Below are positions 1 through 64,000 of a DNA stretch of 64,000 nt, piece after piece (position 1 is the stretch's first letter; each line of letters starts with the position of its first letter). The notes under the pieces were generated by a model. The model worked only from the letters and a program-made list of their open reading frames with translations, was not told where the DNA came from and did not search any database. Made by a program: the position numbers and the translations under genes. The stretch comes from Pseudanabaena galeata CCNP1313 (GTDB taxonomy: Bacteria; Cyanobacteriota; Cyanobacteriia; Pseudanabaenales; Pseudanabaenaceae), in NCBI RefSeq assembly GCF_029910235.1, contig NZ_CP112874.1, forward strand, positions 620,001 to 684,000, read 5' to 3'.

Positions 1-142
1 ATGTTTCAGGAACTGCTATCAAGCGATCGCCACGTCGATTTTCTAGCAGCCCAATTTCTAGATCCCCTTTGACGTAGGAGTTATAGTCAAAAAAGTTAGA
101 AGGGATGCGATTTTCCTTGATGAGATCGGCGACAGAAATCAT
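1..142 (-). CDS. Partial CDS, probable V4R-type protein (slr0147-like)
   Basis: The first 47 codons run off the left edge. The reading frame starts at the ATG at 142 (MISVADLIKENRIPSNFF...) and contains a GLLENRRGDRLIAVPE stretch that I associate with the N-terminal part of cyanobacterial V4R (4-vinyl-reductase-like) proteins; the diagnostic C-terminal V4R motif is outside the window. It lies 12 bp behind the phycobilisome-like gene and in the same direction, so it is probably the last visible member of the same operon. The order ferredoxin, V4R, small protein, phycobilisome-like, V4R resembles slr0148 plus slr0144-slr0147 of Synechocystis. The family assignment is tentative because only the N-terminus is seen. 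Confidence 0.55.
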   Translation of the reverse strand, partial: MISVADLIKENRIPSNFFDYNSYVKGDLEIGLLENRRGDRLIAVPET

Positions 143-154
143 AGTGGTTTGTCT

Positions 155-616
155 CTAGTAGATGAGTGTAACTTGTGCAGCAGTAATCAAAGGCTGGATC
201 AGAGCAAGTTGCGGGGGGCTAAACTGTTGGCGCAATCCTTGGTTTAGTAATTTATAGAGAGTTTCATTGAGGCGGCGCATATCACGCATAGACATGATCC
301 CTTCCAACCAATTAAGCAATCTTTGCTTTAAAAAATTTTCATCGTTAAGTAGCATTGCCATGGAGCTATAGCGCAACACAAGAATTAAATTTTTAATTCC
401 AGTTTCCAAATCTGCATCGGTTACATTTGGTAACTCGGCGGGGACTTGGTCAGCGACAGCTTGCAAAAGGTCAATTTCACGATCGCGAATTAGTTTATAC
501 AGCTTTAGGCGATCAGGCAATGAACTAATGTAACTTTCCATTAGCCCTAACTCATCGGTCGCAAGATAGCGATCTTGGGCTTGGTTAATTAGTTCTTGAA
601 TCTTCGGCATCATCAT
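155..616 (-). CDS. Phycobilisome-like globin-fold protein (slr0146-like)
   Basis: A 153-residue, mostly helical protein. The middle (ILVLRYSSMAMLLND) and the end resemble the phycobiliprotein fold, where allophycocyanin has LRY...YAMLAGDPS. The Cys that binds bilin in true phycobiliproteins is absent: I see no cysteine at all, so it should not carry a covalent bilin. Three consecutive ATG codons (616, 613, 610) make the exact start uncertain by two residues. It sits between a 92-residue protein and a second V4R-like gene. By analogy with the Synechocystis slr0144-slr0152 cluster it may help photosystem II assembly or stability. The fold is inferred from sequence pattern, the role from context. 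Confidence 0.6.
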   Translation of the reverse strand: MMMPKIQELINQAQDRYLATDELGLMESYISSLPDRLKLYKLIRDREIDLLQAVADQVPAELPNVTDADLETGIKNLILVLRYSSMAMLLNDENFLKQRLLNWLEGIMSMRDMRRLNETLYKLLNQGLRQQFSPPQLALIQPLITAAQVTLIY

Positions 617-631
617 AGTTCTTATATCGCT

Positions 632-910
632 TTAGAAGAATTTAGAAATATCATCAAGAAAGTCTTCAAGGGTTTCATTGCTTTCATCAATAGGGGTACT
701 GATGGGTTTGACTTCTACTGATGTAGAAGCAATCTCAGGAATCCCTGTCCAAGAAATTGCCCGAAAATACTCTCTAACGGACATTAAAAAGCTCAGTGCT
801 GGAGCGCTTTTACCGTTATTGCTGGATACAGGGGCGATCGCACGATTGTCCCAATTTACACTTTGCCAAAAACTACGTAATGGCTGTAACTGCCAATCTG
901 AGCTACTCAT
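632..910 (-). CDS. Small conserved protein of the V4R/ferredoxin cluster (slr0145-like)
   Basis: A 92-residue protein with a Trp-rich N-terminus (SDWQLQPLRSFWQSVNW), a central LSFLMSVREYF segment and an acidic C-terminus (ETLEDFLDDISKFF). I recognise no domain. Its ATG overlaps the stop codon of the V4R gene by four bases (ATGA-type overlap, 907-910), which implies translational coupling, and the phycobilisome-like gene follows after 15 bp. The position matches the small slr0145 gene next to slr0144 in Synechocystis, so it is probably a cluster-specific accessory protein. Function unknown. Confidence 0.65.
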   Translation of the reverse strand: MSSSDWQLQPLRSFWQSVNWDNRAIAPVSSNNGKSAPALSFLMSVREYFRAISWTGIPEIASTSVEVKPISTPIDESNETLEDFLDDISKFF

Positions 911-1587
911 TTCAGGAACTCTCCATTTCGCAAACGTCCTTCGATGTCACGAGTCGTCGCCCCTTCATTCAGCCAGAAAGAAGCTGCATCAATGCGATTT
1001 TTGCCGCCGAGCAGGAATTTACAGTAATTTTCGCCCATCGAATAGCATTGAATCTCAATGCACTCTAGCTCTTTATTAACTAAGTGCGTAAAGAAACCTG
1101 AAAACAAACCTGCATATAGGTGACAAACAGGTTTGCCAACATCGCCAAGGCTACGAGCCACCGCCGAGTCAAACACACTAATGAACATAAAGCCTTGTTT
1201 GCGATCGCTCATATCTACTTGCCAGCGCCCCCAACCCTGTGATGTAAAGGGCCACCACCAAGTTTCTAGCAAGAAAGGCAAATTAGTTTGACGAATACTC
1301 CGACCAAAATCACGTTCAAACCATTTTGTAAAAAACAATGCATCTTGCAACCCCCATTCGCAACCGATCGAATACATGACAGCAGCCGAAGCTTCTCCCA
1401 CTTCATCTTCCAATCCTTCCTGTAGCCCAATGATAAAATCTTCGCTGGTAAGAATATTTCGAGAGCCATTCCAGTCTTCGATGATGCCCTTCTCAAGGTC
1501 AGGTTGAAAAAAATCTTGCAGACTATAGTGATTATTTTTTCTTTTCGCTCTGGTTGCGCTATTTGGACGGTCTACAGCAACAGTCAT
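907..1587 (-). CDS. V4R domain protein (slr0144-like)
   Basis: A 226-residue protein. Residues about 150-195 carry the V4R signature: GKPVCHLYAGLFSGFFTHL, then ECIEIQCYSMGENYCKFLLGG, with the conserved cysteines in CHLYAG, IQCYSMG and NYCKF. V4R domains are small-molecule or metal binding modules first seen in 4-vinyl reductases. The N-terminal 60 residues (FFQPDLEKGIIEDWNG) are specific to cyanobacterial members. A good GGAG ribosome-binding site sits about nine bases before the ATG. It starts 137 bp after the ferredoxin gene and overlaps the next gene by four bases. A role in photosystem II assembly is an inference from the slr0144 cluster. Confidence 0.75.
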   Translation of the reverse strand: MTVAVDRPNSATRAKRKNNHYSLQDFFQPDLEKGIIEDWNGSRNILTSEDFIIGLQEGLEDEVGEASAAVMYSIGCEWGLQDALFFTKWFERDFGRSIRQTNLPFLLETWWWPFTSQGWGRWQVDMSDRKQGFMFISVFDSAVARSLGDVGKPVCHLYAGLFSGFFTHLVNKELECIEIQCYSMGENYCKFLLGGKNRIDAASFWLNEGATTRDIEGRLRNGEFLK

Positions 1588-1723
1588 AAGTAAATACTCC
1601 TATCCAAAAAAATTATTGAATTCAAAGCTAGTCTTGAGAATATGCAACTGATAAACATATAGATTAGAAACTGGCTTTCGGCTTTAATCCAGCTATTTAT
1701 CTATAGGCTATTAATCTAATTTT

Positions 1724-2218
1724 CTACTCAAAGACATCGGCTCTTTTCGTGTTTGCCAATTGTTCACCCACACTGAAATTGGTATTTTCTAGTTGACGAA
1801 CAACTGATCGCGTAATTAATTGTCCAACTTCAACTAATGTCTGACCAGTAATCGGGCTAAGCAATGGTTTTTCGCAACGTCGTCCAATTAAAGCTTCGAT
1901 ATCTTGAATTGATTGAACATACATACCGACTGGTAGTTCAACGACAATGCCCTCGCCCATAACTTTGGCTTGACAAGCAAGTCTAGAGTTAGGTTTGCAA
2001 GTAGTAATAACCTCTAAGGTGCGCTGCTCTCGTTTACCCATAGGGCTAAGCGAAGACATGCCATCTTGGATGTAAACATGGCAGGTCGCACACATGCCAC
2101 GACCACCACATTCTTTTAAAATACTTAGCTCGTCTCCCATTAAGCCAGACAATAATGCACCATTCGTTGCAATATCTGCTACTTGGGCAATAGGCTCAAT
2201 CCTTACACGCTTAGCCAT
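1724..2218 (-). CDS. 2Fe-2S ferredoxin-like protein (slr0148-like)
   Basis: A 164-residue protein. Cluster ligands are visible as Cys37, Cys43 and Cys46 (ECGGRGMCATC) and Cys82 (SRLAC), the adrenodoxin/plant-type 2Fe-2S pattern. The C-terminal 70 residues extend beyond a standard ferredoxin (ELPVGMYVQSIQDIEALIGRR...) and probably form a partner-binding domain. It lies upstream of the V4R gene on the same strand, as expected for slr0148-type ferredoxins of the photosystem II assembly cluster. It probably shuttles electrons in the thylakoid or cytoplasm; the donor and acceptor cannot be told from sequence. Confidence 0.8.
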   Translation of the reverse strand: MAKRVRIEPIAQVADIATNGALLSGLMGDELSILKECGGRGMCATCHVYIQDGMSSLSPMGKREQRTLEVITTCKPNSRLACQAKVMGEGIVVELPVGMYVQSIQDIEALIGRRCEKPLLSPITGQTLVEVGQLITRSVVRQLENTNFSVGEQLANTKRADVFE

Positions 2219-2309
2219 TATTAGCTTGCCTCTACAATTGTTCCCCTTAATATTAAAGATCAGTTTAACTCATTTAAGGTGTATGCGTAGAGTAGTTCCC
2301 GCCAAATTG

Positions 2310-2348
2310 CCTACTCTAATGCGATGCTTTGCTTCGCATTAGAGTAGG
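2310..2348 (-). terminator. Stop-codon-spanning hairpin behind the 366-residue gene
   Basis: Arms CCTACTCTAATGCG and CGCATTAGAGTAGG (14 bp, perfect) flank an 11-base loop. The right arm includes the stop codon and the last two sense codons of the minus-strand gene. There is no clear T-run, so it may act as an RNA 3' end stabiliser rather than a classical terminator. Confidence 0.6.
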
Positions 2349-3439
2349 ATTTGTCGCTGCCGATCGCTCAGACAGTCTTGTTCTAGCATTTGATCGAAAT
2401 TACGAATTACTTGTTTACAACGCTTTATATAAGCAGATACCCATGCTTGAATTTGTTGAATTTGCTCTGGGGTACAGGCGATCGCTGCTTGTTTTGGATA
2501 GGATATTTGCCCACTGCGATCAACTTCAAATTCGGCTAACCAAGATGAAGCAGGACGAGTAGATTTCCAATAATTTGTAACTACGACTTTACCTAAATAT
2601 TGGGTTGTAAAGTGACTTAGTTTATTTAAAGCAGATAAAAGTTCATCTAACTTATACTCTTGCGGGTCAGTTTTCGCTGATACTGACTTAGTAGGACTAT
2701 CAGTAACTTTTGTCGGGTTATTGTTAACTCCAGCCCTATTCGTAGGTGTTGAGACAGAAGATGTGGCAGCAGATGTAGGAGGTGTTTGGGGCTTATTTGG
2801 GTTTGATTGAGACTGCCCAGTAGTACTTGCAGTTGAGCTAGCTCTTAAGTTTGTATTGCTAGCGGTCGTACTTGCCCTTGTATTAGAGATAGCTTTGTGC
2901 TGTTTGTCGGTTTGGGTTCTTGCGTTGACTGTGCTAGGAATATCCTCTGACTTTGGATGGACAGTAGGGTTAGTAAAGCTCTGTATTGTTGATGACTCTT
3001 GCCCTGTTGCTTGAATATTTGCATTGGCTTCACTAGCCTTCCAATTTGAGCTTGGCAAAGAATGCTGAGTTACCGAACCTAATAAGAGCTTAAAGTATGC
3101 GACTGTGTTGTATGTATCTGTTTCGATCAAATATTTGATTTTAGTAATGCCCCGTCTATAGTCAACCACTTTAAGGTCACTATCTGTAAGTACTAGTAGT
3201 ACTAGCCCATGCGTTAACTTGTAAATAAAAACAACATGACCAGAAAAGTGAAACTCAAAGGACTCAAATCCTTCTGGTACATTCTCAACAACTTGCAGTA
3301 CTCCTTGACCTAATGCTTGCTTAGTCCTTATTTCTACGGCATTCAAGCCGTAGAAATAAGGACGCATACGGCGGTTTGTGAGGGCAATCCCCACAACTCC
3401 TGCTGAATGCAAAAAATCTTGAATAACCTCCCGACTCAT
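2339..3439 (-). CDS. Conserved two-domain protein with Ser/Thr/Asn-rich linker
   Basis: A 366-residue protein of unknown function. Residues 1-125 form a compact beta-rich domain ([41 protein letters not shown]) that recalls roadblock/LC7-type folds, but I cannot confirm that. Residues about 130-265 are low complexity (S, T, N, P, Q). Residues 265-366 form a second domain with [16 protein letters not shown] and a helical end. It is transcribed toward the ferredoxin cluster and is separated by only 19 bp from the divergent rbcR gene. The disordered linker between two ordered domains suggests a scaffold or adaptor, which is inference only. Confidence 0.6.
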
Positions 3440-3458
3440 CTTTTCTCACGCTGCTTCT

Positions 3459-4388
3459 ATGATCGACATACCGTTCACCCTAGACCAATTACGCATTCTC
3501 AAGGCGATCGCCGCTGAGGGTAGCTTCAAACGCGCCGCCGATAGTCTTTATGTGTCCCAACCCGCCGTTAGTTTGCAAGTGCAGCACCTAGAGCGACAGC
3601 TAGATGTGCCTTTATTTGATCGCGGAGGCAGAAGAGCACAGTTGACAGAGGCAGGGCAGTTATTACTTTCCTATGGCGATCGCATTTTAAGCCTTTGCCA
3701 AGAAACTTGTCGCGCCATTGATGATTTACAAAATTTAAATGGTGGGACTCTAATTATAGGTGCTAGTCAAACTACTGGAACTTACCTAATGCCGCAAATG
3801 ATCGGCTTATTTCGCAAGAAATATCCAGAAGTCTCGGTTCAACTCCATGTTCATTCTACAAGGCGAACGGCTTGGAGTGTTGCCAATGGACAGGTGGATT
3901 TGGCGATTATTGGCGGTGAAATTCCTGCGGATTTACTAGACTCTTTAGAGATTACACCCTATGCCGAAGATGAACTAGCGCTAATTCTACCAACTTCTCA
4001 TCCCCTTGCTCAGGTGGGAGCCTTGCCAATCGAGGAATTGTATAAGTTACAATTCATTACCCTTGATTCTCAATCAACGATCCGCAAAGCGATTGATCGG
4101 GTACTACTTGATAGTAGTGTTGATCCACGTCAGTTAACGATCGCCATGGAGTTAAATTCGATTGAGGCGATTAAAAATGCGGTACAGGCTGGTTTAGGGG
4201 CTGCGTTTTTGTCGGTAACGGCGATCGAAAAAGAGTTGCAAATGGGTGCTTTGCAGCAAGTCCGTATTGATGGAGTAGTAATCAAGCGCATGTTATTACA
4301 AATTCGTAATCCTAATCGTTATCGGTCAAAGGCGACGGAAGCGTTTTGTAATGAAGTCTTGCCAATATTTCGGGAAAAGACTCATTAG
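3459..4388 (+). CDS. rbcR: LysR-type regulator RbcR (Ycf30/CbbR type)
   Basis: A 309-residue LysR-family transcription factor. The N-terminus has the winged helix-turn-helix ([20 protein letters not shown], then [17 protein letters not shown]), and residues about 90-300 are the periplasmic-binding-protein-like effector domain ([18 protein letters not shown]). The near-invariant N-terminal block and the [21 protein letters not shown] segment match cyanobacterial and plastid RbcR/Ycf30, which control Rubisco and carbon metabolism genes. NdhR/CmpR paralogues are close relatives but differ in these blocks as I remember them. The gene starts 19 bp from a divergent gene, so its promoter must overlap that gene's coding sequence. 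Target sites cannot be named. Confidence 0.85.
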
Positions 4389-4460
4389 CATGGCTTCTTC
4401 GCGACCGTTTTACTTTTGAGGCTTTATGGCGATCGCGATACAATCAAAAAACTAGCCAAA

Positions 4461-4500
4461 TTTTTACTTTTACCTTTTTACTTTTTACTTTTTATTTGTC
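4461..4500 (+). repeat. Short T-rich tandem repeat before hisC
   Basis: The stretch just before the hisC start is built from degenerate 7-8 base units of the form TTTTTAC / CTTTTTA. It resembles the short tandemly repeated heptamers common in cyanobacterial intergenic DNA. Confidence 0.55.
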
Positions 4501-4503
4501 ACC

Positions 4504-5550
4504 ATGAGCTACTTCCGCCCCGCTATTGACGCAATGACTGGCTATGTTCCTGGGGAACAACCTAAGTCGGGTCTCAAAGTTATTAAACTCAATACTAACG
4601 AGAATCCCTACCCTCCATCGCCTAAGGCGATCGCGGCTTTGCAAAATATTGATGGTGATTCTTTGCGGCGCTATCCTGACCCTTTCGCCCATGAGTTTTG
4701 TCAGGCGGTAAGTGATGCTCTGGGTGTGCCTACGGATTGGGTAATTGTGGGCAATGGCAGTGATGATGTTTTAAATATTTTGATCAGGGCTTGCGCGGAA
4801 AGTGGCGATCGCAAGGTGGTTTATCCAATGCCGACCTATGTGCTTTATCGCACCCTAGCAGCAATGCAGCCATCAGAGACGGTAGAAATCCCCTATGGTG
4901 ACAATTTTCAGTTGCCCATTGATGAACTTGTTGCCGCCAATGGTGCTGTAACTTTTATTGCTTCACCCAATAGTCCGTCAGGACATATCGTACCTCTCGA
5001 TGATTTACGTCAATTGGCAAAAAGAGTTTCAGGTATTGTGGCGATCGATGAGGCATATGTCGATTTTGCAGAATACTCGGCTTTGCCTTTGGTTCAAGAA
5101 TTTGAAAATGTAATCGTATTACGCACTTTATCCAAAGGTTATTCTTTAGCAGGGTTGCGTCTAGGCTTTGGTATTGCCAATCCCAAGCTACTATCAGGGC
5201 TATTTAAGGTTAAGGATAGCTATAACATTGATGCCGTAGCGATCGCTGTAGGGACTGCGGCGATGCGCGATCAAGAATCCAAAAATACGAATGCTGAAAA
5301 AGTCAAAATCTCACGGACTAAACTTACTTTAGCTCTCAAAAACCTTGACTATACAGTGCTAGAGTCACACGGTAATTTTGTGCTTGCAACTACCCCAAAG
5401 GGTAATGCTGAAGAGATTTATTTAAAACTCAAAGAATCTGGCATTTTAGTCCGCTATTTCAATCAAACAGGGCTAGCTGATAAGCTACGCATTACAGTTG
5501 GCACTGACGAACAAAATCAAGCTCTAATTGATCTGTTATCCATTCTTTAG
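4504..5550 (+). CDS. hisC: Histidinol-phosphate aminotransferase
   Basis: A 348-residue fold-type I PLP enzyme that converts imidazole-acetol phosphate and glutamate to histidinol phosphate in histidine synthesis. Visible are the substrate-end motif LNTNENPYPPSP (residues 29-40), the PLP phosphate region VGNGSDD (82-88), the Asn and Asp that hold the cofactor (SPNSPSG, IDEAYVDF) and the Schiff-base Lys211 in TLSKGYSLAGLRLGF. Length and motif order are normal for bacterial HisC. It stands alone, between rbcR and an accessory gene pair. The start ATG is preceded by a T-rich repeat without a strong ribosome-binding site. Confidence 0.9.
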   Translation: MSYFRPAIDAMTGYVPGEQPKSGLKVIKLNTNENPYPPSPKAIAALQNIDGDSLRRYPDPFAHEFCQAVSDALGVPTDWVIVGNGSDDVLNILIRACAESGDRKVVYPMPTYVLYRTLAAMQPSETVEIPYGDNFQLPIDELVAANGAVTFIASPNSPSGHIVPLDDLRQLAKRVSGIVAIDEAYVDFAEYSALPLVQEFENVIVLRTLSKGYSLAGLRLGFGIANPKLLSGLFKVKDSYNIDAVAIAVGTAAMRDQESKNTNAEKVKISRTKLTLALKNLDYTVLESHGNFVLATTPKGNAEEIYLKLKESGILVRYFNQTGLADKLRITVGTDEQNQALIDLLSIL

Positions 5551-5581
5551 ACTTTTCTAATTGGCTTATGAGCTTATTTTT

Positions 5582-6769
5582 ATGACACAGCTTAATATTA
5601 AAAATTTAGGTCAAATCAAAAGTGCAAATATAGATTTTGGAGATCTAACTCTTTTTGTCGGGTCTCAAGCTACTGGCAAGAGTATATTATTGCAACTCAT
5701 AAAGTTGTTAGTTGATGGCGAGAATATTGGAGAAACTCTTATGAAACATGGATATCATTGGGAAGAAGATGTATCCAATTTCAATGAGCTTTACTTCGGT
5801 CAAGGAATGCGTAATCTGTGGAGCGCTAATACAGAGGTAATTATTGATGATGAAGAAATATATCTAGATACTATATTGCCTTATGTAGAACTATCAGATG
5901 AGTTAGCAGAACATGAGTATTTAGGTGATCCTGAAAAAATATTTTTTATACCTGCTCAACGAGTTCTAACTATTGAGAAAGGATGGCCACGAGCATTTAC
6001 TAGTTTTGAAATTGGAGATCCCTACGTTGTTTGTAAATTTAGTGAACATCTTCGTTTACTAATGCAACAAGGGTTTATGAATAAAGATAAAGACAATGCT
6101 ATTTTTCCTCAAATAGGAAGACTCAGGAAAGAGATAAGTGATGCTCTTGATGCCAGTATTTTTCACGGTGCTAAAGTTGAATTAAATACAGTTGAAATGC
6201 GGAAACGTATTCAAATTAATGTTAATGGTAATTTGTTGCCATTTATGGCTTGGTCGGCTGGTCAAAGGGAGTTTATGCCTTTACTTTTAGGACTTTATTG
6301 GCTAATGCCTGTAGCAGAAGATTCTAAGAAATCAGATATCGACTGGGTAGTTATTGAAGAACCAGAAATGGGTTTACATCCCCGTGCAATTTTATCAGTT
6401 ATTTTAGTTTGTTTAGAACTCTTACACCGAGGCTACCGTTTACTTATTTCTACACATTCACCCGTTCTTTTAGAAGCAGTTTGGGCAATTCGTAACTTAC
6501 AAAATAACAATTCTGATGTTAAATATCTCTATCAGCTTTTTGATTTGAAACCATCACCATCTATTACTGAACTTTTTGAAAATATCCTCAAAAACAAGAA
6601 ATTTTCCACCTATTATTTCGACCAAAAAGAAGATGGTGTTGAGGTGCGTGATATTTCATCATTAGATCCATTTGATGAAGACTTGTCAACGGCTGATTGG
6701 GGTGGTTTAACTGGTTTTAGTAGTAGAGCATCTGAAGTTGTTTCTCAAGCAATTCAAGACACACTTTAA
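5582..6769 (+). CDS. AAA_15/OLD-like ATPase of an accessory gene pair
   Basis: An ABC/SMC-type ATPase of 395 residues from the ATG at 5582; a TTG at 5561 would add seven residues, but homology to the family begins at QLNIKNLGQIKSANIDFG. The Walker A is GSQATGKS (residues 27-34), followed late by WVVIEEPEMGLHP (Walker B and D-loop) and the LLISTHSPVLLEAVW block. These motifs are typical of predicted ATP-dependent endonuclease or OLD-like ATPases. No TOPRIM domain is visible, so nuclease activity, if any, would come from the next gene, 9 bp downstream. The DNA is AT-rich and I find no GCGATCGC in it, unlike its neighbours, which suggests acquisition. A defence role is inference. Confidence 0.8.
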   Translation: MTQLNIKNLGQIKSANIDFGDLTLFVGSQATGKSILLQLIKLLVDGENIGETLMKHGYHWEEDVSNFNELYFGQGMRNLWSANTEVIIDDEEIYLDTILPYVELSDELAEHEYLGDPEKIFFIPAQRVLTIEKGWPRAFTSFEIGDPYVVCKFSEHLRLLMQQGFMNKDKDNAIFPQIGRLRKEISDALDASIFHGAKVELNTVEMRKRIQINVNGNLLPFMAWSAGQREFMPLLLGLYWLMPVAEDSKKSDIDWVVIEEPEMGLHPRAILSVILVCLELLHRGYRLLISTHSPVLLEAVWAIRNLQNNNSDVKYLYQLFDLKPSPSITELFENILKNKKFSTYYFDQKEDGVEVRDISSLDPFDEDLSTADWGGLTGFSSRASEVVSQAIQDTL

Positions 6770-6778
6770 ATTTTAAAA

Positions 6779-7213
6779 ATGAGTTTTAAAGAAGCAGTTT
6801 TTGCAACACCTTTACTAAAAAGTGCTTATAGAAATGGGTTGCAAGCATTAGGAAATTATAGTAACAAAGTCAGACCATCTGACACAAAAAAATGTGAAGG
6901 CAGTGTCGATATTGATAATGCTGTTAAGGCAATTTATCCTAATGACTCCCGTTGGGATTATGCAATTGGCTATGACGGAATAACATATTTTATTGAGGTG
7001 CATAGCGCTGATACATCTGAGGTTGCATCAGTTTTAAAAAAATTTAGATGGTTAAAAGACTTTTTAGTGACAGATGCTCCTGAATTAAATCAACAGCAAA
7101 AGAAGCGTTTTTACTGGATTAGTTCAGGTGGTAATAATATTTTAAGAGGAAGTCCACAAGCACGAAAATTAGCCCTGTCAGGAATTACGCTTGATAGGCA
7201 AATTAGTTTATAA
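6779..7213 (+). CDS. Partner of the AAA ATPase, possible PD-(D/E)XK-like protein
   Basis: A 144-residue protein whose start lies 9 bp after the ATPase stop. Residues about 40-85 read CEGSVDIDNAVKAIY, then RWDYAIGYDGITYFIEVHSA. The spacing of an early Glu/Asp, WDY and an IEVH strand recalls a PD-(D/E)XK nuclease core with His in place of Lys. That is a pattern argument, not a confirmed family. The C-terminus (RFYWISSGGNNILRGSPQARKLALSG) is basic. AT-rich like its partner. It ends 4 bp from the 3' end of a tRNA-Ala gene on the other strand. An ATPase-effector pair seems likely; the biochemical activity is unknown. Confidence 0.65.
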   Translation: MSFKEAVFATPLLKSAYRNGLQALGNYSNKVRPSDTKKCEGSVDIDNAVKAIYPNDSRWDYAIGYDGITYFIEVHSADTSEVASVLKKFRWLKDFLVTDAPELNQQQKKRFYWISSGGNNILRGSPQARKLALSGITLDRQISL

Positions 7214-7217
7214 AAAA

Positions 7218-7290
7218 TGGAGAATAGGAGGCTCGAACCCCTGACCTCTGCGGTGCGATCGCAGCACTCTACCAACTGAGCTAATTCCCC
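7218..7290 (-). tRNA. tRNA-Ala(CGC)
   Basis: A 73-base cloverleaf on the minus strand. Acceptor stem GGGGAAT/ATTCTCC, D-arm GCTC...GAGT, anticodon stem CTGCG/CGCAG with loop ATCGCAC, T-arm AGGGG/CTCCT with loop TTCGAGC, discriminator A. The anticodon is CGC (7255-7257), reading GCG (Ala). CCA is not encoded. The HIP1 palindrome GCGATCGC lies within the anticodon arm. Confidence 0.93.
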
Positions 7291-7319
7291 AACAGGGTAT
7301 ATATACTAGCATATTTGAC

Positions 7320-7351
7320 AAAAAAGGCGGCGCAACGCGCCGCCTTTTTTA
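7320..7351. terminator. Bidirectional rho-independent terminator
   Basis: A-run, then GGCGGCGC-AAC-GCGCCGCC hairpin, then T-run. It lies just past the stop of the secreted-protein gene (minus) and works by symmetry for either strand. Confidence 0.8.
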
Positions 7352-7837
7352 TTTGTTAGATATTGGCGATCGCGCTTCATCGTTCATCAAAAAGCGAGTG
7401 ATCTTCTGCTCATATCCTGAGCCATCGGGAAACTCAACCATTAGTACAGGATTTTTAATATTTTCAGATGGGATCTGGATCATGTATACATAATCACCAT
7501 TATGAAATTCAAAATAATTTCCTTGGTTCGGATTGTAAGTTCTTGCAGTAACTCTTACTCCCTTAGTACCATTTTTATTCACACTGCGATAATACCGAGG
7601 TTGAGAAATATCTCGAATATCCGCACAAACATATAGCCCAAAGTCTTTAGTTTCTGCATAGGCAAGAATTCCCCCAGTACCTTCACAGGTTTTGTCATTG
7701 ATTAGCTCATCGGTTAAGCCAGTAGTTAAATTCTCGGCGATCGCCTTGTTACCATCGATCCCAGCATATACGGACAGAGACAAGCTCACCAGCAGAGTCG
7801 TCAAGGATTTTTGGAAAATAGATTTAATTAAACGCAT
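7349..7837 (-). CDS. Hypothetical secreted protein
   Basis: A 162-residue protein with a typical signal peptide: basic start (MRLIKSIFQK), hydrophobic core (TTLLVSLSLSVYA) and a probable cleavage site near NKAIA-EN. The mature part contains two cysteines (KTCEGTG and LYVCADI) that could pair in the periplasm, plus beta-rich segments (VRVTARTYN, YVYMIQIPSENI). I do not recognise a family; similar small secreted proteins are common in cyanobacteria. It stands alone with a strong terminator overlapping its stop. Export is well supported, function unknown. Confidence 0.7.
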   Translation of the reverse strand: MRLIKSIFQKSLTTLLVSLSLSVYAGIDGNKAIAENLTTGLTDELINDKTCEGTGGILAYAETKDFGLYVCADIRDISQPRYYRSVNKNGTKGVRVTARTYNPNQGNYFEFHNGDYVYMIQIPSENIKNPVLMVEFPDGSGYEQKITRFLMNDEARSPISNK

Positions 7838-7944
7838 CTCATAACCTCATACTTTTGCAATTTGCAAGTGCAGAGATGCTCGTTGCCCAGATATTACTGT
7901 AACGATACTGAAAACCTTTGTAATCAGCTACTTTGCCTAATCCC

Positions 7945-8115
7945 AAAACACAAAATGGCATAGCCATTTTGTGTTTTATAACTTTAGTCAGTCTAAAAAC
8001 CAACAGAGGGTTGCGGCGCAAAGCGCCGCAACCCTCTGTTGGTGGCTATAGCTAGTCTTGCTTCTCAACTCCCGATCAGAATGAAGGCGCATTGCGCCTT
8101 CATTCTGATCGGGAG
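7945..8115. repeat. Three consecutive hairpins in the 320-bp gap before ubiA
   Basis: The gap 7838-8157 holds no gene. It contains a CACAAAATGGC-ATA-GCCATTTTGTG hairpin (7949-7976), a 23-bp-arm hairpin centred on GGCGCAAAGCGCC (about 7997-8044) and a hairpin centred on GGCGCATTGCGCC (8069-8113). All have near-perfect arms; the first is followed by a T-rich stretch and may end the upstream transcript. Confidence 0.7.
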
Positions 8116-8157
8116 AAATTGCTATAGTTAATCCCAAAGACTTGACATGCATTCACT

Positions 8158-9054
8158 ATGACCACGAGCCTCACTAACAACGAATCAACATTTCAAAAGA
8201 TCGTGCGTCTTTTGCGTTGGCACAAACCCGCAGGAAGATTAATTTTGATGTTGCCTGCACTGTGGGCAACAGTAGCAGCAGCCAAAACTCAACACCAATT
8301 ACCACCCCTTGATTTATTGGGTGTAGTGATTCTTGGCAGTTTAGCGACCAGTGCCGCAGGCTGTGTGATTAATGATCTCTGGGATCGCGATATTGATCCA
8401 CAAGTCGATCGCACTAAAACCCGTCCTCTAGCCGAACGCTCTCTGTCAATCCAAGTAGGAATTGCAGTTTTACTAGTTGCGGGACTATGTGCGTTTTTAT
8501 TGTCAACCTACCTCAATCCCCTAAGCTTTGGGCTGTGCTTTGCCGCCGTACCTGTAATTGCTATTTATCCTGCTTGCAAGCGCTTTTTCCCAGTACCACA
8601 ACTGGTTTTATCGATCGCTTGGGGTTTTGCGGTACTAATTCCTTGGAGTGCAGTTACTGGTGGGCTTGATCGTTATGCTTGGGAGCTATGGACAGCCGTG
8701 ATCGCTTGGACAATGGGCTTTGACACAATCTATGCCATGAGCGATCGCACCGACGATCTTAAGGTTGGGGTTAAGTCTAGCGCCCTCTTTTTTGGAAGAT
8801 ATGTAACATTTGCGATCTCCATATTTTTAGCGATCGCCCTTGGATGCTTGATTTGGTTAGGTTGGGAGATTCAACTTGGTTACGCACACTACTTTGCTTG
8901 CTTGACGGCAGGAGTAATATGGATATGGCAATGTAACAGGCTGAGCCAAACTGAAATTCCTAGCGAGTTATATCAAAAAGCCTTTGGTCAAAATGTCTGG
9001 ATCGGCTTTATTATCCTTGCGGGAATGCTACCTTCAGCTTTAAGCATCGGTTAA
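8158..9054 (+). CDS. ubiA: 4-hydroxybenzoate polyprenyltransferase (UbiA family, plastoquinone synthesis)
   Basis: A 298-residue integral membrane prenyltransferase with about eight to nine hydrophobic segments. Both Asp-rich magnesium-diphosphate motifs are intact: NDLWDRDID (residues about 79-87) and the second, DRTDDLKVGVKS (about 196-207). In cyanobacteria this enzyme prenylates 4-hydroxybenzoate on the way to plastoquinone (slr0926 in Synechocystis). Length and motif spacing are normal. The related chlorophyll synthase ChlG and tocopherol prenyltransferases have different flanking residues, so the UbiA call is favoured. It is apparently monocistronic. Confidence 0.88.
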   Translation: MTTSLTNNESTFQKIVRLLRWHKPAGRLILMLPALWATVAAAKTQHQLPPLDLLGVVILGSLATSAAGCVINDLWDRDIDPQVDRTKTRPLAERSLSIQVGIAVLLVAGLCAFLLSTYLNPLSFGLCFAAVPVIAIYPACKRFFPVPQLVLSIAWGFAVLIPWSAVTGGLDRYAWELWTAVIAWTMGFDTIYAMSDRTDDLKVGVKSSALFFGRYVTFAISIFLAIALGCLIWLGWEIQLGYAHYFACLTAGVIWIWQCNRLSQTEIPSELYQKAFGQNVWIGFIILAGMLPSALSIG

Positions 9055-9148
9055 GAGAGCTTAACTACCCAGTCTCATACTCCTGACGCATGATGTCTAG
9101 CTAGCCTCAGTCTGTTAGTATCTAAGTTATAGATAGTAGAAAAAATAC

Positions 9149-9370
9149 ATGAGCAATATTAAAGAGAAAATCCTAGAAGAAGTACAGCAAGCCAGAGAGA
9201 CCTGCGAAGTTAGCGGTACTGGTTCCAAAGAATGTGCAGCTGCATGGGATGCAGTTGAAGAACTCCAAGCTGAGTCGTCACATCAAAAGCAATCAAAGGG
9301 TAAAAATTCCCTCGAAGTTTATTGTGACGATAATCCTGATGCTGCTGAGTGTCGCCTTTACGAAGATTAA
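9149..9370 (+). CDS. cp12: CP12 Calvin-cycle regulator
   Basis: A 73-residue acidic protein matching CP12. The N-terminal cysteine pair lies in ETCEVSGTGSKECAAAWDAVEEL, containing the AWDAVEEL core, and the C-terminal pair lies in YCDDNPDAAECRLYED. CP12 is disordered when reduced; when oxidised it forms two disulfides and locks GAPDH and phosphoribulokinase into an inactive complex in the dark. All four cysteines and the C-terminal ECRLYED GAPDH plug are present, so full function is expected. A strong hairpin terminator follows. Confidence 0.95.
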   Translation: MSNIKEKILEEVQQARETCEVSGTGSKECAAAWDAVEELQAESSHQKQSKGKNSLEVYCDDNPDAAECRLYED

Positions 9371-9380
9371 TTGCTAAAAA

Positions 9381-9442
9381 TTTGAGAAAAAACTAAAACC
9401 TTTGCCCCACACGTAGCGTGGGGCAAAGGTTTTAGTTTTTTA
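9381..9442 (+). terminator. Terminator of cp12
   Basis: Very long perfect stem: AAAACTAAAACCTTTGCC... paired with its complement, loop ACGTAGC region, followed by TTTTTT. About 24-bp arms. Confidence 0.8.
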
Positions 9443-9443
9443 T

Positions 9444-9632
9444 ACAGCAAAGGGGGCGTAAAGCGCCCCCTTTGCTATGTTTGATATGAAACACTAAAAT
9501 TTGTCTCTAAGCACGCAAATTTACAAGATTGTCAGTTACATTTAGAGTAAGGGACGCACGATTAAATAAAGAACCGATTTTTAGTAGCACGGTGAAGCCG
9601 CATCACTAAAAATCTAGTTATTTATTTAATCG
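9444..9632. repeat. Two further palindromes in the gap after cp12
   Basis: A hairpin AGCAAAGGGGGCG-TAAA-CGCCCCCTTTGCT lies at about 9445-9476. A longer imperfect inverted repeat pairs GATTAAATAAAGAACCGATT (from about 9561) with its complement ending near 9629. The 398-bp gap 9371-9768 holds no gene otherwise; the last 130 bp are the presumed promoter of the next gene. Confidence 0.6.
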
Positions 9633-9768
9633 CAAAGTCTTAACTTAGTTTAAGCACCTGTAAAGTAGCAAAACACTCTGGAAATATGGCAATTTTCAAT
9701 GAGAGAATTGTATTGATGTGGAACATCTATAGTTGCTAGAGAAATTTGTAGCCAATCGGGAATAGGGT

Positions 9769-11364
9769 ATGACACAACTAAGCGTTATGGACTTGGCAAA
9801 GCAAGGCGATCCCCATGCGATCGCGGCTTTGATCAATCGATCGCTAGCATCTAAAGGCATTCATGCTGAAGCTGAGCTAGAGGCAGAATGTCTAAAAATT
9901 TCCTTGCAAGCAACCCAAGTACCGAATCAAAAAGCGGTTGTGACAATTATTCATCGAGGTATGATCGTTTTACAGGTCAAGCAAATCAAGCGTGTCAAAA
10001 TTTTGACCTACCGCTCTGATAATCACTACTTAGCTTGGCAACATGAAATCGATCTAGAGCATGATCTAGGCGACGAACCGAAACAATCATTACCAAAGCC
10101 ACCGATTGCTAAGGATATTAACGTCGAGCAGGGTCAAAATATGGATCTTGTCAGTAATCCCAAAGGAGTCATCCTCGTGCAGAAGTTGTCTCAAATTCAG
10201 CAAAACCTCCAAGAATATCAAGATATTATTGTGCGCTTTACCGATGAGCAGGTGGGTACTGTGCGTTGCTTGACTACACTTACAGAATTAATTCAGGTAA
10301 TTAGCCAGCCAAGTTTCTTATTTGCGTCGGTGGCTTCTAATCCTAATTTACGGAGTTTGCTTGATACGATCGCCGAATCTAGTAAGACTGATCAGCATGG
10401 CGATCAAGTAATTACCAATCTATCGATATTGCAACCCGGCCAACAATGGCAAAAAGCCAAAATCCGTCTAGTTACTAAGATATTTTTAGAGCCTGCTGAC
10501 CTTGTTCAAGATCAAGATGAGCCAGAAGTCCCACACCAAGGCATCACCTTGGATTTGGCAGAAAGCAAGCCTGAGCCTATTACTGATAATGATCCAGAGT
10601 TAGATTTAGCTAGTCCTAGTCCAGAAATTTCTCCAGATCATTCTTCTAATCCAATAGATAATCTCGACTCAGATTCCAACTTGACACCAGTTACGACTGA
10701 TTCTTTGTTTGATGATTTTCCAGAAACATCATCACCAAGGTTTGAAGAGAATCAGTCAATTTCAGAATCTGGCATAAATAATAATGGAGATTCAATTACA
10801 GCAAGTTCTTTATTTGATGATTTTCCAGAGCCATTACGCTCAAGTTCTCAACCAGTGCAAATCATTAATGATATAACTGAGAACTCTGATTTTTCGGATT
10901 CTCTATTCGATGACTTTATGAATGTGGATTCAGTAAATAGTTATGTTGAGAGTAAAAATCTATCTATTGATCAAGTCAACCAAGAAACAAATTCAGCAAA
11001 TACAGATGATGATTTGTTTGATAATTTCTCCTCAAGCGATCGCACTGCTGTGGCATCTGTAGAATCAGACATAACTGAGTTGGAAAGTGATATTGATACA
11101 ATTAAATCAAGAATTCCCAAACAAAATTTAGACGAATTGTTGCAGCTAATGGATGAGGAAGAACAAACTGGACAATCTCAAACTATTAACAACGCACTTG
11201 AGAAAGACAAAATAAAATTAGCCTCAGATCTAGGAGCGACGACCATAGAGAGAATATTAGGCAATATGGAAACTATTTCCCTCAATGGTTCAGATTCTTC
11301 ATCTTCATCTAATTTTGTCACGTTAGAAGATTTTTCAGAAGACTTAAATTCTATCGGTTTCTAA
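9769..11364 (+). CDS. Uncharacterised protein with repeated LFD[DN]F motifs
   Basis: A 531-residue protein. Residues 1-100 look like a folded domain found at the N-terminus of other cyanobacterial proteins (SVMDLAKQGDPHAIAALINR, then HRGMIVLQVKQIKR). Residues 120-240 are helical then beta-rich. From residue 240 on the chain is acidic, Ser/Asp-rich and probably disordered, and it carries four spaced copies of a short motif: SLFDDFPE (near base 10700), SLFDDFPE (10804), SLFDDFM (10897) and DLFDNF (11005). Such spaced repeats usually bind a partner many times. I do not recognise the protein. No signal peptide or membrane segment is visible. Confidence 0.65.
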   Translation: MTQLSVMDLAKQGDPHAIAALINRSLASKGIHAEAELEAECLKISLQATQVPNQKAVVTIIHRGMIVLQVKQIKRVKILTYRSDNHYLAWQHEIDLEHDLGDEPKQSLPKPPIAKDINVEQGQNMDLVSNPKGVILVQKLSQIQQNLQEYQDIIVRFTDEQVGTVRCLTTLTELIQVISQPSFLFASVASNPNLRSLLDTIAESSKTDQHGDQVITNLSILQPGQQWQKAKIRLVTKIFLEPADLVQDQDEPEVPHQGITLDLAESKPEPITDNDPELDLASPSPEISPDHSSNPIDNLDSDSNLTPVTTDSLFDDFPETSSPRFEENQSISESGINNNGDSITASSLFDDFPEPLRSSSQPVQIINDITENSDFSDSLFDDFMNVDSVNSYVESKNLSIDQVNQETNSANTDDDLFDNFSSSDRTAVASVESDITELESDIDTIKSRIPKQNLDELLQLMDEEEQTGQSQTINNALEKDKIKLASDLGATTIERILGNMETISLNGSDSSSSSNFVTLEDFSEDLNSIGF

Positions 11365-11473
11365 GAAACAAACTAAGTAACTGATGTTACATGAAACGCT
11401 GAGATTATGGCTTGGAGACCAAGCCTCTACCTTTACAAATATGTAGGGATTTGGTCTCCAAATCCTCTTCCGT

Positions 11474-11512
11474 AAAAGCACAAAATGGCATCGCCATTTT
11501 GTGCTTTTTTAT
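11474..11512. terminator. Convergent terminator
   Basis: AAAAGCACAAAATGGC-ATC-GCCATTTTGTGCTTTTTT, a 16-bp perfect stem with A-run and T-run on either side. It lies between two convergent genes and serves both; it overlaps the stop of the minus-strand gene. Confidence 0.8.
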
Positions 11513-12774
11513 TGTTTTTCTGTTAACTGCTCACAAATCTCGACTAAACGGAAGTTAGCAGGAAATTTCCCATCTGCCTTAATTTGTTTAACATATTCCG
11601 AAGGAATGCGCCAAAGCAGTTTGAGATCTAGAGCCTTGATGATATCTCCGTGATCGATTACCCCAGCAACTGAACCCACAGGCGATCGCACAATTACATA
11701 ACGCAATTGTTTTTGTTCGAGTAAATTCACAACCGTGGAAATTGGTGTTTTAAGCTCAACTGTATCAATGTCATTTAAGGTTGTGACGAGAGATTGCAAG
11801 GACTTTGCCTGCCACTCACTACTATCAATATTGCGAATCGCACTGGCCGAAATGATGCCGCGATCGCGACCATTGGAAGAAGCGATATAAATTGGATTTG
11901 CATCTTTATCTTCCATTAACAAGAATTTATCCGCAAATTCACGCAATGAGATTTCCGCATCAACTAAGCGAAAATCTCTGGTCATCGCTGCTTCAGCATT
12001 AATATCGAGTAGAGCCTGTTGTAAATTGTTGAGATAGAGATAGCCACCTGCACTCCCAAATAGGAACCATCCGATAATTACCAAAAACAGTCCGCCAATA
12101 GGACTGCTAAACATTACCAATCCCCCCAAAATCATCGTCAAGATCCCACAAAACTGCCCTGATCGCGCCGCCCATCGGATACCTGTATAGCGATCGCCTG
12201 TGAGCTTCCAAACCACGGCTTTGAGAATATGACCACCTTCAAAAGGTAATGCAGGAATAAGGCTAAACACCCCAAAGATAAGATTGATGCGGGCAATATT
12301 CAGGGCAATCATTGTCCAAATAGTGCGAATACTGCCAATACTATCGGGTAAGGTTTCAATAGTTTTAGGATTGCTAGAAAAAATCACATCCCCTGCTATT
12401 AGCCAAGCTGCCGTAAATCCAATCACACTCAAAACTAAGCTCACCAAAGGTCCTGAGATGGCAATACTAAATACTGAGAAAGGATCTTTGGCTTCTTGTT
12501 CAACAGTATTAGCTCCCCCCATGAATTGAATATTGATCGCGTTGATTTCTACGCCACGAGCCTTAGATATGACTGCATGGGCAATTTTATTGAAGGCGAT
12601 CGATAAAAAGAAAAGTATGGCGGTGATAGCGCCATAGCCTAGAGAAAAAGATGGCGATAACTTCGTATAGGCAGCACTCAGCCAAACAGCTAGAAAGCCG
12701 AGGACGAGAAACCATGATGAATCAATGTAGATGGGAATGCTAGAAATGCTGCCGATGCGGATACCGCCTCTCAT
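11509..12774 (-). CDS. Site-2-protease-like (M50) membrane protein with CBS pair, catalytic motif degenerate
   Basis: A 421-residue protein. Residues 1-235 give six hydrophobic segments arranged as in M50/S2P rhomboid-independent intramembrane proteases; residues 265-395 form a CBS-domain pair (ASAIRNIDSSEW, LRYVIVRSPVGSVAGVIDHGDI). The zinc motif that should read HExxH is NKIAH at residues 62-66, so the first His and the catalytic Glu are replaced. The second motif is LIPALPFEGGH (171-181) where active enzymes have LDGGR, so the third ligand Asp is Glu. The fold is clear, proteolysis is unlikely. It could be a regulator, chaperone or decoy of an active S2P. Confidence 0.85.
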   Translation of the reverse strand: MRGGIRIGSISSIPIYIDSSWFLVLGFLAVWLSAAYTKLSPSFSLGYGAITAILFFLSIAFNKIAHAVISKARGVEINAINIQFMGGANTVEQEAKDPFSVFSIAISGPLVSLVLSVIGFTAAWLIAGDVIFSSNPKTIETLPDSIGSIRTIWTMIALNIARINLIFGVFSLIPALPFEGGHILKAVVWKLTGDRYTGIRWAARSGQFCGILTMILGGLVMFSSPIGGLFLVIIGWFLFGSAGGYLYLNNLQQALLDINAEAAMTRDFRLVDAEISLREFADKFLLMEDKDANPIYIASSNGRDRGIISASAIRNIDSSEWQAKSLQSLVTTLNDIDTVELKTPISTVVNLLEQKQLRYVIVRSPVGSVAGVIDHGDIIKALDLKLLWRIPSEYVKQIKADGKFPANFRLVEICEQLTEKQ

Positions 12775-12850
12775 GATATGCCTGTCCTAAATTTTTGTAC
12801 TGATTGGCGCTGAAAGCTTTTGATTACATTTTATCGCAATCCTCAAAATG

Positions 12851-12888
12851 TTTAAGAATAAAGGCGTGCGAAGCACGCCTTTATTCTG
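12851..12888. repeat. Hairpin upstream of the S2P-like gene
   Basis: AGAATAAAGGCGTGC-GAA-GCACGCCTTTATTCT, 15-bp perfect arms, centred on GTGCGAAGCAC. The AGGCGTTAATA-type right part is found again inverted near 13374, so it is also part of the outermost layer of the nested repeat 12888-13390. Confidence 0.65.
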
Positions 12889-12970
12889 GCGTACTTGACA
12901 CACCAAATACTAGAACCCCCTCTAACTCCCCCTTGGAAGGGGGAGAACTTAGACTTCTCCCCTTCCAAGG

Positions 12971-13316
12971 CTACCGTGTACACACAAGTCATAAAACCTA
13001 ATCAAGTCAATAATTAATCGCCCCCTAGCCCGCAATTCTGGGGGAACAAGAAATTAAAACTGATGTTACGTAGAACTTAGATGGTAGACCTCTTGCTGCT
13101 AGCGAAGCAGGGCAAGCACGGGGGCATTGCCCCTACCTCAAAATTTAGAGGTTACTGTAGGGGCTGTGCCCCCGTGCCAGCCCTAGACCTTTGCTATGAC
13201 AGGAATTCCTTCCACGTAACATCAGTTAAAAGTCTTTCAAAGTCCCCCAGAATTGGGGGATTTAGGGGGCTTAGATCAGTCGAAACGTAGGCAGTTGACT
13301 TGTGTGTACACGGTAG
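12971..13316. mobile_element. 346-bp MITE with perfect 20-bp terminal inverted repeats and 9-bp target duplication
   Basis: The ends read CTACCGTGTACACACAAGTC on the left and its exact reverse complement on the right (20 of 20). Both sides are flanked by CTTCCAAGG (12962-12970 and 13317-13325), a perfect 9-bp target-site duplication. The element holds no gene; inside are a CCCCCAGAATTGGGGG-type palindrome and a second inverted repeat AACTGATGTTACGT (13058-13075 and 13210-13227). It sits in an older hairpin (CCCCCTTGGAAGG... paired with CCTTCC...), which itself lies inside the CTTGACACACC inverted repeat (12893-12903, 13358-13368). Confidence 0.85.
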
Positions 13317-13378
13317 CTTCCAAGGGGGGACTGAGGGGGGGCGAAAATTTGAGCGGTGTGTCAAGTATATTAACGCCT

Positions 13379-14689
13379 TTATTCTTGGATATGAAGATAA
13401 GAGATCGCCTCTTCTTTAGTATGAATTTCACGATCAATCATGGCAAATTTTAGGCGTTGCAATATTTCGCCCATTTGCTTACCTGTTGCATATCCAAGTT
13501 GCTGGAGATCCGCACCTGTTAAGGGAGACTTGACTAGTTGCCATTGGCTAAGATAGTGCCAAATAATTTGCCGTTGAGCAGGTTCACTTTTTACACCCGC
13601 CAAGATTAACGACTGAGTATCAAATTTTTGCAGACTTTGGGTGATATCTGACTTTTTTAAACCAACTTTTGTTAAATCTGGCAAGTATGTTGTTAAATCT
13701 GCTAATTTCTGCTGTCTTGTTTTTTGTTCAGGGGTTAGCCCAAGATCCAGTTGAGTCGCGATCTGATGGGGCAAATAGGATAACAATAACTCCAAGCCTA
13801 GTTGCATCGGTGCATAACTTTTGAGTTCTAATCGATTGAGCAACTTGAGCCAATATTGCGATCGCCGCCATTGATGCTTAAACGAATTAGCTAAATCTGC
13901 GGGTAGTTTTAACTCTGGATGAATACATCGCAATGCACCCAATTTTTGCAACAGTTCAAACATTTCCCCTGCCCTAGGCTCACCAAGAGTATAAAGCAAC
14001 TCCGATCGCAGTCTAGCGCCACCGATCGCATCATGAAGACCACTAGAAGTAGTCTTGATAATTTCTCTATAGGTTTCTGGGGCGATCGCCAAATCTAGGC
14101 GCACAGCAAAACGCACAGCCCGAAATAATCGACGCGGATCTTCGGCAAAGCTACCTACACGAATGGCGCGTACCTGTTTATTGACTAAATCTGCTAGCCC
14201 ATTAAAGCGATCGATTACTTCGCCTTTAATTCCCAATTGCGAATCTAGCTCTATAGCTAGGGCATTCACCGTAAAATCACGTCGCCACAGATCCTCTTCG
14301 AGAGTCGTCGCGATCACCTGTGGATTTGCGCCAGCATAGGCATAAATCTCTCGCCGTGCTGTCGCCATGTCCATTTCAAAGTCTTGAGCATCATCTTGCC
14401 AAATCAATGCTGCTGTCTGAAATTTTTCATGGATTTGTAATTTTGATGCAGGAAAAAGCTCATGCAAAGCGATCGCCACCTTTATCCCCGCTTGCTCAGC
14501 TCCATCGAAAACTAAGTCTAGATCTTTAGGGAAAGGTAGTGTTTTTTGATTTTGCCTAACAATGGCATCGCGCACAATTCCACCAACTGCAAAAGCTCGT
14601 AAATTCAAATCATGGGCGATCTTTGCTGTCGTTAAGATAACTTGCCATTGTAGAAGACTAAAAAAACATTCAAAATTGGGCAAATACAT
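13379..14689 (-). CDS. cca: CCA-adding enzyme / tRNA nucleotidyltransferase family
   Basis: A 436-residue class II nucleotidyltransferase starting at ATG 14689. An upstream TTG at 14710 lies inside the terminator hairpin of the preceding gene and is rejected. The N-terminus has the catalytic FAVGGIVRDAIV and the metal-binding DLDLVF; RRDFTVNALAIEL and the RLFRAVRFAVRLDL block identify the neck domain. It repairs or adds the 3' CCA of tRNAs, which fits the tRNA-Ala here that lacks an encoded CCA. Some cyanobacteria split A-adding and CC-adding activities between paralogues; motifs alone do not settle which this is. Confidence 0.85.
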   Translation of the reverse strand: MYLPNFECFFSLLQWQVILTTAKIAHDLNLRAFAVGGIVRDAIVRQNQKTLPFPKDLDLVFDGAEQAGIKVAIALHELFPASKLQIHEKFQTAALIWQDDAQDFEMDMATARREIYAYAGANPQVIATTLEEDLWRRDFTVNALAIELDSQLGIKGEVIDRFNGLADLVNKQVRAIRVGSFAEDPRRLFRAVRFAVRLDLAIAPETYREIIKTTSSGLHDAIGGARLRSELLYTLGEPRAGEMFELLQKLGALRCIHPELKLPADLANSFKHQWRRSQYWLKLLNRLELKSYAPMQLGLELLLSYLPHQIATQLDLGLTPEQKTRQQKLADLTTYLPDLTKVGLKKSDITQSLQKFDTQSLILAGVKSEPAQRQIIWHYLSQWQLVKSPLTGADLQQLGYATGKQMGEILQRLKFAMIDREIHTKEEAISYLHIQE

Positions 14690-14700
14690 AGCTTTTATGT

Positions 14701-14727
14701 GAGAAAACAAGCTTTGCTTGTTTTCTC
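14701..14727 (-). terminator. Hairpin between the LOG-family gene and cca
   Basis: GAGAAAACAAGC-TTT-GCTTGTTTTCTC, 12-bp perfect arms, five bases behind the LOG-family stop codon. Confidence 0.65.
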
Positions 14728-14732
14728 AATAG

Positions 14733-15803
14733 TTAACGTTGTTCGGGATGACAAATTAGCGGATTACCGCTATCACAAGTGTCATTGATTGCGGCGATTA
14801 ACTCATATAAACGTCCAAACCCATGCTGATTAAAGTGCATCGCTAAACGCGGCAAATCAATAATGTGTGGCTCATTCGCCTCCTTAGGAAGAGCTGCACT
14901 ACGTTCGATCCTGCCACGAATTAAAATATCGCTGAAATTATCATTTAGGCGCTCTAAATGTTCATCAGTAATTTCAACATGCAACCGAATTACGAATAAA
15001 TCCCCAACCCATCGACAAGAGTGATAAACACTATAAAACGAAGCAATAAATTGGCAAGCTTCATCAATATCATCAGTGATTTTATATAAACTTCGGTCTT
15101 CTTTCGTTATCAAACCTCTTTCGAGCAAATTATTCTGGACAAATACATCCCAGTCATTCCAATAGTCACCACCCTTTTTATCCATTAATACAATCGGGCG
15201 CGGCGTTGTTCTTCCTGTTTGGCAAAGTGTCAAACATTCAAAAAACTCATCTTGTGTGCCGAAGCCCCCAGGAAAAAGCGCGATCGCATCGCTTTCTTTT
15301 ATAAAATACAATTTGCGCGTAAAGAAATAACGAAATCTGACTAGTCGTGAGGCTTCAGCTAGAAATCCATTACTTGATTGCTCAAAGGGCAGAGTAATAT
15401 TTAAACCAAAGGAATTATTACCTGCGCCTTCATTGCCTGCCGCCATGATGCCGCCCCCAGCACCAGTAATCACCATAAACCCTTGCTTGGTGATTTTCTC
15501 GGAGAACTCAAAAGCCTGACGATATTCAGGGGCATTCACATCAGTACGTGCTGAGCCAAAGATACTCACTTTTCGGTTAAAGCGATGGGGATAAAACATA
15601 GCGATCGCTTTTTGCATATCCTGCAAAGAACCCGCCAGAATTTTCCAGTCTAACCGCTCTGCCTCGGCTTGACTCAATTGGGTAATTGCTTTTAAGGCGC
15701 TGTAAATTAGCTCTCCATGCTCAGTTGATTCAAGGCTATCAACGAGCTTATGTAAATCATGAGAAAGAGCTTCGATGTCTGAACTTGAAGGAATTTTAGC
15801 CAT
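14733..15803 (-). CDS. LOG family protein (TIGR00730-like Rossmann fold)
   Basis: A 356-residue protein. Residues about 80-270 form the lysine-decarboxylase-like/LOG Rossmann domain: KVSIFGSART, then VITGAGGGIMAAGNEGA and the signature PGGFGTQDEFFE with the catalytic Arg and Glu (SRLVRFRYFFTRK). LOG proteins release free cytokinin-type bases from nucleotide monophosphates in several organisms; many bacterial members are simply nucleotide 5'-monophosphate phosphoribohydrolases. The N-terminal 75-residue helical extension and the C-terminal 90 residues are typical of the longer cyanobacterial form. Its substrate is not deducible here. Confidence 0.82.
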   Translation of the reverse strand: MAKIPSSSDIEALSHDLHKLVDSLESTEHGELIYSALKAITQLSQAEAERLDWKILAGSLQDMQKAIAMFYPHRFNRKVSIFGSARTDVNAPEYRQAFEFSEKITKQGFMVITGAGGGIMAAGNEGAGNNSFGLNITLPFEQSSNGFLAEASRLVRFRYFFTRKLYFIKESDAIALFPGGFGTQDEFFECLTLCQTGRTTPRPIVLMDKKGGDYWNDWDVFVQNNLLERGLITKEDRSLYKITDDIDEACQFIASFYSVYHSCRWVGDLFVIRLHVEITDEHLERLNDNFSDILIRGRIERSAALPKEANEPHIIDLPRLAMHFNQHGFGRLYELIAAINDTCDSGNPLICHPEQR

Positions 15804-15985
15804 ATAGATTAATATTAAGCCGCGCTTGGCATGTAATTACCCCCTCTCTATTTTTGATGGTGTGGCTTTGCCTTGCGATCAAAAATCGATTCTTTATTTT
15901 ACGGCTAAGCCCTAATGTTTATTGTTCGCCTTTTGATAGGATAATAAGTAAGTAATAAAAATTAACAAAAAATTAACACTCAGCT

Positions 15986-16285
15986 ATGGCAAACATTACG
16001 TTTGTGAATGAAGGAAAAGAGGCGATCGCGATGGACGGCGCAAACCTTCGCATAAAAGCTCTCGAAAACAACATCGACATCTATAAATTTGTTGCGAAGC
16101 TCACTAACTGTAATGGTTATGGACAATGTGCCACCTGTGTCGTTGAGATTGTCGATGGGCTTGAAAACCTATCACCAAAAACTGACTTTGAAGAAAAAAA
16201 GCTTAAAAACAAACCCAATAATTATCGTCTCGCTTGTCAAACTTTGGTCAATCAAGGAAATGTAAGTGTAAAGACCAAACCATAG
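15986..16285 (+). CDS. 2Fe-2S ferredoxin
   Basis: A 99-residue ferredoxin. The four ligands are seen in [11 protein letters not shown] (C-x5-C-x2-C) and RLACQT. It differs from photosynthetic PetF, which has C-x4-C-x2-C and is more acidic; this is the adrenodoxin-like spacing also seen in the ferredoxin gene at 1724-2218. The start ATG is preceded by a long run of A and T. It stands alone between a divergent LOG gene and dnaJ. The electron partner is unknown. Confidence 0.82.
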
Positions 16286-16287
16286 TT

Positions 16288-16392
16288 TTTTTGCTATTAG
16301 CTTTTGGCTTTTAGCTTTTAGGCTGTATAACTAAAACTTAGGAAGAAATTCAATAGCCAAAAGCTAATCGCTAACCGCTATTAGCTAAAGAT
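16288..16392. repeat. Degenerate heptamer repeats, inverted
   Basis: Units such as TTAGCTT, TTGGCTT, TTAGCTT occur in a row from about 16297, and the complementary series AGCCAAAAGCTAATCGCTAA follows from about 16352. This matches the short tandem heptamer type of cyanobacterial repeat and forms a long imperfect inverted repeat. Confidence 0.55.
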
Positions 16393-16497
16393 GTGCGGTA
16401 AAACGTACTCCTACTTGTGTGTCCGAACCAACGATTAAGTGCTACGTTAAACTAGAATAATTGTCTATGAATCCTTTAGGCGACAGAGAAACCCCCT

Positions 16498-17625
16498 ATG
16501 GCGCGTGATTATTACGAAATCCTTGGAGTCGATCGCAATACTGACAAAGAGGAAATCAAACGAGCATATCGACGTTTAGCTCGAAAATATCACCCCGATG
16601 TCAATAAAGAAGCGGGGGCAGATGAACGATTTAAAGAAATTAACCGTGCTTATGAGGTTCTCTCAGAGCCAGAAACCCGTGCAAGATACGATCGCTTTGG
16701 CGAAGCTGGCGTATCAAGTGGTGGTGGCTCACCTGATATGGGTGATATGGGCGGATTTGCCGATATCTTTGAGAGCTTCTTTAGTGGCTTTTCAAATACG
16801 GGGCAACAACAAGCACGCCGCCGTAGTGGACCCACTCGCGGCGAAGATCTACGATTTGATCTGAAATTAGAATTTCGCGAAGCTGTTTTTGGTGGAGAGA
16901 AGCAAATTAAAATCTCTCACCTAGAAACCTGTGCAACATGTAACGGTACGGGTGCAAAGCCGGGGACACGTCCTCGCACTTGCGGAACCTGTAGCGGTAC
17001 TGGGCAAGTGCGTCGAGCCACACGTACCCCCTTTGGCAGTTTTACACAAGTTTCTACCTGTCCAACCTGTAACGGCACTGGTCAAACCATTGAGGACAAG
17101 TGTGAAAGCTGTAATGGGCTAGGACTAAATCAAGTTACCAAAAAGCTAAAAATTACGATTCCCGCTGGTGTCGATAGTGGAACCAGACTAAGGGTATCCA
17201 GTGAAGGTGATGCGGGACAGCGTGGTGGTCCTTCGGGTGATCTTTATGTTTACTTGTTTGTGCAAGCAGACAATGAGTTTGAGCGTGAAGGTATCAATGT
17301 TTTATCAGAGATCAAGATTAGCTATCTACAAGCAATTTTGGGCGACAAAATTGCCATTAATACTGTAGATGGCAAGAAGCCTCTCACAATTCCCGTAGGC
17401 ACACAACCTGATACAGTCTTGACACTGGAGGGATTGGGTGTGCCTAAGTTGGGCAATCCCGTCGCTCGTGGTGATCATTTAATTAGAATCAAAATCGATA
17501 TTCCCACTAAAATCGGTAGTGAAGAACGCGAAGTCCTTGAAAAACTTAAGGAAAAACAATTTGGTAATGCTGCTAAAGGTGGTATTGGTGACATTTTAGG
17601 CGGTATATTCGGCAACCAAAAATAA
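16498..17625 (+). CDS. dnaJ: Chaperone DnaJ
   Basis: A 375-residue class A Hsp40. The J domain (residues 1-70) has the HPD tripeptide in KYHPDVN, followed by a Gly/Phe-rich region ([14 protein letters not shown]) and a zinc-binding domain with four CxxCxGxG-type repeats ([32 protein letters not shown]), then the C-terminal substrate-binding domains. All elements are intact. It stimulates DnaK ATPase. The downstream TusA-like and rsgA genes follow in the same direction, the usual cyanobacterial order, but a strong terminator separates them from dnaJ. Confidence 0.95.
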
Positions 17626-17630
17626 ATAAT

Positions 17631-17672
17631 AAACTTGAAAAAGCCTTGCTTTGCAAGGCTTTTTCAAGTTTA
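17631..17672 (+). terminator. Terminator of dnaJ
   Basis: AACTTGAAAAAGCCTTGC-TTT-GCAAGGCTTTTTCAAGTT, about 18-bp perfect arms, five bases after the stop codon; the T-run lies within the arm. Confidence 0.8.
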
Positions 17673-17710
17673 TCTATATAATATTCTTTTAAAGCTTACG
17701 ACAAAGATAT

Positions 17711-17944
17711 ATGTGCATTCAGGCTATTAAGTCCATCGATTTACGCGGCGTTCCCTGTCCGCTTAGCTTTGTGCGGGCAAAATTGCACCTCGAAAAGCTG
17801 GAGACTGGGCAATTGCTGGAAGTATGGCTGGATGGGGGTGAACCAATTGAGCAAGTTCCTAATAGCCTGATCTCTGACGGTCATCAGGTCAAAGGGATTG
17901 AAGAACGCGATCGCTTTTTTGCTTTGACAGTCCAAAAAGCATGA
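17711..17944 (+). CDS. TusA/SirA-family sulfur carrier-like protein
   Basis: A 77-residue protein with the family signature LRGVPCPLSFVRAK at residues 11-24; Cys17 in CPLS is the sulfur-carrying residue of TusA and relatives. Length, the beta-alpha-beta-alpha pattern and the C-terminal FFALTVQK strand fit TusA-like proteins. In Escherichia coli TusA passes sulfur to the tRNA thiolation machinery; many bacterial homologues act in other sulfur relays. It lies between dnaJ and rsgA, with rsgA 13 bp downstream, so the latter two are probably cotranscribed. Confidence 0.85.
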   Translation: MCIQAIKSIDLRGVPCPLSFVRAKLHLEKLETGQLLEVWLDGGEPIEQVPNSLISDGHQVKGIEERDRFFALTVQKA

Positions 17945-17957
17945 TGCAAATGATCCT

Positions 17958-19031
17958 ATGTTGGCTATAACAGGTACAGTCTTGGCTGTACAAGCCAACT
18001 ATTATCGCGTCATGCTGGATCAAGCTTTCAGTCTAGAGTTGCTTGATGAATCGGGACAGAAATTTAGCCAGCTTGTGTGTGAGTTACTCTGCACTCGGCG
18101 GGCGCGACTCAAAAAAATTGGACAGCAGATCTGTGTAGGCGATCGCGTTACGGTTGAAGAACCAGATTGGCAAGGAGGGCGGGGAGCGATATCAGAGGTG
18201 TCGCCGCGCCGTAATTTGCTGGATCGTCCAACTGTGGCGAATGTTGATCGGATCTTATTAGTTTTTGCGTTAGCAGAACCCACTCTCGACCCACATCAAC
18301 TAAGTCGCTTTTTAGTCAAAGCTGAAAGCACTCAAGTTGACGTTTTGTTATGCCTAAATAAACGAGATTTGGTAAATGATCAAGTATGGGCGACATGGTG
18401 CGATCGCTTAGAGTCGTGGGGTTATTCACCGATCGCGATTAGCACCTATACCAAGGAAGGTATTAACGAACTAGCGCAACATTTACAAACTGGTGTAACC
18501 GTTGTAGCGGGACAGTCAGGGGTTGGCAAATCTAGCCTAATTAACCTATTAATCCCGAATTTACAAGTCCGTGTTGGTGAAGTTTCGCAACGCTTAGGGC
18601 ATGGAAAACATACGACCCGCCATGTCGAGCTATTTGCATTGCCTGCGGGAGGATATCTTGCGGATACCCCAGGATTTATGCAACCTAATTTGACAGTTAC
18701 ACCTCAAGAATTAACAGATTGTTTTCCTGAAGCCAGACAGAGATTAGCCTCAGGCAACCTTTGTCATTTTAATAACTGTTGGCATCGTCGCGATGAACCT
18801 GATTGTGTGGTGCGCGGCGATTGGGAACGCTATGAGCATTACTTGGCATATTTAGAAGAGGCGATCGTCTATCAGCAAAAACTAAAAAATACAGCTAGCG
18901 CCGATGCCTCAGTCAAAGTTAAAGACACTAGTGATGGTAAGCAACAACAGGAGCCAAGGTTACTGAAAAAGCGCTATCGCCGAGAGTCTCGGCGCAGTGA
19001 GCATCAAAATTTGGACACCGATGATGATTAA
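17958..19031 (+). CDS. rsgA: Ribosome small subunit biogenesis GTPase RsgA
   Basis: A 357-residue circularly permuted GTPase. An N-terminal OB fold (to about residue 90) precedes the G domain, where the motif order is permuted: LNKRDL (G4), GQSGVGKSSLIN (G1) and ADTPGF (G3), followed by a zinc finger (CHFNNCWHRRDEPDC). RsgA checks late 30S subunit assembly. The C-terminal tail after residue 320 is basic and disordered (KKRYRRESRRSEHQN), then acidic. The stop codon lies in the left arm of a 22-bp perfect palindrome. Confidence 0.93.
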   Translation: MLAITGTVLAVQANYYRVMLDQAFSLELLDESGQKFSQLVCELLCTRRARLKKIGQQICVGDRVTVEEPDWQGGRGAISEVSPRRNLLDRPTVANVDRILLVFALAEPTLDPHQLSRFLVKAESTQVDVLLCLNKRDLVNDQVWATWCDRLESWGYSPIAISTYTKEGINELAQHLQTGVTVVAGQSGVGKSSLINLLIPNLQVRVGEVSQRLGHGKHTTRHVELFALPAGGYLADTPGFMQPNLTVTPQELTDCFPEARQRLASGNLCHFNNCWHRRDEPDCVVRGDWERYEHYLAYLEEAIVYQQKLKNTASADASVKVKDTSDGKQQQEPRLLKKRYRRESRRSEHQNLDTDDD

Positions 19032-19067
19032 ATATAGACGAGCTTAGCTCGTCTATATTTAATCATC
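19023..19067. terminator. 22-bp-arm palindrome covering the rsgA stop codon
   Basis: The left arm starts GATGATTAAATATAGACGAG and its exact complement follows after a single-base centre. The arm includes the last sense codons and the stop of rsgA. Probably an RNA 3' end hairpin. Confidence 0.75.
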
Positions 19068-19145
19068 ACGCGATTCCAAGTCACGATATAGTATCTAACG
19101 AGCTTCAAGCTTATTGCCCAATCGAAGGTCGTATCTTAATCACAC

Positions 19146-19793
19146 ATGAAAAAGTATATTTCCCTTGCTGCTGGTTTAGTCTTATTTGCAGTCAGTGCTT
19201 GCACACCATCTACGCCTGTAGCTGAGAATACACCTCCCCCAACAGCTACAGCAACACCTATACCAGAAAAACCCACTGACAAACCTACAACCGCACCAGA
19301 AGTTAAAACAGACGATAAGCCTGTAACCACTAATGCTTGGCAAGACTACAAATCATCGACTGGGAAATTTAGTGTGCAATTACCTAGTAAGCCACAGGAA
19401 CAATCTCAAGACCAACCGACTGATGTGGGAACAATTAAGCTGAATATGGTGATTGCTGAAGCCAATGAATCAGGATATTTTGTGGGGTATGCTGACTTCC
19501 CTAACAAAATTGCTGATCCTGCGGCTATTCAAAAAGGGTTAGCAGATTCAGTCAAAGGTTCGGTTGCTAATCTCAAAGGCGAAATCAAGTCAGAAAAAGA
19601 ATACTTACTCGGTGATATTCCCTGCCGTGATTTTGAAGCTAGTGGCAAAGTTCAAACCACTGATGTATCGATGAAAGGAAGATTTTGTCTTGCAGACAAT
19701 CGTCTGTATCAAGTATTTGCATTAGGGGCTGCTGATAAAATTGCTGCATCCGATGTCGATCGCTTTATTACCTCTTTCAAGATTGAGAAATAA
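19146..19793 (+). CDS. Putative lipoprotein
   Basis: A 215-residue protein with a lipoprotein signal: MKKYISLAAGLVLFAVSAC, lipobox VSAC with Cys19 as the lipidated residue. A Pro/Thr-rich linker (residues 20-65) precedes a folded domain starting WQDYKSSTGKFSVQLPSKPQ, which is a motif of small cyanobacterial envelope proteins with an alternating strand-helix pattern. Two further cysteines (IPCRDF, RFCLAD) could pair. It is monocistronic. It is probably anchored in the outer or inner membrane facing the periplasm; function unknown. Confidence 0.75.
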   Translation: MKKYISLAAGLVLFAVSACTPSTPVAENTPPPTATATPIPEKPTDKPTTAPEVKTDDKPVTTNAWQDYKSSTGKFSVQLPSKPQEQSQDQPTDVGTIKLNMVIAEANESGYFVGYADFPNKIADPAAIQKGLADSVKGSVANLKGEIKSEKEYLLGDIPCRDFEASGKVQTTDVSMKGRFCLADNRLYQVFALGAADKIAASDVDRFITSFKIEK

Positions 19794-19820
19794 ATTCCAA
19801 AACTTCTAGCGCCTCAGGCG

Positions 19821-19920
19821 CTATAGCAAAGCAAGTTTTACTTAGGATATAAAACCCAAGAAGTAAGGGGAGGCGCAAAGCGCCTCCCCTTACTTCTTGG
19901 GTTTTGGTTTGTACTAGCTA
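19821..19920. repeat. R1-family palindromic MITE
   Basis: Left end CTATAGCAAAGCAAGTTTTA, then TAAAACCCAAGAAGTAAGGG folding back on its complement around GGCGCAAAGCGCC, right end TTGGTTTGTACTAGCTA. Same ends occur at 23581, 26991, 31961 (inverted) and 61111, with different inner arms. Confidence 0.75.
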
Positions 19921-19944
19921 ACTCTTTTTTTCTATAAAGGTTAA

Positions 19945-19978
19945 AGAAGCGACGCAATGCGTCGCCTCTTTTTTGATG
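19945..19978 (-). terminator. Terminator-like hairpin behind ctaE
   Basis: GAGGCGACGC-ATT-GCGTCGCTTC on the minus strand, just past the ctaE stop. On the plus strand the hairpin is followed by a T-run. Confidence 0.6.
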
Positions 19979-19979
19979 T

Positions 19980-20600
19980 CTACAGAATATAAAGCAATAA
20001 AAATAAAACAATCCAGACAATATCGACAAAGTGCCAATATACAGAGGCAGCTTCGATGCCAAAATGACTCGTGTTGCTGTAATGTCCAGTTTTAAGCGAT
20101 CGCACTAAAACTGCGGCAATTAGCGACAAGCCAATAATTACGTGCAAGCCGTGAAAACCTGTCAAGACATAAAAGGTACTAGCAAACAGATTCGTGGTTA
20201 GCCCAAACTCTAAATGCTGATATTCATAGATCTGTCCAGCAATGAAGATCGCACCCATGATAAATGTGGCGAGAAACCATAACTGAGCCGCTTTAACTTT
20301 ATTTTCTTTAATCGCGTGATCAGCTTGATGAATCACGAAACTACTGGATACCAGAATAATTGTATTGATCCCTGGTAAGAGAAGTTCGAGTTCGGGAGTG
20401 CCTTCAGGCGGCCAAGACGTGGCAACGGAGCGAAAAGTCAAATAAGCAGCAAACAAACCAAAGAAAAGCATTCCTTCCGAAATCAGGAAAACAATCAAGC
20501 CAAACACCCTTAGATCTGGATGTTCAGCATGACCAGCTTCGGCGGTATGAGCATGAATTGCTTCATCTTGAGTTGTAACTGGAGCGATCGATCCTTGCAT
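19980..20600 (-). CDS. ctaE: Cytochrome c oxidase subunit III
   Basis: A 206-residue membrane protein with five evident transmembrane segments, the short cyanobacterial form of COX3. Recognisable blocks are FGLIVFLISEGMLFFGLFAA, FYVLTGFHGLHVIIG (the conserved GxHxxHV motif) and ASVYWHFVDIVWIVLFLLLY. It is the last gene of the ctaC-ctaD-ctaE operon on the minus strand, 82 bp after ctaD. Subunit III stabilises the catalytic core and its proton uptake. Complete, with no abnormality seen. Confidence 0.93.
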   Translation of the reverse strand: MQGSIAPVTTQDEAIHAHTAEAGHAEHPDLRVFGLIVFLISEGMLFFGLFAAYLTFRSVATSWPPEGTPELELLLPGINTIILVSSSFVIHQADHAIKENKVKAAQLWFLATFIMGAIFIAGQIYEYQHLEFGLTTNLFASTFYVLTGFHGLHVIIGLSLIAAVLVRSLKTGHYSNTSHFGIEAASVYWHFVDIVWIVLFLLLYIL

Positions 20601-20635
20601 AGATTAATGTTTGGATAAATGGATAGTATGGCAGA

Positions 20636-20662
20636 CAAGGGGCTTAAGCCCCTTGTTTAGGA
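20636..20662. other. Intercistronic hairpin between ctaD and ctaE
   Basis: ACAAGGGGC-TTAA-GCCCCTTGT, 9-bp arms, within the 82-bp gap. It could modulate transcript stability or the ratio of the two subunits; no T-run in the direction of transcription. Confidence 0.5.
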
Positions 20663-20682
20663 AACTTCGATAGAAATTGAAA

Positions 20683-22350
20683 TTAAGTTGCGGCTTGAGA
20701 GGCAGCGATCGCCTCTTTGCGAGCATCTTTATATTCTTCACCGTAGTCATAGGGCCCAGTTGATAAAACAGGCTCACCCACCCAGTTATGGGGGATTGGT
20801 GGTGAAGAGGTTGTCCATTCTAGAGTCAATGCATTCCAAGGGTTATCAGGTGCTTGTTCGCCCTTAAACCAACTATAAACAGCATTGATTACGAAAGGAA
20901 CTGTAGAAATTGCCAGTACAAAAGCACCAATTGTACAAATTACATTGATAGGCGCAAATTGAGGATCGTACTGAGCTACGCGGCGCGGCATACCTTGCAA
21001 ACCCAGAATATGCATCGGACCAAAGGTTAAGTGCATTCCGATAAAGGTCAGCACAAAATGTACCTTGCCCCAAAACTCATTCAACATCCGACCCGTCATT
21101 TTGGGAAACCAGTGATATAGCCCTGCGTAAATGCCAAATACACTGCCACCGAAAAGAACGTAATGGAAGTGAGCAACTACAAAATAGGTATCGTGAACAT
21201 GGATATCAATGGGAGCCGAGCCGAGCATCACGCCACTAAGCCCACCAATTAGGAAGGTGGAGATAAAGCCCATCGCAAATAGCAAAGGACTCTCTAATCG
21301 CAACTTACCACCCCAAAGTGTTGCCACCCAGCTAAATACCTTAATGCCCGTGGGTACGGCAACTAGCAACGTAGCCACCATAAAGAAAACGCGCAACCAG
21401 TCAGGTGTGCCACTGGTAAACATATGGTGCGCCCATACAAACAAGCCCAAAGCACAAATCATCATGCTGGAATAGGCGATCGCCTTGTAACCAAAAATCG
21501 GTTTGCGGCTATGGGGAGGCAAAACTTCAGAAATGATTCCGAATACAGGCAAAACCATCACATAGACGGCAGGGTGAGAATAGAACCAGAATAAGTGTTG
21601 ATACACGACGGGATCACCACCACCTGTAGGGTTAAAAAAGTTTGTGCCAATCAACAGATCGAACCCTAATAACACCATTGCTCCTGCTAATACAGGTGTT
21701 GCCAAAAGAGCAAGTACTGAGGTTGCCATCATCGCCCAACAAAACAGGGGCATGGTAAACAAATCCATACCGGGCATCCGCATCGCCCAGATGGTGACAA
21801 TGAAATTTACTGCCGCCAAGATTGATGAGGTTCCCACCAAAAGAATGCTGCCAATCCAGATCGCTTGTCCGACATGCTCATTAGTCAAAATGCTCAAAGG
21901 TGGATAGGCTGTCCAACCTGTCGAAGCAGGACCAAAAAAGAAGCTACTCATTAGCAATAATCCCGCAGGAATCGTCAACCAAAAGGCGATCGCATTCAAG
22001 CGAGGGAAAGCCATGTCACGCGCCCCAATCATCAAGGGGATGAGATAGTTACCAAAACCACCAGTTACCGCAGGCACAATCCACAAAAAGATCATGACCG
22101 TGCCATGCATTGTGAATAAGCTGTTATAAAAGGCAGGATCGACTAGATCGGAATCGGGTGTGGCTAGTTCTGCACGTACTACAGAGGCAAGCGCCCCACC
22201 GACTAAATAAAACACAAAAGACGTAACAAGATATTGAATCCCAATAATCTTGTGATCGACGCTAAAGGTAAAAAATTCCCACCAAAGAGTTTTTTGGGGT
22301 TCTAGTCCCGATGCGCCCGAATTTTCGGTTGGGATAAGGGTTTGGGTCAT
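20683..22350 (-). CDS. ctaD: Cytochrome c oxidase subunit I
   Basis: A 555-residue catalytic subunit with twelve transmembrane segments, binding two hemes and CuB. Seen are FTMHGTVMIFLWIVP, WFYSHPAVYVMVLP (His and cross-linked Tyr of the CuB site), WAHHMFTSG and the heme ligand region VHDTYFVVAHFHYVLFGG. The helix VI motif is YSHPAVY rather than GHPEVY, which marks the A2 class of heme-copper oxidases, where a Tyr-Ser pair replaces the D-channel Glu. Reduces O2 at the respiratory chain end, in thylakoid or cytoplasmic membrane. It follows ctaC at 63 bp. Confidence 0.95.
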   Translation of the reverse strand: MTQTLIPTENSGASGLEPQKTLWWEFFTFSVDHKIIGIQYLVTSFVFYLVGGALASVVRAELATPDSDLVDPAFYNSLFTMHGTVMIFLWIVPAVTGGFGNYLIPLMIGARDMAFPRLNAIAFWLTIPAGLLLMSSFFFGPASTGWTAYPPLSILTNEHVGQAIWIGSILLVGTSSILAAVNFIVTIWAMRMPGMDLFTMPLFCWAMMATSVLALLATPVLAGAMVLLGFDLLIGTNFFNPTGGGDPVVYQHLFWFYSHPAVYVMVLPVFGIISEVLPPHSRKPIFGYKAIAYSSMMICALGLFVWAHHMFTSGTPDWLRVFFMVATLLVAVPTGIKVFSWVATLWGGKLRLESPLLFAMGFISTFLIGGLSGVMLGSAPIDIHVHDTYFVVAHFHYVLFGGSVFGIYAGLYHWFPKMTGRMLNEFWGKVHFVLTFIGMHLTFGPMHILGLQGMPRRVAQYDPQFAPINVICTIGAFVLAISTVPFVINAVYSWFKGEQAPDNPWNALTLEWTTSSPPIPHNWVGEPVLSTGPYDYGEEYKDARKEAIAASQAAT

Positions 22351-22413
22351 AGGAGAATGTTTGTAAAATAATTGCTGTTTTGGTATTTAACAATCTGGAC
22401 TTAGCCACATTGA

Positions 22414-23403
22414 TTAATGGTTCATCATCATGTGCTGATGTTCTCCGCCGAGTTGAGCAACTTTCCCAGTCAGATATTCTTGTTCAGACATTTGCGAGAC
22501 TGAAGGGCTTGAATTTGTTGCCACGATCGCTTCGGGATCATTACTGGCAATTTCTTGCTGCTCCTTTAACCATGCTTGATAGTCTTCAGGGGTATCAATT
22601 ACCATCGTGGTACGCATACCACCATGATACGAGCCACATAATTCAGCACAGACTACTGGATATTCGCCAACTACACGCGGCGTGAATTCGAGATAGGTTT
22701 CACGACCGGGGATTACATCTTGCTTGATGCGTAATTGGGGAACCCAAAAAGCATGAAGTACATCCACAGCATTCATGTTTAGGCGTACTTTTTTGCCAAC
22801 TGGCACATGGAGTTCAGCAGTTGCGATTTCGTCGGTATAGTTAAAAATCCATGCAAACTGCATGGCACTGACATTGATTGCGACAACATCATCACTTCCA
22901 GCAGGTAATGTCCCTGCCATTAGCACACCATCACTATTGGACGATGCGAGAGTTGCTTTTGACATCGGCATTCCCCCCCTTTCATGATTAGCATTTGCAA
23001 CAGTTTGATGTTGATGCATACCGCCGTGAGCCATACCACCAAGGTCTTGTGTACCTTGCATTGCGGTGTATACGTCAAAGCTATAAATAGCTACCCACAT
23101 CACAATCACTGTGGGAATGGCTGTCCAAACGATTTCAAGGCTTAAGTTTTCATGAATGGCGGGACCATCGGTTTCATCACCTTTACGCCGACGAAACTTG
23201 ATGATCGAATAGAGTAAAACGCCCTCAACAATCAGGAAAAATCCGAAGGCGATCGCTAAGATCGTATTAAAAAGCCCGTCATATAAAACCGCTTCGTCAC
23301 CTGCGGCAACTGGTAGTAAGCCATTGTTGCGTGCGTACCAAATGCTAGCTGCAAAAATCAGCCCAATGATTACGACCACTGAAATTAAGTTGTTTTTTTT
23401 CAT
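22414..23403 (-). CDS. ctaC: Cytochrome c oxidase subunit II
   Basis: A 329-residue subunit that accepts electrons from cytochrome c6 or plastocyanin through CuA. It has two N-terminal transmembrane segments (residues 5-25 and about 43-68) and a periplasmic cupredoxin domain. CuA ligands appear as VDVLHAFWVPQL and CAELCGSYHGGM. Between the second membrane helix and the cupredoxin domain a loop is rich in Met and His (GGMAHGGMHQHQ), and the C-terminus ends EHQHMMMNH. Both are unusual features and possible copper-binding segments. First gene of ctaCDE; ctaA/ctaB assembly genes are not adjacent. Confidence 0.93.
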   Translation of the reverse strand: MKKNNLISVVVIIGLIFAASIWYARNNGLLPVAAGDEAVLYDGLFNTILAIAFGFFLIVEGVLLYSIIKFRRRKGDETDGPAIHENLSLEIVWTAIPTVIVMWVAIYSFDVYTAMQGTQDLGGMAHGGMHQHQTVANANHERGGMPMSKATLASSNSDGVLMAGTLPAGSDDVVAINVSAMQFAWIFNYTDEIATAELHVPVGKKVRLNMNAVDVLHAFWVPQLRIKQDVIPGRETYLEFTPRVVGEYPVVCAELCGSYHGGMRTTMVIDTPEDYQAWLKEQQEIASNDPEAIVATNSSPSVSQMSEQEYLTGKVAQLGGEHQHMMMNH

Positions 23404-23580
23404 GACTAGGTTGCCCTATCTTGCTGCTCCTATATAGTGGATCTGGGTCAATTGGAGCTTACTAGCAGCTCATTTCTAAATCAGGACAGATTGACATACG
23501 GTCTATCTTGTCATTTATTTCCAGAATGAGGGGCAATTGTTTGTAATCTTTTAGCAATTTCTTTGGGATCGCTGTGAAAA

Positions 23581-23822
23581 TATAGCAAAGCAAGTTTTGC
23601 TTAGGACATAAAACCCAAGAAGGTGCAAGGAATCACGTAAGCGAATTACTTGAGCCTTGGCTAATGTCTGTCGTTGCTGCTGCTGCTTGTCGAATCGTTA
23701 ACATGAGAATATAGGCAGCCTGAGCCAGAAGCAGGCGAAACTGTTTAGCCATAAAACGCTGAAGGTCGCGCCTTTGCCGAAACAGTTTACGGACATGCGC
23801 CCAGATTTATTCAGTCATACCA
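23581..23822 (-). pseudogene. Transposase C-terminal remnant (IS1380/IS4-like) joined to an R1 end
   Basis: Reading the minus strand from about 23820 gives VRKLFRQRRDLQRF, then MAKQFRLLLAQAAYILMLTI, the typical C-terminal block of IS1380/IS4-like transposases, with an early in-frame stop upstream. The frame then slips: the continuation LAKAQVIRLRDSLHLL is in another frame. It runs directly into ATAAAACCC...TTTGCTATA, the conserved end of the R1 MITE family. So the IS is a degraded fragment, and R1 may be its non-autonomous relative. The family name is my best match by pattern only. Confidence 0.6.
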
Positions 23823-23930
23823 ACATCCCTTCCGCATTATTCTCGCAACCCGAAGCCACTACCGTTGGCTTATCCGAAGAAAAAGCACAGGAATTATATG
23901 GCGATCGGATCAAAGTTTATAAAACCACGT
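23816..23930 (+). pseudogene. Glutathione reductase C-terminal fragment
   Basis: A 38-codon open stretch reads NIPSALFSQPEATTVGLSEE followed by KAQELYGDRIKVYKTT. This is the dimerisation-domain block of glutathione reductase (family pattern NIPxxVFSxPxxxTVGLxExxA). Nothing upstream belongs to the gene (transposase remnant), and downstream an R4 repeat cuts it off, so it is a gene scrap carried or left by the mobile elements around it. Confidence 0.72.
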
Positions 23931-24060
23931 GAGTTCGATATAGCCATTTGCGGCGTGCTTCGCACGCCGCAAATGGCGAAAAATGGTAAGAATCGTTTAG
24001 CGATTCTTACCATTTTTCGCTTTTGTCGAACTGGCGTTCATTTAACGTGAGTTCGAGATA
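23927..24060. repeat. R4-family palindromic MITE
   Basis: Ends ACGTGAGTTCGATATAGCC and ...GTTCATTTAACGTGAGTTCG. Contains two hairpins: CATTTGCGGCGTGC-TTC-GCACGCCGCAAATG, and one pairing AAAAATGGTAAGAATCG with its complement. Closely matched by 43573-43685 (inverted) and, shortened, 51401-51480. Confidence 0.75.
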
Positions 24061-24061
24061 A

Positions 24062-24193
24062 GCTACAAAATTTTAAAAGCCAAAACAGTAAAAGCCTCGC
24101 TTCGCGAGGCTTTTACTGTTTTGGTTCCTAGAGAGGGTTCGCAGCTCGAACCCTCTCTAGGAGCTAGTTTGAAATTAACCCGAACTGAGGTTA
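24062..24193. repeat. R5-family repeat (two hairpins)
   Basis: AAAACAGTAAAAGCCTCGC-TTC-GCGAGGC... hairpin, then CCTAGAGAGGGTTCG / CGAACCCTCTCTAGG, then GAGCTAGTTTGAAATTAACC and CTGAGGTTA. The same repeat, interrupted by R4, is at 43540-43748. Confidence 0.7.
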
Positions 24194-24242
24194 TTTAGCG
24201 CAAAGCACTGTAATTCAATTTTGGAGAACTCACTAAACCTAT

Positions 24243-24335
24243 ATAGCGCTCCTAAATGATTTGTAAGATTTTGAGTGTTGTGAGAGTGCGCCCCGAAGGG
24301 GCGCACTCTCACAACCTATTTAGGATTGCTATATA
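24243..24335. repeat. R3-family palindromic MITE
   Basis: TATAGCGCTCCTAAATGATT at the left and its near complement CTATTTAGGATTGCTATA at the right, around GTTGTGAGAGTGCGCC-CCGAAGG. Other copies: 42366-42457, 51135-51182 and 51325-51384. Confidence 0.78.
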
Positions 24336-24921
24336 TCTAGGGGCAATTCATGAATTGTTCTTAGATTTAAATTAAATAAAACGGCTATATTATGAAGATA
24401 TATTTAAAGATATTGAGACTACTTTAAATATATTTATATTTATTTAACCCAGAGAATCTTGTAAAGATTTATAAGGATTATGTGTTGACGATTGATCTTT
24501 AATTATTTTTTAATCATCAATCAACTCCTTACAGCCAAGCAAGGTCTAGTAATTAGTTCTTGTTGTTTTCAAAGCGGGGATCGCTTATCTGGCAATGATC
24601 CCCATTTTTTACGCTTATAATCAAAGCAAGTTTGAAATTGATTATAAAAGTTTAACTCACACTTGCTTTTCTAAATCTAAATCCTCAAATTAATTTAAAT
24701 ATTTCTAACTATTCCCTTAGAAATACTTTTAACAAGCCAAATTAAATTTTAAATTCAAATAAATTTAAGCCTTTCTTGTGATGAACCCATTACAAACGCT
24801 GAATAATTGAGAAATATAATGTACTAATTCTAAGCTTGTTATACTTCCTTCGTTATTTATTTATCTCAAAATTTTATTAATACTTATTTAAATCTACCTA
24901 TATTTTAAGGATCTAACCAAA
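24336..24921. other. AT-rich gene-free stretch with one terminator-like hairpin
   Basis: 586 bp without a credible gene. The DNA is very AT-rich, unlike the rest. A hairpin GGGGATC...GATCCCC followed by ATTTTTT lies at 24576-24610 and has no gene in front of it. A small transcript ending there, or a long 5' leader of the zinc-ribbon gene, are possible. I recognise no named RNA. Confidence 0.4.
24576..24610 (+). terminator. Orphan terminator
   Basis: GGGGATC, 14-base loop, GATCCCC, then ATTTTTT. The upstream 240 bp contain no open reading frame, so it might end a small RNA. Confidence 0.5.
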
Positions 24922-25185
24922 ATGATTGAATCTATACGCTGCCCCAATTGCGGTGCGATCGCTGAACGTCACCACCTCTCATATCTTGCCCAAGTTAAAA
25001 CCCAATGCGAAGCCTGTGACTATCTATTGGTAATGTGTACTCGCAGTGGACATGTCCTAGAATCCTATGCTCCGGGATTACCATCAGAGCCTCGACCAAT
25101 GCAACCTATTGCTGCTCGCATCACTCCTTTTGCCCAAACTCACAGCAATAATTCTCGTAAAGATGTTGCTGCTTTAACAATTTAA
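24922..25185 (+). CDS. Small zinc-ribbon protein
   Basis: An 87-residue protein with a four-cysteine zinc ribbon: RCPNCG (residues 6-11) and CEACDY (about 33-38), plus a further Cys in VMCTRSG. The block around CEACDYLLVMCTRSGHVLES and ESYAPG is conserved in short cyanobacterial proteins that are often mislabelled as PriA helicase fragments; the length rules out a helicase. The C-terminal 30 residues look disordered. Monocistronic, with a long AT-rich upstream region. Function unknown; nucleic-acid or protein binding would fit. Confidence 0.75.
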   Translation: MIESIRCPNCGAIAERHHLSYLAQVKTQCEACDYLLVMCTRSGHVLESYAPGLPSEPRPMQPIAARITPFAQTHSNNSRKDVAALTI

Positions 25186-25250
25186 GTTGCCATGTGAGGA
25201 AATTGGGATTTTGATGCAACCACTTACATACAGATTACATTCAGAAAAAT

Positions 25251-25300
25251 AGCTCTCTTAGATTTGATTCACGAGTTAAGCAAATCTGAGAGAGCTAAAA
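25251..25300 (+). terminator. Hairpin behind the zinc-ribbon gene
   Basis: AGCTCTCTTAGATTTG pairs with CAAATCTGAGAGAGCT around a 14-base loop, followed by AAAATTTTT. The rest of the 355-bp gap 25186-25540 is presumed promoter of accC plus the heptamer repeat. Confidence 0.6.
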
Positions 25301-25486
25301 TTTTTGCAGGTGGAATTTACAGAATGGCCCAATACGCTGGTCAAACAAACATAACCACAAACTTAATCAACATAGCTACCCAAAAAAAGTTAAAATTCAA
25401 AAGCTTTAAGTCATCGTCTACTAACAAAAGCGTAAATCAATGACTGAAAGCTCAATCGGGATTTGCACCCTACCAAAACAGAGCAA

Positions 25487-25528
25487 CCAATCACCGATTA
25501 CCAATTACCAATCACCAATCACCAATTA
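25487..25528 (+). repeat. Heptamer tandem repeat (CCAATCA type)
   Basis: Six consecutive 7-base units CCAATCA, CCGATTA, CCAATTA, CCAATCA, CCAATCA, CCAATTA end 12 bases before the accC start codon. They occupy the 5' leader, so copy-number change would alter the distance between promoter and start. Confidence 0.8.
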
Positions 25529-25540
25529 CCGTTCTGAAAC

Positions 25541-26905
25541 ATGGCTCCAATCGCCAAACTACTGATTGCCAATCGAGGTGAAATTGCCCTCCGAATTATT
25601 CGGACTTGCGAAGAACTCGGAATTCCGACAGTGGCTGTTTATTCTGATGTTGATCGCAATTCTTTGCATGTACAACTAGCCCATGAAGCTGTTTGCATTG
25701 GCGATTCCCCTAGTAGCAAAAGCTATCTAAATATTCCCAATATTATTTCGGCAGCACTTACCCATAATGCTACTGCCATCCATCCTGGCTATGGGTTTCT
25801 ATCAGAAAATGCTAGATTTGCCGAAATTTGTGCCGACCATAACTTGATGTTCGTGGGGCCAAGCCCCCACTCGATTCGCTCGATGGGTGACAAGTCCACC
25901 GCCAAAAAGACGATGCAAAAGGCAGGTGTACCAACTATTCCTGGCAGTGAAGGCTTAATTGAGTCGGAAGAGCAGGCAATTAAAATTGCCCATGAGATTG
26001 GCTATCCTGTAATGATCAAGGCAACTGCAGGCGGCGGCGGACGGGGGATGCGCCTAGTCACTAATCCTGATGACTTACTACGATTGCTTCGTGCGGCTCA
26101 AGGTGAAGCTGAGGCAGCCTTTGGCAATGGTGGGGTCTATATGGAGAAGGTGATTGAGGAGCCACGCCACATTGAGGTGCAAATCTTGGCAGATATGCAT
26201 GGTCATGTGGTGCATTTGGGTGAAAGAGACTGCTCGATCCAACGCCGTCACCAAAAATTATTAGAAGAAGCGCCTAGCAGTGCGGTCAATCCGAAATTAC
26301 GCGAAAGAATGGGGGATGCGGCAGTAAAGGCTGCTAAAGCAATTAACTATCTCGGTGTGGGGACAGTTGAATTTTTGCTGGATAAATACGGCAAGTTTTA
26401 CTTCATGGAGATGAATACTCGCATCCAAGTTGAGCATCCTGTCACCGAGATGATCACAGGAATTGACTTGATTGCTGAGCAGTTACGAGTTGCCCAAGGC
26501 GAAAAGTTGAGATTTCAACAAAAGGACATTGAGATTCGCGGTCATGCGATCGAATGTCGAATTAATGCTGAAGATCCCGATCACAATTTCCGTCCGAATC
26601 CCGGCAAGATCAGTGGCTATTTACCTCCTGGGGGGCCTGGTGTGCGGATGGATTCCCATGTTTATACGGATTATGTGATTCCACCCTATTACGATTCGCT
26701 GATTGCGAAGTTGATTGTCTGGGGTAGCGATCGCAATGCGGCGATTTTACGGATGAAGCGGGCTTTGCGTGAATGTGCAATTACAGGTGTACCAACAACA
26801 ATTCCTTTTCATCAGAAGGTTTTAGATGATGAGGAATTTAGATTAGGGCATGTGTATACCAACTATGTGCCATTGCTGCAAGCGAGACTGGCGGAACGAG
26901 AATAA
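25541..26905 (+). CDS. accC: Acetyl-CoA carboxylase, biotin carboxylase subunit
   Basis: A 454-residue ATP-grasp enzyme, normal length for AccC. It carboxylates biotin on AccB with bicarbonate and ATP, the first step of fatty acid synthesis. Visible are the N-terminal [16 protein letters not shown], the glycine-rich ATP lid [12 protein letters not shown] (residues 156-167), [14 protein letters not shown], the catalytic region [18 protein letters not shown] and the biotin-site Arg in that segment. The gene is monocistronic and a hairpin follows. No abnormality. Confidence 0.96.
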
Positions 26906-26963
26906 AAAACCACCTTTTTGATGGTAGGGCTTTGCTGTGCTACCAAAAGGGTGTTTTTTATTT
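26903..26963 (+). terminator. Terminator of accC
   Basis: AAAAAACCACC...GGTAG pairs with CTACC...GGGTGTTTTTT, imperfect long stem followed by TATTTT, adjoining the accC stop codon. Confidence 0.65.
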
Positions 26964-26990
26964 TAAGGTGCAACTTTTCTCGTTATTGAG

Positions 26991-27136
26991 CTATAGCAAT
27001 CAAAGATTTGCTTAGGACATAAAACCCAAAATACAATTAGCGGCGCTCTGTGCCGCTAATTGTATTTTGGGCTTTGACTTGTCTTATCTAATACCAATCC
27101 ACAAAAGTGTTGCCACATTTTCGTGAATTGGTATTA
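26991..27136. repeat. R1 MITE followed directly by an R2 palindrome
   Basis: 26991-27089 carries the R1 ends (CTATAGCAA...GCTTAGGACATAAAACCC) around a copy-specific stem centred on GCGGCGCTCTGTGCCGC. 27091-27136 is R2: ATACCAATCCACAAAAGTGT and its near complement ending GAATTGGTATTA. Together they fill the 327-bp gap between accC and ndhO apart from its edges. Confidence 0.72.
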
Positions 27137-27232
27137 GCTTTGCCATGGGAAATCGGTTCCTTATTAACTTGCCGAACTCTTATCAAGTAAACTTCTCTTG
27201 GTTTGGATTTCAGCGTAAAACGCTGTAGATAA

Positions 27233-27451
27233 TTAAGCTGCTTGTTCTTCTAGTTGATCCTTGTGCAACCAAATTACAGGGGTTGGCACTTTACCAAATT
27301 TAATTTGGACATAATCACCACGAAACTCCAATACTTCGCCCCACGTTTCAAATAGGTAAGAAGACCAGCGAGTATCATTTGCCATTGCTTCAGGGCTATT
27401 TTCTAATTTTTCACGGATAGCGCGAACGAGTGTGCCTTTCTTCAGTGCCAT
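27233..27451 (-). CDS. ndhO: NAD(P)H dehydrogenase-like complex subunit O
   Basis: A 72-residue protein matching NdhO, a small oxygenic-photosynthesis-specific subunit of the NDH-1 complex in the thylakoid membrane. Conserved are [16 protein letters not shown], the [20 protein letters not shown] segment and [18 protein letters not shown]. NdhO sits at the ferredoxin-binding peripheral arm and has been linked to tuning cyclic electron flow. Complete and monocistronic. Confidence 0.93.
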
Positions 27452-27487
27452 AATGTTTAACGCAACAAATTATTAAGGATTTACAAC

Positions 27488-27598
27488 TGCTAAGTAGCTA
27501 GACTCAAGTAAACTAAAAACCTAGAAAGCTGTCCCGCCCACGTAGCGGGCGGGACAGCTTCTGATTTTAGATTTTAATTATGGTGAGCTACTTAGTAG
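27488..27598. repeat. R6-family palindromic MITE
   Basis: Ends GCTAAGTAGCT and GAGCTACTTAG (inverted). The core reads AACTAAAAACCTAGAAAGCT, a GTCCCGCCC-ACGTA-GCGGGCGGGAC stem and a TTAG tail. A second copy is at 43330-43422. Confidence 0.72.
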
Positions 27599-27610
27599 GT
27601 ATTGTATAGC

Positions 27611-27664
27611 AAACCGATATGTTGTTTTCAGCACCATAAGTCCTGAAAACAACATATCGGTTTG
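27611..27664. repeat. Palindrome
   Basis: AAACCGATATGTTGTTTTCAG pairs perfectly (about 21 bp, shown here as its first bases) with its complement ending at 27663, with a 12-base centre. The 308-bp gap 27452-27759 contains this, R6 and the ycf34 promoter. Confidence 0.6.
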
Positions 27665-27759
27665 TCAAAAAAGTAAAAAGAAGAATAGAGACACGCATTG
27701 CATCCTCTCCTCTTTTTGCTTTTTTGTTAAGATAGCCCCATGAATTAGGTATAACTGCC

Positions 27760-28008
27760 ATGTGCATCTGCATCAATTGCACCTATGTCGATCGCTGCAT
27801 CACCTATCACTCTGTCGAATCATTACATCTGCAATCCCATTTAACTGAGTATCCAGACTTTGAGGCAAACTCACCAACGATTAATGTTAATATCCGCACC
27901 GATTCTGAAGATATTCAAATGGAATGGGATGTTGTCGGTTGTGAAAGCTTTTCACGAGAGATGGGGAAATGGATAAAACTACGGCCTGGGGAACTTGTTC
28001 CAACTTAA
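27760..28008 (+). CDS. ycf34: Ycf34 family protein
   Basis: An 82-residue protein matching Ycf34 of cyanobacteria and red algal plastids. The N-terminus MCICINCTYVDRCITYH contains four cysteines, which in Synechocystis Ycf34 bind an iron-sulfur cluster. Conserved downstream are TINVNIR, MEWDVVGC and the C-terminal WIKLRPGELVPT. Ycf34 has been connected to regulation of photosynthetic electron transport. Complete and monocistronic; a hairpin follows at 28038-28096. Confidence 0.93.
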   Translation: MCICINCTYVDRCITYHSVESLHLQSHLTEYPDFEANSPTINVNIRTDSEDIQMEWDVVGCESFSREMGKWIKLRPGELVPT

Positions 28009-28037
28009 AGTATTTTTGTCAAAATATAGACTGTGCC

Positions 28038-28097
28038 TATAAAACGATTTTGTTGTTTTAAGTTGCTTTGACACTAAAAACAACGAAATCGTTTTTA
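28038..28097. repeat. Hairpin after ycf34
   Basis: AAAACGATTTTGTTGTTTT pairs, with one mismatch, with AAAACAACGAAATCGTTTT around a 21-base loop. Likely transcript 3' end of ycf34. Confidence 0.55.
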
Positions 28098-28152
28098 TAA
28101 TGAGAATCGCTGCTGTGCAATACCTGAGAGCAAATTGCTACAGATTCTATTT

Positions 28153-28257
28153 ATACCAAATCACAAAATGGCTACGCAATTTTGTGCTTTTAAAACCCTT
28201 AATGGGTTTGTTTTTTAATTCCCGAAAGTGTGACCACACTTTCGGGAATTGGTATTA
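28153..28257. repeat. R2-family double palindrome
   Basis: TACCAAATCACAAAATGGC-TAC-GCAATTTTGTG, spacer TTAAAACCCTTAATGGGTTT, then TTCCCGAAAGTGTG-ACC-ACACTTTCGGGAA and GGTATTA. Nearly the same array at 40668-40771. Confidence 0.72.
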
Positions 28258-28265
28258 CTGTAGTC

Positions 28266-29393
28266 ATGACGAAAAATATAACAAAACAGACAGTGAAAAA
28301 ACACATTTTATTCATTTTGCCTTACCTGAATCAAGGTGGCACAGAAAAGCAAGCTCTTAGTTTGATTAAAGGACTTGGCGATCGCTACAAAATATCGCTA
28401 TTAGCCCCAGATGGTAAAGGCGCTCCACAATTTCGAGCTTTATCAATCTTGCAGCGAGCCTATACCAAGTGGGAGATCAATTTTTTTAAAGGTTTTCCCG
28501 AACTGATCTCAGCTATTAAGGAAATCCAAACAGAACAAGCGATCGATCTTGTGCATATTCATGGCGCTCATGAATTAATGTTAGCGGTACATTTAGCACT
28601 AAGCAAAGTTCCAATTCTCTTTACGGTGCATGGCTATCATGGAGCAGGAGCAAAATTTAGTTATCAGATGTCCTGCTGGTTTAGTAATTGGTTAGCCGAT
28701 CGCGTAATTTGTGTTTGTGAAGCTGAATATAATCTTTTATGCGAATTAGGATTAAGTAAAAAGAAGCTCCATTTAATTTATAACGGAGTCCAAGAGCCGA
28801 TTCTCGATTTTGACAAGTCATTAGAACTGGCTCAAAAGTTTCAGCTAGACCCTGCTAATCAAATCATTCTGGGAACAGCCGCACGTCTAGATGAGGCAAA
28901 GGGCTTAACCTATTTACTTCAGGCTTTTGCTAAAGTGCAAGGAGATAACCTCCGCTTAGTCATTGCTGGAAATGGTGATTTAGAAACTTCTCTTAAACAG
29001 GAAGCGAAGGATTTAGGGATTGCCGATCGCGTGATTTTCACAGGCTATCTGGAAGACTTACCCAACTTGATGAAACTATTTGATATTTTTGTACTACCTT
29101 CTCTTCAAGAAGCTTGCAGTCTTGCCTGTGCAGAAGCGATGTCTCAAGGAAAGCCTGTAGTTGGTACTTGTGTGGGAGGCATTGCTGAGCAGGTCAGCGA
29201 TCGCCAAACAGGGTTTATTGTCATGCCCCGTGATCCTGTTAGCTTAGCAGTTAAGCTTGCGGAATTGATTGCTGACCGAGACTTACGCGATCGGTTTGCG
29301 AAGAATGGTTACAGTCGCTATCGTCAACTTTTCTCCAATGAAATCATGCTCGAAAAAACTGCTGAACTATACGATCAGATGATCGAGAAATAA
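28266..29393 (+). CDS. Glycosyltransferase family 4
   Basis: A 375-residue GT-B glycosyltransferase. The start at 28266 (MTKNITKQTV) is chosen because an earlier in-frame start lies within the R2 repeat. The N-terminal Rossmann domain begins ILFILPYLNQGGTEKQALSL; the donor-binding C-terminal domain has GTAARLDEAKGLTYLLQAF, the loop ADRVIFTGYLEDLPNLM and the E-x7-E signature EACSLACAEAMSQGKPVVGT. Such enzymes transfer sugar from a nucleotide donor during polysaccharide or lipid glycan synthesis; donor and acceptor are unknown. It stands alone. Confidence 0.87.
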   Translation: MTKNITKQTVKKHILFILPYLNQGGTEKQALSLIKGLGDRYKISLLAPDGKGAPQFRALSILQRAYTKWEINFFKGFPELISAIKEIQTEQAIDLVHIHGAHELMLAVHLALSKVPILFTVHGYHGAGAKFSYQMSCWFSNWLADRVICVCEAEYNLLCELGLSKKKLHLIYNGVQEPILDFDKSLELAQKFQLDPANQIILGTAARLDEAKGLTYLLQAFAKVQGDNLRLVIAGNGDLETSLKQEAKDLGIADRVIFTGYLEDLPNLMKLFDIFVLPSLQEACSLACAEAMSQGKPVVGTCVGGIAEQVSDRQTGFIVMPRDPVSLAVKLAELIADRDLRDRFAKNGYSRYRQLFSNEIMLEKTAELYDQMIEK

Positions 29394-29434
29394 AAAAGAT
29401 GAGAGATGATGCTTCGCATCATCTCTCATCTTTA
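29391..29434 (+). terminator. Terminator of the glycosyltransferase
   Basis: AAAGATGAGAGATGATGC-TTC-GCATCATCTCTCATCTTT, 18-bp perfect arms, overlapping the stop codon. Confidence 0.78.
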
Positions 29435-29691
29435 GAAACTATTTAAGAATTGTCTAGATCCCCCCCAGCCCCCCTTAAAAAGGGGGGGAATTAAATTCTT
29501 CCCCCTTTTTAAGGGGGATTGAGGGGGATCTCTTAGAGCTTTTAACCGCAGAAAGTAATTCTTAGAAACTATTTAAGAATTGTCTAGATCCCCCCAGCCC
29601 CCCTTAAAAAGGGGGGGGAATTAAATTCTTCCCCCTTTTTAAGGGGGATTGAGGGGGATCTCTTAGAGCTTTTAACCGCAGAAAGTGATTC
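29432..29691. repeat. Tandem duplication, 2 x 130 bp
   Basis: The unit TTAGAAACTATTTAAGAATT...GAAAGTAATTC at 29432-29561 is repeated almost identically at 29562-29691. Each contains an R7 palindrome (TAGATCCCCCC...GGGGGATC). It fills most of the 311-bp gap between two convergent genes. Confidence 0.85.
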
Positions 29692-29704
29692 TTAAATGGA
29701 TTCT

Positions 29705-31891
29705 TTAAGTAGGGACAACAATAATTAGCCATAAGGCGATCGCTAAAACTAAGGTACTCAAATGCTGAGGAAGTAGCGATCGCCAAGTTTGTCGTGCAAT
29801 CTTTTGGGTCAAAGCCCATGTCAACAGCACGGAGAAAATTAACGTTGTTCCTTGCAGAAACTCAATTACCGCAGGGTGAGCGATAAAAATTGGTAGATTC
29901 GAGCCATCTAGTCCAAAAGTTGCCCAACTAACTGGCAATATGCGCCCCGCTTCTTGCAGAAACAAGCGTAAATAATGCGCCAGATTTGCTCCCAAAACTA
30001 AGGGCAAATATCCATAGGCAAGTTGGATAAATGGTCTAGGCTTGTAGGTAGTAATACCGTAGGGAAGTTGATAACCTTCGCAATTCTTTTTCCAGATGAT
30101 GGTGAGCCAATAGAGCGATCGCATAATTCCGTGAGCAGCTAAGGGAATTAGCGCCGCCACAATTAAAATGAGTAATGATACTGCTAAATGGGGCAAGAGA
30201 AATTCGTTACTAGTCGGCACACCTAACGCTATTTCGATTTCTGGCAATCGATGCAAAAAAGCACCACCCAGCAATAACAATAGCAGCGCAACTTCATAGG
30301 TACGCGGGACATGGGTTGTCCATAATTCGATCGCAGGAGGTCGGAGATTGAACTCCACTGATCGATGGGGGCAGGCTTTGAGACAGGTCATACATAAAAC
30401 ACAGTCACGATTCTCTTGCAACTGAGCAGGATGGGAATAAAGCGGACATCCATTGGTTTCTAATCCTTCGCCTTTTTGAATGCCACCTTTATAGCATTGA
30501 TAGGTTGTACATTCGGCTGAACAGGTTCCTTGCTGAGCGCGTAATTCTGTCATTGAGAGTTTGGCGAATAATCCATTCATGCCACCAATCGGACAGAGAT
30601 AGCGACACCAATACCGACGCTCAAAAATCAGGGAACAGATCATTGCGCCAGCCGTAATCAATAGTAATAAATATGCCGAGAGATAGGCTGTATTTTGTAA
30701 ATCCCAAAGTTCTTCCCAGAGATAAATCAACACAAATAAACCAAAAAGAAACCAACCTCCCCAACGTTCTGCCCAATCACGATTCCAAGATTTAAGTTGA
30801 CGGGGAAACAGCCATAAAGAGAGCTTCTGCACAACTTCTCCGTAAATCATAAATGGACAAATGGAACACCATAGCCGTCCGACAAAGGGAAAGCTAATTA
30901 AGATTAATGGCCACCACCATGCCCAAAAAAAGTTAAGCGCAATATTACGATCGCGGGTTTGGGGTGCTAAAAACAGGGTTGCGACAACGATTGCAAAAAA
31001 GGTGAAGGTAAATCCATAGTTAATGCGGTCAGGAAACCAGTCACTGCGTAAAAAACGGCGCAGGTTAGGAAAGGCATTGAGCAGATTAAACCGAAACTTT
31101 TTGCCCTTGGGTTGGGTTGCCCAAAATACTGATTCATCCAGCGATCGCGCACCCTGCGACTGCAATATCGCCCGTTCCACCAATAATTGCAGCTCTTTGA
31201 GGTTACCTGTGAAATCATGGCTTTGGAGACTGCGTAGAGCTTCGGCAGTGATCGTGGGTCTAGGAATGCCGAGATCGCGACAAAACAGACTGATGTAATA
31301 TTCCACATGGGGTTTAATATCGACTTTCCGCACTCGTAAGGATGGAACTTTAATCGAATGTTTAATATGGGAAGCACAAGCCGATTGACGTTTTTCAGAA
31401 ACCATGATGATCCTTGCTTCGCAGGTCAGAGGTGGATCAGTTTCATTACTGCTGACTTGCCTAAAGGTTCCCTTTTCTAGAAGTTGGATGATTTGGGGTA
31501 TCAGGGCTTTCGGCAACTCTTGAATATTATTTAAAACGAGAGTTCCCTTTCCCAAATATGCTAATAAACAATGATTTCCACCTGCACGCCCAAATAAATC
31601 TGCGCCACTAGTTTGGATAACACTACAATTCACTTTTGCGATCGCTTCTCGTCGGTGTGCCGAATTAAAATGAATCAGAGCCGCAATATTGTCTTTATCC
31701 AGTCCTGGTTCGCCCAGAATCAATACTGATTGTCGATCTTCACTAGCCTTTTTAATCTCTTGCCGTAATCTGGTGGCATAGCGACTCTTGCCGATAATTC
31801 CCCGTTCAGCCTTGGTAATCAGATAGGGCTGCAAAACCTGCGATCGCTCTTGTATCCATTCCAAAGAAGTTTCAGAATAATTGGAAGACAT
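29705..31891 (-). CDS. Fusion of degenerate sigma-54-activator-like AAA domain and NosR/NapH-like 4Fe-4S membrane protein
   Basis: 728 residues from the ATG at 31891 (20 more if the ATG near 31948 is used). Residues 30-265 resemble the AAA domain of sigma-54 enhancer-binding proteins: GIIGKS, GEPGLDKD (Walker A, 60-67), GTLVLNNIQELP (Walker B), FTGNLKELQLLVERAI. The GAFTGA loop is missing and the Walker B acidic pair is Asn-Asn. Residues 300-728 hold six or more membrane segments with CSICP, CRYLCPIG and a CVLCMTCLKACP ferredoxin motif, as in NapH/NosR. This looks like a membrane redox sensor or electron-transfer protein with a non-catalytic regulatory domain. Function unknown. Confidence 0.78.
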   Translation of the reverse strand: MSSNYSETSLEWIQERSQVLQPYLITKAERGIIGKSRYATRLRQEIKKASEDRQSVLILGEPGLDKDNIAALIHFNSAHRREAIAKVNCSVIQTSGADLFGRAGGNHCLLAYLGKGTLVLNNIQELPKALIPQIIQLLEKGTFRQVSSNETDPPLTCEARIIMVSEKRQSACASHIKHSIKVPSLRVRKVDIKPHVEYYISLFCRDLGIPRPTITAEALRSLQSHDFTGNLKELQLLVERAILQSQGARSLDESVFWATQPKGKKFRFNLLNAFPNLRRFLRSDWFPDRINYGFTFTFFAIVVATLFLAPQTRDRNIALNFFWAWWWPLILISFPFVGRLWCSICPFMIYGEVVQKLSLWLFPRQLKSWNRDWAERWGGWFLFGLFVLIYLWEELWDLQNTAYLSAYLLLLITAGAMICSLIFERRYWCRYLCPIGGMNGLFAKLSMTELRAQQGTCSAECTTYQCYKGGIQKGEGLETNGCPLYSHPAQLQENRDCVLCMTCLKACPHRSVEFNLRPPAIELWTTHVPRTYEVALLLLLLGGAFLHRLPEIEIALGVPTSNEFLLPHLAVSLLILIVAALIPLAAHGIMRSLYWLTIIWKKNCEGYQLPYGITTYKPRPFIQLAYGYLPLVLGANLAHYLRLFLQEAGRILPVSWATFGLDGSNLPIFIAHPAVIEFLQGTTLIFSVLLTWALTQKIARQTWRSLLPQHLSTLVLAIALWLIIVVPT

Positions 31892-31960
31892 AATTCTTAA
31901 CAGGCTCATGCTATTGCCAACTAGAGTATACTCTCTCGACTGCAACATCAAACAGTAAGC

Positions 31961-32060
31961 TAGCTAGTACAAACCAAAACCCTAGAATATGAGTGGCGGC
32001 GCGAAGCGCCGCCACTCATATTCTGGTTTTATGTCCTAAGCAAAACTTGCTTTGCTATAG
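31961..32060. repeat. R1-family MITE, inverted orientation
   Basis: Starts TAGCTAGTACAAACCAAAAC, stem AGAATATGAGTGGCGGCGC-GAA- complement, and ends CAAAACTTGCTTTGCTATAG. A related hairpin centred on GGCGCGAAGCGCC with TTTTGGGTTT arms follows at 32125-32171. Confidence 0.75.
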
Positions 32061-32283
32061 TGTGGACAAGCTATACAAAATCACAAAAGTATCGACACAT
32101 TTTAGTGAATTAAAAGCCAAACCTAGCAAACCCAAAAGTGAAGGCGCGAAGCGCCTTCACTTTTGGGTTTGCTGTACCAAATCATATCTTCATTATTTCC
32201 CCATTTTCTTTGTTTATAATTTTGAGTTAGCCAATAGATAAACTTAGGAGCGAAGGATTGGCTGATCTCTAATTACATCTGAA

Positions 32284-32540
32284 TGTTACACGGAAGTTTC
32301 TAAGATCCTCACCCCTAGCCCATCTCCCAAAAAGCTAAGGTGTACAAACAAGTCAATCTGTCTACGTCTGAAAGTTTAGATCCCCCTCAATCCCCCTTAA
32401 AAAGGGTGAAGAAGAAAGTTCTCCCCCCTTTTTAAGGGGGGCTGGGGGGGATCATTAGTAACTCACGCTATAGCTGATAAATTGTGTGTACACCCTAGCC
32501 TTTTGCGAGAGGGGGCTGGGGGGGTGAGGGTTCCACTTAA
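32284..32540. mobile_element. Nested palindromic elements before the response regulator gene
   Basis: Outer palindrome: CCTCACCCCTAGCCC... at the left and GGGGGCTGGGGGGGTGAGGG at the right (R8 type, compare 40137-40209). Inserted in its loop is 32335-32498, whose ends CTAAGGTGTACAAACAAGT and TTGTGTGTACACCCTAG match those of the 346-bp element at 12971-13316. Inside that lies an R7 palindrome (TAGATCCCCCTCAATCCCCC...GGGGGGATC, 32379-32454). With the R1 copy this fills the 631-bp gap 31952-32582. Confidence 0.7.
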
Positions 32541-32582
32541 CATCAACATCAATTAAATTTATCATTTTGATAGGAGAGAACC

Positions 32583-34475
32583 TTGAAGATTTTATTGGTT
32601 GAAGATGATTTGCACTCTGCGGCAATACTCTTACAACTACTCGCAGAATCTCCTTACGCCATTGATGCGGTAGCCGATGCAAAAACGGCTTGGCAATATG
32701 TGGAAACCTACGATTATGACCTGATCATTCTCGATGTGATCCTGCCTGATAGTGATGGTATTGGTCTATGTGCCAAGCTTCGCAACGAAGGCTACACTAC
32801 TCCTGTGTTGTTGCTGACGGCGAAGGATAGTACGAGCGATCGCGTGATGGGATTAGAATCAGGAGCCGATGACTATGTGGTTAAACCCTATCACTTTCAG
32901 GAATTAATAGCCAGAATTCGGGCGCTATTACGCCGCCACCATGAGAGTGATACGCTCATTCAAGAATTTGGGTGGGATGGCTTGCGGCTGGATCTCAAGA
33001 CGAATACTATTACTTATAAGCAACAACCCTTACGGTTAACTCAAAAGGAATATGGATTATTAGAAATATTTCTTAGACATCCACAACAGATATTTAGTCG
33101 TAGTGCTTTGATCGATCAGGTGTGGTCGGCGGGAGAGTTTCCCAGTGATGAGGCGGTGACTACACATATTAAGGGATTACGTCAGAAGTTGAAGGCGGCG
33201 GGATTGCAGACCGATCCCATCGAGACTTTGTATGGATTGGGTTATCGGCTCAAACCTGCTCCTGTAGATGTATCTGTGCAAGCACCTGCTGAGCCTGCGG
33301 TGAGCAGTCCTTTAGCTAACAAATCTGTAATTGACGAAAATATATCACTGCCAGATAAGACGCGAATACAGAAAGTAATGGCGCTTATAGCTCAGAAATT
33401 AATCAAGGGTTTACCAGAGACGATCGCCATGTTTCGACAGATAGCGATCGCTTTAAAGCAGGACGAACTGGGTGCGGATTTGCGTTATGACGGATATATG
33501 CAAGCGCATCGACTGACTGGCTCTTTGGGCTCTTTGGGATTTCCTGAAGGATCGGCGATCTCCCGTCAGATTGAGGAGATGCTACATAGAGATTTCCCTC
33601 TGATTTCCTTCGATGTGGACTCATTGTGGGAATTGATTACTAATCTCGAACAGATCACCTTCAATCCTTCACCAACAGTTTCCACTGAGCCGACCTTATT
33701 TCCATCCCATCCTGCTTATTCGCCACTACCTCTATTATTAGTTATCGATGATAATGTTTTGTTAGCACAGGCTATTCAGCTTGAAGCAGAAACTTGGGGA
33801 ATGCGGGTTCAAACGGCGTTTGATCTGACAACTGCTAGGGAAAAAATTGCGAAGGAACCACCTGATGTGATCTTGCTAGATATTATGTTTCCTAGTTCTA
33901 CGGAGAAGGGACTGGCTTTGTTGGATGAACTGTCTCAGAGGGAGCCGAAAATTCCGACGGTGATGATGACGGCGACGAGTGGGTTGAGCGCTCGCGTGAT
34001 GGCGGCGCGTAAGGGTGGTTGCTCATTTATCGAGAAGCCTGCTTCTACGGAAGAAATTCTGAAGACAGTGTCACGGGTCTTGTATCAACGCTGTAGCGAT
34101 CGCTCTAAGGTGATGATTGTCGATGATGATCCAAATATGCTCAAAATTCTGCGGCAATCGCTTGGAAATTGGGACATTGAAGTGGTTACTTTACAGAATC
34201 CCCACCAATTTTGGCAAGTATTGGAATCAACTGAACCCGATCTCTTGATTTTAGATTTGATCATGCCAGACTATAGCGGTATTGATTTGTGTAAAGCGGT
34301 GCGGACGGATTCTCTCTGGCATAATTTACCGATTGTGTTTTTATCGGCTCATAACGATCGCGAAACAATTCGGCAATTATTTATTGCGGGTGCTGATGAT
34401 TATCTGAGTAAGCCATTTACGGAAAGCGATTTATACACGCGCATTCTCAGTCGTTTAGATCGCAGTCGCCTATAG
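32583..34475 (+). CDS. Multidomain response regulator (REC-wHTH-Hpt-REC-REC)
   Basis: A 630-residue protein starting at TTG (32583), supported by AGGAGAG ten bases upstream; MKILLVEDD is the expected beginning of a receiver. Order: receiver 1 with phospho-Asp in LIILDVILPDSDG; OmpR-type winged helix (residues 128-222: RLTQKEYGLLEIFLRHP, VTTHIKGLRQKL); a helical region about 265-350 with YMQAHRLTGSLGSLG, consistent with an Hpt domain; receiver 2 (VILLDIMFPSS); receiver 3 (LLILDLIMPDYSG). A DNA-binding phosphorelay hub. First of six two-component genes in a row, so it probably works with the phytochrome that follows 57 bp later. Confidence 0.88.
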   Translation: MKILLVEDDLHSAAILLQLLAESPYAIDAVADAKTAWQYVETYDYDLIILDVILPDSDGIGLCAKLRNEGYTTPVLLLTAKDSTSDRVMGLESGADDYVVKPYHFQELIARIRALLRRHHESDTLIQEFGWDGLRLDLKTNTITYKQQPLRLTQKEYGLLEIFLRHPQQIFSRSALIDQVWSAGEFPSDEAVTTHIKGLRQKLKAAGLQTDPIETLYGLGYRLKPAPVDVSVQAPAEPAVSSPLANKSVIDENISLPDKTRIQKVMALIAQKLIKGLPETIAMFRQIAIALKQDELGADLRYDGYMQAHRLTGSLGSLGFPEGSAISRQIEEMLHRDFPLISFDVDSLWELITNLEQITFNPSPTVSTEPTLFPSHPAYSPLPLLLVIDDNVLLAQAIQLEAETWGMRVQTAFDLTTAREKIAKEPPDVILLDIMFPSSTEKGLALLDELSQREPKIPTVMMTATSGLSARVMAARKGGCSFIEKPASTEEILKTVSRVLYQRCSDRSKVMIVDDDPNMLKILRQSLGNWDIEVVTLQNPHQFWQVLESTEPDLLILDLIMPDYSGIDLCKAVRTDSLWHNLPIVFLSAHNDRETIRQLFIAGADDYLSKPFTESDLYTRILSRLDRSRL

Positions 34476-34532
34476 TAAGCCCTTCAATCCACTCACCCTT
34501 GGTTCAAAAATTTCTCAGATATTAGGTTGGTC

Positions 34533-36851
34533 ATGAATACACTCTTACGTCAGCTCGCTCATAATTTCGATGAATCTGAAGTGGTTAATCTGACTAACTG
34601 CGATCGCGAGCCGATTCATATTCCTAGCTTGATTCAGCCCCACGGACTATTGATGATACTTACCGAGCCAGATTTGCGGATTGCTCAAGTAAGCGCCAAT
34701 GCCCTTGAGATTTTGGGAATAGCGATCGATGATTTACTCGATCGCCCCTTGGGAGAATTTGCAGGTGACGAACTGATTAAATCGATTCAAGCTTGTCTCG
34801 ATCACAATTTTGAATACCCTAATCCTCTACGTGTTGAGTTTGCGGATTTGGGCGATCGCTTGCCTCTAGTTTTTAATGGTATTGTGCATCGCGCTCCCAC
34901 AGGTGAAATTGTCCTAGAATTAGAGCCTTGGGAATCATTGGCGGGAAGTGATTTTTTTCAGTTCTATCACCAAATCAAACATAATCTTGCCAAAATCCAG
35001 ACCGCCCAAGACTTAAGCGCATTATGCGATCTCGTGGTACAGGAAGTCCAAGCCCTAACGGGATTTGATCGCGTCATGATCTATCGCTTTAGTGAGCAGG
35101 GGGATGGAACGGTGATTGCGGAAACGAAACAGCCTGATCAAGAGGCTTTTCTGGGGCTGCGATATCCTGACTCAGATATTCCGAAACAGGCAAAACATCT
35201 TTACACTCTCAACTGGTTGCGCTTAATTCCAGACGTGAATTATCAACCAACAAGGTTAGTCAGTCATAGACTCCCAGAGGCGGAATCACCCCTTCAAAAA
35301 GCACCCCTTGACATGAGTTACTGTGCCTTGCGATCGGTTTCACCAATCCATATTGAATATCTGCAAAATATGGGGGTGACAGCTTCGATGTCTGTTTCTC
35401 TAATTCAAAACAAAAAGTTGTGGGGATTGATTGCTTGTCACCATTACACCCCTAAATTTGTTCCCTATGAGACTCGGACTGTTTGTGAATTTTTGGGGCA
35501 GTTGATGTCTACGGAATTAGTCAATAAAGAAGCTAACGAAAATCTGGATTACAAACTCCATCTCAAAACAATTCAAGGTCAGTTTGTGGAACGTTTGACC
35601 AAAGCCACGGGCTTTGTGGAGGAACTCGGCTATGATCACGAAGCATTATTAGATCTTACGTCTGCTCAAGGTGTGGCTATTTGCGATGGTGATCGCCTGA
35701 TTTTGATTGGTGAAACTCCTGATGAGCTAGCCGTGAAATCTTTGCTAACTTGGCTAGAGGCTCACTTAGAGCAGGATCTTTTTGTTACCGATGCTTTACC
35801 CAGTGTCTATGCTGAGGCGGTGGAATATCAAGCGATCGCTAGTGGCTTAATGGCGATCACCATTTCTAAAATCCAGCATCGATATGTTCTTTGGTTTCGT
35901 CCTGAGCAACTGCAAACTGTGACTTGGGCAGGCGATCGCGATAAACCAACGCAAGTTGCTGAAGATGGCAGTATTCGTCTTCTGCCTCGTCAATCCTTTT
36001 CCGCTTGGAAAGAAATCGTATGTGGTAAATCTAATCCTTGGTTACCCTGTGAAGTAGATAGCGCGATCGAACTGCGACAGATAATTGTGGATATTGTCTT
36101 ACGTCAAGCCGATAAACTTGCCAAAATCAACATAGATTTGGAACTTAGTAACAGCGAACTTGATGCCTTTGCCTACATTGCTTCCCATGATTTAAAGGAA
36201 CCTTTGCGCGGGATTCATAACTATGCCACTTTTTTGTTGGAAGACTATGGCGAAATCCTCAAGGGAGAAGGAGCCGACAAGCTGCATACATTGGTAAAAC
36301 TGACTAAACGGATGGAATCATTGATCGAATCTTTGCTGAAATTCTCACGGCTAAGTCGTCAAGAGTTACAAATGGAACCGCTTGATCTCAATCACTTATT
36401 GCAAAATGTGAGAGAACTATTTGCGATGAATCCGCAATGGCAGAACAGCAAGATTAAAATCCCGCGATCGCTACCGTTGGTAAGGGGCGATCGCCTTTTG
36501 ATCGAAGAGATTTTTATTAATTTAATTACCAATGCCTTTAAATACAATGACCATTCTGAGAAATTGGTGGAGATTGATTGGTATGTGGAGCAGCCTAAAT
36601 CCCCCTTGGTGATGATCTATGTGCATGATAATGGTATTGGCATTCGAGAGAAGCATTTGGAATCAATCTTTCAAATCTTCAAACGATTGAATTCACATAG
36701 CAAATATGGTGGTGGTACGGGCGCTGGGTTAACCATTGTCAAAAAGATTGTGGAAAGGCACAAAGGTAATATTCAAGTACAATCTATCTATGGACAAGGA
36801 ACCACCGTTTCTTTTACCCTCCCTGCGTGTGATCTCAATACTGCTATTTAG
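34533..36851 (+). CDS. bphP: Bacteriophytochrome histidine kinase, biliverdin-binding type
   Basis: 772 residues from ATG 34533. Order PAS-GAF-PHY-HisKA-HATPase. The PAS start NCDREPIHIPSLIQPHG contains Cys23, the N-terminal cysteine that binds biliverdin in bacteriophytochromes; GAF has YPDSDIPKQA (DIP motif), while the position of the phycocyanobilin Cys of Cph1 (CH before LTYLKNMG) is occupied by SPIHIEYLQNMG, without Cys. PHY has the PRQSF tongue motif. The kinase has ASHDLKEPLRGI (phospho-His) and DNGIGI, TGAGLTIVKKI. Red/far-red light sensor. The downstream receiver gene is its likely partner. Confidence 0.92.
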   Translation: MNTLLRQLAHNFDESEVVNLTNCDREPIHIPSLIQPHGLLMILTEPDLRIAQVSANALEILGIAIDDLLDRPLGEFAGDELIKSIQACLDHNFEYPNPLRVEFADLGDRLPLVFNGIVHRAPTGEIVLELEPWESLAGSDFFQFYHQIKHNLAKIQTAQDLSALCDLVVQEVQALTGFDRVMIYRFSEQGDGTVIAETKQPDQEAFLGLRYPDSDIPKQAKHLYTLNWLRLIPDVNYQPTRLVSHRLPEAESPLQKAPLDMSYCALRSVSPIHIEYLQNMGVTASMSVSLIQNKKLWGLIACHHYTPKFVPYETRTVCEFLGQLMSTELVNKEANENLDYKLHLKTIQGQFVERLTKATGFVEELGYDHEALLDLTSAQGVAICDGDRLILIGETPDELAVKSLLTWLEAHLEQDLFVTDALPSVYAEAVEYQAIASGLMAITISKIQHRYVLWFRPEQLQTVTWAGDRDKPTQVAEDGSIRLLPRQSFSAWKEIVCGKSNPWLPCEVDSAIELRQIIVDIVLRQADKLAKINIDLELSNSELDAFAYIASHDLKEPLRGIHNYATFLLEDYGEILKGEGADKLHTLVKLTKRMESLIESLLKFSRLSRQELQMEPLDLNHLLQNVRELFAMNPQWQNSKIKIPRSLPLVRGDRLLIEEIFINLITNAFKYNDHSEKLVEIDWYVEQPKSPLVMIYVHDNGIGIREKHLESIFQIFKRLNSHSKYGGGTGAGLTIVKKIVERHKGNIQVQSIYGQGTTVSFTLPACDLNTAI

Positions 36852-36873
36852 ATATTAGTTTTTATGACCATTA

Positions 36874-37368
36874 ATGAATAATCTCTTAACTTCTCCTTGG
36901 GATGACCTCACCCATCCCATCATTCTCATCGTTGAAGATAGCGATGAAGACTTCTATATGTTTATGAGAGCTACCCAAAATCTCGATGCATTAGAGCGAT
37001 CGCTTTATCGATTTTTACGATTTGACAATGGCGATGATGTTCTTGACTATCTATTTCGACGAGGGGAATATCAAAACCTCAAGGCTCCTTTACCCGTTGC
37101 TATGTTGCTCGATCTCAACTTACCAGGAACCGATGGTCGAGACATCATTCAGCAAGTAAAGCAAACTACCCATTTACAAACTCTACCAATTATCGTTTTG
37201 ACCACATCCAGCAGTCAACGCGATATTAAAACCTGTTACGAGAACGGAACCAACAGCTATACACTCAAACCGATGGGCGTTACCGCTATGCAACAAACTA
37301 TTCAGACCTTGTTTCAGCATTGGTTTCAAGTTGCGGTGCTACCTAGCTACGGACAGTTCACCATCTGA
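36874..37368 (+). CDS. Rcp1-like single-domain response regulator
   Basis: A 164-residue stand-alone receiver. Asp pair in LIVEDSDEDFYMF, phospho-Asp in AMLLDLNLPGTDGRD, Thr and Lys of the switch in VLTTSSS and YTLKPMG. The insert LDYLFRRGEYQ and the long N- and C-terminal arms are hallmarks of Rcp1, the regulator paired with cyanobacterial phytochromes. It lies 22 bp after the phytochrome gene, so the pair is almost certainly one signalling unit. It has no output domain and would act by passing phosphate or by protein contact. Confidence 0.9.
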   Translation: MNNLLTSPWDDLTHPIILIVEDSDEDFYMFMRATQNLDALERSLYRFLRFDNGDDVLDYLFRRGEYQNLKAPLPVAMLLDLNLPGTDGRDIIQQVKQTTHLQTLPIIVLTTSSSQRDIKTCYENGTNSYTLKPMGVTAMQQTIQTLFQHWFQVAVLPSYGQFTI

Positions 37369-37398
37369 AATCTCGCCTTAAATTCTGCCTGAAATCTT

Positions 37399-39483
37399 AT
37401 GATCTCGACATCATCTCCCTTAGACTCCGCCATTAGCATTTTGATTGTCGATGATTCGGCAGAAGATCGCGCTACTTACATTCGCTATTTGCGATCGGAT
37501 ACTCGTCCCTATACTTTTTTGGAAGCGGAAACCCTAGCAGAAGGGATAGATTTATGGCGATCGCAACATCCCGATATTTTCCTGATTGATTATTTTCTAC
37601 CCGATGGCGAAGGCTGGGAGTTTTTAGCTGCAATGGGAGAGGGCGATCTTGTGCCAAAGCTAGCGGCGATTATTTTAACTGGACATGACGGCAATGAACA
37701 GGCTATCCTCCAAACAATGCGGTTAGGAGCTGCCGACTATCTGATTAAGAGAGAAGTTACCGCTATATCTTTATGTAACCGTGTTGGACAGGTGTGCGAT
37801 CACATCATGCTTACCCATCAACTAAAGCGATCGCAAGAGCAGGAACTTTTGATTGCCAAAATCTCGCTATATATTCGGCAATACATTGGTTTAGAAGAAA
37901 TTTTAAATGCGATCGTCCATGAAGTACGCAATTTTTTAAAAGCTGATCGCACCGTTGTTTATCAGTTCAACCCTGATTTTAGTGGCATAGTCGTAGCTGA
38001 GTCGGTTTTATCGCCTTGGAAAACCTGTCTAAATCAGCATATTGACGAATACTGCTTTCAAGGTAATCTCGGAGAGAGATATGCAGAAGGTCGTGTTTTT
38101 GCAACTTCTAATATTTATAAGGCAAACTTAACTGAATGCCATTTGCAATTAATGGAACAGTTTCAGGTTTGGGCAAATCTAGTATTACCGATCTTGACCA
38201 TCAACGACAAAACTCCAAAATTATGGGGATTGTTGATTGTCCACCAATGTTCTCATCCACGTATTTGGCAACAGAGCGAGGTTAGCTTACTTCAGCAATT
38301 ATCCGTACAGTTAGCGATCGCTATCCAACAAGCTGAACTCTATCACGATCTGCAAGTTAGCAATGTGGAATTAGAAAATCGCGTTAGAGAGCGCACTGCC
38401 GAACTTTTTAAACGTCAAAGCGCTCTCCAAGAATCAAATCGTCGTTGGCAATCGTTACTGGATAATGTGCATCTAATCGTTGTGGGTCTGAACTGTGAGG
38501 GTATAGTGGAGTATGTCAATCCCTTTTTTCTCGCCTCCACGGGCTACGAATCAGAGGAAGTGATCGGCAAAGACTGGTTCTCTCTCTTTCTGCCCCAAAT
38601 TATGCAAGAAGAGATCAGAGAGGCTTTTTCAGATTCACTAATCAATAATTTTCAGTCCCACTATCAAAATCCGATTTTGACGAAGACAGGTGAAGAAAGA
38701 ATGATCGCATGGAACAATACCACCCTTCACAATCAAGATCATCAAATCATTGGTACACTAGGCATTGGTGAAGATATTACGGAGAAGTTGAAGGTTGAGC
38801 GAGTCAAAGATGAATTTATTTCCATCGTTAGCCATGAACTCCGCACACCCTTATCATCGATTCGGGGCGCGTTGGGTCTGCTTTCTTCGGGTGTATTAGC
38901 CAACAAACCCGAAGTTGCCAAGAATATGCTTGATATCGCAGCGATCGACATCGAGAGGTTAGTCCGTCTGGTCAATGATATTTTGGACTTAGAGCGTTTA
39001 GAATCTAACAAGGTAAACCTCGATCGCCAATGGTATGACACCTCAGCGCTATGTCGCCAAGCCACCGAAACCATGCAAGCGATCGCCACCGAAAGCCAGA
39101 TCCAAATCTTAGCTGAGTGTAAATCCTTCCAAATTTTTGCTGATAGCGATCGCCTTGTCCAAACCCTTGTTAATTTACTAGGTAACGCGATTAAGTTCTC
39201 ACCACCACAAAGCCAACTGGAAATCCGAATAGAATCTCTTGCGGAGGAAATTATTTTTCATATCAGCGATCGAGGTCGGGGCATTCCCGTAGAGCATCTA
39301 GAAAGTATTTTTGGGCGTTTTAATCAAGTCGATGCTTCCGATTCTCGACAGATGGGAGGCACAGGATTAGGTTTAGCTATCTGTCAAAGTATTGTGCAGC
39401 AACATGGTGGCAAAATATGGGTTGAAAGTAAATTATCAGAAGGAAGTACGTTTTCATTCACAATTCCCCACCAAAGAAAATAA
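37399..39483 (+). CDS. Hybrid histidine kinase (REC-GAF-PAS-HisKA-HATPase)
   Basis: A 694-residue kinase with an N-terminal receiver (ILIVDDSAEDR, phospho-Asp in FLIDYFLPDGEG), then a GAF domain (residues about 150-315, RTVVYQFNPDFSGIVVAES), a coiled coil, a PAS domain (LLDNVHLIVVGLNCEGIVEYV), HisKA (IVSHELRTPLSSIRGAL) and HATPase (DRGRGIP, GTGLGLAICQ). The GAF domain has no Cys in the usual bilin-binding position that I can identify, so light sensing is unproven. It lies 30 bp behind the Rcp1-like gene. An R7 palindrome follows its stop. Confidence 0.9.
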   Translation: MISTSSPLDSAISILIVDDSAEDRATYIRYLRSDTRPYTFLEAETLAEGIDLWRSQHPDIFLIDYFLPDGEGWEFLAAMGEGDLVPKLAAIILTGHDGNEQAILQTMRLGAADYLIKREVTAISLCNRVGQVCDHIMLTHQLKRSQEQELLIAKISLYIRQYIGLEEILNAIVHEVRNFLKADRTVVYQFNPDFSGIVVAESVLSPWKTCLNQHIDEYCFQGNLGERYAEGRVFATSNIYKANLTECHLQLMEQFQVWANLVLPILTINDKTPKLWGLLIVHQCSHPRIWQQSEVSLLQQLSVQLAIAIQQAELYHDLQVSNVELENRVRERTAELFKRQSALQESNRRWQSLLDNVHLIVVGLNCEGIVEYVNPFFLASTGYESEEVIGKDWFSLFLPQIMQEEIREAFSDSLINNFQSHYQNPILTKTGEERMIAWNNTTLHNQDHQIIGTLGIGEDITEKLKVERVKDEFISIVSHELRTPLSSIRGALGLLSSGVLANKPEVAKNMLDIAAIDIERLVRLVNDILDLERLESNKVNLDRQWYDTSALCRQATETMQAIATESQIQILAECKSFQIFADSDRLVQTLVNLLGNAIKFSPPQSQLEIRIESLAEEIIFHISDRGRGIPVEHLESIFGRFNQVDASDSRQMGGTGLGLAICQSIVQQHGGKIWVESKLSEGSTFSFTIPHQRK

Positions 39484-39485
39484 GA

Positions 39486-39563
39486 ATGATCCCCCTCAAT
39501 CCCCCTTAAAAATGGGGAAGAAGAAAATTCTCCCCCATTTTTAAGGGGGGCTGGGGGGGATCT
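39486..39563. repeat. R7-family G/C-run palindrome
   Basis: GATCCCCCTCAATCCCCCTT...AAAATGGGG, then the complementary CCCCATTTTTAAGGGGGG and GGGGGGGATC. Same family as inside 29432-29691 and 32379-32454. Confidence 0.75.
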
Positions 39564-39618
39564 AAACCTTGAAACATAGACAAAGAGAATTTGTAACATT
39601 ATTCAGAAATTTATAACT

Positions 39619-39993
39619 ATGCCCACCAAATCGATTTTACTAATTGATGACGAACCAAATCTGGCTCAAGTCATAGCGGTTTGTTTAGAAAGCTTTAAAG
39701 GATGGAAAGTCCAAATCGCAAACTCTGGCAAAGCAGGGCTTAGCATTGTCGAATCCCTCAAACCCGACGCTATTCTCCTTGATGTAATGATGCCTGAAAT
39801 GGACGGTATTACGGTCTTTCAGCATCTCCAACAAAATCCAGAAACTCAAAATATTCCTGTAATTCTCTTAACAGCCAAAGTACAAGCAAGCGATCGCGCC
39901 AGATTTGCTCAACTAGATATAGCAGGGGCGATCTCTAAACCCTTTGAGCCACTCCAAATTGCCGATCAAATTGCCCAACTTCTAAATTGGTAA
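39619..39993 (+). CDS. Single-domain response regulator
   Basis: A 124-residue receiver: acidic pair in LLIDDEPNLAQV, phospho-Asp in ILLDVMMPEMDG, switch Thr in LLTAKVQ and Lys in SKPFEP. There is no output domain. It is one of two small receivers (with 40242-40625, about 45 percent similar by eye) ending the phytochrome-associated cluster. It could receive phosphate from the hybrid kinase 5' of it or act in motility or pilus control like CheY/PatA-type partners; nothing in the sequence decides this. Confidence 0.88.
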   Translation: MPTKSILLIDDEPNLAQVIAVCLESFKGWKVQIANSGKAGLSIVESLKPDAILLDVMMPEMDGITVFQHLQQNPETQNIPVILLTAKVQASDRARFAQLDIAGAISKPFEPLQIADQIAQLLNW

Positions 39994-40010
39994 TTGCTGA
40001 AATAAAGAGC

Positions 40011-40053
40011 CAGATTTTCTGTGGTGCGGCTGCGCCGCACCACGGAAAATCTT
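40011..40053. terminator. Hairpin after the receiver gene
   Basis: AGATTTTCTGTGGTGCGGC-TGC-GCCGCACCACGGAAAATCT, near-perfect 19-bp arms. No strong T-run. Confidence 0.6.
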
Positions 40054-40136
40054 AAATCTCCTCTTCCTCAGAATATCCTCATTTTTATTCCCTAAACTGA
40101 AGCTAAATTGTCATTAGAATTAGAACTGATTTCCCA

Positions 40137-40211
40137 GCCCCTCATCCCCAGCCCCTCTCCCTTGATGGGAGAGGGGCTGGGGGGGTGAGGGTTCTACGTA
40201 ACATCAGTTAG
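40137..40211. repeat. R8-family palindrome
   Basis: CCAGCCCCTCTCCC-TTGAT-GGGAGAGGGGCTGG with CTCATCCC / GGGTGAGGG further out and TTCTACGTAACATCAGTT at the right end; the latter matches the ends of the inner element at 13058-13227. Confidence 0.65.
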
Positions 40212-40241
40212 TTAGAAGCCAAATTGTACTTCACAGTTCCA

Positions 40242-40625
40242 ATGGAAAATATATCTAGAAAAACAGTTTTACTAATAGATGACGAGGAATATATTTGCAA
40301 AATCGTCGAGACTTGTGTAGAAATTTTTAGTGACTGGCAACCCCTAACCGTCCCTTGCTGTGAAGAGGGCTTAGCAGCCGTTGAAAACATCAGACCCGAT
40401 GTAATTTTGCTAGATATGATCATGCCAAATATGGATGGATTCGCTTTTCTTAAAACTTTGCAAGCTAATCCTGAATTTGCAAATATTCCTGTTGTCTTAC
40501 TAACTAGTCGCGTTGACCTCACCGAAGCTCAAAAAATTGCTCAGCTAGGAGTCAGAGGCGCGATCGCTAAACCCTTCAATTCTGTTCAAATTGTTACTCA
40601 AATTAAACGTATTTTGGATTGGTAA
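40242..40625 (+). CDS. Single-domain response regulator
   Basis: 127 residues from ATG 40242 (a TTG 18 bases earlier is less likely). Receiver motifs: LLIDDEEYICKIV, phospho-Asp in ILLDMIMPNMDG, LLTSRVDL, AKPFNS. It has no output domain. Sister of the receiver at 39619-39993; the two share layout and C-terminal LDW/LNW ending, suggesting a local duplication. The stop codon lies within an 18-bp perfect palindrome. Confidence 0.88.
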   Translation: MENISRKTVLLIDDEEYICKIVETCVEIFSDWQPLTVPCCEEGLAAVENIRPDVILLDMIMPNMDGFAFLKTLQANPEFANIPVVLLTSRVDLTEAQKIAQLGVRGAIAKPFNSVQIVTQIKRILDW

Positions 40626-40671
40626 TCATAATGAGATGCGGCGCGGAGCGCAACATCTCATTATGATTACC
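40621..40671. terminator. Stop-codon-spanning palindrome
   Basis: GGTAATCATAATGAGATG pairs exactly with CATCTCATTATGATTACC around a GC-rich 15-base loop. The left arm includes the stop codon of the receiver gene. Confidence 0.7.
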
Positions 40672-40771
40672 AAAGCACAAAATGGCGTAGCCATTTTGTG
40701 CTTTTAAAACCCTTACTGGATTTGTTTTTCAATTCACAAAAGTGTGGCCACACTTTCGTGAATTGGTATTA
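40668..40771. repeat. R2-family double palindrome
   Basis: AGCACAAAATGGC-GTA-GCCATTTTGTGCT, spacer with AAAACCCTTACTGGATTTG, then ATTCACAAAAGTGTGG and CCACACTTTCGTGAATTGG-TATTA. The remaining part of the 347-bp gap (40772-40972) contains nothing I can name. Confidence 0.72.
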
Positions 40772-40972
40772 TCTATAAGACTGGTGAAAGCAAGCGTAGC
40801 AGGGCGGAGATTGCCCCTAAGCCAAATTTAGAGGCTGCCCCCCGTGCCATCCCTATCAGACCTTAATTACTGATTTTTTCTTGTTTCGCCAAGTACTGAT
40901 TTATGGGATCATTATCCTCTAAATAACCGCTACATCCTTGTAAAAAGATTTGGCGTAAAAGGAAGTAGACAT

Positions 40973-41977
40973 ATGGGTAACTTAGAACATCTCGCGATAC
41001 TGAAACAAGGGGTAGCCAGTTGGAATAGATGGCGATTAGAAAATCCTGAGATTATCCCCAATCTGAGTGGTACTAACTTGAGGCGAGCTAATCTCCGCGA
41101 AGCAGATTTGAGTGGGGTAAATTTGCGTTGGGCAAACCTGAGTAATGCTAATTTATTAGGAGCGAATCTGAGTGGTTCTGATCTAGTGAAAGCAAATTTG
41201 CGAGAGGCTGATTTGTATAAAGCAAATCTCAAAGATGCGGAAGTAAATGGAGCCTATTTGAGTAAGGCTCATCTAAGAGAAGCTTCTTTGCAAAGATGCG
41301 ATCTAAGTTTGGCAAACCTTCAGGGAGCTGATCTAATTAAGGCATACTTTAACGGAGCAAACTTGTGTGGGGCTGATTTAGATTCAAGTGATTTGAGTAA
41401 TGCTAATTTAAGTGAAACAAACTTAAGTAATGCCATTTTAAGTAATGTCATTTTGACCAATGCCGATCTTCGTCGTAGTGATTTGAGCAATGCAAATCTA
41501 GAATTTGCCGATCTCAGTAATACAAACCTATCAGACTCAAAACTATGTGCTGTAAATTTAAGTAATGCTAATTTGCAAGAATGTGACTTGAGTAATGTTG
41601 CTATTAATCAAGCTAATTTAAGTTATGCCAATTTATGTGATGCAATTCTCAGCAATGCCAATCTAAGTAATACAAATTTGAGTCATGCTAATCTTAAAAA
41701 TGCAGTTTTGAGCAATGCAATTTTGAGTGATGCAGACTTAAGTGATAGTAATTTAGAAGATGCAATTTTAAGTGATGCAATTTTAAGTAATGCTAATTTG
41801 AATGGAGCTATTCTGACAGGAGCGCAACTCATCTCAGCTAAATTAGATGCTGCTTTTTTGATTGGGACTAATTTAGTCAAAGCGAATTTGCGCCTTGCGA
41901 ATCTTAATGGAGTGAGTTTGTCTGAGGCAAATCTATTTGGAACAATTATGCCCGATGGTTCTGTACATAATCACTAA
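40973..41977 (+). CDS. Pentapeptide-repeat protein
   Basis: A 334-residue protein almost entirely built of pentapeptide repeats A(N/D)LXX, for example LSNANLSETNLSNAILSN, from residue 30 to 325, about 58 repeats. This folds as a right-handed quadrilateral beta-helix. The first 30 residues (HLAILKQGVASWNRWRLENPEI) form the usual cyanobacterial N-cap. No transmembrane helix or signal peptide. The middle is rich in LSNAN/LSNAI, which points to internal duplication. Such proteins are abundant in cyanobacteria; functions are mostly unknown. Confidence 0.92.
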   Translation: MGNLEHLAILKQGVASWNRWRLENPEIIPNLSGTNLRRANLREADLSGVNLRWANLSNANLLGANLSGSDLVKANLREADLYKANLKDAEVNGAYLSKAHLREASLQRCDLSLANLQGADLIKAYFNGANLCGADLDSSDLSNANLSETNLSNAILSNVILTNADLRRSDLSNANLEFADLSNTNLSDSKLCAVNLSNANLQECDLSNVAINQANLSYANLCDAILSNANLSNTNLSHANLKNAVLSNAILSDADLSDSNLEDAILSDAILSNANLNGAILTGAQLISAKLDAAFLIGTNLVKANLRLANLNGVSLSEANLFGTIMPDGSVHNH

Positions 41978-42014
41978 TAAAGGCGATGGCGCAAAGCGCC
42001 ATCGCCTTTATCTA
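41978..42014. terminator. Convergent terminator
   Basis: ATAAAGGCGATGGCGC-AAA-GCGCCATCGCCTTTAT between the pentapeptide gene and a convergent small gene. Confidence 0.75.
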
Positions 42015-42020
42015 ATAGGA

Positions 42021-42281
42021 TTAATCCTTTGGTTTGCCAGCAACATCTCCATCGCCATCAATGTCGCGACCAGTCAAACTTTCTAGAGCATCAACTGCCT
42101 TGCCTGCGGAATCTTTGGCGATCGCACCAACATCTGTGTTTAGCACATCGGAAACTTTTTTAACATTTTCTTCACCAATAGTGCCTTCAACCTTTTCCTT
42201 AATTCCTTCAGCTACTTCCCCAGCTTTCTGCTGTAAGCCACTAACAAATCCACCAATCCCTGATTTTTGTTCTTCGCTCAT
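42021..42281 (-). CDS. Small hydrophilic protein, LEA/CsbD-like
   Basis: An 86-residue, strongly hydrophilic protein without cysteine or tryptophan. The middle is amphipathic helix (GLQQKAGEVAEGIKEKVEG, ENVKKVSDVLNTDVGAIAKD), and the end (GRDIDGDGDVAGKPKD) contains an EF-hand-like DIDGDGD. The composition recalls stress-protective LEA-type or CsbD-like proteins, but the family assignment is uncertain. It is monocistronic. Confidence 0.65.
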   Translation of the reverse strand: MSEEQKSGIGGFVSGLQQKAGEVAEGIKEKVEGTIGEENVKKVSDVLNTDVGAIAKDSAGKAVDALESLTGRDIDGDGDVAGKPKD

Positions 42282-42365
42282 TTTAACTAAACTCCGTAGA
42301 GTTGAGGTTGATTTACCCTTGCATTATAGTCATGTAAGTCTGAGAATATATGTTTTTTGCAACAC

Positions 42366-42457
42366 TATAGCACTCCTAAATGAGTTGTAAGATTTTGAGG
42401 GTTGTGAGAGTGCGCCCCGAAGGGGCGCACTCTCACAACCTATTTAGGATTGCTATA
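42366..42457. repeat. R3-family palindromic MITE
   Basis: TATAGCACTCCTAAATGAGT...GTTGTGAGAGTGCGCC-CCGAAGG-complement...CTATTTAGGATTGCTATA. Over 90 percent identical by eye to 24243-24335. Confidence 0.78.
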
Positions 42458-42547
42458 TGTAAAAGTAGGTATAAAAATCGGTGTATTAAAAATCTTGCTT
42501 TGCATAGTTTTCGACCTACTAAATGCTATATGCTTTCTCTTCATTTT

Positions 42548-43315
42548 CTATCGTTCAGCGATTACTAACATTTCAAAGTCTTCAGTTGTCAATTTATCTT
42601 CACGAGAAAAAGCACCAAGTTTTGCTCCAAACATTTCAACATTCGTAAACCTAAGCATTTTCAGCAGCCATGTTATTTCAGATGGTACATAATACCTTTC
42701 GTTGCATTCAAGTTCTTTTTCTTCTCCATTATCATCTACAAATTTTGTAATGCTATAATCCCTGAATGTCATTAGGTCAAAATTTTTGCTGTTATATTGA
42801 GCATTGCCTTCGACAACTCCTTCAGCATGAAATTCATTTATAGAGTGAAACAATGGAAATAGCCCATTCAAAGTTGTAAAAATGAATTTTGACTTGTGCT
42901 TCAAAGATTTTGAAATATTTTGAAGAATTGTGAAATTCATTTCATCGGTTTCCATCAATGAGAAGCCTCCTTCACACATCATAATAGCCAAATCAAATTG
43001 GTTCTCAAACGGTAAGTTGCGTGCGTCGTACCTTAAAAATTCTACTTGTAAACCATTCTGCTCTGCTTTTTCTCTTGCTCTTTGTAGCATCGCTTCAGAC
43101 AGATCGATCGCTGTAATGTCATAACCTCTTTTTGATAACTCTATTGAATGGCGACCCGTCCCGCATCCAATATCAATAATCTTTAACTCCTTGTTGTAAT
43201 TTATCTCTTTCTCTAGAAAATCACATTCACCCATAGTTCCTTGGGTAAAAATTTCGTTGTCATATTGTTGACCATAGTTTTCAAATAAGGTCTCGTACCA
43301 TTGTTTTTTATGCAT
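42548..43315 (-). CDS. SAM-dependent methyltransferase
   Basis: A 255-residue class I methyltransferase: motif I IIDIGCGTGRHSIELSKRG (SAM-binding GxGxG), acidic end of strand 2 in ITAIDLSEAM, then FLRYDARNLPF and FDLAIMMCEGGFSL. The C-terminal domain (YYVPSEITWLLKMLRFTNVEMFGAK) resembles small-molecule methyltransferases. Codon use is AT-rich with GAA/AAA/ATT preference, and there is no GCGATCGC, unlike neighbours. Repeats lie at both sides (R3 at 42366, R6 at 43330). Probable recent transfer; substrate unknown. Confidence 0.85.
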   Translation of the reverse strand: MHKKQWYETLFENYGQQYDNEIFTQGTMGECDFLEKEINYNKELKIIDIGCGTGRHSIELSKRGYDITAIDLSEAMLQRAREKAEQNGLQVEFLRYDARNLPFENQFDLAIMMCEGGFSLMETDEMNFTILQNISKSLKHKSKFIFTTLNGLFPLFHSINEFHAEGVVEGNAQYNSKNFDLMTFRDYSITKFVDDNGEEKELECNERYYVPSEITWLLKMLRFTNVEMFGAKLGAFSREDKLTTEDFEMLVIAER

Positions 43316-43329
43316 TCTTTTTCTCCTTG

Positions 43330-43422
43330 GTAAACTAAAAACCTAGAAAGCTATTCTACCCGCGTAGCGGGCGGGACAACTTCTGGTTTTTGGTTTTTAA
43401 TTGGGGTGAGCTACTTAATAGC
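43330..43422. repeat. R6-family palindromic MITE
   Basis: AACTAAAAACCTAGAAAGCT, a CCCGC-GTA-GCGGG stem and GGTGAGCTACTTA at the end; copy of 27488-27598 with a few differences. Confidence 0.7.
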
Positions 43423-43539
43423 AAAGATGATCTCGCCACTGCGATCGCCAAGTTTCTCACAAAATATAGTGATGCGATTAGTGATGCGATCATGCCTTTT
43501 CTCCTGATTGCGCTATGTATTTACATTCTCTATCGTTGC

Positions 43540-43748
43540 GAAGCAAGACTTTTACTGTTTTGCCTCCTAGATAACGTCAGTTCGACGAAAGCGAAAAATG
43601 GTAAGAATCGCTTAGCGATTCTTACCATTTTTCGCCATTTGCGGCGTGCGAAGCACGCCGCAAATGGCTATATCGAACTCACGTTAGATAGGGTTCGCTA
43701 CGCGAACCCTATCTAGGAGCTAGTTTGAAATTAACCCAAACTGAGGTT
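43540..43748. repeat. R5 repeat interrupted by an R4 element
   Basis: Left part of R5 to 43572, right part from 43690 (GGGTTCGCTACGCGAACCC, CTAGGAGCTAGTTTGAAATT...CTGAGGTTA). In between lies R4, 43573-43685. Removing R4 and one AGAT restores the palindrome CCTAGATAGGGTTCG / CGAACCCTATCTAGG, as seen intact at 24127-24163. Confidence 0.8.
43573..43685. mobile_element. R4 MITE with 4-bp target duplication AGAT
   Basis: Ends AACGTCAGTTCGA and TCGAACTCACGTT (imperfect 13-bp inverted repeat, one mismatch), flanked by AGAT at 43569-43572 and 43686-43689. Inside are the same two hairpins as at 23927-24060. The host palindrome proves insertion. Confidence 0.82.
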
Positions 43749-43774
43749 AAATATTACTGCTCAAGCTCAAAGCG

Positions 43775-46474
43775 CTAGATACTCACACTTCTTGAGGCTA
43801 AAAGTTCTTGAATCATATCGGCTAGCTGTCGTAAGCGAAATGGTTTAGTGAGATATTCACTAGCTCCCGCCTCTAAACACCGTTCGCGATCGCCTGTCAT
43901 TGCCAAACCCGTAAGTGCAATGATCGGAATATTGGCTACCTTTGGATTATTACGAATAAGTTTCATCGCCGTAAGTCCATCCATTTCAGGCATTTGGATA
44001 TCCATCAGAATAATATCAGGCTTTTGCGCGATCGCCATCTCCACCGCAATTTTGCCATTTTTCGCTAGTGATAATTGATATCCTCGATTTTCTAGATAAC
44101 TACTGACACTTTCAATATTAGCCTCGTTATCTTCAGCGATCAAAATTGTAGAAGGTGTTGCGGTAGAGTTTGTCAGGATCGATACATCAGCGATCGCTGA
44201 TGACAGCAAGTTAGTCTCATGCTTAGTTAATTGACTTTGCAGGTAGGGCAGACGCACCCGAAATCGGCTGCCTTTATCGACTTCACTTTCTACATCAACA
44301 GATCCTTTGTGCATTTCCACAATCTTTTTTACTAGCGAAAGTCCCAAACCTGTACCTGCATATTTACGATTGAGGGCGCTGTCAATTTGGATAAAGGTTT
44401 GGAACAGTTTGCTAATATTCTCTGGAGCGATACCAATCCCTGTATCAGAGACTATAAAGTCCGTATAAAACTCCGATGGTTCGCCCTCGTGCTGAATTTC
44501 GCCCATTTGGACTTCTAATACTACTGCTCCACCGTCTGGGGTAAACTTCACGGCATTGGTGAGCAGATTGATTAAGACCTGACGGATTCGTAATTCATCA
44601 ACTTGAATATTGGAAAGACGAGTATTTATTAGGCAACCAGAAATATTAAGAGATAGTTGAATATTTTTTTTGACAGCGAGTTGTTTGACAAAGGTAAGGC
44701 TGTCGTTACAGAGCTTCTTGATATCCACATTTTTAAGGTGTAGCTCTAGTTTTCCTGATTCGACTTTGGCAAGATCGAGGATATCGGTAATTAATGATAG
44801 TAAATGCTGTCCACTTGATTCGACAGTAGTAATTGCTTTCATTTGCCGATCGCTTAAAGTCCCTAAGCCTCCTTCCACTAAAGCCTCTGACAGACCTAAA
44901 ATTGCATTCAAAGGCGTGCGTAACTCATGGCTCATATTTGCCAAAAACTCATCCTTGAGGCGCGTAGCTCGCTCTAGCTCAATATTGGCTAGGGCTAATT
45001 TTCCGTTGTTTTCTTGTAATCGAATCTCGCTTTCCTGAAGAGCCGCAGTGCGCTTTTCTACTCGCTCCTCTAACTCTTGATTGAGCTTTTGCAGAGCATT
45101 TTCAGCAAGTTTCTTTTCGGCTAATTCCGTTTGGATTCTTTGATAGAGACTAGCTTGGGCGATCGCGATCGCCATCTGATCACTGACTTGGCGAAAAAGA
45201 TCGATTTCCCACTGTTGCCATTGATGCGTCTGGCTATGATGGGCTACTAGCAATCCCCAGAGGCTATTCTGTTGCATAATCGATGCAACCAACTGAGCTT
45301 TGAGTGTGTGGTTTCGGCAAAATTCTTGTAGCCCGAACGAAATCTCTACGTGATCAAGATCATCAATCTGATAAGTTTTGCTTTCGAGATAATATTGGAG
45401 CATTTCTGGCGGAAATATTTCCGTAGGAATTGTCATGTCTAGCATTTTTATTGATTGCTCAGACACAGACTCGGCAGTGATTTTGCCACTACCGTCGGGT
45501 AACAAGCAACAAACTAAAACGCGATCAATGGCAATAATCTGTCTTAACTCGGTAACAGCCGTATTTAAAATTTCCGTAAAATCAAGGGATTGCCGAATAC
45601 TCAAGGTTAACCTTGATATAATTCGTTCGCGTTCAACCTGTTGCCGAAATTCTAATTCCTTTTGTTTGCGGAGTGTAATATCTTCTTTGACAGCGACATA
45701 ATGAGTAATGTTACCATTTGGATCTCTAATTGCCGAGATGGAAGCCTGTTCCCAATACAGTTCTCCATTGCGCTTTTTATTTTGCAGTTCTCCATGCCAT
45801 TCCTTCCCACTGGTGATGTTATCCCAGAGGCTTGTGTAGATTTGCTCGGAGACATATCCAGATTGGAGAATGCGGGGATTTCTGCCGATCACATCGGTAA
45901 ATTTATAACCTGTTAGCTCTTCAAATTTGGGATTGACATATTCAATATCCCCTCCCACATTTGTAATTACAATCGAGGCAGGACTTTGCTCCGATACCCT
46001 TGAGAAGATTTTTAAAGCTTCTTCTGCTTTGTGGCGTTGGATAATTTCAGATTGGAGTTTTTGGTTCTGCTTGTCTAAATCTTGGGTAAGGTGTCGTAGT
46101 TTTAAATGCAATTCCAGTCTAGCAATTAGTTCTTCTTGTTGAAAAGGTTTGGTAACGTAATCTACTGCTCCTAAATTTAATCCCTTGACCTTATCGGCGG
46201 TACTAGCTAAGGCGGTCATAAAAATAATTGGAATATGGCGGGTTGCTTCTGACTCTTGAAGCTGTTGACAGGTCTCAAACCCGTTTAATTCAGGCATGAG
46301 AATATCTAATAAAATTAGATCGGGTTGTGCTTTGGTGATTTTGGCGATCGCGCTCAGTCCATCCATAGCCACGAGAATTTTATAGCCATAGGAACTTAAA
46401 ACCGTAGAAAGCAATTTCACATTGGCAGGATTATCATCAACTATAAAAATCACAGAAGGCTGCTGGTTAGACAT
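43775..46474 (-). CDS. Hybrid histidine kinase (REC-PAS-GAF-HisKA-HATPase-REC)
   Basis: 899 residues from ATG 46474 (MSNQQPSVIFIVDDN). Receiver 1 (ILLDILMPELNG), coiled coil, PAS with PAC (IVITNVGGDIEYVNPKFEEL), GAF (residues about 290-450), HisKA (NMSHELRTPLNAILGLSEAL), HATPase (DTGIGIA, GTGLGLSLVKKI) and receiver 2 (ILMDIQMPEMDG) at the end. No transmembrane segment, so cytoplasmic. Its ATG overlaps the stop of the preceding kinase gene by eight bases (ATGTCTAA), supporting this start and translational coupling. The two kinases probably act in the same relay. Confidence 0.92.
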   Translation of the reverse strand: MSNQQPSVIFIVDDNPANVKLLSTVLSSYGYKILVAMDGLSAIAKITKAQPDLILLDILMPELNGFETCQQLQESEATRHIPIIFMTALASTADKVKGLNLGAVDYVTKPFQQEELIARLELHLKLRHLTQDLDKQNQKLQSEIIQRHKAEEALKIFSRVSEQSPASIVITNVGGDIEYVNPKFEELTGYKFTDVIGRNPRILQSGYVSEQIYTSLWDNITSGKEWHGELQNKKRNGELYWEQASISAIRDPNGNITHYVAVKEDITLRKQKELEFRQQVERERIISRLTLSIRQSLDFTEILNTAVTELRQIIAIDRVLVCCLLPDGSGKITAESVSEQSIKMLDMTIPTEIFPPEMLQYYLESKTYQIDDLDHVEISFGLQEFCRNHTLKAQLVASIMQQNSLWGLLVAHHSQTHQWQQWEIDLFRQVSDQMAIAIAQASLYQRIQTELAEKKLAENALQKLNQELEERVEKRTAALQESEIRLQENNGKLALANIELERATRLKDEFLANMSHELRTPLNAILGLSEALVEGGLGTLSDRQMKAITTVESSGQHLLSLITDILDLAKVESGKLELHLKNVDIKKLCNDSLTFVKQLAVKKNIQLSLNISGCLINTRLSNIQVDELRIRQVLINLLTNAVKFTPDGGAVVLEVQMGEIQHEGEPSEFYTDFIVSDTGIGIAPENISKLFQTFIQIDSALNRKYAGTGLGLSLVKKIVEMHKGSVDVESEVDKGSRFRVRLPYLQSQLTKHETNLLSSAIADVSILTNSTATPSTILIAEDNEANIESVSSYLENRGYQLSLAKNGKIAVEMAIAQKPDIILMDIQMPEMDGLTAMKLIRNNPKVANIPIIALTGLAMTGDRERCLEAGASEYLTKPFRLRQLADMIQELLASRSVSI

Positions 46475-49400
46475 GGTAACTATCACTCCTTGACTGCAAT
46501 AGCTTGAAAATATTTGGTTCATCAAAGGCTTGCACTAAGGATAGTAATCTATCGGCAAAACTTTGGTATTGCGGATCAAGTTGGCTAATTCTTTGGGCTT
46601 CTTGAGCGATCACCTCGAAATCACCAACTCCTAATGCCGATAGAATTGCAGCTAACTCAGTAAATGGCGGTATGATTAAAAGCTGCTCTGCCATTGTGTC
46701 GGATGTTTGCTTCGGTGCTGATTGATTATAAATCCATGATAGATGTAGATATTCTTGAATTTTTCCTAAAAATATCGATAAATCAATGGGCTTTGCCAAA
46801 AAATCATCACAGCCTGCGTTAATACTTCTGATTTTCTCGGATTCGACAATACTAGCAGAAAGAGCCAGAATAGGGATATTCTGAAATTTTGGCATCTGTC
46901 TTAATTGACGCACCATTTCAATCCCATTCATCTCAGGCATAGCTAGATCGGCAATAATGACATCGACGGAATTGTTTTTTGCCATTAAGATTCCATGATA
47001 GCCATTTTCCGCTTCTAGCACAATGAAACCTAATGGCTCTAGTAAATTCTTGATCACCGCCCGATTTGCCCAACGGTCATCCACTACTAAAATGGTGATT
47101 CTGCGACCTGTATATCCAATAATGTTTGGCGAATCAGCGATCGCAATATTACTAACAATAGGTTGCCGCGTTTTAATCTCAGCTAAATCTAAGGAAAACC
47201 AAAAGCTGCTGCCTCTATTAATCTTGCTGCTCACTTGGAGATTTCCCCCCATCATAGAGACTAACTTTTGAGTAATTGATAATCCTAGTCCAGTGCCTTC
47301 AGGACGTTTTTTGAAATCACCTACCTGCTCAAAGGGCTGAAATATTTTGTCTAAATGTTCTGGAGCAATACCTTTGCCAGTATCAATGACTGCAAAGAGA
47401 ATTTTGGTAAGATGGGGAGTTGTATCATCTTTACTTGGATTGTTGATATCTACTGGTACTACTTCTACGCGCAAAGTTACCATGCCGTGATCGGTAAACT
47501 TAATTGCATTTCCTAATAGATTCAGCAATATTTGCCTTAGACGTTGTTCATCGACAAGTAAATTTACGGGTAAGTCTTCAGAAAACTCGTGATTGAAGAG
47601 CAAGCTTTTTTCCTCAGCCTTGATTTGACAGATTTTTGCTACACTCATCAAGAATTTTGGGAAGTTGATGACAGAGGGATTTAAATCTAAATGATGGGCT
47701 TCGATTTTCGATAAGTCAAGAATTTCAGAAATGAGACTGAGTAAATGCTTGCCACACTGACTAATAATTTCTAGCCCTTCTTTTTGTTTAGGTGTGAGAT
47801 TAACGTCACGCGCAAAAACTTGAGCATAGCCAAGGATGCCATTGAGGGGAGTCCGTAATTCATGGCTCATATTGGCGAGGAAAGTGCTTTTGGCTTGATT
47901 AGCTTCTTCGGCCTGTTGCTTGGCTTCTTTTAGAGCTATTTCATTGGCTTTGCGATCGGTGACATCCATTGCCATCGAAATTAACGCTCGTCTACCATCA
48001 GCAATCCGACCTAGGGGAGCAGTTGCAAAATTCCAAATTCGCCTAGAGCCATCTTTCGTAAATATCTCAAACTCTCCATCGTCACACTGTTCGGTAATCT
48101 CATAGAGGTTTTGGATTTTCCGTAGAATCTCCTGATAGTTATCCCGAAAAACCTTCGCTACCCAATCTCCAATGGTGGGAATTTCTGCAAGAGTATAGCC
48201 AGTGATTTCTGTCCAAGTTCGATTAATTTGTATGATTTGTCCATCTTCCGCATGAATAATAATCGGTAGGGGAGCATCAGTAATGGCGCGGCTCAGTCTT
48301 TCTTCACTTTCTTGGAGGGCTTGTGCTACTATCTTCTGCTCTGTAATATCCGTAGCGACACCAATGATCATTTGCTGAGAATCGATGATACTTGAGAGGT
48401 AAGCAGAGTTAAACTGCCAAACACGAGTGGAACCATCATAAGTTGTAATATTTATTTCTTTAACTTCTGTAGGACTATCATGTTCAGATGTATGGTTTTG
48501 AGATGGTTGTAGCAATGGCAGATAGTTTTGACAAAATCGATCTGTCCATTCTGTTATTTCAGTAATGTCACAGTCTGTAAATCCCGTTTGATTAATCCAA
48601 GCACGGTTAATTTGTAATGGTTGGTTATCCCTCGAATAGAGAATGATGGGGAATGGTGCGTTGACGATCGCTAAACGAAACCGTTCTTCACTGTTTTGGA
48701 GGGCGATTGCAGCCTGTTTGCGAGTAGTGATATCTTGAAATGATGAAATCAGGAACTTTACGGAGTGATCTGCATTACGATAACAAGATACATTGAGGAT
48801 GGTATATACCAAAGAGCCATCCTTGCGAATAAACCTCTTTTCCATTTCATAACCATCAATTTCACCATTAAGCAATCTTTGAAATTTATCGAGGTTAGAT
48901 GCAAGATCCTCCGTATGGGTCATCTCTGTCCATGACATATTGCATAGTTCAGTTTCGCTATAACCGAGCATTTCCGACAGTTTATGATTGACCCGCAACC
49001 ATCGTTTATCAATTGAACTAATGGCAATACCAAGTACCCCGACATCAAATTGCGATCTAAAGAGAAATGCATGTTCTTGTATTTCTCTTTCTGCGGCGGC
49101 GCGACGTTTTTCGGAGTCAGTAAGCCTGAGTGATAGCCCCACATCTTCGGTCAGTTCTGTCAATAAATTGACAACAATATCGTCAAAAAAGTTTTTTTCT
49201 GAAGCATAGAAGACGATCGCGCCAACGTTCTGCTGATCGATGACCAAGGGGAAAGCAGTACTACCGCTAATACCATGTTTTTGGGCTTGGGAATGCCACG
49301 GAAGAGTTTTTGGGTCTGTAAAATAATCATTGACGACAACAATTTGATTGTCTCTAATAGCAATACCCGCTGGCTCAAGGGAAGTTGGTAGAGATGGATC

Positions 49401-51080
49401 AATGGATATTTGCATTTCTTGAATATAGTTAATCGCTTCTCCTGCTGCCGCAAATGTCTCGACTATCAAGGTTTCAGGATTGACAATGCCGATCCAAACG
49501 AGTCGAAATTTCCCATAATCAGATGCAATTTCACAAATTTTAAGTAGTAATTCCTGCGGTTCACGAATACGGACGATCGCTTCATTAGCCCGACTCAGAA
49601 ATCTGTGCAGTTGCGTAGTGCGTTCGAGTTGATGCTGTAACTTAATTTGATTGGTGATGTCCTGCACAAACACAAAAAATAGACCTTCTCCCTGAGGAAA
49701 ATAGGAGATACTAATTTGCACATCAATGAGATTGCCACTTCTTTGCTTCCATTGCTGACAAATTTTTGTTTTCTGGTGGGCAATCCAACTGGAGGTGAAT
49801 TCATTTTGTTCGATGTCTGTAGTTACTACTAAGTCAAAAATTGATCGCTCCAATAATTGCTCGTTACTGTAATCTGTGATTGCGGTCAAAGCTGCGTTTA
49901 CTTCCTTAAATTTGCCAAAGCGATCGAGCATGGCATAGCCATCAATGGAAGTCTCAATCGCAGTCAGATATCGTGAGGCATTATCAGCAACCATCAACGC
50001 TTGTTCAGTTTCGGCTTTTTGCTTTAGGGATTGTAGGGCTAATCCTCCCAATCGCCTAATCTGGTAAGCAACATAAAAAACAATACCAATCAAAAGCCCT
50101 GTCAAACTGCTAACGATAATTGCCAACTGCTGTAAAGGTTCGTCAGCCTCACTAAGATCAATTTTGGCGACCATTACCCAAGGTGTATTTTTAATTCTCT
50201 GTGATGCGCCGATCACTGAGATATTGCGATAATCAGATAATCGCGATAATAACTTCTGTTTTTGTGTCGTTTTTATGGCTTGTACTGATAAAAAACCAGT
50301 TTGATCTAGCGATCGGGTAAATTCTAATCCAGCATTATCTCTATGGCGAAGAGGATTGAGATATCGTGCCAAATTTCCTTCTTGTCGCACGAGAAAGGTT
50401 TCCGCAGTGGCGCTAGTTGTCGGCCATGATCTTAATAGGGGAAATAAATAATTGGTGGGATCTGATTCTAAATACGCTGCTCCTATGAGGGTATTCGTTT
50501 GATCATAGATAGGTACAAGCACTCCATATACAGCCATCTTACCTGTGCTAGTTTCCTGCCAATGCATATCGACAAATTCAAATCTATTTACTTTAGTCGG
50601 GGTTCGTAATTTTGCCTGAAAAGTCTGCGTTACTAATTCCGTCAAATTTGCTGGTTGTCCTTCTTGCCATACCAACCTGCCCGCTCGATCAATTAGTACT
50701 ATTCTGTGATATCCATATTCTGTTCTCGTCTTGAAAGCCTCTTGCTGCATTATCAATCGCTGCTGTTGCGCGTTGTCATCCTGTATGCCCCTTTCAATTG
50801 CTTGGAGGGTGGTGATTACCGATGGACGCGATGTAAAGATCAGGGCATCGGATTGTCGTTCATTAATCCATTGTTCAATTTGATTGGCTTTTAACTGGGC
50901 GATCGCTAGGAGTTTTTCTTGAGTATTGTGGGTAATCTTTTGTCCAAACCAATAAAAAGACCCTATCCCCCCGCCTAATATACTCACAACAGCGATCGCT
51001 AACCCCAAAAATAAGTTTCTGGTGTTAGATATTTGCTTTAGATGATTTTTTTGCTCATCCTTTAGTAATCCATCTAACAT
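46467..51080 (-). CDS. Giant membrane hybrid histidine kinase (dCACHE-like, 4 PAS, GAF, HisKA, HATPase, REC)
   Basis: A 1537-residue sensor kinase. Transmembrane segments at about 24-44 and 325-347 enclose a double-CACHE-type extracytoplasmic domain. Then come PAS 1 (~365-480), GAF (~490-660), PAS 2 (~665-790), PAS 3 (~800-920), PAS 4 (~925-1045), HisKA (NMSHELRTPLNGILGYAQVF), HATPase (DTGKGIAPEHL, GTGLGLSITQKL) and a receiver (VIIADLAMPEMNG). The last 75 residues are helical and follow the layout of an Hpt-like tail, but I see no clear His motif. Probably perceives an external ligand. It is coupled to the next hybrid kinase. Confidence 0.92.
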   Translation of the reverse strand: MLDGLLKDEQKNHLKQISNTRNLFLGLAIAVVSILGGGIGSFYWFGQKITHNTQEKLLAIAQLKANQIEQWINERQSDALIFTSRPSVITTLQAIERGIQDDNAQQQRLIMQQEAFKTRTEYGYHRIVLIDRAGRLVWQEGQPANLTELVTQTFQAKLRTPTKVNRFEFVDMHWQETSTGKMAVYGVLVPIYDQTNTLIGAAYLESDPTNYLFPLLRSWPTTSATAETFLVRQEGNLARYLNPLRHRDNAGLEFTRSLDQTGFLSVQAIKTTQKQKLLSRLSDYRNISVIGASQRIKNTPWVMVAKIDLSEADEPLQQLAIIVSSLTGLLIGIVFYVAYQIRRLGGLALQSLKQKAETEQALMVADNASRYLTAIETSIDGYAMLDRFGKFKEVNAALTAITDYSNEQLLERSIFDLVVTTDIEQNEFTSSWIAHQKTKICQQWKQRSGNLIDVQISISYFPQGEGLFFVFVQDITNQIKLQHQLERTTQLHRFLSRANEAIVRIREPQELLLKICEIASDYGKFRLVWIGIVNPETLIVETFAAAGEAINYIQEMQISIDPSLPTSLEPAGIAIRDNQIVVVNDYFTDPKTLPWHSQAQKHGISGSTAFPLVIDQQNVGAIVFYASEKNFFDDIVVNLLTELTEDVGLSLRLTDSEKRRAAAEREIQEHAFLFRSQFDVGVLGIAISSIDKRWLRVNHKLSEMLGYSETELCNMSWTEMTHTEDLASNLDKFQRLLNGEIDGYEMEKRFIRKDGSLVYTILNVSCYRNADHSVKFLISSFQDITTRKQAAIALQNSEERFRLAIVNAPFPIILYSRDNQPLQINRAWINQTGFTDCDITEITEWTDRFCQNYLPLLQPSQNHTSEHDSPTEVKEINITTYDGSTRVWQFNSAYLSSIIDSQQMIIGVATDITEQKIVAQALQESEERLSRAITDAPLPIIIHAEDGQIIQINRTWTEITGYTLAEIPTIGDWVAKVFRDNYQEILRKIQNLYEITEQCDDGEFEIFTKDGSRRIWNFATAPLGRIADGRRALISMAMDVTDRKANEIALKEAKQQAEEANQAKSTFLANMSHELRTPLNGILGYAQVFARDVNLTPKQKEGLEIISQCGKHLLSLISEILDLSKIEAHHLDLNPSVINFPKFLMSVAKICQIKAEEKSLLFNHEFSEDLPVNLLVDEQRLRQILLNLLGNAIKFTDHGMVTLRVEVVPVDINNPSKDDTTPHLTKILFAVIDTGKGIAPEHLDKIFQPFEQVGDFKKRPEGTGLGLSITQKLVSMMGGNLQVSSKINRGSSFWFSLDLAEIKTRQPIVSNIAIADSPNIIGYTGRRITILVVDDRWANRAVIKNLLEPLGFIVLEAENGYHGILMAKNNSVDVIIADLAMPEMNGIEMVRQLRQMPKFQNIPILALSASIVESEKIRSINAGCDDFLAKPIDLSIFLGKIQEYLHLSWIYNQSAPKQTSDTMAEQLLIIPPFTELAAILSALGVGDFEVIAQEAQRISQLDPQYQSFADRLLSLVQAFDEPNIFKLLQSRSDSYHV

Positions 51081-51568
51081 TTATTCCGTTTATACAATCA
51101 ATAATTAAAATAAAGCCACAATGAGAACTATATTTATAGCATTCCTAAATAGGTTATGAGAGTGCGCCCGCTCTCTCATAACAATCAAATGAGCGCTATC
51201 GTTTCAGTTAAGACTAATAAAACCAATATTAATGTAATTATTATAGCAATAAATGAGGTCATGCTAGATAAGAATAGACAGTGCCAATCGCCGTCTATTC
51301 TTTCCACGTTCAATCCTTTCCTTTCTATAGCGCTCCTAAATAAGTTGTGAGAGTGCGTCTCACAACCTATTTAGGAGCGCTATAGGATTACCATAAATGA
51401 ACGTGAATTCGATATAGCCATTTGCGGCGTGCTTCGCACGCCGCAAATGGCTATATCGAGCTGATTTTAAATGAGTTCGCTGATCCCTTCTCATACCAAT
51501 TCACGCAAGTGTTGCCACACCTTCGTGAATTGCCGCAATAGCAAAGTCATTGGTTTGCGCTGACTTTG
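51081..51568. repeat. Repeat-filled 488-bp gap: two R3, one R4, one R2 copy
   Basis: R3 copies at 51135-51182 (short) and 51325-51384 (TATAGCGCTCCTAAATAAGT...CTATTTAGGAGCGCTATA), R4 at 51401-51480 (reduced to a single hairpin CATTTGCGGCGTGC-TTC-complement) and R2 at 51493-51533 (ATACCAATTCACGCAAGTGT...). The piece 51183-51324 between the two R3 copies holds nothing I can name. No gene. Confidence 0.72.
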
Positions 51569-52582
51569 CTATTGCGGCTGATGACAAGTGATGCAGTGAA
51601 ATGCCCCACCACCTAAGAGAATATGTTTTGCTGAAAGCCCGATCGCTTTGCGGTTTGGGAAATGCTGGGCGATCGCCTGCACTGCTAATTCATCATTCTC
51701 TGAGCCATAGGTGGGAATAATCACGCTGTCATTGGAGATGTAGAAGTTGAGATAACTGGCGGGCATAATTTCGCCTTCGTCATCGAGAACGAGACTTGGT
51801 GAAGGGATTTTAACTACATTCAATTTATGTCCTTGAGCGTCGGTCATTGCTTCTAGTTGAGCAGCAATATCATTGAGAACTCGGTAATTAGGATCATCCT
51901 CAGAGGTTGGGTGCATACACATGACGGTATGAGGCGCGATAAAACGGGCGATCGTGTCGATATGACCGTCGGTGTGGTCATTGAGAAGCCCTTCTTCAAT
52001 CCACAGTACTTTTTCTACTCCCAAGGCATTTTTTAATCCCAATTCGATCGCCTGTTGATCCATCTGCGGATTACGGTTGGGATTGAGGAGACATTGCTTG
52101 GTGGTGAGACAGGTTCCTGCTCCATCGACTTCGATCGCACCGCCTTCGAGTACCCAGTCAAATTCAAATTTAGGTATGTCAAGGGTTGCAAGAATATTTT
52201 CGGCTACGCGATCGTCATGTTCTAGTAGATATTTGCCACCCCAACCGTTCCATTGAAAATGCAAAGCCCCTAGTTTCCCATCTGCATTTTTGATATAGAT
52301 CGGTGTGATATCGCGCATCCAGATGTCACCAAAGGGAATCTGATGAAAGCGCACGGGTAAATCTCCGAGCAGTTCCTTTGCTAGAGCCGCAGTTTCTTCG
52401 AGTACTAAGATTTCTAGCTGTTCGGATGTGGCGATCGCTTTGGCTAGGGCGACAAATTCCGCTTGGACGATATCGAGATATTCTAACCACAGGTCGCGAT
52501 GGCTGGGGAAGGCTAGCCAGCAGGCGGTGTGGGGTTGCCATTCGGCTGGCTGTGAGTAGCCCAAGGTTTTGGGGTGATCCAT
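51569..52582 (-). CDS. aguA: Agmatine deiminase (peptidyl-arginine deiminase family)
   Basis: A 337-residue protein of the guanidine-modifying fold. It converts agmatine to N-carbamoylputrescine and ammonia, a step of polyamine and arginine catabolism. Typical blocks: EWQPHTACWLAFPSH, then IPFGDIWMRDITPIYI, the FQWNGWGGKY motif, VLEGGAIEVDG, DHTDGHIDTIARF (catalytic His and Asp) and the nucleophile Cys in LGGGAFHCITCHQPQ. All catalytic elements are present. Monocistronic, with a repeat-filled gap after it. Substrate preference within the family is taken from the overall match. Confidence 0.9.
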   Translation of the reverse strand: MDHPKTLGYSQPAEWQPHTACWLAFPSHRDLWLEYLDIVQAEFVALAKAIATSEQLEILVLEETAALAKELLGDLPVRFHQIPFGDIWMRDITPIYIKNADGKLGALHFQWNGWGGKYLLEHDDRVAENILATLDIPKFEFDWVLEGGAIEVDGAGTCLTTKQCLLNPNRNPQMDQQAIELGLKNALGVEKVLWIEEGLLNDHTDGHIDTIARFIAPHTVMCMHPTSEDDPNYRVLNDIAAQLEAMTDAQGHKLNVVKIPSPSLVLDDEGEIMPASYLNFYISNDSVIIPTYGSENDELAVQAIAQHFPNRKAIGLSAKHILLGGGAFHCITCHQPQ

Positions 52583-52791
52583 GACGGTTGCGGTGTTGTT
52601 AATAATCCATCGGAAATCCTACCTTTATTTTGGGCGATCGCGCTATTGCTAAGGCTACTTGCCTTAAAAAAATTAGAAAACAGGACGCAAAAGCATTATC
52701 CTAAAAATAGTGGGTGTGGTTGCTTAATTTCATGTCTAATTTTTTTTGCTTTGAAAATATATAATTCAGGTTTGCAGCCTAATAAATAACA
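52583..52791. other. Intergenic region between aguA and the three-gene module
   Basis: 209 bp, no recognised gene. It carries the divergent promoters. I see no hairpin of note. Confidence 0.4.
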
Positions 52792-53433
52792 ATGAGTACA
52801 GTTAATAACGAGATACGTCTGCTTCTAAATTTGTGGGGTTTGGGGAATGGTCAAGGGCTAGTCAAGAGGAGTGAGCTTTTGCGTCCTTATAAGGGTAAGG
52901 AGAAGAAGGCGGTGTATGAGGTTAGTTTGCAGGATCTTGCTGAGCGTGGGGCGATCGCTTTGACGATGGATAAGAAAGTGCCGAAGTTGTCGCTGACGGA
53001 TGCGGGTTTGCAACAGTTGGCGACGGGTTTGCTGTCGGCGGATTTTGGGTTTGAGGGGCAGTTGGTGGGCAGTCGGTTGGCGAATGCGGCTTTGAGATGG
53101 TTTAGGCAATATCAAGGTGTTGGTGTGAATGCTGAGGCGATCGCGCCTAAGATCTCGACTTACGATGAGTTTAAGGTTGTGGCTTTAGAAACTTACGATC
53201 AGCTTAATCGTGATTACAACTATGACAATCTTGTGCCAATTTATCGGATTAGACGGGTGATCGGTGAACGTGTAACGCGATCGCAGTTTAACGACTGGAT
53301 GCTAGAGCTTCAGTCAAATGATGTCTTACAACTTCAAGGTGGAGGCGTAGAAGATGATGCACAAGATAAGCTCGAAGACTCAATTTTGACTAAAGTAAGT
53401 GGACTACGTTGCTATGCCAAAAAGATTAGCTAA
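52792..53433 (+). CDS. Winged-helix-like first protein of a putative defence operon
   Basis: A 213-residue protein. Residues 1-75 look like a winged helix (NEIRLLLNLWGLGNGQGLVK, VSLQDLAERGAIALTMDKKV, LSLTDAGLQQLATGLL). Residues 135-213 (YDNLVPIYRIRRVIGERVTR, RSQFNDWMLELQSNDVLQLQ) form a second winged-helix-like domain. No catalytic motif is visible. It precedes an ATPase and a nuclease by 52 bp and is in the same direction. It may recognise DNA, or serve as adaptor or regulator for the ATPase-nuclease pair. The family is unknown to me. Confidence 0.7.
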   Translation: MSTVNNEIRLLLNLWGLGNGQGLVKRSELLRPYKGKEKKAVYEVSLQDLAERGAIALTMDKKVPKLSLTDAGLQQLATGLLSADFGFEGQLVGSRLANAALRWFRQYQGVGVNAEAIAPKISTYDEFKVVALETYDQLNRDYNYDNLVPIYRIRRVIGERVTRSQFNDWMLELQSNDVLQLQGGGVEDDAQDKLEDSILTKVSGLRCYAKKIS

Positions 53434-53485
53434 CTTCGCGAACTTTTCTTAATATTATCATAAAAAATCAAGTTAATAGAATCCT

Positions 53486-55501
53486 ATGTCTGGTTCAGAA
53501 GATATCCATGAAGCTATAAAAAATAGCAATCCTTTCTCGATCAAATTTGTTGATCAACACCACATTTGGGGAGCAAGTTTTCCCGATGTCCCAGAAATTA
53601 ATGCTCATATATCCGATGCAGTTTTTAATGCTATTGATCAAGTCTCAAAAAATGAGATTCCATCCATCGGTATCATTATTTCTGGGGAAAAGGGCTTAGG
53701 GAAAACTCAAATCATCAGCCGTATTCGTCATCGCCTTCAAACTGAAGGGAGAGCATTTTTTGTTTACATGGGCAACTATGGCGATTTAGACTCTATCAAA
53801 TCCGAGTTTTTACAAACTTTAACTTCTAGCCTTAAGAGGATTGGAGTTGAAGGAGTTATGCAATGGCAAGAACTTGCAGCGAATATGTTTTTTACTGCTA
53901 AAGGCGATCGCCCTTGTACTCCGAAAGAACTAGCTAGTGGTAGATTTGCCTCAATCGTTAACCACAATCCTAAAACTCCTGAGAATTGGGCTAATGGGAT
54001 ATGTGCAAGAAAACCTGAGCTAAACAATCCCTATTTGGTCAAAGCAATTTTATGGACACTTTCAGAAAATCATGCACCTTATGCAATTAGTTGGTTGGCT
54101 GGACAAGAGCTAACTCAAGCAAAGGCTGATGAGCTAGGCTTGCCAAATAATTCACAGAAAACTGAATTAGCCACTTTCAAGACAACCTGTGAACTTTTAT
54201 CTTTAATTGGGAACTACAGCAATCTAGTATTCTGTTTTGATGAACTAGATGATCCAAGCAACAACACTAGGGGATTTACTAGAGCGCAAGTTGTCGCAGC
54301 ACTGGCAAAAGATTTACGCAATGCTATTAGTAAATGTGTTCTGTTGATGGCTATGTATCCAGCAACTTTGAGAGATGAGATCAAGTTAGCACAAATGCAA
54401 GGTGCATCTTATGATCGCACGGCTGACAAGGTTTTAGAGCTTGATTATCTTAATCCTGATACATCAGTTTTACTTGTGCGTAAATGGCTAGAAGATTTTT
54501 ACACTAGCAAAGAACTTACGCCACCACATCCACTTTATCCTTTTGATGAGTCTGAAATTAGAGAGATTGGGAAAGAGCGTCCAACTGCTAGAGCTATTCT
54601 AAAATGGTGTTCTGAAAACTGGAATATAAACAATCAAAGTAAGAACTCGTCTGGTTTTGAAAGAAAAAAAGATAGTAATAACAGTACTTCCATAGAACAG
54701 CTAATTGATCCGATAAAGTTAGTAGATCAATCTGTCAAAGTGGCATTTGACAACGAATACAAGTCAATAGAAGATTCTATTGATGAATACATGGAAAATA
54801 ATGATGTAATTGGGAGAGCTTTAGAATTTGCTTGCACTAGTTTAATTGATACAGAGATTGAAGGTGTTACCATCAAGAAAGTTGAATGGATTGATGACAA
54901 AGTTAAGAAATCTGATCGAGGTTATTTGCACGTTAGAATTACAGCACAAGAGTCAGGTAAACTTATCAAAATTGGTGTTGCAGTAATTCAACAATCAGTT
55001 GGTCGTAATATTGGGACAACGTTAAAAAGACTGAATGATTACCAAAAGTTTGATATCACTAGGGGATGTCTAGTTAGATCAAAACAGATTGGTAAAAATG
55101 CTAACGCAGCACAGACTGAGGTAATAATTTTACTAAATCACCGTGGTGGGGAATGGGTTGTTTTAAAGAAGGAAGAAATTCAGCCTCTTTTAGCTATTTA
55201 TCTGGTTTCTAAGAAAGTAAATGACTATGATTTAACGTTAGAAAAGATCAGCAACTTTAGCGTAGAGACTAATCTTATTTTTAACAATCCTCTAATAAGG
55301 GAAATATTAAGCGATCCATCGGGAGAAGAACCACCAAATTTGCTGTGTGAGGATTTTAGCTATTTCCCAAGTCTTCCTGTTTATAGTGTAAGCACATCTG
55401 AGATTTTTCAAGAACGTAGAGATGAGCTACGGTCTAAGCTTCAAAATTTTCAAGAGCAAAATAACTCAGTATCCACTGATTCGCAGAACGTATCACTGTA
55501 A
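53486..55501 (+). CDS. AAA-type ATPase of the three-gene module
   Basis: A 671-residue protein. The N-terminal ATPase domain has Walker A GEKGLGKT (residues 67-74) and Walker B LVFCFDELDD (247-256); a sensor-like LLMAMYPATLRDEI and a helical lid ending RPTARAILKWCSENW follow, an architecture like Orc/Cdc6- and STAND-type AAA proteins. Residues about 430-600 contain a second, beta-rich domain (YLHVRITAQESGKLIKIGVA, GGEWVVLKKEEI) of unknown fold. Its stop overlaps the nuclease start (TAATG). Probably the energy-dependent sensor or loader of the system. I do not match it to a named defence family. Confidence 0.78.
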   Translation: MSGSEDIHEAIKNSNPFSIKFVDQHHIWGASFPDVPEINAHISDAVFNAIDQVSKNEIPSIGIIISGEKGLGKTQIISRIRHRLQTEGRAFFVYMGNYGDLDSIKSEFLQTLTSSLKRIGVEGVMQWQELAANMFFTAKGDRPCTPKELASGRFASIVNHNPKTPENWANGICARKPELNNPYLVKAILWTLSENHAPYAISWLAGQELTQAKADELGLPNNSQKTELATFKTTCELLSLIGNYSNLVFCFDELDDPSNNTRGFTRAQVVAALAKDLRNAISKCVLLMAMYPATLRDEIKLAQMQGASYDRTADKVLELDYLNPDTSVLLVRKWLEDFYTSKELTPPHPLYPFDESEIREIGKERPTARAILKWCSENWNINNQSKNSSGFERKKDSNNSTSIEQLIDPIKLVDQSVKVAFDNEYKSIEDSIDEYMENNDVIGRALEFACTSLIDTEIEGVTIKKVEWIDDKVKKSDRGYLHVRITAQESGKLIKIGVAVIQQSVGRNIGTTLKRLNDYQKFDITRGCLVRSKQIGKNANAAQTEVIILLNHRGGEWVVLKKEEIQPLLAIYLVSKKVNDYDLTLEKISNFSVETNLIFNNPLIREILSDPSGEEPPNLLCEDFSYFPSLPVYSVSTSEIFQERRDELRSKLQNFQEQNNSVSTDSQNVSL

Positions 55502-56811
55502 TGATCATCCAGTCTATTGTTATTCCCAATGCCTTACGCCTAGATTCCCAGACTATTGATAGTCTAATGAAAGGAGATATTATTGCAGCAATACCGCGCA
55601 CTTTTACCAATGCTGGAAGGACTTTTGCACTTTATCCAGATCAACCAGATGTAGAAACTATCACAATCTCAGCTTGGGCGAGATGTGAACAATGCGATAT
55701 AGTCGATAATTCCAAACCTTTAGATATTATTTCGCATTACACCGCTATATCTACTCAATGCTTGCAGCAGATAATTGCAGAATACGAATCATTTTTTCTT
55801 ATCTATTTACGAGTTTATAGATTATCCAAACCAGTTACAATTCCTGCTAGATCTCAAGGTCAATATGTAGCTTTACCTGATCGATTAAAAGTTGATGACT
55901 CGTCACCAGTATTAAGCGATCCAGATTTTTCAAGAATCAAACAGAAGCTAGAAAATTTGGAGCCACCAGAACCATTAGATATCCAAATTCAGAGATTACT
56001 TGATCAAGCAGCATTGCAACACAATCTACAATTATCTAAAGAACTTGACTGGATAGAGAAAATTGCAAAAACTGGCAATTCTAGCGATGGTCATGAATTT
56101 GAAAAACTGGTTAGAAAAAGCTTTATTCATCTTGGTTTTAGTAATTCCAATACTAATCCTAAAGCTAGTCTCGATCCTGAAGCAACAGGCGGTGCAGGAG
56201 GTATCGATCTATGTTGCGAATATCCATATCCTGTAGTTGGAGAGTGTAAAGCAAGTGCTAATCAAAAAATTCCTACAGAAGTATGTAGCCAGCTTACCTA
56301 TCTTGGTCAAGCACATTTCCCCAACCACTACGAAAAAGCAGTCAAAATTATAATTGCCGCAGGTTCGCTCAATCATCATTCTAATCCAGTCGCCATAGGA
56401 AATAAAATGAACGTTATCAGACCAGAAACCTTAGAAGAGCTAGTTAAACTTAAACTCACACATTCAGGCTCGATTAATTTACAAGATTTAAAATTGAGCT
56501 TAGAAAGTGAACCGTTTGGCGAAGACTCTAACTCTAAAATTTTAGGTTTTATTGAAAAAGCAAAACTTGAAATCAAACTGCGATCGCATATTGTCAATCT
56601 TGTAAAAAATAATCACGAAGAAAAAGTTGGAGTAGAAACTCTTTTCGGTGCTTATCCATATTCAAATCCACCTAAACCGATCCGTGAACGTGAAGAACTA
56701 AAAGATATACTAATCGAGCTTTCTTCACCATTGGCGGGATATTTGGGAAGGGTTAAGGGCAATGGAGAAACAGGCGATCGCTTTTACTACTTACGAGACT
56801 TACCGACTTAA
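55501..56811 (+). CDS. PD-(D/E)XK (Mrr-like) nuclease of the three-gene module
   Basis: A 436-residue protein. A beta-rich N-terminal domain (1-130) precedes a restriction-endonuclease core: HEFEKLVRKSFIHLGF (Glu199/201), GGAGGIDLCC (Asp236), VVGECKA (Glu248, Lys250) and CSQLTYLG (Gln264), the Mrr-type E / D-ExK / Q pattern. So it probably cuts DNA with divalent metal. The last 24 residues (GYLGRVKGNGETGDRFYYLR...) are the element that recurs five times downstream. It starts one base before the ATPase stop ends, so the two are translationally coupled. Confidence 0.8.
   Translation: MIIQSIVIPNALRLDSQTIDSLMKGDIIAAIPRTFTNAGRTFALYPDQPDVETITISAWARCEQCDIVDNSKPLDIISHYTAISTQCLQQIIAEYESFFLIYLRVYRLSKPVTIPARSQGQYVALPDRLKVDDSSPVLSDPDFSRIKQKLENLEPPEPLDIQIQRLLDQAALQHNLQLSKELDWIEKIAKTGNSSDGHEFEKLVRKSFIHLGFSNSNTNPKASLDPEATGGAGGIDLCCEYPYPVVGECKASANQKIPTEVCSQLTYLGQAHFPNHYEKAVKIIIAAGSLNHHSNPVAIGNKMNVIRPETLEELVKLKLTHSGSINLQDLKLSLESEPFGEDSNSKILGFIEKAKLEIKLRSHIVNLVKNNHEEKVGVETLFGAYPYSNPPKPIREREELKDILIELSSPLAGYLGRVKGNGETGDRFYYLRDLPT
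56737..56811 (+). repeat. 3'-end repeat, copy 1 (inside the nuclease gene)
   Basis: The final 75 bases of the nuclease gene, from GGATATTTGGGAAGGG to the stop. Reads GYLGRVKGNG...GDRFYYLRDLPT. Contains GGCGATCGCTTTTACTAC. Reference for copies 2-6. Confidence 0.85.
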
Positions 56812-56832
56812 AATACTACTCAATATTTACAC

Positions 56833-57156
56833 ATGCCTATGATTGAAGATATTTAGACCAAAATTGCCAACGAACAATATGAGTTTTCTAAACATGCCGT
56901 CGATCAATCCATTATTCGCCAAATTCGTTTGCACGAGATCGTAGAAGCGATCGCTAACGGTCAAATCATCGAAGACTATCCCAACGACAAATACGCTCCT
57001 AGCTGCCTCATTTGTGGCATAACTCAAACTGGTAGAGCAATTCATATCCAAACCAGCTATCCTAGCCGCGCTTTGGTTAAAATCATCACAGTATATGAAC
57101 CCGATCCAAATAAATGGAATGACAACTTCACCGTAAGGAGAACAAACAATGAATAA
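56833..57156 (+). pseudogene. DUF4258-type toxin with in-frame amber codon
   Basis: From ATG 56833 or 56839 the frame reads MIEDI, then TAG (56854-56856), then TKIANEQYEFSKHAVDQSII and IIEDYPNDKYAPSCLI to VKIITVYEPDPNKW. This is the full DUF4258 toxin-like family as in the intact paralogue at 59097-59405, which covers the same N-terminus without a stop. Either a nonsense mutation inactivates it, or translation starts at a later codon such as 56929, which would lose the conserved SKHA segment. It overlaps its antitoxin by eight bases. Confidence 0.75.
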
Positions 57157-57370
57157 TGATCAAGAGCAACTTGTCGAAAAGCGCGTAACCTACTCATTAG
57201 AACTAAACGGCAAATTCATCCTGATTGAGAACGTTCCTGCTCGCATAAATGAAGAAACAGGAGAACAATTCTTTGCGCCATCAACTGTGATGTTGCTACA
57301 ACAAATTATTTTGGACGGTCAAGAACCAAAGCGTGTAATTCAGACACCCGTTTATAGCTACGCCGCCTAA
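57149..57370 (+). CDS. YgiT-type antitoxin without zinc cysteines
   Basis: A 73-residue protein overlapping the DUF4258 gene by eight bases. The core GKFILIENVPARINEETGEQ and the FFAPSTVMLLQQIILDGQEP stretch parallels the YgiT/MqsA-N-like antitoxin at 59407-59637 (GKPVFVENIPSKVCNQCGEQ, ETTEQIRVMLHSKSQP), but both CxxC pairs are gone. In the family the zinc ribbon is not always present. It should neutralise the DUF4258 toxin. Cassette A of the array. Confidence 0.7.
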   Translation: MNNDQEQLVEKRVTYSLELNGKFILIENVPARINEETGEQFFAPSTVMLLQQIILDGQEPKRVIQTPVYSYAA

Positions 57371-57388
57371 TTCTAGAACCTGATTTTT

Positions 57389-57475
57389 TCACCATTGGCG
57401 GGATATTTGGGAAGAATTAGGAGTGATGGAGAAAAAGGCGATCGCTTTTACTACTTGAGAGATTTACCGATTTGA
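57389..57475 (+). repeat. 3'-end repeat, copy 2
   Basis: Begins TTCACCATTGGCGGGATATT, so it includes 12 more bases of the nuclease gene than other copies. Reads in frame SPLAGYLGRIRSDGEKGDRF then YYLRDLPI and a stop. It closes cassette A. Confidence 0.82.
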
Positions 57476-57596
57476 CTTGTCAATGTAACGATTAAGCAAG
57501 TAAATACGCGATCGCAACTCCTAATAATTTTCATTTGCTGAAAATGTTAAAATTGTCCACACTAGCCTCCCAACACAGACTAACTGGAGTAACACT

Positions 57597-57824
57597 ATGT
57601 TATTGCAAGAACTTAAAAATCAGGTGCGTAAATTACCTGTAAGCGATCGCCTAGAACTTGTGCGCTCTATCATTGACTCGATTCAAGAAACTCCAATCTC
57701 AACACCAAAGCGATCGCAAGCAATCAGCCGCATGAAAGGTTTACTCAAAACTAGCCAGCCATCCCCAACCGATGCCGAAGTCGAATCAATGTTAGAACAA
57801 CATCGCATGGAAAAATATCTCTAA
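57597..57824 (+). CDS. Antitoxin of a PIN-domain toxin
   Basis: A 75-residue protein: LKNQVRKLPVSDRLELVRSI and an SIQET segment form helices, followed by a variable tail (SRMKGLLKTSQPSPTDAEVE and EQHRMEKYL). The LPVSDRLELVRSII motif is widespread among cyanobacterial addiction-module antitoxins. Its stop overlaps the PIN gene start (TAATG), which secures pairing with that toxin. Upstream, a possible promoter lies in the 120 bp behind repeat copy 2. Cassette B. Confidence 0.8.
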   Translation: MLLQELKNQVRKLPVSDRLELVRSIIDSIQETPISTPKRSQAISRMKGLLKTSQPSPTDAEVESMLEQHRMEKYL

Positions 57825-58234
57825 TGAAAGTTCTTATTGATACAAATGTTCTACTAGATTTTTTGTTAGAAAGAGAACCTTTTAAAAAAGATGCAGAAGA
57901 ACTGTTTGCCGCGATCATCTCTGGACAAATTATTGGCTATGTAACCGCTACAACCCTGACCGATATTTTCTACATCGCGCGTAAACATACCCGTAACCTA
58001 GAACTTGCAAGAGAAGCAGTTTCCAGTACTTTAGACACTATGACTATTTGTCCAATCAATCGTAATGTCTTAGAGGCAGCATTTGCATCTGGCTTAACAG
58101 ATTTTGAAGATGCTGTCCAGATTTATAGTGCGATCGCTCAAAATTTAGACGCAATAGTAACCCGTGATGCTAAAGGATTTGCGAGTTCAACTATCCCTGT
58201 ATACTCTGTTCAAGAATTACTAAAGAGATTGTGA
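57824..58234 (+). CDS. PIN-domain toxin (VapC-like RNase)
   Basis: A 136-residue PIN domain. The acidic active-site set is visible as LIDTNVLLDFLLERE (Asp6), TDIFY, DFEDAVQIYSA and VTRDAKGF. PIN toxins cleave RNA. The full length and intact motifs suggest activity. It overlaps its antitoxin gene by one base. The 3' end QELLKRL is followed by 13 bp and then repeat copy 3. Confidence 0.9.
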   Translation: MKVLIDTNVLLDFLLEREPFKKDAEELFAAIISGQIIGYVTATTLTDIFYIARKHTRNLELAREAVSSTLDTMTICPINRNVLEAAFASGLTDFEDAVQIYSAIAQNLDAIVTRDAKGFASSTIPVYSVQELLKRL

Positions 58235-58247
58235 AAAGCTAAAGACA

Positions 58248-58316
58248 GGATATTTGGGAAGAGTTGAAAGTGATGGGAGAAAAGGCGATCGCTTTTACTA
58301 CGAGACTTACCGATAG
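58248..58316 (+). repeat. 3'-end repeat, copy 3 (frame broken)
   Basis: GGATATTTGGGAAGAGTTG... to CGAGACTTACCGATAG. A short deletion between TACTAC and GAGAC shifts the frame, so this copy no longer encodes the LRDLP end. Confidence 0.8.
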
Positions 58317-58331
58317 AAAAGGAGACATAAC

Positions 58332-58658
58332 ATGACACTCAAAGAACTACAACCACAACTACTATCCCTAACCCCCGAAGAAAAATCTCAAGCAATCCAA
58401 ATCCTAGTCCAAAGCCTCAGCAATACATGGCAAGGCATCGAAAAAAATCCAAGAGTCATGGGTGGTGACGCTTGCATTCGTCAAACCCGCATACCCGTAT
58501 GGCTGCTAGTAAGCCTCCAACACCAAGGCGCAAGCGAAGCCTACATCCTCGAAGACTATCCCACCCTCTCCGCAACAGACCTAGCAAACGCATGGCGCTA
58601 CGCCGAAACCCATCCTGATGAAATAGAAGCAGCCCTTCATAGGCAAGAGGCAGCTTAA
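58332..58658 (+). CDS. DUF433 antitoxin (VapB45-like)
   Basis: A 108-residue protein. The DUF433 core is NPRVMGGDACIRQTRIPVWL and the following ILEDYPTLSATDLANAWRYA. The N-terminal 30 residues (LSLTPEEKSQAIQILVQSLS) are the usual cyanobacterial extension. DUF433 proteins act as antitoxins paired with DUF5615 PIN-like toxins, which is just what follows one base downstream. Complete. Cassette C. Confidence 0.88.
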   Translation: MTLKELQPQLLSLTPEEKSQAIQILVQSLSNTWQGIEKNPRVMGGDACIRQTRIPVWLLVSLQHQGASEAYILEDYPTLSATDLANAWRYAETHPDEIEAALHRQEAA

Positions 58659-58659
58659 C

Positions 58660-59000
58660 ATGGCACGACTCTATGCCGATGAGCAATTTCCCAAAATTGT
58701 CGTCAAACTACTACGCGAGCTAGGACATGATATTTTAACAGTCCAAGAAGCAGGCAAAGCCAACAAAGAATCCCTGATGAAGATGTCCTAGCCTTTGCGA
58801 TAAGTGATAACCGCACCGTATTAACAATTAATCGCAGTGACTTTATCCGACTGCATAACCTACACCCTATCCATACAGGTATAATCGTCTGCACAGAAGA
58901 CATCAACAGACAAAGACAAGCCACCCAAATTCATGAAGCAATTAACAATACAGTAGATTTAACCAACCAATTAATTCGCATAAATCGTCCTAGTAAATAG
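58660..59000 (+). pseudogene. DUF5615 PIN-like toxin, frameshifted
   Basis: Starts ATG 58660: MARLYADEQFPKIVVKLLRE, then LGHDILTVQEAGKAN, after which the frame ends at a TAG. In the next frame the protein continues as RIPDEDVLAFAISDNRTVLT, then IHTGIIVCTEDINRQRQATQ to NRPSK. Loss of a single C in AACCAAAGA at 58761-58768 explains it. Toxin lost while the antitoxin stays intact. Confidence 0.82.
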
Positions 59001-59020
59001 AGATCTATTCTCCATGAGTG

Positions 59021-59093
59021 GGATATTTGGGAAGAGTTAGGGGAGATGGAGAAAATGGCGATCGCTTTTACTATTTGAGAGACTTACCGATAG
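59021..59093 (+). repeat. 3'-end repeat, copy 4
   Basis: GGATATTTGGGAAGAGTTAG... reads GYLGRVRGDGENGDRFYYLR, DLPI in frame, and then runs on past the former stop position without a stop. The next toxin start ATG lies three bases later. Confidence 0.82.
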
Positions 59094-59096
59094 AAA

Positions 59097-59405
59097 ATGA
59101 AAACCATAACTGAGATTCGCTCACAACTTCAAAGGGGAGACTTTGAATTTAGCCGTCATGCCCTCAAACGTGCAGTGGAAAGAAATATTAGCGAACAGGA
59201 GATTATGCAAATAGCTGAAAATGCGAGCATTATTGAGGAATACCCAGATGATAAATACTCACCAAGTTGTTTGATTTTTGGAATCACTAAAACCCATAGA
59301 CCACTTCACTTACAAGTATCAATGCAAGAATCAGCGATCGTAAAAATCATTACAATATATGAACCAGATCCCAATCAATGGATTCAATTTACAAGGAGAA
59401 AATAA
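59097..59405 (+). CDS. DUF4258-type toxin
   Basis: A 102-residue protein: RSQLQRGDFEFSRHALKRAV with SRHA, then IIEEYPDDKYSPSCLIFG, and VKIITIYEPDPNQW at the end. Intact, in contrast with its paralogue at 56833. Family members pair with a zinc-ribbon YgiT antitoxin, which follows one base after the stop codon. Suspected RNA-targeting toxin of the RelE-like fold (family knowledge, not shown here). Cassette D. Confidence 0.85.
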   Translation: MKTITEIRSQLQRGDFEFSRHALKRAVERNISEQEIMQIAENASIIEEYPDDKYSPSCLIFGITKTHRPLHLQVSMQESAIVKIITIYEPDPNQWIQFTRRK

Positions 59406-59406
59406 A

Positions 59407-59637
59407 ATGAATAAATGTCATGTATGCGGTTCAACAGAGTTTTCTCAAGAACTAATTAGCGAAGTTTTTTACATCTCTGGCAAACCTGTATTCGTCGAGA
59501 ATATCCCCTCAAAAGTCTGTAACCAATGTGGTGAGCAAACCTTTAGCCGCGAGACAACAGAGCAGATTCGCGTAATGTTACACAGTAAATCTCAACCAAT
59601 TAGAGCGATCGCAGTTGATGTTTTTTCACTCGCCTAA
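59407..59637 (+). CDS. YgiT-type zinc-ribbon antitoxin
   Basis: A 76-residue protein, start ATG 59407 one base behind the toxin stop. Zinc ligands CHVCG and CNQCG are intact; EVFYISGKPVFVENIPSK lies between, and helix REXTTEQIRVMLHSK-type follows. MqsA-N-like antitoxin. The stop codon overlaps the first base of repeat copy 5, so gene end and repeat are directly joined. Confidence 0.87.
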   Translation: MNKCHVCGSTEFSQELISEVFYISGKPVFVENIPSKVCNQCGEQTFSRETTEQIRVMLHSKSQPIRAIAVDVFSLA

Positions 59638-59711
59638 GATATTTGGGAAGAGTAGAAGTGGATGGTAGAAAATGCGATCGCTTTTACTACCTGCGAGACT
59701 TACCGCAATAA
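59637..59711 (+). repeat. 3'-end repeat, copy 5
   Basis: AGATATTTGGGAAGAGTAG... reads RYLGRVEVDGRKCDRFYYLR, then DLPQ and a TAA stop. In frame over its length. Confidence 0.82.
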
Positions 59712-59770
59712 TTACTTCTATTTTCTTAAATGCTAAACTGTAAACACTTAAAATAACTCTAGCAATCACA

Positions 59771-60043
59771 ATGAATACATCCAATGATATATCTATTGTC
59801 GATAATCCCTCTGCGATACCAGTAACGGAAATACAGAATCAACTGAGTGAATCAATTAAACAGCTATCTCCAGAAAGATTAAAAGTAGTTGCCGACTTTG
59901 CCGCATTCTTAGCAAATGCTGAAAGCGAAGCAGCAACCCAAGAACTATTATCAATTTCAGGACTATTAGAACGTATCAAACAGAATCAAACAACACCTAA
60001 AAGCCAATACGTAAATTGGAGAACAGTACGTTCTGATGTATGA
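59771..60043 (+). CDS. Antitoxin of a RelE-type pair
   Basis: A 90-residue protein with a helical core (LSESIKQLSPERLKVVADFA and AFLANAESEAATQELL). It overlaps the RelE-like toxin gene by eight bases, which sets its role. The PERLKVVADFAAFL motif is common to cyanobacterial antitoxins of this class. Cassette E. Confidence 0.82.
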   Translation: MNTSNDISIVDNPSAIPVTEIQNQLSESIKQLSPERLKVVADFAAFLANAESEAATQELLSISGLLERIKQNQTTPKSQYVNWRTVRSDV

Positions 60044-60299
60044 AATTTTACTGCATCCTGATGATCAGAAAGTTTATGCTAAAGCAGATAAAGCTTTAGC
60101 GAAAAAGATTGCTAAATGTTTACAACAATTAGAACAAGATCCGCGATCGCACCCTAACATCAAAGCGCTCAAGGGAGAATATTCAAATTTATATCGCTAT
60201 CGCATTGGCGATTATAGGATTATTTATTCAGTCGAAGATGAAATAGTACAAGTGTTTGTTGTGGCGATCGCTCACCGCAGTAAAGCTTATGAAATATAA
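60036..60299 (+). CDS. RelE/ParE-family toxin
   Basis: An 87-residue RelE fold: HPDDQKVYAKADKALAKKIA, then NIKALKGEYSNLYRYRIGDY and RIIYSVEDE, IAHRSKAYE. The conserved RYRIGDYRIIY strand and C-terminal H-R are intact, so it should be an active ribosome-dependent or gyrase-directed toxin. It overlaps its antitoxin by eight bases. Confidence 0.9.
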   Translation: MYEILLHPDDQKVYAKADKALAKKIAKCLQQLEQDPRSHPNIKALKGEYSNLYRYRIGDYRIIYSVEDEIVQVFVVAIAHRSKAYEI

Positions 60300-60330
60300 G
60301 GTGTCGCTACCTGATTAAGGGAATGAATAG

Positions 60331-60363
60331 GCGATCGCCATTGACGTTTTCTTATTAGCCTAA
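60331..60363 (+). pseudogene. Remnant of a third YgiT antitoxin, 3' end only
   Basis: GCGATCGCCATTGACGTTTT...GCCTAA encodes AIAIDVFLLA and stop, nearly the same as the last ten codons of the YgiT antitoxin at 59607-59637 (AIAVDVFSLA). It is followed by repeat copy 6 with the same junction as at copy 5. Confidence 0.7.
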
Positions 60364-60440
60364 GATATTTGGGAAGAGTTAAGGGTGATGGAGAAAAAGG
60401 CGATCGCTTTTACTACCTGCGAGACTTACCGATAGAATAA
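60363..60440 (+). repeat. 3'-end repeat, copy 6
   Basis: AGATATTTGGGAAGAGTTAA... reads RYLGRVKGDGEKGDRFYYLR, then DLPIE and TAA. Full frame kept. Confidence 0.82.
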
Positions 60441-60465
60441 GAAGACTAAAGCGAAGAGAAACAAC

Positions 60466-60945
60466 ATGGAAAAAGTAATCATCAAAACTAACATCAAACA
60501 ACAAGTCAGTGATTTTCAATACTGGCAACAACAAACACCCCAAAAACGCTTAGAAACCCTCGAACAAATTCGCCAAGAATATCATCAATACAAATACAAT
60601 GCTCAACCAAGACTTCAAAGAATTTATACAATTATTAAAACGACAACCAAGTTAACTACTTAGTCATTGGCGGCTATGCAGTCGCCATACATGGACATCC
60701 ACGATACACCAAAGACATCGATATTTGGATAGAAATCAGCGAAGAAAACTCACAAAAAATAATTACAGCATTAACAGAATTTGGCTTCGGTAGCTTAGGA
60801 CTAACTGCCCAAGACTTTCAAGAACCGCATCAAATCATTCAACTTGGTTATCCACCTAATCGCATTGACTTAATCACCAGTCCAGATGGCATTGACTTTC
60901 AGACCTGTTATGAACAGAACTTTTGCATTATGCAGAATATCTAAT
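60466..60945 (+). pseudogene. Remains of a small helical protein gene fused by deletion to an AbiEii-like nucleotidyltransferase
   Basis: Codons from 60466 read MEKVIIKTNIKQQVSDFQYW to RLQRIYTIIKT, a widespread small cyanobacterial partner protein of about 65 residues. Then the frame shifts, and NQVNYLVIGGYAVAIHG, RYTKDIDIWIEISEEN and SPDGIDFQTCYEQ follow, a nucleotidyltransferase (GG motif and DID metal ligands) lacking its start and C-terminus. A deletion joined the two genes at about 60645. Cassette F, degraded. Confidence 0.7.
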
Positions 60946-61101
60946 TACAGCGCAAAGCGCTGTAACAAATATCCAATAGCCAAAACCATTGAGGAGCAAC
61001 CTACAAAACAACAGCATGGCTATGGTAGTTTGGCTGGACAAATTTTTATGTCAAGTGATTTTGATGAACCATTGGAAGAACTAGAGGAATATATGTAAAA
61101 T
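60945..61101 (+). pseudogene. DUF2281-type antitoxin remnant
   Basis: After a small hairpin (CAGCGC-AAA-GCGCTG, 60952-60966) the frame to 61098 encodes IAKTIEEQPTKQQHGYGSLA and FMSSDFDEPLEELEEYM. DFDEPLE..EYM is the C-terminal motif of DUF2281 antitoxins; the N-terminal half is gone. Confidence 0.65.
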
Positions 61102-61110
61102 GCAATACAG

Positions 61111-61206
61111 CTATAGCCACCTGTGACAAATCAAAACCCAAATAGTGTGAGGCGCCGCGAAGCGCCGCCTCACACTATTTGGGTTTTATGCCCTAACAAG
61201 CTAGAT
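61111..61206. repeat. R1-family MITE closing the cassette array
   Basis: CTATAGCCACCTGTGACAAA, then AAAACCCAAATAGTGTGAGG folding onto its complement around GCGCCGCGAAGCGCCGC, right end TTATGCCCTAACAAGCTAG. Confidence 0.72.
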
Positions 61207-61224
61207 ACACATTAATGAGCAATG

Positions 61225-63234
61225 TTATTTATTGCGAAGAATCAATTTTTTGAGACGCTTCAGGAGCTTGCGCTGGGCGATCGCCAAAGCTACTAACGCT
61301 CTGAGCGTTGGAGAACTGATTTGCAGACTGGCTTCACTCCATGCGTTGCGATGCCTATGAAAACCCTCACCTCTAGCGATCGCATACTTAACAACATCGA
61401 CTAAACGCACAGGCATTACCCAATAAAAATGATAAAACTCATTGGGATCATCAAAAAATGGACAATCCATGAATGCTTCTGCTTCCTGTTGCGTTGGTGT
61501 GTTGTTAAAAGTGAGAAACATCTCGTCTAAGGCTTCACGCAATAATTTTGGAGAATTATCGAACGAAAAATCCGTAGGCGATCGTTCTACCAGATGACGC
61601 ACAAACGTAACTACAGATTGCTGAAAAGCCTTTAGCCCCCAATCTAGAGCGGGTTGATTGTGGACATGCTTGAGCGCAGGAACCACAGAACCATCTGCTT
61701 GTAAAGCATAGTCAAGAGTTGTGCCTTCACAACCTGCACAAAAAACTTCCATCGCCGAAACATAGCGATAGTCGATATCATTACGAAGTCCTACAGAGTT
61801 ATTTAAGTTAAAGAAAAAAGCGAGTACTTCTCCTTTATGCTTGAGGTCTCCTGTAGGTTTGTCCAAAGCAAAGTAGAAACCAACGGGCATTCTTGTGCCA
61901 AATATCTCAAAGGCATTTTCTAAAGAAAGCTGTAAACTGCCACGCCAACCCACATCAACTAAACCAAAGGCTTCTCCATCAAGCATTTTTTCCTGATGCA
62001 AATAAGCTTTTAAAACTTTACGCTTTTGCTCAGCAATCTGGAGAACTAATTCTTGTAAAGGTGTATTCTTTTCTAGATTATTGCGTAGTGATACTCTTTC
62101 TTTCCCCGACAAATTTTTTTGCCAAGTTTCACAGGGATATCCCAGCGATTCAAAAATTGGCTGAGCCGCTTGGCGATCAAGACACATTCGAGCTATGAGA
62201 GCATCAATCGTAAAAATAGTCGTATCGTCAAACATCCATTCCCAAAAAGTCTTGTTAATCTTTGTTAAACCTGGCATTCTCAGAGCCTGACGACTAACGT
62301 AGAGATAACGCAATTCCAATTCTGGATAAATTTTCGGAGCAAGTTCCTTGGCAATTTGCAACAACATTTCACCATCTCTTGCTAAGAAGTAAATACGAGC
62401 AAGTTGTTTTGCTTTAGCCTGTTGCAAAATCCAAATTGTATAGGCAGTTAAAATAGGTGCAGCCACTGAAGCCGCAATATCGCGAATGATAGATTCCTTG
62501 GGTGTCTTGGCATCTCTGGTTAGTCGTGTATAGCGAGATATACCTGCCCAATAAGAAGTAACTCCATTCGTGGAATTAGCATGTTTTTGTAGTATTAATT
62601 CATAGCGATTTGGATTAGCATCATGAAAATAGATAGAATTAAGCCCTAACGAACTAGGTCTAGCAACATCAGACGAATGACTATTGCCTATGTGAGTTAG
62701 ATCTTGAGGACTCAGGCTTAGATCTTCCACAACCTTTAAAAATAGATCCCCTATCCCTTTAGACTTCCGACATTGTGAAGAGACATATAAGCGATCGCCC
62801 TCTTGCCAAAAGCCATGCTGTTTTAGTCGTTCTTCCAGAAAAGCTTCAGGTAAGTACATATCCGATACAAACAAAATGTTAGGATGCGATCGCCTTGCTT
62901 GTTCTACCAATAGATAAGCCTTCGGAACAGCAATTAAATATTCCCTTTCCACCTCTAGTTCCAAATTCTTAAGTTTATCGATAGTCTCTGCCTCTATTTC
63001 TAAAGTGTTTGCCATCTCGCGATAGATTTCATCTAGTCTAGCCTCACCGCCTTCATAGAATAAACGCGATCGCTGTTCAGACTGAATTCTAACCTCACGA
63101 AAGGTTTCAGCCGAGAAATCAATCCATCCAAACTGTACCGCGCGATCGCCACATATCTTAAAAATTTCTGTGGGCTCGCCTACTAATCTTGTCAGTAGCG
63201 TATCAAAGATGTCAAAGCTAGATATTTGTGGCAT
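61225..63234 (-). CDS. HAD-like hydrolase domain protein of polysaccharide gene clusters
   Basis: 669 residues from ATG 63234 (an earlier start would lie in a hairpin region). The N-terminus SSFDIFDTLLTRLVG has the DxFDT nucleophile motif of HAD enzymes, with IHIGNSHSSDVARPSSLGL-type motif IV later (Asp pair) and SDMYLP (motif II). Residues about 240-669 are helical with FLARDGEMLLQIA and WRGSLQLSLENAFEI. Such proteins occur in lipopolysaccharide and capsule clusters; glycosyltransferase follows upstream. Predicted cytoplasmic. Substrate not known. Confidence 0.75.
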   Translation of the reverse strand: MPQISSFDIFDTLLTRLVGEPTEIFKICGDRAVQFGWIDFSAETFREVRIQSEQRSRLFYEGGEARLDEIYREMANTLEIEAETIDKLKNLELEVEREYLIAVPKAYLLVEQARRSHPNILFVSDMYLPEAFLEERLKQHGFWQEGDRLYVSSQCRKSKGIGDLFLKVVEDLSLSPQDLTHIGNSHSSDVARPSSLGLNSIYFHDANPNRYELILQKHANSTNGVTSYWAGISRYTRLTRDAKTPKESIIRDIAASVAAPILTAYTIWILQQAKAKQLARIYFLARDGEMLLQIAKELAPKIYPELELRYLYVSRQALRMPGLTKINKTFWEWMFDDTTIFTIDALIARMCLDRQAAQPIFESLGYPCETWQKNLSGKERVSLRNNLEKNTPLQELVLQIAEQKRKVLKAYLHQEKMLDGEAFGLVDVGWRGSLQLSLENAFEIFGTRMPVGFYFALDKPTGDLKHKGEVLAFFFNLNNSVGLRNDIDYRYVSAMEVFCAGCEGTTLDYALQADGSVVPALKHVHNQPALDWGLKAFQQSVVTFVRHLVERSPTDFSFDNSPKLLREALDEMFLTFNNTPTQQEAEAFMDCPFFDDPNEFYHFYWVMPVRLVDVVKYAIARGEGFHRHRNAWSEASLQISSPTLRALVALAIAQRKLLKRLKKLILRNK

Positions 63235-63342
63235 AAAAGAATGGAATAAATAATTGGGGATTGGGGTAGTTTTAAAGAACCAATTTTTTGATAACACAAC
63301 TTTACTAAGCGTTCAAAAAATTGGTTGCTATTGACCTATGGC

Positions 63343-64000
63343 TTAGAAAAAAACTGATTGCCAAAATTTATGTCTAATATCACTAACATAATGTCGCATA
63401 GCGATTTGCTTTGAGGCAAACTTGTCTGGATAGATAAACTGATCATCAACATTCATAATATATTTATCACGTGCAAGAGGATTACCATGATTACGTTTGA
63501 TTGTTAAATTGACAATCGTTTGCTCAGAAAAATAATTGGGAAGTTCTTGTAGTTTTGCCAATCTTTGTACAGATTCATCCCAATCTAAAGGTTTCTTGAA
63601 TAGAATGAATCCAGCATTAATAGGATCTTGCTGTTCGATCTCCTCATAAATGAGTCGCTTGTCTAAGGAGTTTTTGCAGTCAGGCAAATAATAGGTATGC
63701 ATATCTTCAGAAGCAGCTAAATCCGCTAAATCAGAACCTCCTTGAAAGAACAAAATATCTGAATCAGTGTAAAGTGTTGCATCATCAATGGGAATAGACA
63801 TCAGGGCTGCTAATTTCTTGCCCATAGCTTGCTGTGATGCATATTCATAGACTGATTGGGGTAAATCATCTCTTTGGAATTTGGTTAAGAGTTGGACATC
63901 TACGCACGGATGAACCCGTTTCAGTAACTGAATGCTCTTTTCAGTGTAACTTCCGTCCGACATGATCGTAAACGCTTTAGGAATTCCCACGTGACGAAGG
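63343..64000 (-). CDS. Partial CDS, glycosyltransferase (GT-A-like)
   Basis: At least 215 residues. The reading frame continues to the window edge (LRHVGIPKAFTIMSDGSYT), so the gene is cut at its 5' end. A DxD-type motif ATLYTDSDILFFQGG, preceded by an alternating beta-alpha fold and followed by NAGFILFKKPLDW, fits a GT-A glycosyltransferase such as those with a nucleotide-sugar DSD motif. It lies 108 bp upstream of the HAD-like gene and is in the same direction; probably one cell-surface glycan cluster continuing beyond the window. Confidence 0.75.
   Translation of the reverse strand, partial: LRHVGIPKAFTIMSDGSYTEKSIQLLKRVHPCVDVQLLTKFQRDDLPQSVYEYASQQAMGKKLAALMSIPIDDATLYTDSDILFFQGGSDLADLAASEDMHTYYLPDCKNSLDKRLIYEEIEQQDPINAGFILFKKPLDWDESVQRLAKLQELPNYFSEQTIVNLTIKRNHGNPLARDKYIMNVDDQFIYPDKFASKQIAMRHYVSDIRHKFWQSVFF

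Follow-up and report, generated by a model that had tools for sequence, protein, structure and literature searches.

A three-gene operon in Pseudanabaena galeata CCNP1313 closes with a nuclease gene whose final ~70 bp recur downstream in five further copies, which stand between toxin-antitoxin (TA) modules, and comparison of genomes within the genus shows that such arrays are shuffled. It appears fairly likely that this is an integrase-free cassette array, seeded by the nuclease gene's 3' end and shuffled by recombination between the tail repeats. The operon itself is a member of an already predicted kind, because its architecture has been published, and the triad is probably a restriction-like system that would cut foreign and perhaps modified DNA.

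The operon and its published kin

The window, that is, the whole stretch of 64,000 nucleotides that was analysed, carries the operon with the following parts.

52792-53433, + strand: first gene, small putative winged-helix protein, 213 aa (open reading frame; homologues at the equivalent place)
53486-55501, + strand: second gene, Orc/Cdc6-, TnsC- and BrxC-like AAA+ ATPase, 671 aa (open reading frame; AlphaFold2 model)
55501-56811, + strand: third gene, DUF1802 nuclease, 436 aa (open reading frame; Pfam; model)
about 55516-55908, + strand: ASCH/PUA-like domain of the nuclease, residues ~6-136 (structure match)
about 56041-56544, + strand: FokI-like PD-(D/E)XK domain of the nuclease, residues ~181-348 (structure match)

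The preliminary description of this DNA had proposed a three-gene operon, which is confirmed by three forward-strand reading frames spaced by a 52-bp gap and then a TAATG overlap, and the neighbourhood conservation that it named as a check holds as well, with all three genes kept in 20 of 22 near loci and in 20/20 distant ones. Searches of the triad proteins against PDB chains by sequence profile give no good match. Pfam has no match for the first protein, and the PDB profile matches of this protein are at chance level (E of at least 0.23); several of them, eS10 and RIO2, are winged helices, so that a winged-helix fold is rated no higher than plausible for this protein.

Both Walker motifs of the ATPase, A (GEKGLGKT) and B (FCFDELD), are intact, as had been stated, with G70, G72, K73 and D252 invariant and E253 nearly so among 20 aligned homologues. 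The best Foldseek matches of its AlphaFold2 model (pLDDT 79) are Cdc6/Orc1, and the model aligns with the ORC subunit 7jgr_G at a VIA Z of 15.7 (rmsd 4.3, 242 aligned), a value tied by TnsC (7mcs_B, VIA Z 15.7), with BrxC (9zll_C) at 13.9. As modelled, the protein is an AAA+ ATPase of the Orc/Cdc6 type, with the TnsC chains tying. Structure prediction had been suggested for the C-terminal domain of this protein; the portion beyond residue ~390 is barely covered by structure matches and has no reliable fold in the model.

The nuclease motif FE...GGAGG(I/L)D...ECK keeps E201, D236, E248 and K250 unchanged throughout 22 homologues. The catalytic part of the Mrr-type core that was claimed for this protein stands; the Pfam family Mrr_cat scores 13.6 bits, below its cut-off of 21; DUF1802 is found above its own (62 bits, cut-off 25). 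The model (pLDDT 84) matches FokI (1fok_A; VIA Z 13.1, rmsd 2.9, 145 aligned), 2dp9 (VIA Z 9.8) and the ASCH protein 5guq_A (Z 9.3, rmsd 3.5, 124 aligned), with an E of 1.7e-4 against ASCH chains, and on this model the protein is a REase-ASCH fusion. Tail residues 409-436 have a pLDDT under 50 and no reliable fold. An ASCH/PUA-like reader and a PD-(D/E)XK nuclease would be housed in one protein, which the Orc/Cdc6-like ATPase, accompanied by the small partner protein, would gate or power.

Section 22 of PMC10853773 describes Orc/Cdc6 - ASCH-REase - DndG-like wHTH operons as a predicted counter-invader system, in which one gene encodes a DndG-like triple wHTH protein and the ATPase has an inactive REase domain and a C-terminal wHTH. 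An Orc/Cdc6-type AAA+ ATPase, a REase-ASCH fusion and a small partner of putative DNA-binding type are common to that description and to the triad; the preliminary description had considered the operon possibly undescribed. In the comparison with defence-system profiles that had been recommended, PADLOC-DB gives no useful match (no family for two of the triad proteins and, for the ATPase, one match to a CARF-AAA-HTH model at an E of 0.019). In the literature searched, DUF1802 turns up in a single paper, whose title points to an unrelated subject.

Tail repeats and their cassettes

The recurrence of the nuclease-gene tail between TA genes had been missed in the preliminary description; the TA genes that it placed downstream of the operon are real, though some are broken in the window. 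The six repeat copies lie on one strand, 616-847 bp apart, and every one of them contains the HIP1 octamer GCGATCGC.

56737-56811, + strand: repeat 1, nuclease gene 3' end, HIP1 at 56774
56812-57400, + strand: cassette 1, DUF4258 gene and partner ORF (57149-57370)
57401-57475, + strand: repeat 2, HIP1 at 57438
57476-58247, + strand: cassette 2, Unstab_antitox-like antitoxin and PIN_3 toxin (homologues in L043 and L039)
58248-58318, + strand: repeat 3, with a 4-bp deletion, HIP1 at 58285
58319-59020, + strand: cassette 3, DUF433 gene and DUF5615 PIN-like gene, frame broken (homologues)
59021-59095, + strand: repeat 4, HIP1 at 59058
59096-59637, + strand: cassette 4, DUF4258-like ORF and MqsA/YgiT-like antitoxin (ORFs)
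59638-59711, + strand: repeat 5, HIP1 at 59674
59712-60363, + strand: cassette 5, DUF2281-like ORF and ParE toxin (homologues in L039)
60364-60437, + strand: repeat 6, the last, HIP1 at 60400
60438-61100, + strand: remains of an AbiEii-like nucleotidyltransferase gene, broken (intact DUF6036/AbiEii homologue in L039)

The DUF4258 ORF of cassette 1 lacks the N-terminal part of its relatives and has a stop codon there instead. Beyond the six array copies, the source genome holds one weak 27-bp match. Across the genus, 88 copies are found in 24 of 26 genomes, confined to arrays or single copies (three genomes have a single copy), at one site per genome or at two (G013, G018); the array is absent from G003 and G009 among the 26 searched. 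The repeats derive from the nuclease gene, since nuclease homologues lacking additional copies also conserve the tail peptide. Among the 61 copies outside the nuclease, the nuclease frame remains open in 38 and contains a stop in 8, while the length of the other 15 changes the frame; a codon-position test on these copies is not significant (p 0.12). A dispersed mobile repeat of the MITE or REP type, inserted both into the nuclease gene and amid the TA genes, would suit a non-coding repeat that is short and conserved and contains a HIP1 palindrome, but copies confined to arrays do not show the many sites expected of such an element, families that have no arrays conserve the tail peptide all the same, and no inverted terminal repeats are reported in the repeat; we consider this origin very improbable.

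When 66 cassettes were labelled, leaving out a PemK query whose end is the repeat itself, 62 had a TA-type gene (56 of a toxin family, 6 with an antitoxin type only), and all but 8 of the 120 cassette ORFs (112) share the strand of the repeats. In size, common orientation and TA content the cassettes are like those of chromosomal integrons, they are small, in tandem and each followed by a repeat, and an integron integrase exceeds the cut-off in 13 of the 26 genus genomes, all of which would fit attC sites served by a genomic IntI. Against this, no integrase exceeds the cut-off in the source genome (G000; best E 2.3e-7), repeats are present in 12/13 genomes with the integrase and in 12/13 without, RNAalifold on 51 repeats in the given strand yields 2 pairs at -0.08 kcal/mol with no covariation, and the repeats encode a nuclease tail. 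On the integrase distribution, the missing attC-like fold and the coding origin of the repeat, this reading is rejected as scarcely tenable.

Carriage by phages or plasmids finds no support, as no repeat was matched in IMG/VR by an exact pattern that catches 52/82 known repeats, nor in PLSDB plasmids or phage records by blastn (E 1e-5, one 90-bp copy), although diverged copies could escape these searches. Where the exact pattern hits other cyanobacteria (Goleter, Phormidium pseudopriestleyi and Laspinema), it finds the 3' end of the nuclease gene itself and nothing more.

Some arrays follow genes other than the nuclease and have no triad beside them. In three relatives that lack the triad there, the scanned genes at the array head are an N6 methylase and a Methylase_S gene (L057), a BsuBI/PstI-type restriction-modification protein (L059) and an AAA_23-like protein below cut-off (L043). 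Restriction-type genes at such array heads, along with the conserved triad, favour the defence island that had been guessed at this locus.

Shuffling of cassettes and its possible mechanism

Array comparison used one genome per species, among which no recombination product such as a circle or strain variant was seen, and the shuffling is read between genomes. Equal cassette types, with a flank identity of at least 96%, stand beside different neighbours in different genomes. Among cross-genome repeat pairs, 230 share the left neighbour only, 202 the right only, 28 both and 2704 neither; linkage to either flank breaks at the edges of the repeat core, the variation of which is largely unlinked to both flanks, and in two near-identical arrays the left half of one repeat differs between identical flanks. 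A passive relic, in which old TA insertions with small duplications are inherited and decay, with order differences due to deletion and old transfer, agrees with the many broken cassette genes and repeats of the window and with the absence of the array from G003 and G009. It is nevertheless unlikely, given near-identical cassettes beside different neighbours and core sequence swapped between otherwise identical arrays.

In the preferred reading, of an array shuffled by recombination between tail repeats, units made of a TA module and a nuclease-tail copy stand in tandem behind the nuclease, and their repeats of ~67 bp would recombine, such that units are gained, lost and reshuffled. Recombination of repeat with repeat may free a circle of tail and TA module, or alternatively the tail HIP1 may recombine with a HIP1 site beyond the TA module to the same effect; the circle could re-enter at any tail copy, leaving the TA module between two direct repeats. 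The engine is most likely RecA-type homologous recombination, with HIP1 as a possible preferred breakpoint, and the TA modules would be kept because losing one costs the cell. The reaction, the part given to HIP1 and the function are inferred.

To our knowledge, the abundant HIP1 palindrome has long been of unknown use. At three array ends the repeat breaks off precisely at HIP1. Array ends yielded seven truncated copies scoring at least 25 bits, one of which starts outside the HIP1 window, and simulated cuts show that the search alone places 75% of left fragments and 51% of right ones in this window; because the search favours apparent truncation at HIP1, only the three exact-octamer ends are relied upon. 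At narB the whole octamer is present at the junction codon in only 5/22 orthologues, and the orthologous sites of two other array ends do not have it. A crossover confined to HIP1 would predict clear linkage of the core halves to their flanks, and the linkage seen is weak (interaction p 0.08-0.11), which leaves a single crossover point at HIP1 within the array weakly supported.

Smaller arrays of the host's own nuclease tail, independent of those in Pseudanabaena, are found in four genomes of two other families (G306, G218, G207 and G329), again with TA-type genes between the tail copies, and 8/9 of the array copies outside the genus begin at the tail GATCG site or no more than about 5 nt from it. 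The independent arrays and the three array ends at HIP1 also speak for the preferred reading. Such findings, together with the array ends at HIP1 and the equal match of the ATPase model to TnsC and ORC, would fit a dedicated site-specific system, in which the conserved nuclease 3' end serves as a genuine attachment site and is cut at the HIP1/tail site by an enzyme, perhaps the TnsC-like ATPase, nuclease and small partner of the triad, to insert TA cassettes. This explanation is improbable in view of the arrays behind other genes with no adjoining triad, the lack of tail copies in 60/66 triad regions outside the genus, the absence of any transposase or recombinase gene from the labelled cassettes, and core variation largely unlinked to the flanks. 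A related claim, that a new integrase-free class of cyanobacterial cassette system captures and shuffles TA cassettes at the ASCH-nuclease gene's 3' end as attachment site, with HIP1 at the centre of the repeat as the crossover and the TnsC-like ATPase and the nuclease perhaps as machinery, is put forward tentatively and with considerable doubt.

As a control, 6/323 other genes have a downstream copy of their own 3' end. Two cases are on inspection tandem paralogues (L170, L187), while by coordinates one overlaps the nuclease-tail repeat itself (L225) and two lie within 20 bp of the query (L190, L194). In the last, cobN in L051, inspection shows that the tail copy flanks a TA-like pair, and the process may therefore not be special to this nuclease.

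Relation to known array systems

The array hints at an undescribed bacterial way of collecting small defence genes, and no such tail-repeat array was found among titles and abstract beginnings in PMC. If the preferred reading is true, cyanobacteria line up and swap small defence genes by a route besides integrons, in which part of a defence gene already in place serves as the joint. This would explain the gathering of TA modules in one defence island, provide HIP1 with a natural recombination substrate and link a predicted anti-invader system to TA turnover.

Chromosomal integrons line up cassettes at one locus, each with one or two genes that mostly belong to TA modules, all in the same orientation and separated by a repeat under 100 bp. 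In contrast, the Pseudanabaena repeat comes from a resident nuclease gene, as its 3' end, shows no attC-like folding and needs no integrase in the genome. In the orphan toxin-immunity arrays of Rhs and CDI systems, cassettes lie beside partial copies of a resident gene and are rearranged by recombination there. The Pseudanabaena copy differs in that it covers the extreme 3' end with the stop codon, and its cassettes are free-standing TA pairs, unlike the alternative protein ends that form the Rhs/CDI cassettes. The passage on kindred operons in PMC10853773 mentions neither array nor repeats, both of which the Pseudanabaena operon has. Finally, PMC4390886 ties the HIP1 octamer to site-specific or illegitimate recombination and leaves its role open, whereas here HIP1 lies within a longer, gene-derived repeat of a natural cassette array.

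Tail copies and the cassettes between them

Searches with the nuclease protein return many matches downstream of the nuclease itself, all limited to its last 25–50 residues. The window contains six such direct repeats of ~70 bp each, with a start-to-start distance of 616–847 bp, and behind this array, at 61133–61187, lies a terminator-like inverted repeat, near-perfect over 26 bp and closed by a 3-nt loop. With a sequence-only covariance model, 88 repeat copies were found across 24 of 26 Pseudanabaena genomes. G003 and G009 lack the repeat, and G004, G014 and G015 have a single copy each; draft-quality genomes may conceal or break arrays. The copies occupy a single place per genome, or two places in G013 and G018, and the public records that share the repeat are mostly Pseudanabaena by name. 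Since the tail peptide is equally conserved in other families, where most nuclease regions have no additional tail copies, we take it from the sequence comparison that the repeats probably derive from the nuclease gene and not the gene from the repeats.

The stretches between neighbouring repeats (66 cassettes in 24 loci) carry a toxin-family gene in 56 instances, an antitoxin-type gene only in six, an aspartyl-protease pair in two, a Uma2-type gene in one and no labelled type in one, where DUF433, DUF4258, DUF5615 and DUF2281 were counted as what we take to be toxin-antitoxin (TA) families. Of cassette ORFs of at least 60 aa, 112 of 120 follow the orientation of the repeat strand. A retropepsin-like aspartyl-protease gene with a small partner forms recurring cassettes in three cyanobacterial families, in the position of a TA pair, and is a candidate for an undescribed TA type.

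Aspartyl-protease cassettes (locus and coordinates)
L059: 9476–10281, reverse strand
L220: 752–1156, with 528–755
L194: 2175–2537, with 2534–2851, reverse strand

Exchange across the repeat and its possible driver

Cassette types recur across loci in varying order in a comparison of one genome per species. Among repeat pairs between loci, leaving out those between the near-identical L056 and L057, one neighbour alone is shared by 230 pairs on the left and by 202 on the right; 28 pairs agree on both sides and 2704 on neither side. Going into the core, linkage with the left-hand flank drops to about nil inside the first bases; linkage with the right-hand flank starts past ...GACTTACCG. Restricted to more similar flanks, the comparison links the core's left half to the flank on its own side (p 0.0005–0.0025), and does so for the right half only where the flanks are ≥95% identical (p 0.0015); the half-by-flank interaction reaches p 0.08–0.11. 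All p values are from permutations that ignore relatedness. Two nearly identical arrays differ in one repeat, in its left half only and between identical flanks, which in sequence looks like gene conversion.

The palindromic octamer HIP1, GCGATCGC, forms the centre of every window repeat and lies over the codons for Asp and Arg in the conserved tail. Array ends in genomes G001, G010 and G011 are left half repeats that end exactly at this octamer. The sequence joined in G001 is the end of a gene putatively, by sequence, of the nitrate reductase or formate dehydrogenase type, and its junction codon carries GCGATCGC in five of 22 orthologues, one being the nearest relative (94% identity); at the sites orthologous to the G010 and G011 ends the octamer was not seen. 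Simulation indicated that the search used is biased toward apparent ends at HIP1, so the seven truncated copies of a broader count say little about such ends. According to PMC4390886, HIP1 has been linked to site-specific recombination and its function is open.

No integron integrase scored above the cut-off in the genome that holds the window, and genomes of the genus with and without such an integrase carry repeats equally often (12 of 13 in each group). No conserved fold was found in the repeats. Where a relative lacks the triad at the array, the head position is taken by other genes (two restriction-modification types and one weak AAA_23 match among three scanned heads), so the triad is unnecessary for keeping an array. 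On these grounds, homologous recombination between tail copies is the preferred explanation; HIP1 may serve as a breakpoint, and the triad might also take part.

Tail copies outside Pseudanabaena

Outside the genus, 68 nuclease regions were taken, two of them twice, so that 66 are distinct; three have <1 kb downstream. Additional copies of the nuclease's own tail are present in six of the 66, clearly in G306, G218, G207 and G329 and weakly in G258 and G252. In the four clear cases, eight of nine copies start in or ≤~5 nt from the tail's GATCG site and most extend beyond the stop codon. Near or between them are HicA/HicB, DUF2281/PemK, ParD/ParE-type, RelE- and HigB-like genes, aspartyl-protease genes with a small partner and ORFs without a match. 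As a control, 6 of 323 other genes of these regions have a downstream tail copy, and only that of cobN in locus L051 flanks a TA-like pair (both labels assigned by eye). There, on the reverse strand at ~7637–8350, a 78-bp copy of the cobN-like 3′ end lies 581 bp downstream, behind the pair, and because of this the tail-copy cassettes may not be confined to the nuclease.

Conservation and identity of the triad

The preliminary description proposed neighbourhood conservation as a check, and the triad does co-occur in 20 of 22 near nuclease loci (fetched regions of relatives plus the window) and in all 20 distant loci, the latter chosen from the 79 of 388 sampled genomes of the class that match the nuclease profile. 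One complete near locus, L031, has a broken ATPase frame. Of the incomplete ones, L046 meets a contig end inside the ATPase, and in L035 a contig end cuts the nuclease, the ATPase is a 213-aa remnant and no first gene was found upstream. The order first gene, ATPase, nuclease holds in 20/20 distant loci, three of which (L169, L170, L186) have the ATPase split into two ORFs. In genomes G023 and G004 the first gene of the operon is reduced to a remnant that adjoins unrelated neighbours in place of the usual pair.

First-gene remnants of 114 aa (locus and coordinates)
L056: 15061–15405, reverse strand
L135: 1331–1675

The nuclease appears modular, with parts as if exchanged; in the alignment, for example, those of L033 and L039 have the N-terminal part in common and differ in the middle (with versus without the NTNPKASLDPEATGGAGG insert).

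In the 5.84-Mb genome of six contigs, the claimed three-gene operon was borne out, its genes lying at window 52792–56811 with a 52-bp gap followed by a TAATG overlap. The nuclease matches DUF1802 in Pfam and the ATPase gives a borderline KAP_NTPase match; the first protein has no Pfam match, and a PADLOC search of the triad returned no useful match. The nuclease model (pLDDT 84) combines an ASCH/PUA-like N-terminal domain with a PD-(D/E)XK domain nearest to FokI, and the ATPase model (pLDDT 79) resembles Orc/Cdc6, TnsC and BrxC. Rather than being undescribed, as had been thought possible, the operon is a member of an already predicted kind, the Orc/Cdc6–ASCH-REase–wHTH counter-invader system (PMC10853773).
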